Shown here in pieces: positions 1-64,000 of a stretch of DNA of 64,000 bases (position 1 is its first letter; the number at the start of each line of letters is the position of its first letter). The stretch comes from Crambe crambe (lineage: Eukaryota > Porifera > Demospongiae > Poecilosclerida > Crambeidae). A program made the position numbers and the translations under genes. The stretch covers positions 1,612,001 to 1,676,000 of the forward strand of contig OZ004588.1 of NCBI GenBank assembly GCA_963924555.1, written 5' to 3'. The notes beneath the pieces were generated by a model. That model was given only the letters and a program-made list of their open reading frames with translations, did no database searches and had not been told where the DNA came from.

Positions 1-717
1 GGTGTCATAGTCAGGAGTGACTCTCTCAGGTGACTCCTGACTAGGTGTGGTATAATGTATGCTCATAAATTAATGAGACCAGTAGTAACTAACTAGGCTT
101 CAGTCTAATATGCTATTTTTGCTTATTATGCTTTTGAGCAATTCCTGAAAAATATTCTCCATTATACTCAAGTTATGCCCACTATTTAATATTATGGTTC
201 ATTAAACAAAGCCCAAAAGTCCATTAGTTCTAGATTTATTTTTTTGAGTCAGTAAGTCACAAACTGTACACATGACTAGTCAGTGGCAGTTGTATTGGAG
301 TAGGAGTGATAACTTTATAAGGATTGATCTTGTTAAGATTGATAATGCACATTCCCAGACAGTTGCTCCCAGAAGGTTATCTTTGAGGGATTGCTTACAC
401 TGCATGCATAGGGACTTTACTTACTATTTTTCCGAAATTAATATTCTAGCTTTATGCCTGATGGAGTACCTATTATGCTCAAGATTATGCCAGTATATTA
501 AGTTTGAGCCTAGTAGTAACACCAACTATGAGATACTGGGGTAAGGTGCCCAAACTTGTGTGCTGTATTATATAGATAGTGACGTAAAATGGGCATGGCT
601 AGGCTGGTTATTTCTGGGGCACTACAGTCCACCATTGTCTGGCTGGTTTGGGAATGAGATGGCAGTGGTGGTTTCTTTTTACTTCTTAAGAAGTACCCAT
701 CTTAATTGCACAGCCAG
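1..717. other. non-coding stretch, nothing recognised
   Basis: AT-rich sequence with only short open frames. None shows a recognisable domain, splice-bounded exon or repeat. It may be intron or upstream flank of the Death/GTPase gene. Confidence 0.4.
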
Positions 718-1402
718 GGCCGGATCCAGGATTTTTAGATAGGTGGGGTTGCAGGACTAGGAGCACACACACACTGGGTCATGGGGAAGGGTCAAGAAAG
801 AACAAGTTATTTGAAGGATCCATGTTGGCTTCACTTGCAGGCTGCCACTTCTTGAGCATTTGCTTCATAGTGCACAAATTTGGATCCAAGAAGTCCAAAA
901 TTTTCCCCAAATTTCCCTAAATGGCACACATCTCAAAAATTGCTAGCTAGCTATTACACTCAAACTGAAGTGACACATGCAAGGTCACAGGTGTTCATGA
1001 AGGAAATCACAGTTAGTATGCACTGAGTTATCTAATGTGTGACCTTGCAAATGAAAGCCAAAGTGTTCCAAAATTTAAAGTGCAAGTTCACAGGTGTGAA
1101 ATAAGGAAGTCTCAGTTAGTATCCACTGAGTTATCTAATGTGTGAACTTGCCAAACATATACATAGACTTGACCATAGCCTTAGATTATGATGGCAGTAG
1201 TAACCACATTAGTTAAGTTAGCTCATAATATGTTCCTCTAATTATACTACTTTAGAGCAGAAACACAAGAAAATAGATACGGCTAAGCAAGTAGGCGTGA
1301 TCAAATTGCATTAGCTATTATAGCTAGTGTATCATTTCATAGCTTGGGAACAAAGGGGAGGGGGGGTTGCAACCCCCTCAACCCCACCCCTGGATCTAGC
1401 CT
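718..1402. repeat. dispersed MITE-like repeat, copy 1
   Basis: The left end reads GGCCGGATCCAGG and the right end reads CCTGGATCTAGCC, an imperfect inverted pair. Inside, a block of about 90-100 bp is directly duplicated (about 965-1060 and 1079-1153; both copies share 'cactgagttatctaatgtgtg'-type sequence). A diverged second copy with the same internal order (cacacactgg...catgggg..., then 'ttggcttcact') lies at about 1951-2670. A further fragment of the end motif is near 1490-1550. No coding capacity was seen. Confidence 0.5.
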
Positions 1403-1950
1403 TGACAGCATTAGCAATGAAAATATAAAAATGGGTGTGGTTATGGGAGTGGTAGTAGGAGACCCACTATTAAGAAGTACCCTTTAGAAAATCCTGGATC
1501 CGCCACTGGATGGGGATCTCAACTTCACCCCTGGATCCAGGGATCCAGCCATGTGCCTGTTATAAGATGCCGCCATGTTGGTGTATAGGTGAAGGGTGTG
1601 TCTATGAGTATGAAGTGTCTGCTACAAGTCAACTCTGACTTCTTTTTAGTGTTAAAACATAATCTAACATACCAGCAACAGGACTCCTAAAGGCAAACTA
1701 GTACATTTCCCTTATACCATGTACACCAATATGGACAAGTCCAACATTATAGAAAGCCACACCTATTGCAACCTCTCTATAGGAACTAAGGAGATAGAAA
1801 TATCATACTGTCTGGAATTCATAGGCTCCTGCAGATTATGCTCAGATTTATACACAAGATTCTATTCTCAGATTCTCACTCTAGCCCCTATTATTCTTTC
1901 AATTGTACCCATTATTCCCAAAGATTCTCTTATACATAGCTATGGCAACA

Positions 1951-2670
1951 GGGCTGGATTTGGATTATTAAATAGATGGAGTTGCATGACTATGGGCACA
2001 CACTGGACCATGGGGGAGGGTGTGGGAAAGGGCATATATGGCATGGGAATTATTTGGAGGACCTGTATGTTGGCTTCACTGATAGTTTGCCACATTTTGA
2101 GCTTTTAAAGTTTGTGCATAAAATTGAATAATCCAAGTAGAGTAGTCTCCTATACCATAGATACATTTGTGTATGGTGTTACATTCCTGTGGGTTGTTAT
2201 AAACTAATGGTTTGTAACCTCAATACATAATCAAACCATGATAATAACATTGAGGTGCATGCCTATACCAACTATCCCTAATAATGTAGCAGTTATTTTT
2301 GCTGGCTTCTTCAAGCTTCTTCTTCAATTTTGTTCAGCTTCTTGCCCTATTCCACCACCTCTAAATGGCATGTGTGGTCAGTCATATGCTAGCATTTGTG
2401 TAGGTAAGGGGTGCACCACACCAAAATTATGACATCTTTGAAGTGACATATGCATGGAAATCAGTTTTTATGTACTAAGTTATAAAATGTGTGTCCTTGA
2501 AAGTGCAAGTCACTGTTTCTTACCACTTTGATGAAGTATGAAGTATATATAATTATTATGAAGTATTATTATTGTCAAAGTAGAAATGCACATGACCAAG
2601 CAAGTAGGTATGGTCAAAATCACTGTGCACTGTTTTAGGGGAGTGGGGGCCAACCACCCCCCCCAAATAT
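1951..2670. repeat. dispersed MITE-like repeat, copy 2 (diverged)
   Basis: It starts GGGCTGGATTTGG and follows the order of the repeat at 718-1402: a cacacactgg block, a 'tgttggcttcact' block, then the 'ttataaaatgtgtg' block and a G/C-rich end. It is more diverged than copy 1 and its right border is approximate. Confidence 0.4.
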
Positions 2671-2939
2671 GTTAGGGAAAGTCCAACTTTTGAACTTTGT
2701 GGATATCACCATCTTATTCACCCATAATCTCGACTGTGGGGTGTGTTGGGGTGTGCCAAATTAAACAGCTGTGGGTCCCTTTCCATAGGAGCTGCTGAGT
2801 CAGTTTGGGGAGTCCAAAACTCACGGATTTTCACCTGCTGAGCAATATGTATTGATATATTTTCACTAAGTTGTGGTTAATATGGGTACATCCCTGCTGA
2901 TATCTATTAATTAGTGTGTCATTGATATTTTGTTTGTAG

Positions 2940-3218
2940 CTCCTCCACTCAGCCTAAGCAATGTTGTTGCAGTCCTAAACAAACTTTCGTGGAGCCGTGT
3001 TGGTGAAATACTGAGAATCCCCGAGACTAAGTTAGATGCTATCAATATGGAGTGTGATACGGATGAGGAAAGACTTGTAGCCATTGTTAGGTACTGGTTA
3101 TTCAATGATGTGAATGCATCCTGGAGGAAACTTATATACCAGCTTGACTTTTTCCACTTCAAATGGGACCATTCAGATATAGCAGACAGGATACGGAAGT
3201 ATGCAGAGAAACTAACAG
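2940..3218 (+). CDS. Death-domain-like exon 1 (putative GTPase-Death gene)
   Basis: A 279-bp exon bounded by a ttgtag acceptor and an ACAG|gttagt donor, encoding about 93 residues. It starts in phase 1 (CT CCT CCA CTC) and ends in phase 1, so it is frame-symmetric. The peptide has the six-helix Death look: WSRVGEILRI, then a TKLDAI helix, then ERLVAIVRYWLFND, then SWRKLIYQLD. The W in 'WLFND' and in 'SWRKL' are the usual core tryptophans. Death domains mediate homotypic protein-protein contacts in apoptotic and innate signalling. Exons at 9389, 16365 and 25008 have the same phase and fold signature, so I infer one gene leading to the GTPase exon at 22740. The first exon and promoter were not found. 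It could instead be a decayed orphan exon; there are no stops in frame. Confidence 0.6.
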
Positions 3219-3847
3219 GTTAGTGAGAGCTTCAAACATATTGACATATGTACATGAATAGGTTGCATGTGCAGTTAAAACATTGCTGCTGTTCTGTTCC
3301 ACAGGACTCAGTTGTATTATCTCTAATCTCCATGACGTTTTACATAATTACATAATTATATCTGCTGAGTCAGCTATATCATTGTAACTACTTGACTGCT
3401 GCACATGCTGAGACCCATGCCCAGTTGTTAAGAGTAGAGACTCAAAGTCTGTAGTACATGTAACAAAGTTTAATTTTTTGCTTGTCAATTTCATTGCACT
3501 ATTACATTCACTCTGACCCTTGAAGTTAATGAGTTATGTATGTAACTCTTTACTGGTATAAAATAGAGTCTTATAGTAGCCACCATTAGAACCAACATGT
3601 ATATAATCAGCTCTCTGCTGATGTCTGAAATCAGTCTGGAATCAACAAAGTTATACTGTAGTTCCAGAAATTTCCAAGTTGAAACATTTCACTTTTTTTT
3701 TTTAATTTTGGAAACATTATATACAGCATCCAAAAATTTTCAACAATGAATTGTTATTGCATCAGATGTGCATGAATTAGAGTTCGACTAGTTACTGCAT
3801 GTATGTATGTAATGGCAGAGTCCGTGGCTGAGTCACAATGTGAGATG
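3219..3847. other. intronic sequence, nothing recognised
   Basis: It follows the donor of the Death-like exon. It is AT-rich, with a T-run at about 3692-3702, and has no recognisable element or exon. Confidence 0.4.
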
Positions 3848-4188
3848 GATTCCTGCATCAGAGGCTATCATGAATACAGAGCAATATGGACAGCAGCTAT
3901 TGGAGTCTCTTTGTTGTATTAGGGGAGCCTACTAATACAATAGATCAATACGCTGTTGCTGTAATTAGAAGTGGACTAGTTGTTGGACATTTGCCTAAGA
4001 AGATTTCAAGAGTTTGCTCACTTTTTTTGAGGAGAGGAGGTACCATATATTGTATAGTCACCAACACCAGGAGATATTCCGCAGACCTCCCTCAAGGTGG
4101 ATTAGAGATCCCCTGTACTTTGCATTTTGAAGGGATCAATTCTTTGAGAAGACGCTTAAAAAAATGCATGCCCAATCTCAATTCATAA
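3848..4188 (+). pseudogene. HIRAN-domain-like coding remnant, frameshifted
   Basis: From 3848 one frame reads DSCIRGYHEYRAIWTAAIG, then runs into a stop. The next frame, from about 3912, carries on with EPTNTIDQYAVAVIRSG, VGHLPKKISRVCSLFLRRGG and RRYSADLPQGGLEIPCTL before a stop at 4188. This order (E-x-N-x-x-D-x-YAVAV, VGHLP, then a basic LFLRRGG stretch) is typical of HIRAN domains, which in other proteins bind DNA ends or stalled forks. A one-base frameshift at about 3905-3912 splits the domain, so it is a pseudogene. The 3' half is repeated at about 4826-4965. It converges on a pogo-type transposase remnant on the opposite strand, and both lie in the same duplicated block, so I infer that both belonged to one transposon. 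Confidence 0.6.
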
Positions 4189-5607
4189 TCAGTACTTAAA
4201 TCATTGTTTTCATCTGCTAAAATTATATTATAAAAGTTACTACCGTACAGCGGTTTTTAAAAAAATATTTCGTTACGTAAAGAATTACGTAAAGGATTAC
4301 AGTAGTCTTTTATTCGGTATGGTACGATTATTTTAGCGCATGTACAACAATATCTACGGACTTCGCTTCACAGCTGCTTTTTCACTGGCTTGCATACTAT
4401 TCTTTGCCTTCATTTCTTCAGGTATAGCCCTCTTCGTAATCGTGGCGACTTCTTAAGTGATGGAATCTAGCTAGCTAAGAAGAAAGTGGACCAGAAGGTT
4501 ATGTAAGTTACATATATTGCATGCTGTAGTTGAATGTACGAACATCTACATGTGGCTAAATGGTGGCTTTTTATTGGAAATAGAAAATTTTTCGATAGAC
4601 TGATTACTGAACCGAATTTTTATTCCCACCAAGATTATCCCGCTGCAAGGTACACATTAAGTACATCAATCAATCACTGTTCACATCCACTTCTTCTATC
4701 TCTGAATCTTCCACACCAAGTGCTTTATTGTCAACATCAAGTGCTTGACATATTTCAGCTTCGTTCACTATGAATGACCGATTATCAGCAATGTGCTGAA
4801 CTGTCTTGACAAGCCATATTATACAATATTGTATAGTTACCAACACCAGGAGATATTCCGCAGACCTCCCTCAAGGTGGACTAGAGATCCCCGTAGCTAC
4901 TTTGCATTTTGAAGGGATCAATTCTTTGAGTAGACACTTAAAAAAATGCATGCCCAATCTCAATTCATAATCAGTACTTAAATCATCTGCTAAAATTATA
5001 ATATTATAAAAGTTACTACCGTACAGCGGTTTTTTTTTATATTTCGTTAATCATCAAAGGACAATACAGATGAAGAATTTATACGGTAGTCTTTTATTCG
5101 GTATGGTAAGATTATTTTAGCGCATGTACAACAATATCTACGGACTTCGATTCACAGCTGCTTTTTCACTGGCTTGCATACTATTCTTTGCCTTCATTTC
5201 TTCAGGTATAGCCCTCTTCGCAATCGTGGCGACTTCTTAAGTGATGGAATCTAGCTAGCTAAGAAGAAAGTGTACCAGAAGGTTATGTAAGTTACATATA
5301 CTGCATGCTGTAGTTGAATGTATGAACGTCTACATGTGGCTAAACGGTGGCTTTATATTGGAAATAGAAAATTTTTCGATAGACTGATTACTGAAATTAC
5401 CGAATTTTTATTCCCACCAAGATTATCCCGCTGCAAGGTACACATTAAGTACATCAATCAATCACTGTTCACATCCACTTCTTCTATCTCTGAATCTTCC
5501 ACACCAAGTGCTTTATTGTCAACATCAAGTGCTTGACATATTTCAGCTTCGTTCACTATGAATGACCGATTATCAGCAATGTGCTGAACTGTCTTGACAA
5601 GCCATTT
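4043..5607. repeat. tandem duplication, two units of about 0.78 kb
   Basis: Unit 1 (about 4043-4817) and unit 2 (about 4826-5607) align throughout with an offset of 782-790 bp and only small differences. Shared landmarks are 'ccaacaccaggagatattcc' (4060 and 4841), 'cgcatgtacaacaatatcta' (4337 and 5121) and 'gattatcccgctgcaaggta' (4634 and 5420). Each unit contains the 3' half of the HIRAN-like remnant (+) and the C-terminal end of the transposase remnant (-). The repeat arose after both genes were in place. Confidence 0.85.
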
Positions 5608-6345
5608 GGAACCAAGTTCTTTCATAGCTGGTAAACATAGGTCAGCAGGTTCCAATCTTGATCCAACTGCTCTGCTATTTGACTTGAATACCAGTCTTGA
5701 AATTTTTGCTGAAGAAAATCCTTCACAGGCTTATTAACAGAGATGTCCATTGGCTGTAATAAATCTGTGGTATTAGCAGGCAACAAACAAACATGAATAG
5801 AATTCTCTTCAAGAATAGCATTAACACATGGAGTGATTTGACCTTTAAAATTATCCATAATCACAAGGGCAGACTTGTCTTCCCCCAAATTGTCTCTTTG
5901 CTTTTCAACATATGGAATGATTATGGGTTTGATGTATTGAAACATCGTTTCTTCATTTGACCAATGTTTGGGTGAATGTGTAATATCCCAGTCACTCGGA
6001 AATTTGAAATGAGGGTGTTGAATGGGGGTGACAATGGTTTGTCTTGACAGTGGAAGTGACATCATTTAGAAATTCCTTCTTCAACTGTGAAAAATTGGCA
6101 ACACTAAATTTGTTCTTTGTTGTAGTGGCTTTTCACTGGACAAATTCCATCCACACAAGAAGTGAATTCGCCCATGGTCTGTAGCCACCAAACTCTTCTA
6201 ACTTGAACTTGTCATATGTCATCACAATACCTCGAGCAGCAGCAACAACAATACATGCAGATACAACACCTCCAGCTTCTCTCAGTTTCAGCAGATATGC
6301 TTGCACAACCATTGTTACAGGGTGGAATGTCCCCCTCTTAGAATG
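5458..6345 (-). pseudogene. pogo/Tigger-like DDE transposase, internally deleted and frameshifted
   Basis: Read on the minus strand from 6345: a helix-turn-helix-like stretch with LREAGGVVSACIVVAAARGI, then GGYRPWANSLL, KNKFSVANFSQLKKEF, then the DDE core HFKFPSDWDITHS, ALVIMDNFKGQ (catalytic D), LLPANTTDLLQPMDISVNK and FQDWYSSQI, ending with LGSKWLVKTVQHIADN. These are standard landmarks of pogo/Tigger-type Tc1-mariner transposases. Between 'KKEFLNDV' and 'HPHFKF' roughly 70-90 residues of the usual core are missing, which would include the first catalytic aspartate. Frame changes occur near 6065 and near 5640. It cannot encode a working enzyme. The C-terminal 160 bp is repeated at about 4650-4817. 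Confidence 0.75.
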
Positions 6346-6500
6346 ACCCGGGGGTCATTTTACCCTAGGGTGAAGTGACCTGGGGTCACTCTAACCTAGG
6401 CTGGAATGACCCCCCTGGGTCACTCAGCCCTAGGGTATATTGATCCTAGGATGTAGTGACCCCCTGGGTCACTTTGCCCTTTGGTATAATGACCCCTCCC
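6335..6500. repeat. GGGTCACT/CCTAGG palindrome cluster 1
   Basis: Three to four units of roughly 46 bp alternate GACC...GGTCA(C/T)T half-palindromes with CCTAGGGT motifs. The cluster starts at the 5' end of the transposase remnant. A related cluster in the same orientation lies at 7338-7450. The pair encloses 6501-7337. Confidence 0.6.
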
Positions 6501-6842
6501 TCCCCGTCTCTACATAGGATGTGGAATTAGACAATCAAATCAATTATTTTGGTGAACATCAAAACCACTTGATACTTTTTTTCTTCCATGCTGCTGCTGG
6601 TGCTGTGACACATTGCTTATGAGTCTTGGCATGAGCTGCAACTGATCATTTTCCATATTCAGTTACAAATAAATCTCACTGCCGAACTTGAGCTTTTTTC
6701 TAGTTTTTCTGCTGTGGAAATGATGTCAGTGCTGATTTTCTAACAGTTGAAAAGATGCTTCCGAAACTTGTGTAATATATGCAACAGACCAAACAATCAC
6801 TGCCATTACCCTGAATTTTTGTACATTGACGAAACATATATC

Positions 6843-7145
6843 CAGTGGAGTAGGAATAGGAAATTTATCTGGGGGAGGGGGGCAGGGACAATAATAAGTT
6901 AATCACAGTAATAGCAACAAAATTCAATCCTTCTGTCATTAAATTGAACATATGCATTAGAAAACAGTCAGCAAGCAGCAGTGAAATTGCTGACATCACA
7001 CTGCAATGACATGTAATTGCTTGGTGCTTGGTCTTACTTTCAATATACTGTTCATATTTGGGGGGGGGGGGCAGTGCCTCTCCATCTATAGTATTGGGAG
7101 CAGTGCCTCCCCTGCCGCCCCTCTCCCCCCATTCCTACTCTACTG
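6843..7145. mobile_element. MITE-like element, about 303 bp
   Basis: The ends are CAGTGGAGTAGGAATAGG on the left and, as reverse complement, CAGTAGAGTAGGAATGG on the right. Next to them lie G-rich (left) and C-rich (right) subterminal tracts, including 'gcagtgcctc' repeats. No open frame of note. The target duplication is unclear. Confidence 0.5.
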
Positions 7146-7337
7146 TCTGATATCATAAATATAGTCTCCCGGGCCAATCCTTTACCAAAATACACCTCCT
7201 GCCGTGCTTCTATCAACGGAAACTGTTGATATTAAATTAGCCAGGGGCTACAAAAAAACTGTAAAGAAATATTGTTCTGTGATCATGAAGTGCCGAATAC
7301 TTATTAGAGCATGCGCAACTCACATGTACACTTTACT

Positions 7338-7450
7338 TATGTGGGGGTCACTTGACCCTGAGGGGGGTCATTTAACCCTAGATTGGAGTGACCTCCGGGT
7401 CACTACACCCTAGGGTAGAATGACCGGGGGTCACTATACCCTCCGACACC
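7338..7450. repeat. GGGTCACT/CCTAGG palindrome cluster 2
   Basis: GGGGGTCACTTGACCC, GGGGGTCATTTAACCC, GTGACCTCCGGGTCAC and CCTAGGGT follow one another. It has the same grammar as the cluster at 6335-6500, and both end with a similar 'accc-tcc...-c-gt(c/a)tcta(c/a)ata' tail. Confidence 0.6.
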
Positions 7451-9388
7451 GTATCTAAATAGTCCCCCAGCAAAAGTGGCCTACCACGCTTTCTTTCAGG
7501 AAGCTCATCCACTCATTATTACCTGTTTTCTGTTTCTCTCTCACACTTTCAAGGTAGTCCTTGATCGAGATGGTACTACTGTTGATTTTCACCCTCAACT
7601 TTCAAGAGAAATGTGCTGCTGCCATGCTGACTGCATATCTGCCCAATCCTTAGGACTATATCTGAATTAATAGAATTGTCATCTTTTTCCTAAGCTAGCT
7701 TAGCTACCTACGTAAGTATATACTTCATGTATGGACCACGTTTTTTCTGTTTCTTAGCTTCACCCATCACTTTGTCCACTTCCTTATTAGCGAGTGCTAC
7801 TGCCCTCAAGGTCATAATGTTGGATAAAGATCCACTGGGGCTTGGAAGTCCATCCTTAGCCTTGAAATACTTCCGTAAAGACATGTCTCGAGTATGTCAG
7901 AGCCACGTGTTACCATAATTTAAATTTTCATACAAATATAATTTCTGGTAAATAGTTTTATTCAGACAATTTAATTTCGGAATATTTCCAACTTCCAAAA
8001 ATATTTAATTTGAATTTTTCTGGAACTACAGTAATTAGTATCAATACTCTAAGTGCTAAGTAGATTTTTCAGAGCTATCTAGATCTTGGGGTTAGTAGGT
8101 GAATGCACTACACATACAGAAAGAGACCAAAGAGCATTATAGAAATCCAATAGTCACTGAAAGGACAACAAAGAGGTTCTATGTAACTGAAGTTATTCTG
8201 TAATGTATGGAAATGAGTTGTCTCACATAGCCAGCCTCTTGATTACAACACTGAGATCACTAGCATATGTTAGGAAAGGCTATCATAGAGGTTTTGTCCC
8301 TAGGACCAGAAGAGGTGTGATTGAGTGAATTTCTCTAATACAATTTCTTTCTTATTTCTTGGCTAGCAATAGTCATGCAAAATGTTAAATTTTAATAATA
8401 AGGTCAGTCAGTCCTATTGAAGAGAGCTTCAAGAAATGTGAACAAAAAGAGACTTGCTGTATTCTATATTCTGGGGGAAAGTTTAGTATTATTTTGGACA
8501 ACATCTAGGGGATGAAATTTCCTTTACACCTCCCCCCCTTATGGTTAGTTAGACACAAGAATTAGGTAGTTTGAGATTTCCATGCAATGGTTAACAGTGA
8601 CTTCTAAACGTTTGACCTCGTAACTTCCCCTCTAAGTCGAAAATCCTCTTATCTGTATGCTTTGGTACATTATGAAAGAGCCACCTTTGGAAAAGCTGGA
8701 CCATCCACAGCTACTTTAATTAGGTATTGTGTCTCTGAGAGTTTGAGCTGAGCATTTGCATGTGATGATTATTTTACATATACACCATAGAATATGTGGT
8801 TCATGACTGTCAGTTCAGCAGACTAGATCCACCCTTACATGCTCTTACCTGTACAGAAACTATTATGTGTGTCTATAATTGATTTGTATTTAAAATCATT
8901 GAGTGGGAAATGGGAGTGGTTATGGGAGGAGTATTTTAGTTCCTCCTCAAAGAAGAATCACATGCCTTCACTTTTTTTAGATTCACCTACTGAGCATACA
9001 AAGTCACAAAAATGGCCTACAATATGAGTGCATAATTTGTTTACTGTGCAATGAAGACATGTGAACTTGACCAAACCCATTTCTTGCATGTTAGTGATGC
9101 TATTCTGCAATCAAGTGAATGGCTACACAAGACATGGAAGTGAGGGGATCATGCTTTTAGCTAAGTAGGAACCTCACCTTTTAAGTAGCCTAATAGATCC
9201 ATTGATAGCATAAACTTCCCCTCCCCACATTGATTATTAATTGTATTATCCTCAAACATATACACACCCACACACAAACATCCCAGTACCTCACTCTCTA
9301 TATGGAACCCTCCATGGTGCTTTACTAGTACTGTAAATTCTGTGGGTGTGTCTTATCTGAGGTAATAGAAGTGTTTGTGTCCTCCCAG
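7451..9388. other. long intron/spacer, nothing recognised
   Basis: About 1.9 kb of AT-rich sequence with short random frames only. A degraded 'ccccctggac'-style C-rich patch is near 8528. No domain-bearing exon or complete element was found. Confidence 0.4.
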
Positions 9389-9622
9389 ACCCCAGCCTCA
9401 CCTCTCACAGTTTGCTGGCTGCTCTGGATACTGTGGGGGACTATGACTTGGATGTTGTACTTGAGATACCAATGAAGAAGAGGAGGTCACGTGATGACAG
9501 TATAAAATACTACATCGACACTCATCCAAACGCTGGATGGAATGACCTGGCTAGGAGTCTTATCAGGAAGGAACAGCACAGCGCTCTTGAGAAAATTAAG
9601 GGGAATGTTACAGCTGATAAAG
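9389..9622 (+). CDS. Death-domain-like exon 2
   Basis: A 234-bp exon between a ctcccag acceptor and a GATAAAG|gtaagt donor, phase 1 at both ends, 78 codons. The peptide runs from 'SLTSHSLLAALDTV' through DYDLDVVLEIPMKKRR, DDSIKYYIDTHPNAGWNDLA and RSLIRKEQHSALEKIK. The pattern of a helix ending in 'LEIP', a YY-x-x-x-P turn, W-x-x-LA and a final ALEKIK helix matches Death-fold modules. The exon at 16365 begins with a closely related 'xPSLT' start. It is shorter than the other two modules. Stop-free and with good splice borders, so probably functional. Confidence 0.65.
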
Positions 9623-9863
9623 GTAAGTGTGTACATACTAAGTGAGGCAAGGGTGAATATAGTCATGTGATTGGTCAACAGTGGATACTCTTATGAATAA
9701 ATGACTCTCCAAGTTCAGATAAATATGTTTTTCTCACTAGAACACATTCCACCATGTATCCACCACTCCAGAGTGTACACACTCCAAAATACACTTTTCT
9801 AAGTTAAGAACACGCTCCTTATAAAGTAAAGTTTTCCCAGTATCTGCCAATATGTGGTAGTCC

Positions 9864-10157
9864 CAGGGTTTCATACAGCAGATAGGGAAAGGGGAGAAAC
9901 CCCCCTCTGATTAAAATTCCCCCTAAACAAATAATTACTTAATGTGTCTAAAAAATAGTAATCCTGAAAAGGAAACTATCTTCCCTTCCACAGGTAATTG
10001 TACATGAAGTGGATTCATAATGCAGTCACAACTTTGCTTTGAATTTTAAGTGTACATGACAGTTGTAGAAAGTAAAGTGGGTGTGGTTACTTTTTTCTCA
10101 CACAGGCATGCCAATATGCATAGTCCACCATGTATCCAAATTCCTGTATGAAACCTG
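9864..10157. mobile_element. MITE, about 294 bp, CAGGGTTTCATA ends
   Basis: Terminal inverted repeats are CAGGGTTTCATACAG on the left and CTGTATGAAACCTG on the right. A second copy lies in opposite orientation at 39487-39773 and shares internal sequence ('tcctgaaaaggaaactatct' here, its complement there). A truncated relative of the left end is near 27448. Both full copies contain C/G-rich subterminal tracts. Non-coding. Confidence 0.7.
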
Positions 10158-10175
10158 CCCAGTGTGTCTACCACA

Positions 10176-10985
10176 GTATGGAGGTCCCAGTGTATCCACC
10201 ACTATGTGGAGGTCCCAGTGTGTCCACTACTATGTGGAGGTCCCAGTGTGTCCTCCACTATGTGGAGGTCCCAGTGTGTCCACCACTATGTGGAGGTCCC
10301 AGTGTGTCCACCACTATGTGGAGGTCCCAGTGTGTCCACCACTATGTGGAGGTCCCAGTGTGTCCACATAGTGGAGGTCCCAGTGTGTCCACCACTATGT
10401 AGAGGTCCCAGTGTGTCCACCACTACGTGGAGGTCCCAGTGTGTCCTCCACTACGTGGAGGTCCCAGTGTGTCCACCACTACGTGGAGGTCCCAGTGTGT
10501 CCACCACTACGTGGAGGTCCCAGTGTGTCCTCCACTACGTGGAGGTCCCAGTGTGTCCACCACTATGTGGAGGTCCCAGTGTGTCCACCACTACGTGGAG
10601 GTACAATGTGTGTCCACCACTATCAGTGTGTCTACCACTATGTGGAGGTTCCAGTGTGTCCACCACTATGTGGAGGTCCCAGTGTGTCCACCACTATGTG
10701 GAGGTTCCAGTGTGTCCACCACTATGTGGAGGTCCCAGTGTGTCCAGCACTATGTGGAGGTCCCAGTGTGTCCACCACTATGTGGAGGTTCCAGTGTGTC
10801 CACCACTATGTGGAGGTCCCAGTGTGTCCACCACTATGTGGAGGTTCCAGTGTGTCCACCACTATGTGGAGGTCCCAGTGTGTCCAGCACTATGTGGAGG
10901 TCCCAGTGTGTCCACCACTATGTGGAGGTTCCAGTGTGTCCACCACTATGTGGAGGTCCCACCACTATGTGGAGGTTCCAGTGTA
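10176..10985. repeat. 28-bp minisatellite, about 29 copies
   Basis: The unit is tgtggaggtcccagtgtgtc plus caccacta (28 bp), repeated across about 810 bp. Variants are tatg/tacg, ggtccc/ggttcc and caccac/cagcac/ctccac. From 10649 the ggttcc variant recurs at 10649, 10705, 10789, 10845 and 10929, spaced 56, 84, 56 and 84 bp. This is a 140-bp (five-unit) higher-order repeat present twice. Because 28 is not a multiple of 3 and no stop occurs in the unit, all three forward frames stay open. The resulting ORFs are artefacts of the repeat. Confidence 0.95.
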
Positions 10986-11206
10986 CTTGTATATAGCAGT
11001 GGAATTGATGTGTACAGAGTTTTGCAAGTTGCTTGTCACATTGTAAAATGCTAATACGAAAGTTATGACAACTAAATCAACAATGTAGTATAGCTGAATA
11101 GAAAGGGCATTTACATGTAATTTTACCATCATGTGACTGTCATGCATCAGCCAAATAGCCAGGTACTGTGTACAAGTCTGTGTAGCTAACTATGTCCTAC
11201 TACCAG

Positions 11207-12055
11207 CATTCTTTGGTAATGGCCAGATGACTCCCTATTACCACCCTTGGTCACAGCCTCCTTATCAACAAGAATGGGCAGGTGTAAGTCAGCAAGGCCG
11301 TGATAACAGCCCTATTCTCATTAGTCCATCGAAGAGTACAGTTGAAGATTCTGATCATGACTCAAGTGTAACTGAGCCTAATTTCAGTTAGTGTGAAAAT
11401 AATTTGTCCGAAGGACTGAACACAAGACATTCATGTTGCGTGACCTTGATATGGGGGAAATGAGCTCAATATTGGCTTTTAGAAAAGAGATACTTACCCA
11501 ATTTGGTGATGGACTTATTGACGCGATTTTGATTTCAGATTCTACAAAGGAACTAAGCGAATATAGGTTAGAAACGATCATGATTTTGATGAACTGATCC
11601 AATTACTTCAAACAAAATCTAGTACTATAACTGTATGGTGTGAAGGGTGCAGCAAGAAACGAAAGAAGGACTCCTCAGGCTCTGAAGATGAATCTAACGG
11701 AACAAAAAAGAAAAAAAAGGATCTAGTGATGACAGAATGTCAAGAGTTGATGATATAACAGACAACTTGAGAGAAAAACATGGGCATATGTACAGTAACC
11801 TACAGTATTGTGTATGGGCTGAAACAATTGTTGGAGGCAGGCATGCATCTATGGAAAATCCTCATATTTCAAGAAATCCAAAATTCTACCATCACGTGAT
11901 CTTTCATCAGTAAATTTTGAGAGAGGAAACCCTACTGTGATTACCCCTGTTAAAGCTGCGGAAATGAAGACAATTTATATATCTCAAATTAAAGAACTCT
12001 ATTCGTTGCTCGAGGTTGGGGCTATAACAGATGGTGACTTTCAAAAAGTATTTTA
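11207..12055 (+). pseudogene. PB1-like/acidic-linker protein remnant carried in the Tc1 element
   Basis: After an acceptor-like ctaccag, the frame reads FFGNGQMTPYYHPWSQPPYQ and on to EDSDHDSSVTEPNFS before a stop. After a shift it continues MLRDLDMGEMSSILAFRKEI, then in another frame DFDFRFYKGTKRI, stop, VRNDHDFDELIQLLQ and TITVWCEGCSKKRKKDSSGS. A further shift gives SRVDDITDNLREKHGHMYSN and AETIVGGRHASMENP, and the end is VNFERGNPTVITPVKAAEMK and IKELYSLLEVGAITDGDFQK. The 'F-x-D-FDFRFYKGTKRI...NDHDFDELI' segment resembles a PB1/ubiquitin-like fold; this is inference. At least four frame breaks or stops make it dead. The splice-like start suggests captured genomic DNA rather than a retrocopy, or simply an older element inside the Tc1 TIRs. 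Confidence 0.6.
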
Positions 12056-12343
12056 GAACAATTGTAAGGCTATGTTGCTTTCGATATTACCATACATTCT
12101 AATCTTAGCACCCACTAAGATTATGGAGCAAGCAATTGCTTAAATGGAAAGAATAAATTAGGGGTCTTAATTTGTTATGCACTATTGTATTTAAGAACTG
12201 CTTTCTCGTGGTGGGTTTACCCAAAACTGGCAAGATCTAGACTAGCTGTAATTTGAAATGATCCTGCAACTTCAGTCTGGTCATAATGCTACGCCTAGAA
12301 CTTTCTCAGAATATCAGTCTCTAAAAATATATTATATGAAAAA

Positions 12344-13369
12344 TTACATATAACCTGCATGTTTAATATAATTTACACAATCTAGTGGAGTAATTAAAGC
12401 AAATGCTTCAGCGAATATGATTCTAGGTGTGTTTGTTGATTGATAACTTAGTTCATTATCTCTAAGATATGACTTCACTTGACTAAATGCTTCCTCAATG
12501 GGGTTCAAGTCAGGGGAGTAAGGTGGTAAAAATCGTACTAAAGCACCAGTGGCTGTAATCAATTGAGTTACTGCTTCTACATGGTGGATAGATGCATTAT
12601 CAAGTATGACTACAGAACAGGGATTGTCGCCACCATCGAATGGAAGTAGTATAGGAAGTAAGCACCGTTGCACAAAATTCATGAAAACATCCGAGTTCAC
12701 ATTTCCCTCTGCAATATAAACATCTTCTATTCCCCGAAAAGTCAGTATCCCTATGGCCGACAACCTCTTACCATATAAAGTAAATTTGTGGGAAGCAGGT
12801 GTCATGCCTTGAAGACCATATCCATATTTACATATTGTATTATGGTGGTTTGATCCTGTTTCATCAATGAAAATTAAAGTTTTGGGGTTAAATTCCATTA
12901 TTTCAGAGATATATTTTGCTCTCTGAACATCACACCTTTGTCTTGCTACTAGACGCATTTTCTGTCTTGTCATACCCAGTCTTTTGATGGTACGGCAAAT
13001 AGTAGCACAATCATACCGGGATCCTGTTATATGTAACAGCTTTTGTTGTATCTCACGACGATACATGCTGGGTGTACTCAGTAGCGTCTCTAAAATGGTG
13101 ATTTCCTCAAACTCACTCATTTGTGGTAATGGACCATGCCTTTGGCATTTAGGTGATACATCCTCAGTTGTATAAAAAAGATAGATGTATCTCTCAATTG
13201 ACCTGATGTTTACATACAGTTCACTAGAAATCTCTTTTATTGTCTTCTTTTGTAGAAGATACTTCCAAATTATCCGCCATCTAAGGTCTTTTGAGTACCC
13301 TTTTGGCATTTTGACTGCTTCTTGTACTGTACAGTAGTTATTTTGAATTTGAATTCTGAGCATGCTCAC
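12344..13369 (-). CDS. Tc1/mariner-IS630 superfamily transposase, intact, DD34E
   Basis: An uninterrupted 341-codon frame. The start may be the internal Met at residue 21 (MPKGYSKDLRWRII, at 13309), giving 321 aa. Residues about 26-80 form a helix-turn-helix (TIKEISSELYVNIRSIERYI). A second DNA-binding part is at about 95-150 (YRREIQQKL...CATICRTIKRLGM). The DDE catalytic domain follows: D169 in LIFIDETG, D257 in VVILDNASIHH, and E292 in PYSPDLNPIEEAF, with 34 residues between the last two (DD34E). It cuts and reinserts the element by TIR recognition. It lies inside TIRs at 11015 and 13805. With no frame break and well-kept TIRs, the copy could be young or active. I did not identify the exact subfamily. 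Confidence 0.92.
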   Translation of the reverse strand: MSMLRIQIQNNYCTVQEAVKMPKGYSKDLRWRIIWKYLLQKKTIKEISSELYVNIRSIERYIYLFYTTEDVSPKCQRHGPLPQMSEFEEITILETLLSTPSMYRREIQQKLLHITGSRYDCATICRTIKRLGMTRQKMRLVARQRCDVQRAKYISEIMEFNPKTLIFIDETGSNHHNTICKYGYGLQGMTPASHKFTLYGKRLSAIGILTFRGIEDVYIAEGNVNSDVFMNFVQRCLLPILLPFDGGDNPCSVVILDNASIHHVEAVTQLITATGALVRFLPPYSPDLNPIEEAFSQVKSYLRDNELSYQSTNTPRIIFAEAFALITPLDCVNYIKHAGYM

Positions 13370-13805
13370 CTGTGTCTGCTAGCTAGATAGTACATACAGT
13401 GTACACAAGGGCTATGGTACTACTGAATTTCACTACACTATATATATTGGTGTCTTAAAATTCATTCTTGTTTGCAGTTAAAATTTGCTACTGAATGGAA
13501 TGGGAATTTCTGCAAAGTGCAGATTTTAGCTGCCGAAACCAAATCATGCACTACAAGTATAAGTCCTGGGTTCCTGGGTTAGAAGTCCTGAGAACATAGT
13601 TTCTTACAATTATATGATGTAAATCTGGGCCATGGGGACCATGATAATTTTAGTAATTATTAAACAAGTTCAACATAAAATTATAACCCTGATTATGCAT
13701 GAGATTCACAGATCTATTTCTATTCAGCTTACTACATTGTTGATTTAGTTGTCACAACTTTTATATTAGCATTTTGCAATGTGACAAGCAACTTGCAAAA
13801 CTCTG

Positions 13806-15219
13806 TATGTATTTCTACTCATAATTATGTTCATTTGGAGGAAATGTATTGAAGTTTTGAAAACTACATAAATGTGGTCTGTGGCATGTAGTGTTGTTGG
13901 TCAAATGTAAACAGTCTCTATGGCATGACATCTTGTAACTATACATTCCTATTTGACATTAAGCATGCATGCCATTGTGGATATCCCAGGGTTGCAATTG
14001 TAATGTGTATAAGGAAGCTTTTGGGGGAGAGTTAGTACGTAGGGGATGTTCCATTCAGCCAAGAAAATAAGAAGTTATGCAATAGTAGTGTAGTGATCAA
14101 AATAACAACCTGACACGACATTCTAATCAAGTATATCAGGTACATGCATAACACCAGTAAAGGCATGTAGTCTTAGTGTTCACAATGCGAAGTCATCCTG
14201 AAGAAAATCTAACCAAAGTGGACTACATTAATATGTTCAAATTTCAGCTCTACAATGTTATACGACATGAACTTTCACATTCTCCCAGTCTAACATAATG
14301 TACTGTTGCCTCTGTATTACTTTTTTTCCTGATGCAGTGCATTGGTTTTCAGTAAATCTAACCAAAAGTTGTTTTTAGTGTTGATACAATATTGTAACAG
14401 TTCCCATTGACTGGTTGGTTATTTCCACTAATTTTTTAAAAGTACTACTTACCTGATGACTATCCATTAACTTTCACACGTGAAATATACCACAATACAA
14501 TTTAGTAAGCAATCACAAAATTAAGTGAGTGATTGTTCCAGGAAATTCCATATACTATTCCATGTTCACTGGCGTTTCACATCCATATGGAGTATCTATA
14601 TTATCTATGGCCTATGCAAAAGGCTGTAGAAAACAATCTAGCTCAATTACAATTGGAGCATGTGCATTATGCACACACACGTATGGCACCATGCGTATGC
14701 CTGGGGCATTTTGTATTGTAGACATATATATATTACAATTTCAGTGAGTCATGACTTGAGAGTCAGCTCACTCACTCTACTTGCTCACTTAATTAAGATA
14801 TCTGTAATTTAGGTCCTTATTTATAGGAATTATGTAATCTGTACGGCATATCTGATTATTGTATATGACCACATGAATTCTTTTGCCAACGGATACAGTT
14901 GTTAGTACAACTGATAGTAATTTTGTTTGAGTGATTTTAGTCCACTGAGGTCCCAGTGTACTTTTAAATAGCAGTGGAATTAATGTGTATTACACAGAAG
15001 ATACTTTTTGTACTCTGTGTTGTTTCCTGCCCATATATTAGCTAGCATATATTCATTTGTTAGACAATAACATGAATAATTGCCTTTGATATAATGAGGT
15101 AACTATATCATGTAGTAGCCACTTGCTCGGCATACAAGTGTCTACTTAGAGACCAACTTAGAAACCTGTGATTGTCATCAGACTATATATACACAGTTTA
15201 TACTACTGTCTAAGTCATT
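13806..15219. other. intron/spacer with local duplications
   Basis: No exon was found. Pieces repeat nearby: about 13914-13950 matches 15378-15418 (a-aatctctatggcat), 14879-14925 matches 15882-15920 (cttttgccaac-gatacagtt), and 14946-14990 matches the minisatellite flank at 10972-11014. At 14740-14775 is an end-like motif (gagtcatgacttgagagtca) whose reverse complement recurs at about 42310-42345. Confidence 0.5.
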
Positions 15220-15316
15220 AGATCACTCCAGTGAGTGACTACTTGGTTTAAAATAGACACTTCGGCTCTGCCTCAGTATCTATTGTAAACCTTGTAATCA
15301 CTCACTGTCATGATCT
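15220..15316. repeat. hairpin (MITE-like) repeat
   Basis: Inverted arms run from AGATCACTCCAGTGAGTGA on the left to TCACTCACTGTCATGATCT on the right, with inner arms around a CTTCGGCTCTGCCTCAG loop. The right side of the stem (tatctattgtaaacc) pairs with the left (ggtttaaaatagac). This is a short foldback element without coding capacity. Confidence 0.55.
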
Positions 15317-16036
15317 AACCTATACATAGGGGAAAATGTTGATGACTATCATAAATACCGTAGATTGTCAGTGGTATCTTGTGTGGTTGGTCAGGTATAA
15401 ACAATCTCTATGGCATATATCTGTTAGTTCTGACTTGATCCATCGTATTGCTATTGGTCAAGAATATCTAGGCAAGTGTGCTTTAATTTTCATTTCATAG
15501 TTCCTTTGTTTTCATATTGTTTGGATGACTATTTCACCTTTCTGTATTCAATGAAGATACCTGATGGAGGTTTTAATATGTGGGAATTGTGATATTTTGA
15601 ACATCCAAATAGCAATTATTAGAGGGGGTGGTTCGATTGTTCCTATCTGTTTCATTAAAGTGGCATAAGCTTCTCTATAGTCATGGCTATGAGATACTGT
15701 ATATGGAAATGATACATACCTACATCAAGGTCAGAGCATGCATACTACAACAGGGGTCAAAGGTCGGATATCTAATGTTGGTGGCAATCTTCAAACTATA
15801 GGAGTTCAGTTTTTCTTCTTTTCTTTTTGTGTATTTGTGTAAGAATATTATTAAAGGTGTCATATCTATCACTCCATTGATTCTTTTGCCAACAGATACA
15901 GTTCTTAGTACAACTGATTTTTTCGGAGGGTTTTTTGTGTTTTTTCTATTTTACACTTAAGTCCAATTATGCACTCCTTGTTGAGCGTACATATGGCTAG
16001 AGGGTATGAACCAGGATAGGTAAGGTTGCGCATCAG

Positions 16037-16043
16037 TGTGTGT

Positions 16044-16074
<31 letters not shown>

Positions 16075-16081
16075 GGGGGGG
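16037..16081. repeat. (GT)n then poly-G compound microsatellite
   Basis: About ten GT units run straight into about 25 G. The same compound form is at 33104-33146. Its length is uncertain because long G runs are error-prone in sequencing. Confidence 0.9.
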
Positions 16082-16364
16082 TAACAGCTGAAAGTTTATG
16101 GAAGGCATTATTTCATTATTATTATTACTGAAATGTGCAACACAAGTCTATTCATGTCAAAGCAATTCCCACTATATACAGTACCTGTCATTCATCTCTT
16201 GATGTTAACACTAAGTGCATGCATACACCTCATATTGTCTTTAGAGCATAAACTATAGTTGACTGAAGTAATACATGCTCATACTATTTCCATTTGTTCC
16301 TGTTGTTGAATGGACTTGTTTAGTTGCTCAGCTCATGTTTTATTCTCTATGTTCTCTCCCACAG

Positions 16365-16628
16365 ACCCCTCCCTCACCCTCACTAATCTCACTCAGCTGC
16401 TGGAGGATGTGAGGGATTTGGTTGCTGTGTCTGATTATCTACAGATCTCCTACTCAGTGTATAATAGTATTATAACACAACAGTCCAGTGGGTCTGAACG
16501 TAGGAAGGCTTGTTGGGAGTGGTACCTGAACAACTACCCATGCCCTTCATGGCGTCACATTGCTTATGCTCTGTATATGAGTGAGGAGCATGGAGTGCTA
16601 GAAGTGTTGAAGAGTCGCTACCTTAAAG
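16365..16628 (+). CDS. Death-domain-like exon 3
   Basis: A 264-bp exon between a ctcccacag acceptor and a CTTAAAG|gtgagt donor, phase 1 at both ends, 88 codons. The peptide includes DPSLTLTNLTQLLEDVRDL, SDYLQISYSVYNSIITQQ, SGSERRKACWEWYLNNYP, PSWRHIAYALYM and HGVLEVLKSRYL. CWEWYLNN-x-P-x-PSWRHIAYAL is the classic Death helix 4-5 signature (a tryptophan, then P-SW-x-x-(L/I)). It is the nearest upstream module of the GTPase exon and matches its phase-1 acceptor. The following intron start is duplicated at about 17565, consistent with past tandem duplication of exon plus intron. Confidence 0.75.
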
Positions 16629-18960
16629 GTGAGTGTGGTTCTCTGTGATGATTACTGGAATGCATGTGTCCTGTCCCCAACTATGTAAAAACATCATCCT
16701 ATATGCCACTGTTATTAATTAAATTTGTTCTCTCATAATCGATTGTTGTTGTTATTGTTGTTGTTGTTGTGATTGTTGTTATTTTTGTTTGTTTTAATTA
16801 ATTGGGTAGATGATATGAATATCGTGTATTAGTCATCGCAAGAAGTTACATATAAAATACAATACTCTTTTGCCAGAAATATTATTAATTCAGTGTATTT
16901 TCTGCTGGTATTTAAGCCACTCTGTTCTTAGGAAAGGAACCATTTGTAGTAGAAAATGGTAGTCCTTATGAAGAGATGCAGTCTTGCTGATATAGCTACT
17001 TACATTCAAGAATGAGCCTTCAACAAGAAAACAGTGTTCTAGTATACTCCAGTGACAGTTGATTAAATTCTTTCTCTGTGTACCTATCTCAGTTTTATAG
17101 GCAGAGCTGTAACAAGTACAGCTTGGACATGAAGCTGGTTGCCAAAATTTATCAGCTGATTCAACCTGTGCCTAATTGCTTCAACCAGTTAGCAGACATT
17201 GAGGTTATAGTGTATACTTCAGCTTCAAGGTTGGATAAGCAGTGCTTCTACATAGCAGAGGGTCATCATGGGCTCTAACTGAGCTACATTAAACATCTTT
17301 ACATACTAAGTGCTTAATGTGAGACGATCGGTCATTTTCCGAGGGCCATATTTTTTGTATGTTGTCCCAACAAGAATGGATTAACAAATCTACATGAGGT
17401 CTTTCCATATGCATGGTAACTTACCATGACAGTAGCAATAAATTTGAAGGCTCTCATATACCTCAATATCTACAACACATTACAACCATGCATGACACTT
17501 TTACAAGCTATTTGAAATAGGATTACAAGAAGATACAAAGACAACAAGATGTCAGTCTAGGTGAATCTGGTTCTCTGTGATGATTACTGGAATTGTTGAT
17601 TTGCATGTGAGCCTCCCCAAGGAAGTGTTATTAAAGAAAGTTTAAATTGGTTCTCTAATAATCGATTGTCGTTATTATTGTTGTTGTTATTATTGTTATT
17701 GTGATTGTTGTTGTTAATATTTGTTTTGATTCATGGGGTAAGTTGTATGAATGTCATATATTTGACATCTGCTATGGCTAGAATACTGGCAGGAAGTTGA
17801 AGAACTTTTGCTGTTTTGCTACAACAAAAATTAATGACCAATTTCCTATGGCCATAAACCAAGGATTTGCTAAATTCATGAATGATTTGCTAAATTCATA
17901 AATTCATGAAGAATTCTGAGGCCGATCTATTTATAATCCAGCTAAGCCTAAAATCTTGATAGCTTTACTATCTAACGATAGGCAGCTCCGATACTATCTG
18001 CTGCTAGGCTAGTAAAGCGTAGTAACACTCGAATTCAGTGGCAGCTCAATGCCTCTTCTCTTTGTTAGGCCTGGTTGGTCATGTGCTCGTGCATAATTGT
18101 AGCACCAATTCGTCATGGTGATGTATGTATTTCCTTGGACTCACGGGTTTCTATGGTCTTGCGATATTTTCGAGTACCAGGCCCTCCACAATCATAATTG
18201 AAAAAGAGGGCCGGGGACAAGGCTAATCATGATAAATTTTTGATTTTGATTTATTTTCAGGGTCATTAAAATTAATCACACGACATTTAATTACCTTGTA
18301 CAAAATGGAGTAAAAGGTAATTACAAGTATAAGCTGTAACAAAGAAAATAAACATGAAAATTAAAAGCATAAATTATTATTTAACTAAAATTTCCCAATT
18401 TATGGTAGTTACTTACATTCAAGAATGAGCCTTCAACAAGAGAACAATGTTCTAGCATAGCTGTACTACTCCACTGACTGTTAAAGATCGATACTCTGCA
18501 TATCTAATTCATGTTTTTATATCCACATCAACTGGAACTTTGTTAGCTGATTCCACAGTCTTCTGTGCCTAATTGTTTCAGCCAGTTAACAGACATTGAG
18601 GTTATAGTGGTTTGACTACTTCAGCTTCAAAGTTGGATGAGCAGTGCTAGTAGGATGCTATAACTGAGTTAGATTCATTTACAAGTAAAGGAAAAATATT
18701 AAAAAAGGAAAGTAGGGATGGCCGTGTGTGGTTCAAAATGTTCAGCAACAAGGGAGTGAACTTCATAGGATAAGATAAAATATAAAGGGAGTGAAGTAGG
18801 AATAGTTAGATCGTAGTTTGGTAATATTGTTGGTTACTTGACTGAAGTTCACTCTCTTAACAGCATTACATATCCACATACCTCAACTACAAGCACATTA
18901 CAAGCATATGCATGACACTTTTGTAAATTTACGAGCTATTTTACAAGGACCCCAAGATGT
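16629..18960. repeat. tandem duplication of intron sequence, two diverged units
   Basis: Unit 1 (about 16629-17560) and unit 2 (about 17565-18960) share, in the same order: ggttctctgtgatgattact (16638 and 17569), an ataatcgattgt(c/t)gtt TTG/TTA-rich microsatellite, gaatgagccttcaacaagag (17013 and 18424), gacattgaggttatagtg (17193 and 18592), and 'catacctcaa-tac-aacacatt' followed by 'aagatgtcagt'. Unit 2 has lost or never had a Death-like exon at its start. No open exon was found inside. Confidence 0.7.
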
Positions 18961-20820
18961 CAGTTTGTGGATCAATGGCATCAACCAGGCCCAAATATTT
19001 GTGAGGTAAAATTAGTAAAAAAAGTTTTATGCACTAATTTTCATGAATTCCATGCCCCATAAAATTTCGCACTATACGATAATGGAACTTCAGCACAATA
19101 ATTATAATTTATTAGCACTTTGTTAGCTACAGCAGAATTTGCTATAAGAATCAAAGTAGTTTGAACAGAGTCACTTAATATGGAAGCCGAGAAGGGCACT
19201 TTTTCCGCGTAAACCGAATAACTTTTTATATGTTCCACCTGATTAGCTGGATAGTGTGACTACTACCTTTAGGCGAAGTTACCTTCACATATCACATAAA
19301 TAATTATGATTTGCATTAATCATACCCACCAGACTTCCAGCAAGTTTTCTTCTCAAGTGAATAACCTCTGCCTTCAAGCAACACTGACCTCATTTCAGTT
19401 TTGCTTGATGGACCACATACCCATTATTTAACTGGGTATAAGTTATGTATGAGCTCACTTTACTTACCCGAGTAGCCAATCACTTAATGAGTGATGAAAG
19501 AGTGATGTAGGCTGGAGTACAAAGTATGGAAACAAGGTGTACTGCATTTGAGAATTGACAAACCCTACATCGCTGCATGGACTGCCTTTGTCACTGTGCT
19601 CTGCTAACTGTCATGAAATTGACATAAACCCTACATCGCTGCTGCCATATTATCCTTTTTGGCTATCATCTTGCAGTGATGTAGGGTTTATGTCAACTCT
19701 ATGTCCAATTGGGCAGTCTGTGCCATCCCTAGCTACTTATCGTACTCTCTCATACTTTACTTAAATTTTTTTTCAGTATTTTCAAAAATTCCTGTCAAAT
19801 TAAAAAATACTAATGAGTCAATATGGTGGGAAAGCACTACATTCATAATAGCATATCTCACCCGAACTATGATAACATGCATGTGTGACAGTTGAGGGTA
19901 GAAATCAAGCTTCATTCACGCTTTCTCTATTTTTGAAAAAAAGTTTGAAAGGCAGAAAATTTTAACAAAAGTAAACTTTGACTAAAACGTTGGGCTTGTC
20001 CCCAGAAAATAAAAGTAGAGCAGTAAATTGTGTCACTGCGCATGCATGTAATCGATTGCACACAAGATCGTCGGTCAGTACAGTGCAGTAGCCTCGTCCC
20101 CAGGCTCTAACTTTACAGCTATAGGATAGCTCTCATGTACCAGTTCTTTCTCAGTGTGCGGATGGTGTGTTTGTTTAGCTGGGACAACACCACCTAGTAC
20201 TGAAGAAGGATCAGCAGCAAGCAATTCTCTCCATTGGTCTGTTCGTTGGTGAATAGTGCAGAGCTGATGCTATGATCATCTCCTCTGACTTTAATGTAGG
20301 TTGGTTTACGGATACACCACTATGAATAGATTTGGAAGTGCCAGAGAACAGAGCAATGCTCACATGCTTTGACATCACATACCATCATAAAGTGTAATAG
20401 GCTGGAATTTCGCGTGAAACGAGACTATACAGTGCAGGTGCAGTGTAAATGGGCTGAGTTTCGATACAGCTAGAGTCAAGTAAGGTATTGAAGAGGTAGT
20501 GAAAATAGCTTAGTTCATTATTCCAAGTCCATAAGCTTAAAAGCCTACCTTATAGCTGTTGTGCTGGATTCTCTCCGTTCACTAGCTAGCTGAACCAAGA
20601 CCCTCGTGAGACTATAGCTAGCTTTAGAGCTTGATTTGAAGTGGCGAGGAAGGGGGTGATGGGGTCACTGGTGGACTACAAGCCTGTGACTACACAGTTT
20701 CAGCATAGACCATTTTATTGAACTTATCCAGACTGAGCCTGGTACATTCTGTGATGCATAAGGAGCCCCTCCCCCATTTATGTCCACCCCTAGCCATAAT
20801 CATATGATTTTGAACTTACA
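18961..20820. other. intron/spacer, one short hairpin, no exon seen
   Basis: AT-rich, no recognised exon. At 19619-19642 and 19673-19696, 24-bp inverted arms (ttgacataaaccctacatc) pair with one mismatch. A third partial copy in direct orientation is at about 19556-19577. Short open frames here have no recognisable similarity. Confidence 0.45.
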
Positions 20821-20821
20821 A

Positions 20822-20993
20822 TATACTGTCACTTAGTGCAGTCTAGAACTGAAATGGAGAAAGTTGAATATTGTGTCTCCACTGTAGCTCTGGACTTCTC
20901 ACTTGGAGGTCCTTGTCTCAGTTCTTACTGCAGTCACACTTGCTTGCTTGTCTCAAATGACAATCAGTTTACTCTTGAGCTAGTTAACAGCAT
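20822..20993 (+). pseudogene. fossil fragment of the GTPase/COR exon, copy 1
   Basis: Around 20884-20975 the sequence reads as a decayed copy of 24388-24475: 'gtagctctggacttct' then 'cacttggaggtccttgtct' and 'tcttactgcagtcacacttg', ending at 'aatgacaatcagttt'. In the intact exon this encodes PFALDFPLGGPRLGTYCSLT. Here the frame is not maintained. The fragment is followed by the 'catacctcaatatctacaag' motif shared with the neighbouring intron repeats. Confidence 0.75.
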
Positions 20994-21189
20994 CACCTAA
21001 CCACATACCTCAATATCTACAAGCACATTACAAGCAACAACCCAAGAACCAAATTTAAAGTTAGTGCTTTCTAGCTCTATAGGAAGCATGCATGAAGAAA
21101 TCCTTTAGTTAAAAACATGTTTACTATAATCATCATTCTATGAAACGTTTCCCTGATTCCTCATTGATTCTTAAATAACTTCAAACCTG

Positions 21190-21420
21190 AAATACAGTCA
21201 CTTGATTAGAATAGTATAGAACTGAAATGGAGAAAATCCATGAATATCATGTCTCCAATAATTTGGCAGTAGTTCCTCTTGCTCTGGACTTCCCACTTGG
21301 TTGTTCTTATTGCAGTCTTACTTGTCAAATAACAATCAGTTTACTCTTGAGCTAGTTAACAGCATTACATAACCACATACCTCAATATCCACAAGCACAT
21401 TACAAGCATATTCATGCAAA
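21190..21420 (+). pseudogene. fossil fragment of the GTPase/COR exon, copy 2
   Basis: The order matches 20822-20993, so the two are tandem copies: 'gaactgaaatggagaaa', 'catgtctccaat', then 'cctcttgctctggacttccc' and 'attgcagtcttacttgt', ending in 'aacaatcagttt'. The first part corresponds to the exon's ETEKVNKYRLSNDSLVAP segment. It has lost about 15-20 bp in the middle and has no usable frame. Confidence 0.75.
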
Positions 21421-22739
21421 TTTACAAGACATTTGTAATGGGATTACAGGAAGGTTAGGGGAAGATTCAAAGAGTTATGTTGGTGGAGTTGATATCAAGG
21501 CAAGGCCATCATCCAAACCCAACAAAAGCCAAGAACTACTTCTAGTTCAGATCATTGATGAAACTTCAGTTATGTCAGCTCCAGGACTTACAATAAATAG
21601 AAAACAAAGAAGAAACATAAAGATTTAGATATTCAACTGGACACATTGAAGGCTTACCATCTATAATGAGCTTTCATAGAAAAGAATCACCTGTTCCTTA
21701 GATTGATGAATTTGAGTATTTAGTTTCCATAAGGTTTATATGATGAAGCACTAGCTATATGATATTGAATTAGCAAGGTCTCAAATTGCATCTTGGAACC
21801 AATTAGCTCTTTATGGAATCAGTGTAAATACCATAATCGTTCAGAGTTTTAAAATTTCATGATTTCCGGAGCTGTTCCTATAATAAAAAATTTCTGCAGA
21901 TCTTGGAAAATAATGCATGCGCATAATATCTATATCATTGCCTGCTGCTGGGGCCGAGTGACATGCATGATGGCGTGATTTGTGGCTACTACTGAGAAAC
22001 CTAGATAGTCCCCCAAAAAGAAGAAAAGCTGGGCTGGCGATGCCAGACTAAAATCTGGACTGCTACGGAAAGCGAGACACTTCATTGTAGAAGAGAGACA
22101 GGTAATGGCCATGATCCCGCATCACGCACGCATGCACATCGTTATCATTATGATGTCATAGTACTAAGGATTCTGATCGACTACGAAAAAAACAAAAATA
22201 AAATCCCATCGAAAATTTATACGAATACGGTATATTCTTTCACTGCTACTATTTTTCAGGAATGTGATAAGTATAAATATTAGTATGTTATTAGTTGCAC
22301 TATTGGCATTATCAGGTTCTCCACCATTGGCTGACTAAAGTGGTACTAGGTAGCTAGCTATCCTGTCAATTGCTAGCAAATTCTTGATTGCTGATTGATT
22401 CTTTACCTTATGTAATTTGGAGCTGGCTACCACTAACATGATCAGCACTCACTTGGCAGCTAGTGAGCATAAAGAAAGAAGAAATTGTTTTGTTTATCAT
22501 TCCACTATCATATCTTGAATATAGTAGAATGTCCTTACATGTGCATGCAAAAAACTAATACGTAATGTCCAAGAAAAAACTGCAGGATAGTATGCAATGA
22601 TGTTCTATGTCTGTTGTGTGTGTAACACATACCAAGTAGAAAAAAATTAAATTTGAGTGGGTGTATTAAATATTAGTAATATAATTTATACATGCACAAT
22701 GACATTCGTCTGTTTTTTTGTTTCATTGACTACCTGTAG
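21421..22739. other. intron upstream of the GTPase exon, nothing recognised
   Basis: AT-rich, no recognised repeat or exon. It ends in a normal acceptor (ctacctgtag) at 22739. Confidence 0.45.
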
Positions 22740-24884
22740 GTTCCGCTGAGTCACGTCGACTGTATAGCGAAGCAATGAAGCAGGGACACGTAAAGTCCCA
22801 GATCAACAAAGCCCTCCTTTATGGGGCTCCAGGAACCGGAAAATCAAGTTCAATGGACCTTTTTGTCGGTAACCCTCCAAGACAAGCCAGAGTAAGCACT
22901 CCTTTAGCTGCTCGTCCAATTACAATGATTCAAATGGGAATCACATCAAAGGAGTGGAAAAAGCTTCATCCAAAAGAACGGAAAGAAATTCTAGCAAGGG
23001 CCATATATGCTCAGCTTCATGCCAACGACACAAATTCAGGTGAAGATTGTGAGTCATCAGCTAATTCTGGTGAGAGTTCTGATTCTGATGAAATATTAAC
23101 GACTCCTGAGCATAAAGAAGCTCGTAGTAAAGAGGATAAGTCGACACGTGACGTACATCCACGAGTACACCCAGCAACTCCTTCCAGTCCAACATCTGCT
23201 AGCAAACCAAAGAAAGGTTCTCATTCGAAGGAAAAGATTTCACTGCCATCCCTTGGCACACATGATGAACTAACAAAATTATTGGATGAAATTTCCAAAT
23301 CAGATGATCTTGAAGCTTTACCTGTCTTCCGGAAAGTTAAACTAATCGATTCTGGTGGACAACCACAATTTCATGAGGTGTTACCTGTATTTCTTCGTCG
23401 CATGTCCCTCTACATATTCGTCTTCAAGTTGTCAGAAGAACTCGCCACCAAGCCCATGGTAGAGTATTTTGGGGAGGATGGGAAACGTGTGGGGACACCT
23501 TACCAATCAGCTCAGTCCAACGAGCAGCTATTGAAGCACTGCCTTCGCACTTTGCACACTCACAGATCATCTCCCGATACTAAAGGTGAGTGCTCCAAAA
23601 TCATGATCATAGGGACCCACAGGGACGAAGAACACCTGTGCACGACCGAGACAAGAGAGGAGAAGAACAAGAAGTTAGAAGAGCTGTTACTGCCGATGTT
23701 CCAAGAGGAAGTCGTCTATTACAACCTTGCAGAAAATGAGGTGATCTTTCCAGTCAATGCCAAAAATCCTGAAGAGCTTGATAAGAGTACAGCTAGAGAT
23801 ATCCAAAGTGTAGTCCTAACAAAGTGTATGCCTGATCCCATAGATGTGCCCCTTCAGTATTTCTCTTTGGAAATTATCCTTGAAGAAGTCAGCCTTTCTT
23901 TAGACAGAGGGGTATTGAGCAAAGAAGAATGCCTTAGAGCAGCAGATAAGCTTTTCTTTAATGAGCATACACTGGATGCAGCTCTCCAGTTCCTAGATGA
24001 AATTTCGTCAGTCTTTTATTTCCCCGAGGTTCTGGATGGTGTTGTATTCACTAACCCTCAAGTCCTTTTGGATAAGGTAACCGAGTTAGTGGAGATCACC
24101 TATTGCTTAAGAGAAAAGGTTGGTGGAAGAGCACTTCGTGCACTCTCTGGAGGCTGGAAGAAGTTTAAAGATCATGGCATTGTTAGCTTAGAGCTTCTGC
24201 AAGAGAAAGAGTTTAATAAGCATTATGTGCCTGATATCTTTACTCCTGTTGATCTGGTCAAGCTCTTTAGAAAGTTGCTCATCATAGCTGACTTTAGTGC
24301 TTCAGAGTACATCATGCCTGCCCTTCTTCCTGTTCTTGAAACTGAGAAGGTTAATAAATATCGCTTGTCTAACGATTCACTTGTAGCTCCTTTTGCTCTG
24401 GACTTCCCACTCGGAGGTCCTCGTCTTGGTACTTACTGCAGTCTTACTTGCTTTCTTGTCTCTAATGACAATCAGTTTCCTTGTCCTTGGAAAATAGTGT
24501 TGCTTCCTCGTTCCAGCACTCCGGCTTGCCTGAATCGAAACTGCACCCAATTCACAGTGCCAGGTTTCCCTGGCTCTGTCACTCTGATTGACACATTTAC
24601 ACATTTTGAAATACATATGCACACTGCTGAAGAAGTGTGTAGCAAGATGTGTTCCTTTGTCTCTCAAGCAATTTTTGCGGGTCTGAAGAAAGCAACAGTC
24701 ATTCTTGGCTACAACAACTCCATCCCATCAAAAGCACTTCTTTGTCCGTGTGATGTTAGTAACCCTCATATTGCCACTTTTAGAGACAGAGTTTGGACCT
24801 GCAGTCGAGACTGCAATGTGTTTGGAGTGCTTACTTCTAGACAATCACTATGGTGTGAACAAGAACATTATTCCTCTACAAATG
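22740..24884 (+). CDS. P-loop GTPase (Roc-like) plus COR-like region, large exon of GTPase-Death protein
   Basis: One 2145-bp exon, 715 codons, no stops, from a tgtag acceptor to an ACAAATG|gtatgt donor, phase 1 on both sides. Counted from the Met at 22775: Walker A is GAPGTGKS at residues 17-24, followed by an acidic Ser-rich insert at about 85-150. The G3/switch II motif is LIDSGGQPQF at about 189-198. The G4-like motif IIGTHRDEE is near 276. A COR-like region covers about 350-520 (LQFLDEISSVFYFPEV, VVFTNPQVLLDKV, LLIIADFSASEYIMPALLP). A Cys-containing region follows to about 700. The nearest known arrangement is the Roc-COR-Death of DAPK1-like ROCO proteins. It may act as a nucleotide-dependent scaffold in immune or cell-death signalling; this is inference. 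The in-frame residues before Met (SAESRRLYSEA) and the acceptor show that the Met is internal. Pieces of this exon lie decayed at 20.8-21.4 kb. Confidence 0.85.
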
Positions 24885-24891
24885 GTATGTC

Positions 24892-24968
24892 CATACATAC
24901 ATAAAAACATATACATACATACATATATACATACATACATACATACATACATACATACATACATACAT
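24892..24968. repeat. (CATA)n microsatellite
   Basis: Roughly 17 CATA units begin only 8 bp after the GTPase exon donor and fill most of the 123-bp intron. Length changes here would alter a very short intron. Confidence 0.95.
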
Positions 24969-25007
24969 TAATTCTATCTTCCTTGAATTTGATTGTTTTG
25001 CATGCAG

Positions 25008-25282
25008 CTCCATTGGACTTGAAGACTGTTCGTACTGCTTTGTGGGATGCCAGGTGCAAGTGGTATGACATTGGAGTGGAACTCGACTTGGACACAGCAA
25101 CTCTTGACTCGATCAACACTACTCACTGTAAACAAGTGGAGGACTGTTTTCGAGAGATTCTTTCTAAATGGCTTGATGTGGCAACACCTTGTCCCTCGTG
25201 GAAGGCACTGGTTAAAGCCCTGAGGTCTCCTGCTGTGGACTTTCCTCAAGTAGCCTCTAAGATTGAAAGCAAATACATTTGA
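25008..25282 (+). CDS. C-terminal Death-domain exon of the GTPase-Death gene
   Basis: It starts after a catgcag acceptor in phase 1, matching the donor of the GTPase exon 123 bp upstream, and ends at TGA 25280-25282. It encodes about 91 residues: APLDLKTVRTALWDARCKWY, DIGVELDLDTATLDSI, HCKQVEDCFREILSKWLD, PCPSWKALVKALRSP and FPQVASKIESKYI. KWYDIGVELDLD, REILSKWLD and PSWKALVKAL are the usual Death helices 2, 4 and 5. This gives the protein the order [Death]n-GTPase-COR-Death. No canonical AATAAA is seen just downstream; an AATAAG lies near 25391. Confidence 0.88.
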
Positions 25283-25486
25283 ACATTAGTTCATTCTTAT
25301 TCCCTGTTTGCATTTTAACATTGCAATTCTATCTCACAATTCTGAAATTTCAATTTATGTATGAATTTTTTGTGTTGCAATTGGATTTGAAATAAGATTT
25401 TGCACATGTTTGCGCAACTGGCATCAGTTTCACGAGTATCATGACCCTCCAAACCAAAAGAATGGATATTGTCAAGAGTATTCCTT

Positions 25487-25498
25487 TGCGCATGCGCA
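25487..25498. promoter_or_regulatory. NRF1-like box TGCGCATGCGCA
   Basis: A perfect match to the palindromic YGCGCAYGCGCR pattern known for NRF1-type factors. It is placed 200 bp after the GTPase-Death stop and just before the first unit of the 25.5-64 kb array. A variant (TGCGCATGCGTA, 43676-43687) and a degraded form (TGCGCATGGGCA, 55292-55303) precede other units, each followed within about 10-45 bp by 'gggcattat(t)t'. Confidence 0.5.
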
Positions 25499-25825
25499 TT
25501 TATGCAGATTGCAAGTGGTGGGCATTATTTAGTGTAGTAGAGCAATGTGTCTGCAATTGCGTTGGGCAGTGCTCTGATCATGAAGGCCAGTCTTAAGTCT
25601 GCCTTTGGACCGGTAAGCAACTTGTATCAGTGATGACAGATCATCTAGTGATCCACCCATGCCTATCATAGAGCCAAAGACATGTTTCTTTAAGTCGGTG
25701 TGTATTTGGGTTGAACATTTGTGATGATGATGCTCTCCCAGGGTGTTATTAAAGTATGTAAAGACTATGGGAGTGACAACCCCTATGCTAGTACTCACTC
25801 TAACTGAGCCCCTCTCCCTTGCAGG

Positions 25826-25914
25826 GTTCCTGCACCATCTGTATGCCTGGGGACCTCCTATATGCCATAACTCCCTCTACCCCTTCATCCCTGAGGAACA
25901 AGTCTTTAGTCAGT
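25826..25914 (+). CDS. candidate micro-exon (FLHHLYAWGPP type)
   Basis: After a cccttgcag acceptor the frame opens as FLHHLYAWGPPICHNSLYPF, then IPEEQVFSQ and stop. Related blocks with 'gaatgtctgggaacctac' and 'ccctgctgaacaagtt' recur at about 36510, 43985, 46820, 52770 and 62435. At 44027-44099 a shifted frame continues as MNKYQKFLKSWRDLCEITSH before a cag|gtatgt donor, which is also present here at about 25977. Frame differences between copies indicate decay. Function unknown. Confidence 0.35.
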
Positions 25915-26940
25915 AGTAGTTGCTGGAGGCTTTAGAGGTTTATCTGTGAGATTACTGGTCAGGACTCCCCACATAACAGGTATGTGCAGTACATCTATTA
26001 TTAACCCCTCCCTCCCCCTATTATGTATATCGCTTCACCCCTACTATGAGAGAGTTTATAGACCATATGGCCAGAGACCCTTTATAGAGTGACACTGCAG
26101 AAACTTGAATTCAAATGTTGAGGTGTCTATTCAGATTGAGCAGTTGTTACAGTAGATATGATCATTCATTTTTCGTTCACTATGCCTTCTCCTTCCCCCC
26201 CTCCCTTTCTGTGATCCTTCTACCTAGTGTCAGCAACTGTGCTGCACCCTCAGGCTCGGACCATTCACAGTCATGTCTTGACAATATATCTTGACCTTCC
26301 ACCATTTTATTATGGCAGACAAAATGGCAAAATGTCCACAGATACTTGAATCAATATTGAGTCATTCATCTGATTGTACATGTGACATTAAGATGTTGTA
26401 CTGTCAGTGTTTGGTATTTAACTGGAAATTAACAGCTGACTGGATGTTATTTAGAGCACCACACCATTACACATCACCAGGTCATCATTAGCCTGAGTGT
26501 TATGATGTCATGTGACAGTAGCATATTGGCAGTACACACAAACCCCTTGCTTACCAATGTCTACTCATACGTTACTGTTGCCTTACTGAATATGATGTGA
26601 CCTTAATGAAGTTGTTTAAATGATGTGCGTTCATGATAATTAGGGATTTATGGAAGCATTGAAGGCTGGCTTGGATAGCATCAAAGTCATCTTTATACAA
26701 ATATGCCAGACATCCTTTTGTGTATAATATTAGCAAGTGTGGATTTACAGTGTTCACCCTTCCTCTCCCCCTCCACCTCTATAAGTTATTCCTCACTTGT
26801 TTATACTTCCACACCTTTGTTTCAACTGCTGCATGCCACTTATGTGCAGTGCATTACATTTTCTTAGGTACATTATAACATATGTCTTCTGATTGCCCCT
26901 CCCTCTCTCTATATATTGTCCCATCGCACTTAGTCCCTAG

Positions 26941-27006
26941 CATGGATAGTGTTGAGAGAGAGTTCGTAGACCTGAACACCTCATGGCCCACCACTGTCAA
27001 TCTATG
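26941..27006 (+). CDS. candidate micro-exon MDS-type, 66 bp
   Basis: Acceptor agtccctag, then C ATG GAT AGT..., donor CTATG|gtaagt. Entry and exit are both phase 2. The peptide is MDSVEREFVDLNTSWPTTVN plus LW. The same block recurs with variations at 28191, 36208, 37108, 38611, 40429, 44217, 46517, 46959, 48117, 53017, 53917, 62080 and 62691. Many copies have changed the acceptor (for example ctctcATGG at 46516) or the coding length. In other copies the frame runs on without a donor into '...FCTYDFLMLRPFTQLMCIEW'. Confidence 0.4.
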
Positions 27007-27239
27007 GTAAGTTTTGAGATTGACTATTCTGTTTTCGACTTTCTGGTGTTGAGACCCTTTACCCATTTTTGATCTTTTTGAACCTTCTCTTGCTTAAATT
27101 CATGTAGTCATTTGTGACATTATTACTATATGACACTCTAATGTTGAGACCCTTTACCCAGCTGATGTGCATGGAGTGGCAGTATAGGAACTTGACTTGT
27201 TCCTTTCTGTTTCATAATGGCTCCCTTTATCAAGCCAGT

Positions 27240-27898
27240 ATGTTTTTAGGCTGAGAATGAATTTATTTTAGGAGGGTGTGCTCTAATATGAATCCATGCA
27301 TAGTCCGAGCATGTTTCAACTGAACCCAGAAAGTGCTGAAGTCACAGGAATGTAGAACCTTGAGTATTAAATGCTCTGTGTGCCCCCCAGATCAGGTTTT
27401 ACTCTGGGGCTATCACATGTTGAACACACACACACACACTCTATAGGGTTTCAATACGAATCTTCCAAAAAGGGGGAACCACTTGAAGCCCCTCTCCCTT
27501 CAAAATAATTAGTAGCAAAGCCATTAAGAGACCACCTCTATTTAAAGACTACATTTTCCACTGTATAGCTACATGAATTCTTATCACCACATCATCTCAA
27601 GAGAGAATGCAAGTATCAGACATCATGCAATAAGCTTCAGTCCCAAGTTGTACGTATCAATGGGGCATACAGACAATGCACTTATTAACCCTTTGCTTGG
27701 TAAAGTCTTGATGAAGTAGTTTGAATTACATATGGTGGGCATTATTATATGACAGTATCAGGTAGAAATCCTTAAATCATGCTTTTAATAATGAAACTTT
27801 GTCATTTAAGGTATTATTTGTGGTGTGAATGACCTTACTTGGTCACTTTCCTTCCACATGTGATTTTCTTTTGATATTGTTTTTGAGCATTGATATTG

Positions 27899-27974
<76 letters not shown>

Positions 27975-28341
27975 TGCCTCTTTGAGGTCGTAATAAACTA
28001 TATAATTATGTACCAACATGTGGAATCATGTCCTCTATGCCTCTTTTCCAGCTTCCCCCTTTAGAATACAGAAGGGTATCAATATGCCAACTTTATATCC
28101 CAGTCAGAGGTACATATAATCAATACGTCTTCTGATTGCCCCTCCCTCCCCCTATAATGCTGTCCCATCTCACTTCATCCCCTGCATACATGGATAGTGC
28201 CTATGTAGAGTTTGTAGACTTGAGCACCTCATGGCTGGCCGGCTCACCCCTGTCATCTGGATGACTATATTCTGCACTTATGACTTTCTAAAGTTTGCCC
28301 ACTTAGCCTAACTTGCTAAGGAAATGGAGTGGTGTATCCTC
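27240..28341. repeat. segmental repeat, about 1.1 kb, copy 1 of 3
   Basis: It is nearly co-linear with 47210-48290 and 62925-63750: same order of 'ggagggtgtgctctaatatg', the 'ccattaagagaccacctcta' block, 'caatgcacttattaaccctt' or variant, a (CT)n tract, 'ccaacatgtggaatc', and 'tggatgactatattctgcac'. Differences are mainly small indels and (CT)n length, so these are recent duplications. Confidence 0.85.
27901..27974. repeat. (CT)n followed by poly-C
   Basis: About 20 CT units then about 34 C. The paralogous tracts at 47856-47915 and 63406-63454 are pure CT without the C run, so the poly-C arose or expanded only here, or is a sequencing artefact. Confidence 0.9.
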
Positions 28342-29217
28342 ATAATATATCCCACCTAATACATTTACTCCCATAGAGAAAAGTGCTCTTACTGTCATAA
28401 ATTCCCTCCCTTAGGGTAAAGTGCGTTTATGACTCATAAACGCACTGTTCCCCAGGCTATGAATAACAACAGTTTTAGGTTTTCTGAAGCTGACTATTGG
28501 AAGAAGATGATATGAAGATAATGATCAGATAGAATTGTTACTAAAGAATCTATTTCTGTCTCTGTATTATGTTGGTAGTTTATAGCTGACTATTGGAAGA
28601 AGATGATTATGAAGATAACATTGTCATTAGCTAACTATAACTAATGAATCTATTTCTGTCTCTGGGTAGTTTATAGCTGATTATTGGAAAATGAAGAAGT
28701 CATCTGGTGCTGGGTCACAAGGAAATTTCATATTTCTTGCAATTTTCCACTGAAAGAAATTATTCTCTAAGGCCCATTTGGTGTTTTTGCAGTGTTTTTT
28801 GGTGTCATACCTTTCGCTAGCTTAGCTAGTTCACTGTCGCTAGCAAACACAAAATGTGGGTGGAGGAACTCGTTAATAGCCGGCATGGGAGGAGTTCGAG
28901 TTGAGCCTCGTAGTCATCGTAGTCTTCGTAAACGGGCTCGAGAGCACAAGGCTCTGTAGAGTTGGCGTCTGAACAACCGCACATCCCGGGAGAGGGACAA
29001 TCCATGGCAGGAGTTTTTGTTTTGTTTCGTAACTAAGGGGTAGCTATTATATATAGCTAAAACTACAGACCGACCAATGAAATTGTGTGCCCTGGGGATA
29101 TATAATGGTAGTCCTGGTGATTATGGCCAAATAAACAACCTTATCCTCGGGCTGCGCCCTCGGATTCAGTTATTTATTGGCCATAATCACCAGACTACCA
29201 TGTTCTAACTATTACAT
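28342..29217. mobile_element. insertion specific to unit A with internal hairpins
   Basis: Compared with 48270-48300 (ctcataatagcactttcagt), unit A has about 875 extra bp at this point. Inside are a 13-bp-arm palindrome (agtgcgtttatga / tcataaacgcact, 28433-28459) and a tandem repeat of about 95 bp (gctgactattggaagaaga at 28488 and 28585, and a third partial at 28675). There is also a strong hairpin at 29105-29203 with arms atggtagtc-tggtgattat and a CTCGGGCTGCGCCCTCGG loop. The borders are approximate and no coding frame was seen. It may be several nested non-autonomous elements. Confidence 0.55.
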
Positions 29218-29522
29218 AGCACTTTCAGTCAATATGAGTTTCTGTTTCAATATGAATCCCTTTCTATTATCTTGTATCAAACCATTATTAGTTGAGCCTG
29301 CTGCAAACTGAATAAAGTGTGTGATATTATCTGATAAGCAACTCTGAGACATTTCAGTTTTCAGTAAAATTGTATGCTCTCGTATAATATAGAACCTTCC
29401 TCCATTTAAAGATCAAACGTGTGTTAGTGAACTGGAAGTAGTTAGAATCTCTTCCAGAATTGTATGCTCAGCTGGTCACTACACTGTTTAAAAAAGTTTT
29501 AAAGTTGAGATAACATGGGAAA

Positions 29523-29550
29523 TCCCCCCCCCCCCCCCCCCCCCCCCCCT
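29523..29550. repeat. poly-C tract
   Basis: About 27 C in a row in the upstream intron of the basic micro-exon. Similar tracts are at 31484-31500, 38409-38432 and 50291-50310. Lengths are unreliable. Confidence 0.85.
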
Positions 29551-29691
29551 CAACACAAAACATGCACATGATGTGTTGCTGCAATCACTAGTAGTTGATG
29601 TTTTTATACAATTTTTTGACCAAAAACACCCCCACCCACATTTTTTTTCATTATTCTAACTAATCACTGTATGTTGTGTATGCAATTGCAG

Positions 29692-29753
29692 AATGAGATG
29701 ATGAGGAAGAGGAGCAGTCGTAATCGTCCCTCTAAAAGAACAAACCCTTACAG
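29692..29753 (+). CDS. basic micro-exon copy 1 (62 bp)
   Basis: Acceptor tgcaattgcag, donor TTACAG|gtaacc. Only one frame is open (phase 0 in). The peptide is NEMMRKRSSRNRPSKRTNPY and is Lys/Arg-rich, like a nuclear localisation signal. Compared with the 71-bp form it has lost 9 bp (aagtcctca), which keeps the frame. Confidence 0.45.
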
Positions 29754-30088
29754 GTAACCATCAATCCTTCTCACCTTATGATGCTTGTACTGTGTTTCTT
29801 TAAAGTCCATAAAAGAAATTCCTTTTTGATGTGGTTTTTGTGATTCAAGCCTCTTTGTGGTTGTATGTACTAGCATGTGGAATCATACTCTTATCCTGCT
29901 CCCCTTTAGAAGGTGCCAGTACATTATGTTTTCTATGGCTCAAAAGATATCAATGTGCCACCTTTTTCCATGCTAAACAAAGTGTTGATATGCCACCCCT
30001 CCCGTGCTGTCCTTTCTATTCAACCTCAATACATTTTCTACTAACTCCTTCATATCCACCAACATCCTGTTGTCAATAATTATGTTAA

Positions 30089-31116
30089 AGGGTAGGTGAA
30101 ATGAAAATTTTTTTTTACATTTTTGGGTTGTTTTGTATGCCTACATTACTGGGAAAAAATATGAGAAGCATTGGTTGAAATCTCACGGAGAAAATAGCAG
30201 TAGAAGTTGACAATTTTATTTACATCCTGTTTTGGGCGGGGCTTACTTGTGATGTCATAGAGGGAACTCATTGTACAATCCCTATTGAAAATAATAAAAA
30301 TGCTGGAGTCTGTATTTCACACATGGTTCAGTGTATTCCCTCCAAACTTTACACAAGTTAATCTTAGAGTATGCTAAAAGTTATGCCAATATTTGAAGCT
30401 CATGCCTGTTACCAAAGGTGAGATATTCAAGAAATCACTTCAAAATGTAGAAACAAGCACTCAGAGCTGATGGCCAGCTTGTCATGCTATAGGTAGGGAG
30501 CTAGAATTCTCAGATAGACTTACTGGAGCATGTGTGAGTTATACATATATAGCACAAGGCATCATACCTACTAGCTGTCAAACTAAGCTTAGGGCTAGGG
30601 CTAGGCATCATCTTTTATGCTGTATAGCTCACACATGTTCCAGTATATCTAAGATAGCTCACACATACTCCAGTAAGTCTATCTAAGACTTTTAAGCCCC
30701 TACCTACAGCATACTAGATTGGTCATCAGCTCAAAAAGCCTATTTTTATATCTTGTATGCAGTGAAGGATATCTCACCTTTGATCAGAGGCATGGACTTT
30801 AAACTTTGTTACAACCTTTAACATACCCTAGCATTTGTTAGTGCAAACTTTGGAGTGGAAATATCAAACCTTATATGAAATACAGACTCCAATATTTGTA
30901 TTATTTTCAATAGGGGTTATACAATGAATTCCCTCTATGACATCACAAGTAAGCCCCGCCCCAAATAGGATATAAATGAAATGGCCAACTTCTACTGCTA
31001 TTTTCTCAGTGAGACTTCAACCAATGCTTCTCATATTTCTTCCCAGTAATGTAGGCATACAAAACAACCCAAAAATGTAATAAACTGAGAAATAATTTTT
31101 TCATTTCACCTACCCT
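30089..31116. mobile_element. TTAA-flanked foldback element, 1028 bp
   Basis: It is flanked by TTAA at 30085-30088 and 31117-31120. The empty site is at 49413-49416, where unit C reads ...aattatgTTAAtatccc without the insert. The ends are AGGGTAGGTGAAATG and its complement. Both arms are about 500 bp and pair along nearly their whole length, for example gacatcacaagtaagccccg on the right against cggggcttacttgtgatgtc on the left. Non-coding. The TTAA target suggests mobilisation by a piggyBac- or Kolobok-type transposase; this is inference. Confidence 0.88.
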
Positions 31117-33103
31117 TTAATATCCCATGCAGGAGAAATGCTACTGTGTCAGGGCTCACAATAACTGTCAGTCACAGCACATTTGTCTGGTCATTTTCTG
31201 CCTTTGTCTGACCAATTTCATATTGATGGAGTATCTTATAGTAAAAGACCAGGTAAGGGGTTAATCCTATGGGTACAACCAACCATGTATAGACAGTAAT
31301 TCTCTGAGAGTGCAAGTACTCAGAGTACTTATGTTCTATACAACATAATGAGCCCTTTGATGTGTGAGATAATCCCTACACACTTACCTCATCCTGTTTC
31401 AATTCCAGGGTCTTCCCTCATACCTCCCAATCACTATGACTTCGAACCATAGGCTATCAGTATATCTTCATCTTCTTATTGCCCCCCCCCCCCCCCCCCC
31501 ATCTTACTAGTGTTTGTAGACCTGAACATCTCATGGCACATCCCTGTTGATCTAGAGGTTGACATTGACTATTCTGAACTTGTGATTTTCTAATGTTGAA
31601 AACTCATTAAGCAGGAATTTGACTTCAAATGTTAAGATGTCTGAGAGTGGAATGGGAAAATATGCTGCACTTAGTAAGTGTTGTCTGTGTCTTGATCAGC
31701 ACTCTCATGTGTCTGTGCATTATTTAGAAGTTTGAGTATCATGATGCTAGTGTGTGTGACTGCCCCAGACAGATTGGACACAACCCTTTAGAGCATATCC
31801 TCCATTGGTTGGTATGTACGTATATGAAATTTCTGCCAGGTTGGGACTGTCACAATTAATGACTACAGCACATACGTAAAGTATGACATAGTGTTAAGAT
31901 ATCATGTGACAGGTGAGTTGCATAACATCTCTACAGAGGACAAAAGGTTGGGTCCCAAGTGTGTCAGGTTCCACTGCAATAATCTCTATCCCAGTCCAAT
32001 ATGTCTTCTGATTGCCCCTCCCTCCCCCAATAATTACATTGTCCCATCTCACTTTGTCCCTAGCATCACTTTGCATCTAGCATTGATAGTGAACACTTCA
32101 TGCCCCACCCTTTTCTTTCTAGATGGTTTAACTTTCTATTGATTATACGAGACTTTATATCATCCATTTAAAATTAATTTGAGTGTAGCTTTGATAAAGA
32201 TTTGAGGAGGGTGTGCTACTTTATGGATTCATAATACGAGCATGTTACTGATGGCCTTTTCCCCATGGTAGTTTCATGGTAATTGTTGTCAACCATGTAG
32301 TGGAGTAAATCCATAGTGGACCTTACAGTTTTATTCTCTATCCATATGTAATCGACTGTCTTAAAATTGTATGATGATGTTCATGCACCCCCTTTCCCAT
32401 ATTACATATTGGTTCTTAATGATGCTCACCCTTGGAGGTACATAATACATTGGATGCTGCTCACCCACCTTCCTGTACTATTACATTGATGCTCACATAT
32501 TCTGTGCAATTTAAACCTTTTGCCTTTATATCTTTGAATTAATGGAATGCCTTTGATGTGTGAGATAATCCCTACACACTTACCTCAGCTTGTTTCAATT
32601 TCAGGGTCTTCCCTCATACCTCCCAATCACTGACTTATAAGCTGTAAATTGATTATGGCCCTTAATGGATTGACCCTTTGACCTTTGCCCCATCTCATTT
32701 TATCACTAGCATGACATGGATAGTGGTTTATAGACCTGAGCACCTCATTGTTATTCTCAATTGTTGGTTGTGTCACGTCATTCTAATGTTGAGACCCTTT
32801 ACCCACTCTAGTTGAGGTCACTTTCAGTCTATATGATTGTTCACTTTCTGTTTCAGTTCTCCTTTATATAGTATTATAAAACATGAGCTTAGCTTTGATA
32901 GAGATTTGAGAAGGGTGTGCTACAATATGGATTCACAATCCGAGCATGTTAGTGATTGTCTTTTATTTTTCAGACTGAACCATGGGCCATGGTAACTGTT
33001 GTCAACTATGAAGTGAAGTAAATTCATAATGGACCTTGTAGTTTTTATTCTCTATCCATATGTAATCAATGGTCTTAAAATTGTATTTTCTAGGGATTCA
33101 TGT

Positions 33104-33107
33104 GTGT

Positions 33108-33138
<31 letters not shown>

Positions 33139-33146
33139 GGGGGGGG
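33104..33146. repeat. (GT)n then poly-G
   Basis: About nine GT units followed by about 25 G, the same compound design as at 16037. Confidence 0.9.
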
Positions 33147-34204
33147 TGAATATAAGATCTCCCCTTTTTTTTATAAGTATTGTTTATGAAGTTCTTCAGC
33201 CTAATGTTTCTATTAACTATCAAGGCAGTGAGGATTATTACTTTTGTCAGTTGATCTAACAAATGACAGACCATTCAGAGAATTGTTGATCTAACAAATG
33301 ACAGACCATTCAGAGAATTGTTAGGTCAATTGGTATTAGTGGTCTGACATCAAAGATAACAGACCAATTTAAAACTTAACACTCCAGTGATATCGAACTT
33401 AAAGAAAAAGTTTACACCCAGTCATTTTTAGCTGTAGCATTGGCTATTGGCTAGCAGTGAGGCAAGTCTAAAGTAACCACAATTATAGTCTTCTGGACCC
33501 TCAGTGACAATTCTCATCGTATGGACCTAAAGTATGACAAAAGTGGAAGTATGGCAAAAGTGGATATGGTCAGGGAAAATTTTTTCAGTGTGCATAATGC
33601 ACCACATGTATCTCTCTCCTTCCCTCCCCCCAAACGTTATAAATCCTTGTAGAACCTTCCTCCATTGTGTGTTAGTGGTTTTATGAATTATGTGCTCAAT
33701 GTTACTCCATGGTCATGAGTGAGTCTGTCTTTCATAAACTATACCCATATAGTTCATCTCTTTATGTGTGTTGCCTGTGGCGAGTTTGCCAGTATTCTAA
33801 GTTTAGACCAGTTGCACTAAAACTAGCCATAACATCTGTGCCAATTGAGCATGGTACAGGTATTAGACTGCTGCACTTAGTGAGTTTTGAATATCATCCT
33901 TGGAGTTCCGACTTTCTAGCTGTGGTTATAATGACCTCAAGCTTTGCCCTCAGTCACCATAATAGCAACAACTCTCAAGTTCCTAAAATAGTGAAACTCG
34001 TCGACTTCATGCAATGACCTTTATACTTAAGTGGTTGAATGACTGTTACATACATATGAAGTGTTTCCCTCTGTTTTCCATGTAGATGCTTCAACTTAAG
34101 GAATGGGAGCACAAACATTCTGTGCTGATCTGCAAACTGGGTGCTGTTTGTTTTGTTGACTCCACCTTCCCTCCCATACCCTCCCCCTGATGTAACACCC
34201 ACAG

Positions 34205-34279
34205 AGATTGCATCCCCCAATGAAGGGTTCCAGCTGCTCCTTATTAAAGACCACTTTCACTCACTATCGGATTCTGAAG
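34205..34279 (+). CDS. 3' micro-exon EIASPNEG type, intact copy
   Basis: 75 bp, acceptor cacccacag, donor TCTGAAG|gtatgc, phase 1 in and out (25 codons). The peptide is EIASPNEGFQLLLIKDHFHS then LSDSE. It joins in frame to the exon at 34489. The sister copy at 54569-54643 has an in-frame TAA. A preceding block (34086-34140, after tccatgtag) reads MLQLKEWEHKHSVLICKLG and may be the upstream exon. No known domain. Confidence 0.5.
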
Positions 34280-34488
34280 GTATGCAGAAAAGTCACTTTC
34301 ATATTCTGTAGCTTCCTGTTTCGGTTATTTTGGACATGTCTCAACCTTGATGTGGTTAATGGAATGTTAATACCCTTTGATGGATGAGATGATCCCTCCC
34401 AATCACTATGACCTAAACCTATGGGGTGTGAACAGGTGTCCCTGTAATTAGTCCATAAATGACCTTTTGACCTTTCCATTGTACATAG

Positions 34489-34577
34489 GAGAGGGAACAG
34501 AAGTGGAGATCGTTGATGTATTCTCACCAGAGTCTGAAGATGACACTTCAGAAACACTTCGCCAGCCTATACAGTGA
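34489..34577 (+). CDS. terminal acidic exon of unit A
   Basis: After a gtacatag acceptor in phase 1, the frame reads EGTEVEIVDVFSPESEDDTS, then ETLRQPIQ and stop at 34577. It is strongly acidic and Ser/Thr-rich. It joins in frame to 34205-34279. Relative to the copy at 54867 it carries a one-base deletion after ETL that brings the stop forward. Function unknown. Confidence 0.5.
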
Positions 34578-34735
34578 TGACTACAGGACCACACCCACCT
34601 TTCATCTTTTTTTAATGTGTATGTTGGGTTGAGAGAGTTCAGTATCATTGTTGGTCATGTGATCAGTTGTGTCATTCTTGATAAATCTTATAAGCTTACA
34701 CATGGGCATTATGATTTTAGGGGGTGGGGCAGGCT

Positions 34736-34766
34736 AGTCTCGCGCGGGCCAGACTCTCACAGTCGC
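34736..34766. mobile_element. 31-bp end relic of the TAGTCTCGCG transposon family
   Basis: AGTCTCGCGCGGGCCAGACT begins the insert. It is flanked on both sides by GCAGGCT (34729-34735 and 34767-34773). The sister copy at about 55330 lacks it (ggcaggctggttgc). The end motif AGTCTCGCGCG is the same as the terminus of the element at 55641. It is probably an internal-deletion or excision product. Confidence 0.55.
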
Positions 34767-34855
34767 GCAGGCTGCTCTGGATATGGTGCTGGGTATTACT
34801 TGCATCAGTGATTAGCACATGCAGATCTGTTTGAAGATCGAGATGGAGACAGCTT

Positions 34856-35161
34856 AGTTAAAGAACTGCTCCAGGTACTTGCAGGAGTTGCACTGGAAAC
34901 ATTCCCGACACTTTTTGACAAGAAAGCTGTTTCCAAGCCTCCTCCCACTCTCTTGAATAGCCGCCTCCAGTCTGTAATCATATTCTTGCTCAGCCATGTG
35001 GCGCTAAAAAATCCGGAGCGCAGATTTTTCCTAAATTCGTGATGTATAATAACGTCATAGTCGCGCCCCTCCTTCCGAAGATTGCTGACTGTGCACAGTA
35101 CAACAAGACTCTTTCCTTCCCTCGCGGTTGGTAAAGGGTCTGGCCCGCGAGACTCGACTAG
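34856..35161 (-). mobile_element. 306-bp truncated derivative related to the TAGTCTCGCG transposons
   Basis: A 9-bp direct repeat AGACAGCTT (34847-34855 and 35162-35170) flanks 306 bp that are absent from the sister copy (gagacagcttacttgttgag). The right end, read inward, is CTAGTCGAGTCTCGCGGGCC, close to the relic at 34736 and the big element's TAGTCTCGCGCG. The left end (AGTTAAAGAACTG) is not a matching TIR, so it seems truncated. On the minus strand, from 34997, a frame opens MAEQEYDYRLEAAIQESGRR and includes a Cys-rich KKCRECFQCNSCKYL stretch. It could be the N-terminal part of a transposon gene joined to a later part. Not certain. Confidence 0.5.
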
Positions 35162-35227
35162 AGACAGCTTGCTTGTTGAGTTGAGTGTCTGCAGTCGGCG
35201 CCATTGAACGAGGTTTCATTCATTCAG

Positions 35228-35261
35228 ATGGAAATGTTCTGCATTAATAACTGGCATCTGT
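35228..35261 (+). CDS. first coding exon of array unit B (MEMFCINNWHL)
   Basis: ATG at 35228 opens MEMFCINNWHL and meets a CTGT|gtaagt donor in phase 1. The sister copy at 55477 differs by one residue (MEVFCINNWHL) with the same donor, and the upstream 'cggcgccattgaacgaggtt' is conserved. It lies about 650 bp after the end of unit A's last exon, so this looks like the start of the next tandem gene. Confidence 0.5.
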
Positions 35262-35832
35262 GTAAGTACCTGCAGCCTTTGGACATTTAGGTTAACAAGT
35301 CTTAAATCTGTGATAGCTTCCAACTTGTAAAGATCATCCATTGATCCACCCATCTTTAGCAAAAGACATGTTTTCTTGGAGTCAGATATGATGATGTGCT
35401 TTTACATTGTATACCTATATGATGTCATGTGACAGCTGGGTTGCATATGCATAAACCCCTTGCTGACCAATGCGGTACTGTTACCTTACTGAATATGATG
35501 TGACCTTAATCAAGTTGTTTAAATTATGTGCTGGATTTATGGAAGCATCGAAGGCTGGCTTGGATAAAGCATCAAAGTCTTACAATATCATACGCATCCT
35601 TTTGTGTATAATATTAGCAATGTGTGGATTTACAGTGTACACCCTTCCTCTCCCCCTCCACTTCACTTCTTTACACTTCCACACCTTTGTTTCAACTGCT
35701 ACATGCTTTTCATTGAGTGGAGTTGTACTTCCGGCACAGCTGGTCATACTTTCAAGTTTCTGAGCATCTGGTAGGTTGGAGATACTTCTTTTCATTCTAG
35801 CTAATCACTGTATATTGTGTATGAAATTCCAG

Positions 35833-35903
35833 ATTGAGATGATGAAGTCCTCAAGGAAGAGGAGCAGTCGTAGCCATCCCTCTAAGAGACCAGACCCTTA
35901 CAG
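35833..35903 (+). CDS. basic micro-exon copy 2 (71 bp)
   Basis: Acceptor aattccag, donor TTACAG|gtaacc. The peptide has IEMMKSSRKRSSRSHPSKRP then DPY, phase 0 in and phase 2 out. Confidence 0.45.
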
Positions 35904-37445
35904 GTAACCATCAATCATTTTCAATAGTGTCTGTTGGATCCAAGCAGCCCTTACTTGGTCACTTTCCTTTCACATGTGATTTCCTTTTGATGTGGTTTTT
36001 AAACATTATTATTGTGTATCAACCACCTTCCTCCCCTTTCCATTTGCTCTTTGTGATTGTGTGTACTAGCATGTGTGTGAATTCACGTCCTCTGTCTTTA
36101 TCTCGGTGCCAGTGCTTTATGTGGAAGTGTCAAGCTTAACAATAAGGTGCCACCTATGTGCAGTGCATCCCAGTTTCATAGGTAGTATGTCTTCACTTTG
36201 TCCCTAGAATGGATAGTGGCGAGAGAGAGTTTGCACCTCCACTGTTAATCTGGATACTGACTATTCTGTTTTTTACTTTCTAGTATTGAGACCCCTTTAC
36301 CCATTTTAGCCTAGTAGTTGATAATATTATGCAACCATTTGATCCTCAATTTCATGTAGTTGTTTGTGACTTTGTATATCCTTACCAATTAATTTTTGCA
36401 TATGAACTTTGGTAGTTGAAGTTCTTAATTGCCAAACCACCAAATTATCCATCCACATGGAAATCTGCTCTGACTTTAGCTTCTCCATGTTACACCTCTG
36501 TACTTCCTCTCAGGATTCTTGAATGTCTGGGAACCTATCCCTACTCACAATTCAACTTCCTCCACCCCTTCCTCCCTGCTGAACAAGTTGCTTGCATGAA
36601 GGAAGGACTCTCTCTGATTAGTATAATTGGTACATTTTCTAACTGTCCCAGTTTTTCCCTAGCATGGAAGATGACGGAGTTAGTAGACATGCCACCACCG
36701 TCATTCTATTGACTTTCTAATGTTGAGACCCTTTACCCAGCAAATGCGTATAGAGTGGGCTGGCTGTATAGGAACTTGACTTTGAATGTTGAGGTGTCTC
36801 TCGAGGTTGTAACACTTTCAGTCGATATGATTGTTTACTTTCTGTTTCACAATGGCTCACTTTCTATTGTCCAATATCAAGCCAGTATGTTTTTAGTCTT
36901 GGAATAACTATATTTTAGGAGGGTGTGCTCTAATATGAATCCCATGCATAGTCTTATAAACCCAGAAAGTGCTGAAGTCATTGGAATGTAATTACTGTGC
37001 AGTATAGATGTTAGTATGTGTGTGTACCCTCTCCGCTTCCTTTTCACATGTGATTTCTGTTTTGATGCGGTTTTAGCCCCTATATATATTGTCCCGTCCC
37101 TAGTATGGATAGTGCCAAGGGAGAGTTTGTAGACTTGACATGGACCACGATGACTATACTGCACTTGTGACTTTCTAATGTTTAGACCCTTTACCCACTC
37201 TAGTATAACGTGTCATATCCAGAGAGGTTGTCACCATCAGTAATCACTTTCTGTTTCAATTTGGATCCCTTTCTATTGTCCTGTGAGATAACCTCTAGAA
37301 GAGAGTGTGCTTAGATTTGTGAGATCACTGAAACACTGATGTTCGTATACATTGCAGATAGAGCTGTTTTTGACAAATACACCCCCCACCCCCTCCATAC
37401 TTCTTTATTCTGGCTAATCACTGTATGTTGTGTATGCAATTACAG

Positions 37446-37516
37446 AATGAGATGATGAAGTCCTCAAGGAAGAGGAACAGTCGTAATTGTCCCTCTAAGA
37501 GACCAAACCCTTACAG
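37446..37516 (+). CDS. basic micro-exon copy 3 (71 bp)
   Basis: Acceptor aattacag, donor TTACAG|gtaacc. The peptide has NEMMKSSRKRNSRNCPSKRP then NPY. The 'taatcactgtatgttgtgta' block upstream is conserved in nearly all copies and probably contains the branch point. Confidence 0.45.
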
Positions 37517-38319
37517 GTAACCATCAATCCTTGTCTGTTGGATCCAAGCAGCCCTTACTTGGTTACTTTCCTTTTTCCTTTTAATTTGATGTGGATTTTG
37601 AACATTGCAAATTGTATTTCAACCACCCCCTGCTCAAGCCTTTTTGTGGGGAACTGGCTCAGAATCAATAAGACCACCTATGTGTAGTGGATAATCAGAA
37701 GATGTGCTGCTATGCAACTGGTATCCCTCCCCCCTATATATTGTGTGGAAGGTACATGTTGAATTCAGAATGGTGATTGGTGACTAAGTGCTTATACAAT
37801 GCCCTCTTAAGTTCTCCTTCACCACCAAAGACCAAGTACAACTTGGTTCTTTTGGGAGTTGTTTAGTTAGAAATATGTGGATTCATTTTTATCCTTACAC
37901 AGTGAGGATTATCAATTGATCTGACAAATGACAGACCGTTCAGAGAATTGTTAGGTCATTTGGTATTAGTGGTCTGACATCAAAGGTAGCAGACCAATTT
38001 AAAGCTTGACACTTCAGTGATTTTGAAAAAAAAGCCTACACCCAGTTATCATGTCTCCCTATTGGCTAGCTACTAGGTGGCAGTGAGCCAAGTTTAAAGT
38101 AACCACACAATTATGACCAGTCAAGAGTGACAGTTAATTGGTCTGTCATTGTGTGGTTTTGTCCGAATTTTGACTGGTGACCGGCTGTTATAGTCCACTC
38201 TGTTACAGTGCACACCTCCTCCACCTCTATAAGTTATTTCTGACTTGTTTACACTCCTTCATCAGTGCACACCTTTGTTTCAACTGTTGCATGCAGCTCA
38301 TTCATTTTCATTTTTTTAG

Positions 38320-38366
38320 ACGAAGTGGAACTGTAACACTCTCCAATCATCCCTCTAAGAGACCAG
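38320..38366 (+). pseudogene. partial basic micro-exon copy
   Basis: Only the second half (catccctctaagagaccag|gtaacc) matches the 71-bp exon. The 5' half is replaced by unrelated sequence after tttttttag. Confidence 0.4.
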
Positions 38367-39278
38367 GTAACCCATCGATCCTTTTGATGTGGTTTTTGAG
38401 GTACATCACCCCCCCCCCCCCCCCCCCCCCCCCTTCAAGCGTCTTTGTGATTGTATTTGTATGTACTAGCATGTGGTGGATTCATGTCCCCTTTAGAAGG
38501 TGTCGGTACTTCATGTGGAATTGGCTGCAGTGCTTTAGGTACTACAATCAGTACGTCTTCTGATTGTCCCTCCCTCCCCATATATATTGCACCATCTCAT
38601 TTTGTCCCTAGAGTGGATAGTGCTGAGAGAGAGTTCGTTGACCTGACACCTCATGGCCCACCCACTGTCAATCTAGATATGTTTTTGACTTTCTAGTGTT
38701 AACACCCTTTACCCATTTTAGCTTGTACAATCAATCTCTTGTTTAAATTCATGTAGTTGTTTGTGACTTTGTCAATCCTTACCACTTACTCTAAAATGTA
38801 ATTATTCTTGAACCTTGATAGTTGAAATCCTTAATTGCCAAACCACCAAATTATCCAGCCACATGATTTTACGACTTTAGCTCCATGTCTCTGTATCATG
38901 GAAGTGCTGATGGAGTTAGTAGACACTGTCATTCTATTCTGTACTCATGACTTTCTAATGTTGAGACCCTTTACCCGGCTAATGTGTATAGAGTGGTAGT
39001 ACGGGAACGTGACTTCGAATGCTGAGGTGTCTCTCCAGAGAGGTCGTAGCATATGATTGTTTGTTTACTCTCTGTTTCACAATGGCTCCCATAATTGTCT
39101 GGTATCAAGACAGTATGAATTGTGTGTTGTTTATTAACAATGTGTGGATTCAGTATCTTTACAGTGTACACCAGAATTTACTACTAAACCTATGCTGTGC
39201 TCTTCTTCCCTGAAGATATTACTCTGCCTCAATACAATTTCATATTTTCTCCTTCATATCCACCATACTGCTCCATGG

Positions 39279-39428
39279 TTGTTCAGTATACTACTCCATG
39301 GTTCAGTATACTACTCCATGGTTGTTCAGTATATGGTTCTCCAGTATACTACTCCATGGTTGTTCAGTATATTACTCCATGGTTGTTCAGTATACTACTC
39401 TATGGTTCTTCAGTATACTACTTACCAT
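39279..39428. repeat. short minisatellite, about 23-bp unit
   Basis: The unit is ctactccatggttgttcagt plus ata, about six to seven imperfect copies with 16- to 23-bp spacing. The overlapping repetitive ORFs in three frames are artefacts. Confidence 0.85.
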
Positions 39429-39486
39429 GCAAGAGCAGCCAATGTTTCACCGAAGTGGTAGTGGTAACAAAATTTTATCCTATTAC

Positions 39487-39773
39487 CAGGGTTTCATACA
39501 GGAATCTTGGATAGGGGGGACTATGCATATTGGTATGCTTGTGTGAGAAATAAAGTTGCATGCCCACTTTAATTACTTTCTATGACTATCAGTGTGAAGA
39601 GTAAAATTGTGACTGTATTTTGAATCCCACTTTATGTAGGATTAGCTGTGGAAGGGAACTTGAAGGTAGTTTCCTTTTCAGGATGTGCTATATAGACACA
39701 TTCAGTAGTTGGTTTGGGGGGGGGGGGGAATTTCAATCAATGGGGGATCTCCCCTCTTTCATATGAAACCCTG
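39487..39773. mobile_element. MITE, CAGGGTTTCATA ends, inverted copy of 9864-10157
   Basis: Ends CAGGGTTTCATACAG and CATATGAAACCCTG. Internal sequence is the reverse complement of the copy at 9864-10157, including the 'gtagtttccttttcagga' block. A poly-G tract lies near the right end. Confidence 0.7.
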
Positions 39774-40143
39774 AATGCAACCATTTCTGCTGTGATTTCT
39801 TCTCTAAAATGCTTCTAACTCAACTGTGCTAGCATTGAGGTTCAACCCAAATCCATCCCAGCATGATTTGCATGTCCCTACTCTCAAGTTTCCCTTTGCA
39901 AATTACCAAGGAGCACGTCCCAAAGTAATAAATCACAACTAAAAATGATTGACGTACTCATCACAGTAGCCGACAGCTCTGCACTTGCCACATCTGAAGA
40001 GTTTCTTCCACAAACACTTTGCGGGAAAAGGAAGGACTTTAACTCGCTAAATGATGTTGATATTGGTCTCTACCCTGGTGAAGGCAGGGGGTTTTCCCCC
40101 TCTAAAAATCCCCCCTGAGCTAACACTCTTAGTCAGCACTTAG

Positions 40144-40146
<3 letters not shown>

Positions 40147-40218
<72 letters not shown>
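40147..40218. repeat. (CT)n microsatellite
   Basis: About 36 CT units without interruption. Confidence 0.95.
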
Positions 40219-40220
<2 letters not shown>

Positions 40221-40446
40221 GAGGATAGAACTCCTTTACATCAACCTCAATACATTTTCAATACATCATCCACCATCTCATTGTCATAATGTTATTAATG
40301 TCCCAGGAGAAACTGCAATGTCCCAATACTGTGTCTATATTGTTTAGTTGCCCAACTGTCACAGTCCATATGGAACAGTCCCAAACTTCTGTCATAATGG
40401 TTGTCCCATCTCACTTTATCCCTAGCATGGATGGTGTTGAGAGGGG

Positions 40447-41292
40447 GGGCAAGGAGAAAAAGCAGAATGGCGGAAACCAAAAGTAAACCTTTAAGAAAAG
40501 GTTGTAGGGTTGTAGGGATGATAATAACTAGTAGCTATGTTATCAAAATAATAAAGTCAAACATGTAGCCAAATATTCATAATCTTGTTGATATTTAGAT
40601 ATTGACTCCAAGAATACCTAAAATGGCTTTATGACTTTCCAGCAGAGCAGAAATTATTTCATGAGGGATTATTAGATGTGTCTGTGGGTGAAACTGTGGC
40701 CATACTAAACACGTGTAGATGGTAATATGCATTACCAAACTGAGACTTGGGGAATTGGGCTTCCTGCAAGTGTCCTCCATGCATGATAATGATGCACAGA
40801 TCATGAGGAGGAATTCATGTAGTGTTGTTTGCAACCAAAACAAACACTGATATTACCTTAATGAAGGTCACCCAAAATGGATCCATAGACTCTTTTGAGG
40901 ATTGATAAGTACAAAAGATCTTAGCTGGTAGTATTTGTCCAGAAATCATACCTGTAGCTTGAGAGATATGATTGTCTAAAAATAATAACGATAACAACAA
41001 CAGAGAAGAAGAATCCAACGACTTGCTTGCCACAGTAAGCTCCCTGATCCTGAAGCTTGGTCTGCACTTTGTAGTAGGCTCTAGTAGGCTGGATAATCAT
41101 TCAAGTCGCTTTTGTTAAGTCTTAAGTGGGGGAACTAGAATTTCACTTTTGTATTAGTCTATATGCAGCATGCACAGCCATCCACGTCATCCCTACACAG
41201 AGAGAGCTAACTGCTCTCAGTCAGCTTTATATTTGGTTTCCTTGGATTCCACCATTCTGCTATTTCCGTCATTCCACTTTTTCTCCCTGCCC
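40447..41292. mobile_element. 846-bp transposon inserted in an MDS-type micro-exon
   Basis: TTGAGAGGGG is duplicated exactly on both sides (40437-40446 and 41293-41302). Terminal inverted repeats are GGGCAAGGAGAAAAAG... and GGGCAGGGAGAAAAAG..., matching at 25 of 29 bp. The flanks rejoin as ATGGATGGTGTTGAGAGGGG|ATTTGTAGACC, that is, the MDS-type exon. A 9-10-bp duplication suggests a MULE-like element. No transposase. On the minus strand near 41070-40960, one frame gives YCGKQVVGFFFSVVVIVIIF, a possible membrane segment before a donor-like gtatga. This may be captured host sequence; it is speculative. Confidence 0.65.
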
Positions 41293-42191
41293 TTGAGAGG
41301 GGATTTGTAGACCTGAGCACCTCATGGCCCATCCTCTTTGATCCAAAGAGGTTGCCATATTAACACTTTCAGTTGATATGATTTTCACTTTCAGTTTTTA
41401 CTGTGATCCCCTTTCTATCATCCGACTATCAATCCATAAATGTATGATATAAATTTGAATGTGTTGGGTAGAGATTTGAGGAGGGTGTGCTACGATATGG
41501 ATTCATAATCCGAGCATGTTACTGAAGACCTTTTACCCAGTGCTCACTCTCCTCTATTGTTGTCCTGAGTGAGTCTGTCTTTCATAAACTACCCATACAC
41601 TTTATATCTTGATATGTTTTGAATACTGGAGGGCTGAGTTGCTGCTTTGCCAAAGGGGAGACCCCCTAAATTAGTGTTGTGTGTACCAACTGATCCTGTT
41701 ATGTGTTTCATTATGCACGCTATCACATGTTAATTTCCTCTGGATACCACATATGTACATGCATGCACTCGACTAATAGCATATCATGCGCATTATAAAC
41801 TAATTTCTTATGATTATTTTTTGGTAGAGTCGTACTATGTCTAGTATTGGACTTTAGACTGAAGTCCAGGTAAAGGGTCCCTATGGGTATGTCAACCATG
41901 TGGTCATTACTTGGGGGAATGATAATACTCTTGAGAGTGGGTCCACACCTATTATCATGTGCATGCAGCTGTATGTGGAACTGTCTTTCCATGGCTCAAA
42001 AAGGTAACAGTATGCCACCTTTTTCATTCCAGTGAAGTCAATATATTTTCACATTTTCTATCACCATTATCATCCACAATCCTGTTGCTACGTAATAATC
42101 CCCCCAGGAGAAGTGTATGTCCCAATATTGTGTGTGTAAAATTATCTTGTGGTGAATTAGTTCTTTATTCCTCTGGCATATGCAGCAACAT

Positions 42192-42272
42192 TACAAACTA
42201 CTATTCCTACTTCATTCCTAGGCCTCCTAATTTCAATAGTGAAGTTACTGAAGTAGGAATAGTAGTTTGTAA
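42192..42272. repeat. perfect 24-bp-arm inverted repeat
   Basis: ttacaaactactattcctac plus ttca at 42192-42215 pairs with tgaagtaggaatagtagttt plus gtaa at 42249-42272. The loop is 33 bp. Confidence 0.8.
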
Positions 42273-42682
42273 CAGGTGATCATCAATTAATTCAGCGAGC
42301 GAATGGAGCGAGTGAGCTGACTCTCAAGTCATGACTCATTGAAATTGTAAATATATAATAAATTATATGTACGTGTACACTCCAAAATCCCCCAGACAAA
42401 GTATGTCCGGGTGGGTTGTATGGTGCATGTCCTGAATTAGTAGCACTGTGCATGCATAATACTCTGTGTGAGTGTGTGTGGAGTCACTGATAGTGAGTGG
42501 ATTGTGGATATGAACTGATGGTACGTACGCGGGCACTCTTTAGAATTGTTTGGGTACAGAAAGGTTACATTCATATGCTGTACAATTTAGAAGATGCCAA
42601 ACACCCCCACCCCACCCCCTCCACATTTTTTTCCTTCTTCATCGTTCTAGATAATCACTGTATGTTGTGTATGCAATTACAG

Positions 42683-42753
42683 AATGAGATGATGAAGTCC
42701 TCAAGGAAGAGGAACAGTCATAATTGTCCCTCTAAGAGACCAAACCCTTACAG
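42683..42753 (+). CDS. basic micro-exon copy 4 (71 bp)
   Basis: Acceptor aattacag, donor TTACAG|gtaatc. The peptide has NEMMKSSRKRNSHNCPSKRP then NPY. Confidence 0.45.
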
Positions 42754-43324
42754 GTAATCATCAATCCTTCTCACCTATGTAATAGTTTCTTTAAGATCCA
42801 TTTGATCCTATAAGAGGTATGCATATGTGGTAAAATGATATGGCAGCAAGCAACCCTTACTTGGTTATCACATGTGATTTCCTTTTAATGTGGTCTTTTC
42901 GAGCATTCACCTTCTCCCCCTCCCCATACATACATACTTATGTAGAAATGTAAAGCTTGTTATTAACTTTTTCAGAAGCACTCTATACTGTTACTCACAA
43001 ATCACTATGCAATTTGATACAGATTCAGAAGTACTGCAGCAATCCACATCACCATCCAGCCATGCATCTCTTCCAACTTGTCCTGCAATGCACACTTCAC
43101 AAGGTTAGCTAGCTAGTTTTAATTTTTTTAAAAGCAAAAGAAATGGATCAAAATTAGCTATAGCTCTCTGGCCTAGTCACAACTTGAATAATGAAATCTG
43201 TGAGAGCGTCCTACATTACGTCACTCTTGTCTAGCTACATCTATAAATGAAAGGCTGGGATAACATTACTATAATCAGGTCATGATCATTAGTACTTCAT
43301 GGTCTTCTGTCATTTAATTCTACA

Positions 43325-43620
43325 GTGTCTTGCCCTCCTCCAAACATGACTGACTTCCGTGTTTCCCCCTACAAGACTCAAATAATATGAACTTAACCAC
43401 AGAAATCGGAGCAAAGTACCTTGAATTTGGAACATTCCTCCTGGAAGACCATACTGCAGGTGCACAAATCAGTGCCTTTGAGGTGGAACTCTGTAGGAAA
43501 AAGCATCAACTATCGTGTGTTTCAAGAGTGGCTACATGGGAAGGGAAAGCAAGATTTCTGTGCTGGAAGATATTGGACTAAATGAACTTGCTAAATCTAT
43601 AAGAGGTGTTAAACTATAGA
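43325..43620 (+). pseudogene. decayed Death-domain 3' exon
   Basis: After a ctacag acceptor, the frame from about 43388 reads NLTTEIGAKYLEFGTFLLED and AQISAFEVELCR. The next frame reads SINYRVFQEWLHGKGKQD. A third frame gives VLEDIGLNELAKSIRGVKL and stop at about 43614. The order fits a Death domain (EWLHGKGKQ at helix 4 and a final DIGLNELAKSI helix), but two frameshifts split it and the helix 5 region is shortened. The exon before it (about 42976-43104, QFDTDSEVLQQSTSPSSHAS) ends in a good CACAAG|gttagc donor. An NRF1-like box follows at 43676, as after the intact Death gene at 25487. Confidence 0.6.
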
Positions 43621-43675
43621 ATTATAATTCTATGTGAGATTTATCTGCTATTCATAAGTTACCCAAGTGTCATTT

Positions 43676-43687
43676 TGCGCATGCGTA
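43676..43687. promoter_or_regulatory. NRF1-like box variant
   Basis: TGCGCATGCGTA, followed by 'ttgatgggcattatttg' and, 70 bp on, by the 'gcctttggacctggtaagca' block of a new array unit. One change from the box at 25487. Confidence 0.45.
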
Positions 43688-45141
43688 TTGATGGGCATTA
43701 TTTGAAACGTTGCACTTTGCGGAACTGTGGCTAGAAAGTTCGTGTTCTTGCCTTTGGACCTGGTAAGCAATGTATCAGTGATAGCTAGCGCCAATGATCC
43801 ACCCACCATGGAGCTGAAATGCATGTTTGTTGATGGAATCAGCGTTTGAACACTATGATAGTTAAAATTCTAGTGACATGATTTTACCAAAAGACTAGCT
43901 AGAGCATGATTAAGTTATCTGCACCCTGTGCTGACATTAAATATCTCTCCCTTCCTCCCTAAACATGGATCCCTTCACCATTTGAATGTCTAGGAACCTA
44001 CCTCCAATGGCCAACTCCTTTCCCTGATGAACAAGTATCAGAAGTTTCTTAAGAGTTGGAGAGATCTATGTGAGATCACCAGTCATTTATGGACAAACAG
44101 GTATGTGCAGTACATTAATGAAGGACTCTCTCAATCTCCCTGTCTGATATGTATAAAACAGTACGTCTTCAAATGCCTCCTCCTATGTATTGTCCCATCT
44201 CACTTTATTCCTAGCATGGATAGTCCCGAGATCGAATCCTGAGCACCTCATAATCATGGCCTACCACTCATGATCATTCAGACTTTCTAATGATAAGACC
44301 CTTTACCCACTTTGGCCTAGTTAAAGTAGTAGAATTTGACTTCAACTGGATGAGGTTGAGGTTGTATTTAAACTTCATGTGATATGTTCATTTTCTGTTT
44401 TACCTTTTGTTCTCTGGTATCAAGCCATGTGGTATGTGGGTGTGCTAGAGTGTGAACATAAAGCCTTTTCCATATGACATCTGATTCTTATCTTTCCAGC
44501 TCTGTAGTTTTCCATCGATAAATGGCTGATTTCAGAAATTCGTACATGGACTACAGCACGTATTGAATAGCATTGTTAGCCTAAGTGCTGGAAAAAGTCT
44601 ACACACCTTATTGATTTATATGGAACCATCGAAGGTCCTTCCTCTGTATACAGAAGCATCAGAGTCTCTCCAAATGTTATCTTTAGACAGAGTAGCAATA
44701 CATCATGTGTTAACTGACAAGCCAATATTTTTACATGTTGGATTCAAGATCATGACTAAATGGTTACTTAGCTTACCCTGGCAACCTAGCTTAACCTGAC
44801 TGAGGGGTTTGTGCACTGAGATTAGTTAGGTAGTGAGTTGGACAGTGTATGAACAGTTTTCTGAGAATAACCTTTTATGCATAATATTGCTGATTATTGT
44901 CCATGGATTCATTATCCTTACAGTGTGTACCTCCTCACCTCTATTAGAAATGATGTGGGAGATTCCCCTCTCCCCTCTCAACACAATACTGCATTTCCAT
45001 GAGATCACTGAAGCACTGATGTTCATATACATTGCAGATGGAGTTTTTGACAAACACACACACACACACACACCTCCTCCACACTTTTTCCTTTTTTTCA
45101 TTGTTCTAACTAATCACTGTATGTTGTGTATGCAATTATAG

Positions 45142-45199
45142 AATGAGATGATGAAGAGGAGAAGTCAAATTGGTCCTCTAAGAGACCAAACCCTTACAG
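45142..45199 (+). CDS. basic micro-exon copy 5 (58 bp, decayed)
   Basis: Acceptor aattatag, donor TTACAG|gtaacc. Its 13-bp shortening changes the reading frame after MMKRRSQIG, so it is probably not coding in register. Confidence 0.3.
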
Positions 45200-46128
45200 G
45201 TAACCATCAATCCTTCTCACCTTTGCAAATTGAATCCAAACATCCCTTATTTGGTCACTTTCCTTTGATATGTGATTTCCTTTTGATGTGATTTGAGCAT
45301 TCATATTGTATTTCCCCCTGCTCAAGCCTCTTAGTGATTGTATGTACTAGCATGTGTGTGGATTCATGTCCTCTATGCCTCCATGGTTGCCAGTGCTAAG
45401 GTGTTGATATATATGCCACCTATGTGCATTTTCATGGGTATGTATAATCAGTACGTCTTCTGATTGCCCCTCCTCCCCCTATATATTGTACCATCTCACT
45501 TTGTGGATAAGATTTCATAGACCTGAATACCTCATAGCCCACCACTGTCAATCTAGATATAGGTCAACGGTTTATTATTTTGAGATCGAGTATTCTTTAG
45601 TGTTGAGACCCTTTACCAATTTAGCCTAGTTAATTGTAGTAGTCGTTTGTGACTTTGTAAAACCTTATGGATTGTTGTAATAATCAACTTTGGTATATAA
45701 AGTCCTAACCTCGCACCTCTGTACTGGTATCGGTTTCTTGTCTGGGTCCCCTTCCTCCTTACTAAACAAGTTGTGGGTATACCATCTGTGCAGATCTTAT
45801 ATGATAATGATGCCTTTGACAATCCAAACTGAGGAATGTCTGAAGAGCATGGACTACCTTATTCCTGTAAATTATCACTGGTTTACATACACTACTTCAT
45901 CAGTTGAAAATTCCAGCCAAGTTTCAAAGATCTGGGGTTGTGGGAGATTCCCCTCCCCTCTCAGCACAATACACATAATGTATTGCATTTCCATGAGATC
46001 ACTGAAGCACTGATGTTTGTATGCATTGCAGATAGAGCTGTTTTTTATGAACACTTCTCCTCCACACTTCTTTTTTTTTCTTTTTCGTTGTTCTAACTAA
46101 TCACTGTATGTTGTGTGTGCAATTACAG

Positions 46129-46189
46129 AATGAGATGATGAAGTCCTCAAGAAAGAGGAACAGTCTTAATCGTCCCCAAACTCTTACAG
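46129..46189 (+). CDS. basic micro-exon copy 6 (61 bp, shortened)
   Basis: Acceptor aattacag, donor TTACAG|gtaacc. The peptide has NEMMKSSRKRNSLNRP, then a 10-bp loss of the 'tctaagagac' part shifts the frame. Confidence 0.3.
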
Positions 46190-47209
46190 GTAACCATCAA
46201 TCCCTTTCATATTTTGTCTGTTAGATTCAAGCAGCCCTCACTTGGTCACTTTCCTTTCAAATGTGATTTCCTTTTGGTGTGGTTTTTAACATCAATATTG
46301 TATTTCAACCACCTCCCCCCACCACCATGCAAGTGTCTTTGTGATTGTATGTACTGGAATGTGTGTGAATTTATGTCCTCTATATCTTCCCTTTAGAAGG
46401 TGCTAGTGTTGATGTGTGTCAGTGCATCCCTTTTTCATAGGTACTTATATTCAGTAAGTCTTCTGATTGCCCCTTCCATCCTCTTGTTTATGGTCCCATC
46501 TCACTTGTCCCTCTCATGGATAATGCTGAGAGAGAGTTTGTTGACCTGAACACCTCATGGCCCACCACTGTCAATATAGACATAGATTGAGACTTTCTAG
46601 TGTTGCCCATTTTAACCTAGTTGATATTGTACAATCATTCTGAACTTAAATTCCTTACCAATTATTCTAAATGTAATTATTCTTGAACCGTGAGAGTTGA
46701 AGCCAAACCACCAAATTATCCATCCACATGGAAATCTGTGCATCATAACTATGTTTAGCTTCCCCATGTTGCTTCTGACATCAGCTAATTCCTCTCTTCC
46801 TTGATAGTTCTTATACCGTCTGAATGTCTGGTAACCTACCCCCATACACAATTCAACTCCCTCCACCCCTTCCTCCCTGCTGAACAAGTTGGACTCTCTC
46901 TGATTAGTACATCTTCTAATTGCCCCTCCCTCCCCTTTATATTCAGTTTGTCCCTAGCATGGAAGATGCTGATGGAGTTAGTAGATGTGAACACCTCATG
47001 GCCCACCACTGTCATTCTCTTCTGTACATATGACTTTCTAATGTTGAGACCCTTTACCCAGCTAATGTGTATAGAGTGGCAGTATAGGAACTTGACTTTG
47101 AATGTTGAGATGTCTCTCCAGAGAGGTTGTAGCACTTTCAGTCAATATGATTGTTCCTTTCTGTTTCATAATGGCTCCCTTTCTATTATCGAGCCAGTAT
47201 GTTTTTTAG

Positions 47210-47853
47210 GCTGAGAATGAATTTATTTTAGGAGGGTGTGCTCTAATATGAATCCATGCATAGTCCGAGCATGTTTCAACTAACCTTAATTAAACCCAGA
47301 AAGTGCTCACGGGAATGTAGAGCCTTGAGTATTAGATGCTCTGTGTGCCCCCCAGATCAGGTTTTACTCTGGGGCTATCACATGTTTAACACACACACAC
47401 TCTATAGGGTTTCATATGAATCTTCCAAAAAGGGGGGAACCACTTGAAGCCCCTCTTCCTTCAAAATAATTAGTAGCAAAGCCATTAAGAGACCACCTCT
47501 ATTTAAAGACTACATTTTCCACTGTATAGCTACATGAATTCTTATCACCACATCATCTCAAGAGAGAATGCAAGTATCAGACATCATGCAATAAGCTTCA
47601 GTCCCAAGTTGTACGTATCAATGGGGCATACAGACAATACACTTATTAACCCTTTGCTTGGTAAAGTCTTGATGAAGTATGTATGGTGGGCATTATTATG
47701 TGACAGTATCAGGTAGAAATCCTTAAATCATGCTTTTAATAATGAAACTGTCACAAGCTTTATTATTTGTGGTGTGAATGACCATCAATCCCTTACTTGG
47801 TCACTTTCCTTCCACGTGATTTCTTTTGATATTGTTTTTGAGCATTGATATTG

Positions 47854-47917
<64 letters not shown>

Positions 47918-48300
47918 CGCCTCTTTGAGGTCGTTATATGTACCAACATGTGGAATCATGTCCTCTATGCCTCTTTTCCAGCTTCCCCCTTTAGAATACA
48001 GAAAGTATCAATATGCCAACTTACATCCCAGTCAGAGGTACATATAATCAATACGTCTTCTGATTGCTCCTCCCTCCCCCTATAATGCTGTCCCATCTCA
48101 CTTCATCCCCTGCATGCATGGATAGTGCCTATGTAGAGTTTGTAGACTTGAGCACCTCATGGCTGGCTGGCCGGCCCACCCCTGTCATCTGGATGACTAT
48201 ATTCTGCACTTGTGACTTTCTAAAGTTTGCCCACTATAGCCTAACTTGCTAAGGAAATGGAGTGGTGTATCCTCATAATAGCACTTTCAGTCAATATGAG
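47210..48300. repeat. segmental repeat, copy 2 of 3
   Basis: Co-linear with 27240-28341 and 62925-63790. It contains (CT)n at 47856-47915 and represents the empty site for the 28342-29217 insertion. Confidence 0.85.
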
Positions 48301-48732
48301 TTTCTATTTCAATATGAATCCCTTTCTATTGTCCTGTATCAAACCATATTGGTTGAGCTTAGCCTAGGAGGGAGTGTGTAGGCCGAGAATGTTTAATATC
48401 AGCCTGTCCGTCATGAATCACAAAATCATTCTGTTTCAGCTGTTTCAGTTGTCATGCAATGTAAGTAAAATTATCAATTTTAGACCTAATCAGCTGATTA
48501 AGATCTTTAAGTAAGCACCGTGTGTGTTCCAGACAGATCCTGTTATTCCATAGAAGACTGCAAACTGAATAAGGTGTGTGATATTATCTGATAAGCAACT
48601 CTGAGACGTTGCATTTTTCAGTAAAATTGTATGCTCTTTGTATATATAGAACCTTTCTCCATTTAAAGATCAGACATGTGTGTTAGTGAACTGGAAGAGG
48701 TTAGAATCTCTTCCAGAATTGCATGCTCAGCT

Positions 48733-48901
48733 GTGGATTGCAGTGATCTTGCAACATGAAATTCAGAACACCAAACCAAAATTTACATAGCTTCCTTTTA
48801 AGTAGCCCAACTTTAAAGCCACAATTAAGTCCTTTAAAGGAGGCTATGTAAATTTTGGTTTGGTGTTCTGAATTTCATGTTGCAAGATCACTGCAATCCA
48901 C
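48733..48901. mobile_element. hairpin MITE, 169 bp
   Basis: Arms of about 65 bp starting GTGGATTGCAGTGATCTTGC pair almost perfectly around 'aagtagcccaactttaaagc'. The homologous position of unit A (about 29470) lacks it. The end motif GTGGATTGCA is shared with the MITE at 55075. Confidence 0.8.
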
Positions 48902-49007
48902 ATTTACAAATCAATTTTTTGGCCAAACACACACCCCCCACCACCTCCACATTTTTTTTTTTTTTATTGTTCTAACTAATCACTGTATGTTGTGTATGCA
49001 ATTACAG

Positions 49008-49078
49008 AATGAGATGATGAAGTCCTCAAGGAAGAGGAGCAGTTGTAATCATCCCTCTAAGAGACCAAACCCTTACAG
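49008..49078 (+). CDS. basic micro-exon copy 7 (71 bp)
   Basis: Acceptor aattacag, donor TTACAG|gtaacc. The peptide has NEMMKSSRKRSSCNHPSKRP then NPY. Confidence 0.45.
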
Positions 49079-51177
49079 GTAACCATCAATCCTTCTCACC
49101 TTATGCTGTGTTTCTTTAAGGTCCATAAAGGAATTCCTTTTTGATGTGGTTTTTTTTTAGAGCATTGTTATTGTATTTCAATCACCTTCCCTCCCTACAA
49201 GCCTCTTTGTGGTTGTATGTACTATCATGTGGAATCATGCTCTTATCCTGCCAGTACATTAAGTTTTCCAAGTCTCAAAAGATATCAATACGCCATCTTT
49301 TTCCATCCTAAACAAAGTGTTGATATGCCACCCCTCCGATGCTGTTCAACCTTCTATACATTTCCTACTAACTCCTTCATATCCACCAACATCCTGTTGT
49401 CACATAATTATGTTAATATCCCATGCAGGAGGGCTCACAATAACTGTCAGTCACAGGACATTTATCCAGTCATTTTCTGCCTTTGTCTGACCAATTTTTC
49501 TATTATAGTAAAACTGCTATTAGATAATCATGTGTGGACAATAATGTAGTGTTACTGTGAGTCCTGTTGTGTGTGTCCTACTAGTTGTCCAACTGTCACT
49601 TGCACTTATAATAACACCAACCACTTCACAGTACAGCTTTTCCACTGAGTGTGCACAAGTACATCACAACTAGAGAATTACTTTTTCTTGCTCTTGGAGC
49701 AGAACAACAAAGTGAAGAGCACAATTTGTTGAATCTGTTTTTCTGCCAGTGAGTTGTGTACTGGTTATACTCAAGCCCTTGAGTGTTCCATAAGGCCTGG
49801 TAGCACACCACTTAAAGGCCGTCAATTAGAAGTACTGTCCTGGCTCTGTTCCTCTGACATAATGTAATTGGTCTATTCAGAACTGATGAAAATACTTTTC
49901 CATAGGTGATTGCTCCAACCACATCATAATGAAGGGGGAGACCCCCTAAATTAGTGTTGTGTGTACCAACTGATCCTGTTATGTGTTTCATTATGCACAC
50001 TATCACATGTTAATTTCCTCTGGATACCACATATGTACATGCATGCACATCCACTGGCTTGACTAATATCTGTGTGGCAATAGCATATCATGCACATTAG
50101 AAACTAATTTTTTAATTTTTTTGGTGGTCCTGTTGTTACATAATAATGCCCCAGGAGAAGAAGTGAATGTCCCAGTACTGTGTGTGTGTGTGTGTGTTGT
50201 GGTGCAAATTTCTTTCTATACTTGATTTTCTTTCATGTATGATATATTTTTGATGTGTTTCATAATATTGAAAGGACTCTTTTCTTCTCTCCCCCCCCCC
50301 CCCCCCCCCCCAATTAGTAGTTATATAACTATTTTTGCACTCGAGACTTTCTAATATTGAGACCCTTTACCCACTTCAGCATAGAGTCGATAATTATGAG
50401 CATTCACTTTCTATTTCAATGTGGAGCCCTTTCTATTATCATGTATCAAGCCATATTAATTGAGCTTAGCCTAGGAGGGTGTGTGTAGTCTGAGCATGTT
50501 TAAAATAAGTACCTGCCATTGGACATTTGAATCAGTGATAGCTTTCAATTGGTAAAGGTCATCCATTGATCCACCCTTGGACGTGTTTTCTTGTAGTTGA
50601 AGTGTGTATGATGATAATTATGATGATAGTACATTTAACTAGGATGCATACCTATAACTTACCTGTTAATATCAACTGTCAGTCATCAATCACAAAATCA
50701 GTCTGTTTCGCCTTCCATTTAATGCAAGTAAAAATTGATAATTGATTATGGACCTATTCAGCTGATTAAGATCTTTATGTAAGCAGTGGTGTCATCCATG
50801 TGTGAAAACTTCAGTTCCAGACAGATCCTGCTATTCCATAGAAGACTGCAAAGCTGAATAAAGTGTATATCTGATAAGCAACTTTTTTCATGCTCTGCAG
50901 TTTTCCATACACAATCAGCAGTAAAATTGTACGCTCTATGTAGAACCTTCCTCCATTGATGTGTGTTAGGAAGTGGTTAGAATGTCTATGTCTGGGGATC
51001 TGGGGGTTGGAGATAATGTCTGAGACCCCCCTCCCCTCAACACAATATGTACACATAATGTGTTGCTGCTATCACTCTTAGTATATACGTTTTTTGCCGA
51101 ACACACCCTCACCCCCCACATTTTTTGTCTTTTGCATCGTTCTATTTAAATATTGTGTATTGTGTATGCAATTACAG

Positions 51178-51248
51178 AATGAGATATTGAAGTCCTCAAG
51201 GAAGAGGATCAGTCACAATCATCCCTCTAAGAGAACAAACCTTTACAG
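51178..51248 (+). CDS. basic micro-exon copy 8 (71 bp)
   Basis: Acceptor aattacag, donor TTACAG|gtaacc. The peptide has NEILKSSRKRISHNHPSKRT then NLY, the most changed of the full-length copies but still open. Confidence 0.4.
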
Positions 51249-54200
51249 GTAACCATCAATCCTTCTCATTTTATATTTGTACTGTGTAATAATTTCTTTA
51301 AGGTCAATTGGATCCTATAAAGGGTGTGCATGTGTGGCAAAATGTTGTGTGACAGTTGGCAGCAAGTGACCCTTACTCAGTTACTTTCCTTTCACATGTG
51401 ATGTGGTTTTTAGAGCATTGTTATTATAATTCTATCACCTTCTCCTCCTCCTTGAGCCTCTTTGTGGTTGTATGTACCAGCATGTGGAATCATGCATTGC
51501 TCTTATCCTGCTTCCCTTTTAGAAGGTGCCAGTACATAATGTTTTGTATAGCTCAATTTTCCATGCTAAATGTCACAATATCAGTTTGGCTAAATTGTTA
51601 CCCTAAGGTGTGTGTGTGCAGACCCACATCATCTGTAGGTGCCTGACAGCACATCAAATCACCTGTAGGTGTCTGATTGACATGTCCAAATAAGTGCCAG
51701 TTGCTACATACATATGGTGGGCATTATATGTGACAGTCCCAGTCAGCACATTAGATTAATCATTCCTCAAATTATGCTTTAAAATTACAAAACAGTCCCA
51801 AACTTCCCTATCAGGTAGGGGTTTGTAGACCTGAGCACTTCATGGCCCACCAGTGTCATTGACTTTTTGTACCTTTTAAGATTGAGACCCTTTACCCACT
51901 GCATGAAATTGACTTCAAATGTTGATCCAGAGAAGTTGCGATATTAAAACATAATTTTTCACTTTCTGTTTCACTGTTCTATCATCCATCTACCGTAATA
52001 TGGTATGAATTTGAACTTGGGTAAAGAGTAGGGTGTGCTACAATATGGATTCATAATCCAGACATGTTCTGAGTGAGTCTATCTTTCATAAACTACCCCC
52101 ATATACTTTACATCTTGACATGTTGTGAATATCAGTTGCCTGTGGAGGGCTGAGTTGCTGCCAATTAAGTTTCCAGTATTTTCAGCATTTAGTAGGACTA
52201 GAGCAGTTGCACTAAAGCTAGCCATACCAGCTGTGTGTATGGACAGGTGGTACCCTTGTACTGGTACTGGCCCTTGAGTGTTCCATAAGCCTGGGGTATA
52301 GAAAAAAGAAGGGTGGGGGCAAAGGAAAAGGCACATAACATACAGTACTTCAAGCTGCAATAAATAATAAGTATAATTTAATTTTAAATTATAACTTCTA
52401 TATTGTCTGTACAGCTTCTAAGAACAGTTTACTGGAACACTTACTGTTTATTGTGATGAACATAAGCAAGCTGAGAATCCAACATCCCACCACTGTCAAT
52501 TTATGGTATGTTTCGAGATTGACTATTCTGTTTTCGACTTTCTGGTGTTACCAATTTTTGATAACCTTCTCTTGCTTAAATTCATGTAGTCGTTTGTGAC
52601 ATTATATAATGAACTTTGGTAGCATAATTGCAAACCACCAAATTATCCATCCACATGGAAATCTGTGCATCATAATTATGACTTTAGCTTCTCCAGGTTG
52701 GAAAAATTTATCTGCACCTCTGTACTGACATCAGTGTCACATTGATTAATTCCTCTCTCCCTTGATAGGGTCTGAATGTCTGGGATCCTACCCACTTGCA
52801 AATTCAACTCCCTTTACCCCTTAAGAACGAGTTGCATGCATGAAGGAAGGACTCGGTATTGTCGTTACATCTTCTAATTGCCCCTCCCCTATATATTTTC
52901 CCATCTCTGTCAGTAGTGGGGTGAATACGAGTTGCTTGCATGAAGGAAAGACTCTCTCTGATTGGTATAATTGTAATTCCCCCTCCCTCCCCTATATATT
53001 CAGTTTGTCCCTAGCATGGAAGTGCTGATGGAGTTAGTAGATGTGAACACTTCATGGCCCACCACTGTCATTCTATTATGACTTTCTAATGTTGAGACCC
53101 TTTACCCAGCTAATGTGTATAGAGTGGCAGTACAGGAACTTGACTTTAAATGTTGAGGTGTCTCTCCAGAGAAGTTGTAGCACTTTCAGTCGATATGATT
53201 GTTTACTTTCTGTTTCATAATGGCTCCCTTTCTATTATCAAGCCAGTATGAATTTATGTATGGAGGGTGTGCTCTAATATGAATCCATGCACCCTACACA
53301 CTTACCAACTCACTGTGTGTGTATTAAACATAATCAATGCAGTTTTCTGTATCCTGTCCACCTTCCCCCTTTAGAAGGTGTCAGTACATTACCTTTCCAT
53401 GGCTCAAAAGGTATCAGTATACCTCCTTTTTCACACCAATAAGGTGTGGATAAATCAACCCCTTTCCATGCTGAAGACAGAACCCTGCCTCAATACATCT
53501 TCACATTTTCTACGCACTCCTTCATATCATCCATCATCCTGTTGTTACCCAAGGAGAAGTGAATGTCCACTGTGTGTGTGTGAGTGTGTTTAAGGACTTT
53601 TAAGAGAAAATAAAAAAGAAATTAACATTAATTTTATGCAACATTTATGCAAAGGGTTAAGTATGTGTACCGCCCATATGCAACACAGTTGTCACATGAT
53701 ATCATAACGTTTGGGTTAATGATGTCATTAACTTATGTTTCAAGTATTCCAATTTTGCTGCCAATTATTCCTGATTATGTATTCATATATGCTGAGTGTG
53801 CATGATATGAGATAATGTCGAACATAACCATGAAGACCCTTCCTCTGGTTATGAACTGTCTCTGATTGCTCCTCTCCCTCCCCCTATATATTGTACCATC
53901 TCACTTTGTCTCTACCATGGATAATGTTGAGAGTTCGTAGACCTGAGCACTTCATGCTCCCCTGTCATTCTAGACAGTTGATATCAACTTGATGTTGAGA
54001 CCCTTTACCCACTTTACCTTAGTTAATGTGTATAGAGTGGTGAAGTGTGTATCCAGAAGTTGTCATATTAGTTGATATGATTGTTTATTTTCAGTTTCAA
54101 TATGATCCCTTTTATTTTGTATGGGATTTTTGAATAGACCATTGGAAAGGTTTTGAATCATTTCTGGTGGTTTTAAGTGGGATCTATAAGAATTGAATTA

Positions 54201-54568
54201 TTGATCATGAATCATAATAGGTAATTTTTCACATAGTTTGTTAATACCCTCATCCTCGGAGTTCCACATTGGACCTTCTAGCTGTTGTTACCTCAAGCTT
54301 TTCCCTCAGTCACCATGACAGCAACAACTCTCAAGTTCCTAAAATAGTAACTTTGTGGAATGACCTTTGTACTTAAGTGGTTGAATGACTGTTGTATAAT
54401 GTACATACATAGGAAGTGTTTCCCTCTGTTTTCCATGTAGATCCTTCAGCTTAAGGAAAGGAGTGCAAAGACAATGCAGCACAAACATTCTGTGCTAATC
54501 TGCAAACTGGGTGCTGTTTGTTTTGTTGACTCCACCTCCTCTCCCCTCCCCTGATATGATACCCACAG

Positions 54569-54643
54569 AGATTGCGTCCCCCCATGAAGGGATCCAGCTG
54601 CTCCTTATTTAAGACCACTTTCACTCACTATCGGATTCTGAAG
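54569..54643 (+). pseudogene. 3' micro-exon EIASP type, copy with in-frame stop
   Basis: Same 75-bp length and borders (cccacag / TCTGAAG|gtatgc) as 34205-34279. The frame reads EIASPHEGIQLLLI then TAA where the other copy has AAA. Splice signals are intact while the frame is broken. Confidence 0.6.
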
Positions 54644-54866
54644 GTATGCAGAAAAGTTCCTTTCTTATTCTGCACAGTTTGGACCTCTTACCTGTTTGGA
54701 CATGTGTCTTTGAATATTTGATCTTGGTGTGGCTAATGGAATGTTAATTGCCCTTTGATGGATGAGATGATCCCTACATAACACTCCCAATCACTATGAC
54801 CTAAACCTATGGGGTGTCCCTGTAATTAGTCCATGAATGACCTTTTGACCTTTCCAATGTACATAG

Positions 54867-55003
54867 GAGAGGGAACAGAAGTGGACGTCATCGATGTATT
54901 CTCACCAGAGTCTGAAGATGACACTTCAGAAACACTTCTGCCAGCCCGTACAGTGATGACTACAGGGCCACACCCACTTATGTCTCACCTTTCATCTTTT
55001 TAA
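54867..55003 (+). CDS. terminal acidic exon of unit C
   Basis: Acceptor gtacatag, phase 1. The frame reads EGTEVDVIDVFSPESEDDTS, then ETLLPARTVMTTGPHPLMSH and LSSF, stop at 55003. Longer than the unit A copy (34489-34577) because it lacks that copy's one-base deletion, so this is probably the ancestral end. The upstream exon in this unit is broken. Confidence 0.45.
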
Positions 55004-55074
55004 AATGTACCATCTTTAATTCTATTATGTGTACATATTATTATGTGTGTATGTTGGGTTGAGAGAGTTCAGTA

Positions 55075-55226
55075 CAGTGGATTGCAGGTTGCTTGACACT
55101 AGTACGTCAGCCACTGAGGTCACATGGACCAATCAGATTTGCAGGCAATGATGTCAGCATGAATCTGATTGGTCCATGTGACCTTGCTGGCTGAAGTACT
55201 AGTGTCAAGCAACCTGCAATCCACTG
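55075..55226. mobile_element. TA-flanked hairpin MITE, 152 bp
   Basis: Ends CAGTGGATTGCAGGTTGCTT and complement; arms of about 65 bp (also ggtcacatggaccaatcaga). TA lies on both sides (55073-55074 and 55227-55228). The sister copy at about 34640 shows the uninterrupted site gttcagTAtcattg. Typical of a Tc1/mariner-mobilised MITE. Confidence 0.85.
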
Positions 55227-55291
55227 TATCATTGTTGGTCATGTGATCAGTTGTATCATCATTCTTGATAATATCCTCCGTTAATCAATTT

Positions 55292-55303
55292 TGCGCATGG
55301 GCA
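55292..55303. promoter_or_regulatory. degraded NRF1-like box before unit D
   Basis: TGCGCATGGGCA, followed by 'ttgtgattttagggggtggg' and 'gggcattatttgcatcagtg'. Same position relative to the next first exon as the boxes at 25487 and 43676. Confidence 0.3.
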
Positions 55304-55476
55304 TTGTGATTTTAGGGGGTGGGGCAGGCTGGTTGCATGGTGGGCATTATTTGCATCAGTGATAGCACATGCATTGAATGTTCTGACCGAGAGATCTGTT
55401 TGAAGATCGAGATGGAGACAGCTTACTTGTTGAGTGTCTGCAATCGGCGCCATTGAACGAGGTTTCATTCATTCAG

Positions 55477-55510
55477 ATGGAAGTGTTCTGCATTAATAAC
55501 TGGCATCTGT
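55477..55510 (+). CDS. first coding exon of array unit D (MEVFCINNWHL)
   Basis: ATG at 55477, donor CTGT|gtaagt, phase 1. One residue differs from the copy at 35228. The 5.4 kb transposon begins 130 bp downstream, inside the first intron. Confidence 0.5.
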
Positions 55511-55631
55511 GTAAGTACCTGCAGCCTTTGGACATTTAGGTTTAACAAGTCTTGAATCAGTGATAGCGTCCAACTCGTAAAGATCATCCATTGATCCACT
55601 CATCTTTAGCAAAAGGCACGTTTTCTTGGAG

Positions 55632-55640
55632 TCAGATATG
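55632..55640. repeat. left 9-bp target-site duplication TCAGATATG
   Basis: Identical to 61041-61049. The empty site in the sister copy (about 35380-35390) has it once: gagTCAGATATGatgatg. Confidence 0.92.
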
Positions 55641-55825
55641 TAGTCTCGCGCGCCCGCCCCTCCAAAATAAAATCGGAGGGTCTGGTGTCACGCGTATATC
55701 AAACTCGTTCTTCATCAGTATCGCACGCGCGCCTGATAGAATGTATGAATATCATTAAATTGATTACTAAACTTGCGCGCTATTAATAGCCGACCGTGAG
55801 CAGGAAAGATTTAGCTGTAGGAGTG

Positions 55826-58800
55826 ATGGAGAATTGCTGTAGCTGTGGGCGGGATGTCTCTAGTAAGGCTGAGAGAAAACAAAGGAGGCTCCTCTGTGGT
55901 TCTTCTATGTCCACAGTGCTGCAGACATTACTGACTTTCATAAAGAAAATGCAAGACCTTGAAGTAGATGCTGCAAAAATTAGCAAAGGATTCATTTGCA
56001 GACCTTGTGTGCGATTGATACAAAGATACCACAGTGTTTATGGAGAGCTAGAAAGCAATATTAAAAAAGCAATTCCACTTTTGCCGACAACTGGTGAGTT
56101 CTAGGCATAAGGGTTTCTTCTTCTATGTATCAATCTGTTTTATTTGGCTCTGCAGCTCTTTCATCACCCAGTACTTCTTTGGGCTCTCTTCCTTCAGGAT
56201 CTGGATCATTTCATTCAGAGTCAGGCTCTGCATCTTTGGATACTTTTCCTTCAGCATTTATTCCTTTGGACTCTGTAACTTCATGCTCACCATCACTAAC
56301 AGTAAGCTACTGTGTTATTCCCCACTACTATAGCTTTAGCATCTGTCTATAATAGGCTACTATTCATTATGACTCTAAGCCCAAATCCTTCAAAGTGACA
56401 CCAGCTAGGAGAAAAATTTGCAAACCACTCATAAGAAAGAACTATCGATCCTTTGCTACAAAATGTTTACAAAACATAACAACAAAAGAAGCTATGGTCA
56501 AAACCATTGGGCGTATTTTGAAGAAGGAGATTGAAGCAATGTGCTCCAATAAATTCAATTCTATTTTGAAGAGTAAGACTAAACAATCCTTGGAAGATTT
56601 TGAAGTCAGCAATGTCATCAATGAATTGAAACACAAGGCACCTACATTACTCTCCCTTCTGAAATGTTGCTTGCAGACTAAAACTCCTAGATTAAATGTT
56701 AATTTTATAATAGTGGTGATTGCTGGTTTAATTTGCAAAAACAAGAGAGAATCGTGTTCACTAATTCAGCGACTGACCTCCTTGATCCTCTATGCAGGGC
56801 ATTCAGCAAAACAAGTAAGTTTGTGTTGGGAGCTAAATGTATAATAACACCCCTAATAATTGGTTAGGTATATCAGCGTCTACAAAAGATGGGTATCTGC
56901 ATGTCTCACAGTACTACAATCAAGTTGGTGGATAAGTTGGGTAAAGGTTTCGATATGAAAGTGAAAGAATGGCAGGAAAATGCAGCAAGACAGTTGAGCT
57001 TGAAAAAGGTATAGCCGGCATTGCAGTCTCTAAGTATACATTATCCTGGCATTCATGCATGTAGGTGACCAACACCATCGAAGAGACGACCATGATAAAC
57101 CTCATTGATACTGATGTTGAATCTTCTCCATCACCATTATCACCACCACTTCTTCAGTCATCTCTAACTCTCTATGTGGATGAAGAAACTAATTCATCAA
57201 TGTCATCATCAGCAGCTTCTTTAGAAAGTGTAGGTCATGACCTGGATTTCAACAGCAGCACTACATCTGACAGTTCCAGCAGTAACTCATCTGATAACTC
57301 TTCCAGTTATGACGGTTCACTGAGTGTATCACAGAGTTGTGAAAAAGAAGCTGATGTTAATATCAGGGAACCCCTATCCCTCAATGCTGGGTACAAAATT
57401 GTGTTCGATAACATAGATAAAAATGTCAACCCCAGGTATATGCGAAGTGACTATCAAACAAGATCCTTACATTATGTGCAATCCTTTGCAGTAAAAGATC
57501 GCATAGCTTTTTCCAATTTATCAGGTGAAATTCGAACAGAAGTTAACATATTTGATGTTATCCCTGGTGAAGAGGACTATAAAGCATTGAAGCAGGACTT
57601 TATAATACTCTTGTCCCGCTTGCTAGTAGAACATCTACCATTTTTCAACTCTGATTACAAAGGACTTGTACCAAGCCACATTCCTCACAAGTTCTCTAAT
57701 GAAATGTCTAAGGAGTCAGAAATAGTAAGTGTTATAAGAAGAAGTGCTTTCTTTTTTATACAAATTACTTGTACAGGTCCCTCTTGGAGTATTGCTCAAG
57801 AGTGAAACTAACTATGAGGACATGACTGAGATCCTTGAACACTACCATACTTATGTTCCCTCCGTGAACTGTGAGAAGTTTATTCCTGAGACAGGGATAA
57901 CACCAGACAAGTGCTTCCTAACAACATTAGTTGGTGGTGACTATTTATCTGTGGCCCGGGCTAGGGGGGCCCAGTTAATTCGGTCTACATCTGAACTTAC
58001 AAAGGACACACTGGGTGGCATTTTGCCAGTGGCAGAGGATTGGCATGCCAAAGTTTGTTTCATGGAGGTAAAAGAATGCATGCTTGAACCTGATACTCTG
58101 CATGTTTGAATTTGCACATTATTGTGCTAATGTCAGCATGTGAATATGGTGTTGTTGGAATTTTGAGCCATATACATGTTTGAACCTGCACAGATATTGT
58201 GCACAACCAGCATGTTGGCTCAAATTAATTTGACCATGATGTGTTAGACTCTCAATTAGTACATGGCATGTTGAGGCTCAATTAAGAATTAATTAATTTA
58301 TAATATGGCTCACTATCAATAGGTAATATGGAAACGCCTCTATAATTCGAAGTCAGTAATGGAGAGGGGGACTTTGTACCAGCTGAGAAACCTCATAAAT
58401 CGAAGAAACGTAACCACTGAGGTTAAGAGTAATGTTAATGCAAATGAGGACTTTTTTGAAATTGTGGTGACCGGATATGTAATTGTGACGGCCATGAAAT
58501 TCCTTGGTATGTCCTCTCTTAACGATATACCCCATGCCTCTCATGTACCTTCAGACTCGTGGATGCAGGAAGACTCTGTAAGAAAATCTATTCTTACTGA
58601 CTTGTCATCCTCCATTATAGACTTACGTGTAGACCTGAAGACTGACTTTAATCAGCCCACCAGTACAGCAAGTGGTACCATATGTGACTACAGTTGTGAA
58701 GTCCTGAGTCTTGGACTACTCTATCTTGACTTCAAGGATGCAGTGAGGGAAGGAGATGGTGATCGCATCATAATGATTTGGAAATATTTTTTGCTCATTT

Positions 58801-59306
58801 TTAAAGCTACGGGTCATACTAACTATGCTTTGGAGGCACTAACACTCCTAACCCAGTATTTTATCACACTTCCTCCCAACCTCGCAGAGCAACTCAAATG
58901 GTGCCGCTTTATCAATACTCACGGAGACTTGCCTGGACACAACATCAGCTGTGATCTCCATATGGAGCATTTGAATCGGATGGTTAAAATGTCGATCAAC
59001 GGACTGGGAGCCAACAAGACTGAGAAAGCAATTGTCCGGGCAGGAAAAAGTGTGGGTTCTTTCAGCAAAAGCCTGGTTAACTTTGATTATCAAGCTGGTG
59101 TACCATCGATTAGTGGTATGCACTCCCAAAAATCAATGTCTAAGGACTTGAAGGTGATAATACAACAATTGTTGAATGCCAATATATTTGATACATCACA
59201 TGCTCATGAGTCTTTCGCAAAATTAAAAACCAATTTAATAAGAAAGTTATCGAAAGAGGAGCTAATGGATTGGGTTTTCAAAAACTTCAGCAAACACACT
59301 ATGTAA
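55826..59306 (+). CDS. DUF6589-type transposon protein, 7 exons, about 982 aa
   Basis: Inferred exons are 55826-56093, 56156-56301, 56356-56814, 56868-57008, 57065-57724, 57777-58067 and 58323-59306. All have GT/AG borders; the first intron is phase 1 and the others phase 0, with no stop in the joined frame. The N-terminus is MENCCSCGRDVSSKAERKQR, with a C-x-x-C pair and a second pair in FICRPCVRLIQRY, a ZAD-like zinc module. Ser-rich linkers lie in exons 2 and 5. Exon 4 has VYQRLQKMGICMSHSTTIKL. The C-terminal half is the DUF6589 region: FILLSRLLVEHLPFFNSDYK, TTLVGGDYLSVARARGAQ, VAEDWHAKVCFME, FKATGHTNYALEAL, CDLHMEHLNRMVK and GLGANKTEKAIVR. GD in LVGGD, D in EDWH and E in HMEHLNR are candidate catalytic acids for an RNase H-like transposase; this is inference. 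The spliced model needs RNA support. Confidence 0.8.
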
Positions 59307-59374
59307 TTGTTATTGTTGACTTGTACAGTATGTATGTGTAAGTGGCTGTCTACAAATTAATTATGATTGTACAT

Positions 59375-59470
59375 GTAAATACACAACATATACAGTAATA
59401 ACCAGGTGAATGATAACTACATAATACACAACATATACAGTAATAACCAGGTGAATAATAACTACATAAT
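59375..59470. repeat. tandem repeat, about 52-bp unit x 2
   Basis: Two copies of 'acacaacatatacagtaata' plus 'accaggtgaat-ataactacat' lie between the convergent genes. The second covers the RecQ-like stop codon, so both genes share this terminator-side region. Confidence 0.8.
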
Positions 59471-60894
59471 GCTAAATGAATTTATGTTCAAATCACATTG
59501 TTCACAGTTGCAGGACTTCTGGCAAATATCACAACATTTGCATCCAGTGCCTGTCAGAGTACAATCATAAAAATCTTGAAATAGTACTATCCTCCGGCAT
59601 TTCAGCGACTTGTTAGTACAATAGTCAATCATGTGCTGAGTAGTGTAACGTTTGTCTAAATCAGATGATGTCTTCAGTATAGTAGCACATGCCAATTTCC
59701 CATCCCTACCTGCCCTTCCAGTTTCCTGAACATACATTTCAGCATCAGCAGGTACACCCCAATGTATCACATGCCGAACATCTGGGCAGTTGATACCCAT
59801 ACCAAATGCTATGGTTGCTATGACAACTCTCAGTACTGATGGTTTGGTGAACTGTGCAATTATCTTATTTTTGACTGTCTCATGTGTGCAATGTGTATAT
59901 ATATCAACGACTCTATTTATCACATAATTTGGAGAGCCCTTTGGCTCTGTAAAGTACTCTCCTAATTTCTGTCTAAAAAATTGATATATAGATATTACAT
60001 TGTTGTACGTTTTGCAAAATATTATTATACGTCCCATTTTACTTCTTTCAGATTTCAGTCTGTCTACGATAGATTTGAAAGCTTCAGAAATTCCACCTTT
60101 GGGTTTATCCAGGACAGAATATAACAAGTTCTCCTTAGCTGGAGGAATATATGTAATTTCAGGTGCTTGCATGCATAAACTTTTTATTATGAAATTTCTT
60201 GTAGTTTTCGTTGCCGTGGCAGTCAATGCCATAACCCTAACTGTACTGGGTATGATACTGCGTACCTCATCAAGGTGAGAAAATTCAGTTCTGAACTTCT
60301 CTCCCCTAAATAAAAAATATTATAGTCTTATCTTTAATTTGAGTTGTAGTTGGAGGGGGCCTCATCAACTTACCATTTTTTGACGCAGTGAGCTTCGTCT
60401 ATGACAAATGCTATCAAATTTGATATGTAGATATCGGAAGAAAGGATATTTCGCCACTCTGTAGACAAAAAAAGAGCTTCTGGACTGACAAAAATTATCT
60501 GATAATCCCCATTCTTTATTCCTGCTTTAACTGAAGAAGTAGTCGATTGCTTATCAGTAACGTATGTAGAAGACAGTCCCATTGCTGTTACAGTGGCAAC
60601 TTGATCCTTCATTAAGGCTATCAATGGAGACACAACTAAAACAATTGATTTCTTATCAACCTTTCTTATAATATCAAAAATAGGAGGCAATAAGATGTAG
60701 CAAAGAGACTTTCCATAGCCAGTAGGGAGAGATATGAATATATCATTACCAGCTATAAACTTTTGTAGACTTCTTTCTTGTTCAAGTTTTAGTTTAAATC
60801 CGAAAGAATCAGCAACCTTGGCTATGGTAGCCTGCATGACATCCTGACTCAAGCTTAATAATAGCGCGCTAACTTTCATAAGCATTATTCCCAC
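59462..60894 (-). CDS. RecQ-like SF2 DNA helicase of the transposon, 2 exons, about 454 aa
   Basis: Exon 1 is 60894-60374 and exon 2 is 60305-59462, with a AAATG|gtaagt donor and a ttatttag acceptor, phase 2. The joined frame is open. Alternative starts are Met4, Met6 or Met20. Counted from the first Met: Q-motif-like EQERSLQKF at 38-46, Walker A LPTGYGKS at 56-63, motif Ia VVSPLIALMKDQ, DEAH box at 166-169 and CVKKWG across the junction. Exon 2 has ALTATATK (motif III), IIIFCKTYNNV (IV), VIATIAFGMGINCPDVRHVI (V), QETGRAGRDG (VI), then a Cys-rich CKCCDICQKSCNCEQC tail in place of the full RecQ zinc/winged-helix part. It is short for a RecQ and lacks an HRDC domain. It probably unwinds DNA during transposition or repair of the donor site. 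It converges on the DUF6589 gene with 155 bp between stops. Confidence 0.88.
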
Positions 60895-61040
60895 CCACGC
60901 TTTACGTATGAAACCACACCCGCTACATAAGCTATACAGCTCAAAGTATGTCCTCCAGAATCTGGAGGAGAGAACGAGTTTGATATACGCGTGACACCAG
61001 ACCCTCCGATTTATTTTGGAGGGGCGGGCGCGCGAGACTA

Positions 61041-61049
61041 TCAGATATG
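61041..61049. repeat. right 9-bp target-site duplication TCAGATATG
   Basis: Matches 55632-55640. The unit D sequence (atgatgtgctctta) then continues as in the sister copy at 35388. Confidence 0.92.
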
Positions 61050-61640
61050 ATGATGTGCTCTTACATAGTATTCCTATATGTTGTCATGTTTGTGTATGCA
61101 TAAACCCCTTGCTTGCCAATGTCTACTCATACGGTACTGTTGCCTTACTGAATATGATGTGACCTTAATCAAGTTGTTTAAATTATGTGCTGGGTTCATG
61201 ATTTATGGAAGCATCGAAGGCTGGCCATCAAAGTCTTAAAATGTCAAATATGTCAGACATCCTTTTGTGTTAGCAATGTGTGGATTTACAGTGTACACCC
61301 TTCCTCTCCCCCTCCACCTCTATAAGTTACTCCTCACTTGTTTACACTTCCGCACCTTTGTTTCAACTGCTGCATGCTTTTCATTTTAAAATTGCACTTC
61401 CACACTAGATCGCTTACTTTCAGAAAAAAAGTTTCTGAGCATCTGGTAGGTTTGGGATATAGTGAGCCCCCTCCCCTTTCACCCCCAATACAATAAACTA
61501 ACATGTTGCATTTCCATGCAATCACTGGTAGTAGTAAAGCACTGATGTTTGTATATACAGATAGAGCAAACATACCCCCCACCCCCTCCTTACTTCTTTT
61601 TGTTCTAGCTAATCACTGTATATTGTGAATGCAATTACAG

Positions 61641-61711
61641 AATGAGATGATGAAGTCCTCAAGGAAGAGGAGCAGTCGTAATCGTCCCTCTAAGAGACCA
61701 AACCCTTACAG
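61641..61711 (+). CDS. basic micro-exon copy 9 (71 bp)
   Basis: Acceptor aattacag, donor TTACAG|gtaacc. The peptide has NEMMKSSRKRSSRNRPSKRP then NPY, and looks like the consensus of the family. The downstream block 61889-61925 (ccctttat-agctgccggtgctttatg) corresponds to the next micro-exon, read as RCQYFMWNWLR in other copies (38498, 53367). Confidence 0.5.
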
Positions 61712-62079
61712 GTAACCATCAATCCTTCTCTGTTGGATCCAACAGCCCTTACCTGCTTTCACATGTGATTTCCTTTTGATGTGGTTTTAAAACATTGATA
61801 TTATGTCTCAACCACCCCCACCCTCTGCTCAAGCCTCTTTATGATTGTATGTACTAGCATGTGTGTGGATTCATGTCCTCTATGCCTCCCCTTTATAAGC
61901 TGCCGGTGCTTTATGTGGAATTGGCTCAGAAGGTATAAATATTCCTATTGCTTAACAATAAGGTGTTGATATGTCACCTATATGCAGTGCATCACATTTT
62001 TATAGGTACGTATAATCAGTACGTCTTCTGATTGCCCCTCCCTCCCTCTATATATTGTCCCATCACACTTTGTCCCTAG

Positions 62080-62136
62080 CATGGATAGTACTGAGAGAGA
62101 ATTCGTAGCCTCATGGCCCACCACTGTCAATCTATG
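62080..62136 (+). CDS. MDS-type micro-exon copy, 57 bp
   Basis: Acceptor tgtccctag, C ATG GAT AGT..., donor CTATG|gtatgt. Nine bp shorter than 26941-27006, and a frame-keeping loss. The peptide has MDSTEREFVASWPTTVNLW-like content. Confidence 0.4.
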
Positions 62137-62924
62137 GTATGTTTTGAGATAGACTATTCTGTTTTCGACTTCTGGTGGTGAGACCCTTTACCCATTTTTG
62201 ATGTTGTACAATCATTTTGAACCTTCTCTTGCTTAAATTCATGTAGTCGTTTGTGACATTATATAATGAACTTTGGTAGCATAATTGCAAACCACCAAAT
62301 TATCCATCCACATGGAAATCTGTGCATCATAATTATGACTTTAGCTTCTCCAGGTTGGAAAAACTTGCACCTCTGTACTGACATCAGTGTCACATTGATT
62401 AATCCCTCTCTCCCTTGATAGGGTTCTTGTACCATCTGAATGTCTGGGAACCTACCCACATGCAAATTCAACTCCCTTCACCCTTAGATACGAGTTGCAT
62501 GCATGAAGGAAGGACTCGGTATTGTTGGTACATCTTCTAATTTCCCCTCCCCTATATATTGTCCCATCTCTGTTCATCAGTTGTGGAGTGAATACGAGTT
62601 GCTTGCATGAAGGAAGGACTCTCTGATTGGTATAATTGGTACATCTTCTAATTGCCCCTCCCTCCCTTATATATTCAGTTAGTCCCTAGTATGGAAGCAC
62701 TGATGGAGTTAATAGATGTGAACACCTCATGGCCCACCACTGTCATTCTATTCAACTTTCTAATGTAGAGACCCTTTACCCAGCTAATGTGTATAGAGTG
62801 GCAGTACAGGAACTTGACTTTAAATGTTGAGGTGTCTCTCCAGAGAGGTTGTAGCACTTTCAGTCGATATGATCGTTCCTTTCTGTTTCCCTTTCTATTA
62901 TCAAGCCAGTATGTTTTTAGGTTG

Positions 62925-63404
62925 AGAATGAATTTATTTTAGGAGGGTGTGCTCTAATATGAATCCATGCATAGTCCCACTTGAAGCCCCTCTCCCTTAG
63001 TAGCAAAGCCATTAAGAGACCACCTCTATTTAAAGACTACATTTTCCGCTGTATAGCTACATGAATTCTTATCACCACATCATCTCAAGAGAGAATGCAA
63101 GTATCAGACATCATGCAATAAGCTTCAGTCCCAAGTTGTACGTATCAATGGGGCATACAGACAATACACTTATTAACCCCCTTTGCTTGGTAAAGTCTTG
63201 ATGAAGTAATTTGAATTAATTACATATGGTGGGCATTATTATGTGACAGTATCAGGTAGAAATCCTTAAATCATGCTTTTAATAATGAAACTATCACAAG
63301 CTTTTAAGGCATTATTTGTGGTGTGAATGACCATCAATCCCTTACTTGGTCACTTCCTTCCACATGTAATTTTCTTTTGATATATTTTTTGAGCATTGAT
63401 GTTG

Positions 63405-63459
<55 letters not shown>

Positions 63460-63790
63460 TTGTGGTCGATGTACCAACATGTGGAATCCAGCTCCCCCCT
63501 TTAGAATACAGAAGGTATCAATTTGCATCCCAGTCAGAGGTACATAATATTATAATCAATACATCTTCTGATTGCCCCTCCCTCCCCTTATAATGCTGTC
63601 CTATCTCACTTTATCCTCTGCATGCTGCATGCATGGATAGAGTTTGTAGACCTGAGCACCCCTGTCATCTGGATGACTATATTCTGCACTTGTGACTTTC
63701 TATAGCCTAACTTGCTAAGGAAATGGAGTGGTGTATCCTCATAATAGCACTTTCAGTCAATATGAGTTTCTGTTTCAATATGAATCCCTT
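62925..63790. repeat. segmental repeat, copy 3 of 3
   Basis: Co-linear with 27240-28341 and 47210-48300 but lacks the 'agtccgagcatgtttcaact...' part (jump near 62977). Contains (CT)n at 63406-63454. Confidence 0.8.
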
Positions 63791-64000
63791 TCTATTGTCC
63801 TGTATCAAACCGTATTAGTTGAGCTTAGCCTAGGAGGGTGTGTGCAGGCCGAGCATGTTTAATATCAGCTTGTCAGTCATGAGTCACAAAATCAGTCTGT
63901 TTCAGCTGCATGCAAATGCAACAATTTTGGACCTAATCAGCTGATTAAGATCTTTAAGTAAGCAGTGGTGTCATCCATGCATGTGTGAAAGTTTCAGTTC

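Follow-up and report, generated by a model that had tools for sequence, protein, structure and literature searches.

The element occupying positions 55641-61040 of the window (5400 bp) is very likely an autonomous DNA transposon that belongs to AcademH, a lineage of the Academ superfamily; it is placed there by description and would encode a DUF6589 transposase of the DDE type together with a RecQ helicase as an inherited partner. The window is the whole stretch of 64,000 nt analysed here, taken from the forward strand of the sponge Crambe crambe (assembly GCA_963924555.1, OZ004588.1:1,612,001-1,676,000).

The left terminal inverted repeat (TIR; 71 bp, 55641-55711, forward strand) begins with TAGTCTCGCGCG and pairs with a right repeat of 70 bp (60971-61040, reverse strand), the sole difference between them being one base absent from the right end. 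Directly at both ends of the element lies the 9-bp sequence TCAGATATG (55632-55640 and 61041-61049), the right copy being a perfect repeat of the left one, which constitutes its target site duplication (TSD). This sequence occurs three times on the forward strand of the window, the third at 35382-35390, and its reverse complement a single time, at 14847. The occurrence at 35382-35390 is the empty, pre-insertion site in a sister segment: the joined flanks plus one copy of the TSD align to window positions 35161-35664 (85% identity in an alignment of 529 columns), with no difference in the 17 bp up to and including the TSD. The near-identical repeats of about 70 bp, the perfect 9-bp duplication and the pre-insertion site at about 35.38 kb reported in an earlier note on this DNA are therefore all real. 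Elsewhere in the window, positions 34855-35160 were considered as a 306-bp insertion with a 9-bp repeat, a candidate that was withdrawn because they are a portion of a high-copy short element.

The first 120 bp of the element have at least 41 matches in its own genome. In the window family, 14 insertions with two ends were read, and exact, abutting TSDs flank 10 of them (eight of 9 bp, two of 10 bp); among the remaining four, one shows an exact 9-bp repeat displaced by 4 bp, two have repeats with 8 of 9 positions matching, and one (L007) has none. This count treats L086, L087 and L008, which have identical flanks, as one insertion, and excludes single-ended or decayed copies (L077, L078, L080, L081, L082) as well as those that were not fetched (C16:4429357, C16:4354175, C16:4305732, C8:8570492, C3:7812277 and C1:1305670). 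In a control for chance, an abutting repeat of 8-10 bp appeared in 0 of 156 mismatched flank pairings versus 10 of 13 true pairs, L007 being the fourteenth insertion and lying outside this table. The anticipated genomic copies with TIRs and 9-bp TSDs thus exist, and the element is a repeated transposon. Additionally, the TAGTCTGGC family, a second one of the helicase type, has an exact 9-bp TSD in all seven two-ended short copies (eight were fetched), to which a nested copy with GGTGTCACG is additional. On the opposing side, two full-length L039-family copies have TSDs of 8 bp, or of 9 bp when the initial T of the terminus is included.

The DUF6589 gene (55826-59306, forward strand; ATG at 55826, stop at 59306) has seven exons by predicted splicing (55826-56093, 56156-56301, 56356-56814, 56868-57008, 57065-57724, 57777-58067 and 58323-59306), separated by six predicted GT-AG introns. 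The deduced product of 982 aa corresponds to the model picked for its GTAAGT donor, a 984-aa model and further splice variants being open as well. All six introns and an open frame of 982 aa are kept in the copies at C11:3606826 and C20:105614, which, across some 5.2 kb, are 16 and 14 substitutions away from the window copy; the copies tested at C19 and C5 are broken, so that the transposase frame is open in two of four further copies. A Pfam scan that took in five of the seven exons matched PF20231 (DUF6589) on two of them, with E-values of 3.7e-25 and 1.1e-8. The N-terminal region (55826-56093, forward strand), with a CxxC..CxxC arrangement, weakly resembles zf-AD; its Pfam score of 20.6 bits lies under the cut-off of 28, so the ZAD-like DNA-binding N-terminus suggested in the earlier note remains suggestive.

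Convergent with this gene is that of a RecQ-type DNA helicase (59462-60885, reverse strand; ATG at 60885), with exons 60885-60374 and 60305-59462 and one predicted intron (60373-60306). The product is of 451 aa and not of 454 aa as first proposed, whereas the layout of two convergent spliced genes and the 982 aa of the DUF6589 protein were borne out. It contains helicase motifs and a C-terminal Cys cluster, its best matches in the PDB are RecQ, WRN and BLM (E-values of 1.3e-47 to 8.1e-43), and its exons, scanned singly, match TIGR00614 (recQ_fam) with E-values of 4e-38 and 3.3e-29, each under the whole-protein cut-off. A helicase is convergent with DUF6589 at 31 of the 37 DUF6589 loci. The other six comprise L018, with helicase pieces on both strands, L019, with a piece on the same strand as DUF6589, and L021, L032, L033 and L034, where a helicase is absent from the fetched flank; in L034 the matching DUF6589 stretch is open (299 aa), whereas stops break it up at the other five. 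The transposase and helicase identities are strongly correlated (r = 0.959; 91 pairs from 14 loci), a value reached by none of 2000 permutations. The two proteins thus diverge in step, which supports the helicase being a long-standing partner, and the dedicated partnership first envisaged is likewise supported.

AcademH is reported, in citing papers, to have been described by Kojima (2020, Mob DNA 11:15), and the title of that work counts in favour of the assignment. The definition used here rests on one later paper, which gives TSDs of 9 or 10 bp for AcademH and of 3 or 4 bp for AcademX, and ties TSD length to a helicase in AcademH and, by its wording, to a nuclease in AcademX (PMC10045372). 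Academ is counted among the DDD/E superfamilies in another paper (PMC9587614). The window family has both AcademH features, TSDs of 9 or 10 bp and an encoded RecQ-type helicase. As a type of transposon it is not new, and neither the view that it was probably undescribed nor the statement that no standard superfamily has this combination is supported, because AcademH was already published with a helicase and 9 or 10 bp duplications (PMC10045372).

The same genome contains a second DUF6589 lineage, with a single DUF6589-type protein of 1849 aa and CAGTC ends. Its TSDs are of 4 bp in the three insertions that were read at both ends (TTGT, AACA and ACGT); four further copies, for which both ends were not located, are not part of this count. 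No such helicase was found in L089, examined whole, or in L090, which covers most of one element, the sole match in L089 belonging to the surrounding element. At the C5 locus, the 1849-aa element is nested in a TAGTCTGGC element and has its own CAGTC ends and its own 4-bp TTGT duplication; the attribution of 9-bp duplications to this lineage, made at that locus, was wrong, since the repeat belongs to the short TAGTCTGGC host element. A profile comparison of the two lineages gave a probability of 93.5 and an E-value, for one comparison, of 2.3e-7, with the Glu residues one position apart; a mixed alignment of both (A1) was set aside because exon fragments were misplaced. In alignment A4, of the second lineage, acidic motifs follow the order seen in FEN1/XPG nucleases, judged by the FEN1 positions. 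A nuclease match for this protein was absent in Pfam and PDB, and a genome search with XPG_I matched three places, none of which is a listed DUF6589 locus.

This second lineage bears on whether the window element could instead represent a new superfamily unrelated to Academ, in which the RecQ helicase and the 9-bp duplication were gained independently. None of the labels in Pfam, NCBIfam and PDB connects DUF6589 with Academ, and DUF6589 is mentioned nowhere in the collection of papers searched, the sole match to PF20231 being an unrelated optics paper, as a new superfamily would have it. Nevertheless, we regard it as improbable, because a helicase with 9 or 10 bp TSDs is the published pair of features diagnostic of AcademH (PMC10045372), and because a sister DUF6589 lineage in the same genome lacks the helicase and has 4-bp TSDs, the length of AcademX.

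Within the AcademH assignment, DUF6589 (PF20231) is the probable transposase, given that three candidate catalytic residues are invariant in the rows covering them and that two lineages whose mobile ends differ both carry DUF6589; as a domain it is very probably that of Academ transposases. These residues, all on the forward strand, are an Asp in FDNID (57407-57409; four rows of alignment A3 and six of A2), an Asp in GGDYLS (57939-57941; six rows of each) and a Glu in HMEHLNR (58965-58967; 19 rows of A3, including the window exon, L009). The window exon is not among the A3 rows for the two Asp columns; the window positions of all three residues were read off the sequence. In the helicase-less lineage the Glu column reads DEAHE and is invariant in six rows. 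A search of the PDB with DUF6589 profiles returned zero chains at a meaningful E-value. Scans with short peptide patterns gave 0, 22 and 60 matches in three scans of viral contigs and 135 in prokaryote genomes, and confirmed no relative; as they rely on few short patterns, distant relatives may have been overlooked. That DUF6589 is not the transposase, and that the helicase, a host enzyme or the enzyme of another element moves the DNA, seems very improbable: DUF6589 is what both lineages have in common despite their different ends and duplications, such a helicase was not found in L089 (whole) or L090 (most of it), and we know of no strand-cutting activity in RecQ helicases.

A relative of Kolobok (KolobokH or similar) with a RecQ helicase would explain the gene content, since KolobokH and Kolobok-1_CCri have RecQ helicases, that of Kolobok-1_CCri on the complementary strand, as here, but KolobokH is reported from fungi only (PMC9587614). 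The model matched by the transposase exons is PF20231, and none named after Kolobok was hit. Kolobok duplications are TTAA, whereas TSDs in the window family have 9-10 bp and no fixed sequence, and this origin is exceedingly unlikely. A MULE with a captured helicase can hardly be credited either: 9-bp duplications are usual in MULEs, but the scan, which took in five of the seven exons of the transposase gene, showed no MULE domain at E-values up to 1, and at 14 diverged loci the helicase was inherited along with the transposase and not captured once.

For the AcademH-type element, we propose that the DUF6589 transposase would bind the TAGTCT-ended inverted repeats and excise the element, which would then be joined to target DNA cut in a staggered way (by 9 bp, in some cases by 10 bp), the repair of this stagger giving rise to the duplication at its flanks. 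Its RecQ partner would most likely unwind or remodel branched DNA at ends and gaps, either as the element transposes or during repair. Observed in this work are the ends, the duplication, the empty site, the predicted genes, their convergent pairing and co-divergence, the repetition in the genome and the D/D/E invariance in the rows covering these residues, and we infer the chemistry, the fold, cut-and-paste over copying and the exact helicase step. It is conceivable, if rather doubtful, that RecQ is an obligatory component of the AcademH machine that sets the 9-10 bp stagger with the transposase, so that recruiting a helicase or a nuclease would lead to different geometries of the target cut; a link between these enzymes and duplication length was already proposed in the literature (PMC10045372).

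What looks new is DUF6589 as a likely transposase and the different footprint left by its sister lineage within this genome. The uncharacterised Pfam family DUF6589 would become a probable transposase family, and the proteins so named would be relabelled. One genome contains Academ-type lineages with and without a helicase that, in the copies read, differ in duplication length, and through their coexistence the published proposal of a duplication shaped by accessory enzymes becomes testable there. If the stagger reading were true, both lineages in one genome, one even inside the other, would offer a direct test bed, and the novelty would lie in the demonstration, since the idea itself is already published (PMC10045372).

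Among known systems, KolobokH and Kolobok-1_CCri differ from the window element in having another transposase family and another duplication, TTAA. They resemble it as DNA transposons with a RecQ helicase (PMC9587614). The second lineage, with its 1849-aa protein and 4-bp duplications, fits the TSD length of AcademX, although with respect to the AcademX nuclease its protein is nuclease-like by motifs alone. It has the D, D, E pattern in common with the window lineage but has CAGTC ends, whereas the window element differs from AcademX in its helicase, its 9-bp duplication and its TAGTCT ends. The ends of the window family begin with TAGTCTCGCGCG, and its likeness to AcademH, one of description, lies in a transposase accompanied by a helicase and in duplications of 9 or 10 bp.

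The element occupies 55641–61040 (5,400 bp) and is delimited by inverted ends of 71 and 70 bp, whose sole difference is one missing base. It is bordered on its left and right by TCAGATATG, which occurs just three times on the + strand of the window (its reverse complement occurs once, at 14847). The third occurrence (35382–35390) lies in the sister segment, where the flanking sequence runs on uninterrupted, as in an empty site. The element contains two predicted convergent genes. The + strand gene can be spliced into a product of 982 aa, the length given in the earlier note, by removal of six GT-AG introns, with the PF20231 (DUF6589) match on its last two exons; the predicted spliced product of the − strand gene, a RecQ-type helicase, has 451 aa instead of the ca. 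454 first suggested. Two 45-bp direct repeats (98 % identity; 59378–59467) are situated between the 3′ ends of these genes.

The first 120 bp of the element matched at least 41 places in the C. crambe assembly (143 Mb, 119 contigs). Both ends were read in 14 distinct insertions of this family: an exact repeat abutted the ends in ten of them (9 bp in eight and 10 bp in two), another contained an exact 9-bp repeat shifted 4 bp on one side, two showed repeats with eight of nine identical positions, and one (L007, C13:5181757) showed no duplication. None of 156 mismatched pairings of flanks from this family gave an abutting match of 8–10 bp. Among four further long copies tested, those at C11:3606826 and C20:105614 maintain the 982-aa frame open and all six GT-AG introns, and differ from the window copy by 16 and 14 substitutions, respectively, over ca. 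5.2 kb; the copies in contigs C19 and C5 are broken. The family also includes short copies of 329 bp (L079) and 354 bp (L008), as well as copies reduced nearly to their ends, of 51 bp (L088, C17:4416841), 52 bp (L083, C12:1767368), 71 bp (L084, C5:2385196) and 102 bp (L085, C11:6795327), still flanked by duplications of 9–10 bp, with a mismatch in that of L083. L085 also contains a run of GGGCTA repeats.

A second helicase-type family, represented by locus L039 (ca. 40 % identity to the window proteins), has ends TAGTCTGGCATAGC. Eight of its short copies were fetched from the 40 places listed, and the seven with two ends all showed an exact 9-bp duplication; in two full-length copies the duplication is of 8 bp, or 9 bp counting the first base of the end.

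We then considered 37 distinct helicase-type DUF6589 loci, drawn from loci cut out of at least 105 and at least 110 genome matches. A convergent helicase adjoins the DUF6589 gene in 31 of them; of the others, L018 shows fragments of a helicase on either strand, in L019 a fragment shares the strand of the DUF6589 gene, and no helicase was seen in the flanks fetched for L021, L032, L033 and L034. Stops interrupt the DUF6589 match in five of these six loci, L034 being the one with an open match. In 14 loci picked for long reading frames of both genes, pairwise identities of the putative transposase and the helicase were highly correlated (r = 0.959, all 91 pairs; none of 2,000 permutations as high), also after removing pairs with at least 90 % identity (r = 0.927, 89 pairs). 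The correlation shows that both genes were long inherited jointly, with no swapping; because they ride in one element, it does not by itself imply a functional relationship.

A different, helicase-less DUF6589 lineage has a single long intronless frame, of 1,849 aa in locus L089 and 1,289 aa in L090, and ends CAGTC...GACTG. Three of its insertions could be read at both ends, and their duplications are all of 4 bp (TTGT, AACA and ACGT). No window-type helicase was detected in L090, nor in the parts examined of the other loci of this lineage, and the sole helicase match in L089 is that of the element around it. Region C5:6045200–6057464, containing L089, is a nest of three elements: innermost, a 6,616-bp element with the 1,849-aa frame (duplication TTGT); then, a short TAGTCTGGC element (9-bp duplication GGTGTCACG); and, outermost, a window-family copy with the 9-bp duplication CACGGCAAT. 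The C-terminal half of the second-lineage protein contains a Cys-rich CXC stretch and acidic motifs in the order typical of FEN1/XPG nucleases; database searches gave no match confirming a nuclease.

Alignment of the helicase lineage (26 rows, mostly single exons) revealed three candidate catalytic residues: the Asp residues of DNxD and GGD, and the Glu of EH. Each is invariant in all the rows covering it (4, 6 and 19, respectively). All three are present in the window protein, of which only the exon with the Glu is a row of the alignment. The corresponding acidic residues are likewise invariant in the helicase-less lineage (six rows). A profile comparison of both lineages aligned 314 columns, with a probability of 93.5 and an E value of 2.3e-7 (single comparison), placing GD on GD and GDWH on EDWH, with the Glu residues one position apart. 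PDB searches with the DUF6589 profiles retrieved no chain at a meaningful E value.

Whereas the ends, duplications, predicted gene structure, gene pairing and conservation are results of the analysis, the transposition steps are inferred. The putative transposase would bind the TAGTCT ends and then cut; insertion would occur with a stagger of 9–10 bp, gap repair generating the flanking duplication. The helicase would probably act by unwinding branched DNA, either at the ends or in the gaps, and the end-only copies are compatible with internal deletion during post-excision gap repair.

The window contains other features. Positions 34735–35155 are part of a high-copy short element (at least 40 copies), whose left end likewise appears to start with TAGTCTCGCGCG; the window copy has no clear duplication, and in its sister segment, near 55420, a deletion seems to have occurred between two internal copies of the repeat GAGACAGCTT. 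A 344-aa frame (12344–13378, − strand) resembles a Tc1/mariner-type transposase, with motifs FIDE... and YSPDLNPIE. A 724-aa open frame (22730–24904, + strand), with a GTPase-like start (GAPGTGKSS), possibly codes for a Roc-COR/NLR-like host protein, as judged by eye. The long low-complexity frames in 10152–11054 resemble by eye a translated tandem repeat and are unlikely to be a gene.

Scans with short peptide patterns confirmed no relatives in viral contigs or in prokaryote genomes, and the family gave no signal in any of 14 named control genomes. The word DUF6589 was absent from the literature searched, and the single match to PF20231 was an unrelated optics paper. The equation of DUF6589 with the Academ transposase may therefore be unprinted in that literature.

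The transposon itself, which the earlier note considered probably undescribed or little described, belongs to a known type. AcademH (Kojima, 2020) is cited in PMC10799480, PMC10045372, PMC12210899, PMC8290104 and PMC9970103, and the window element agrees with it, as described in PMC10045372, in the helicase and in duplications of 9 or 10 bp; it is therefore assigned to AcademH by description. PMC10045372 relates the difference in duplication length between AcademH and AcademX to helicase and nuclease. KolobokH shares RecQ with the window element, yet is placed in another superfamily in PMC9587614. In turn, the helicase-less lineage resembles AcademX in duplication length, with 4 bp compared to the 3 or 4 bp described in PMC10045372.
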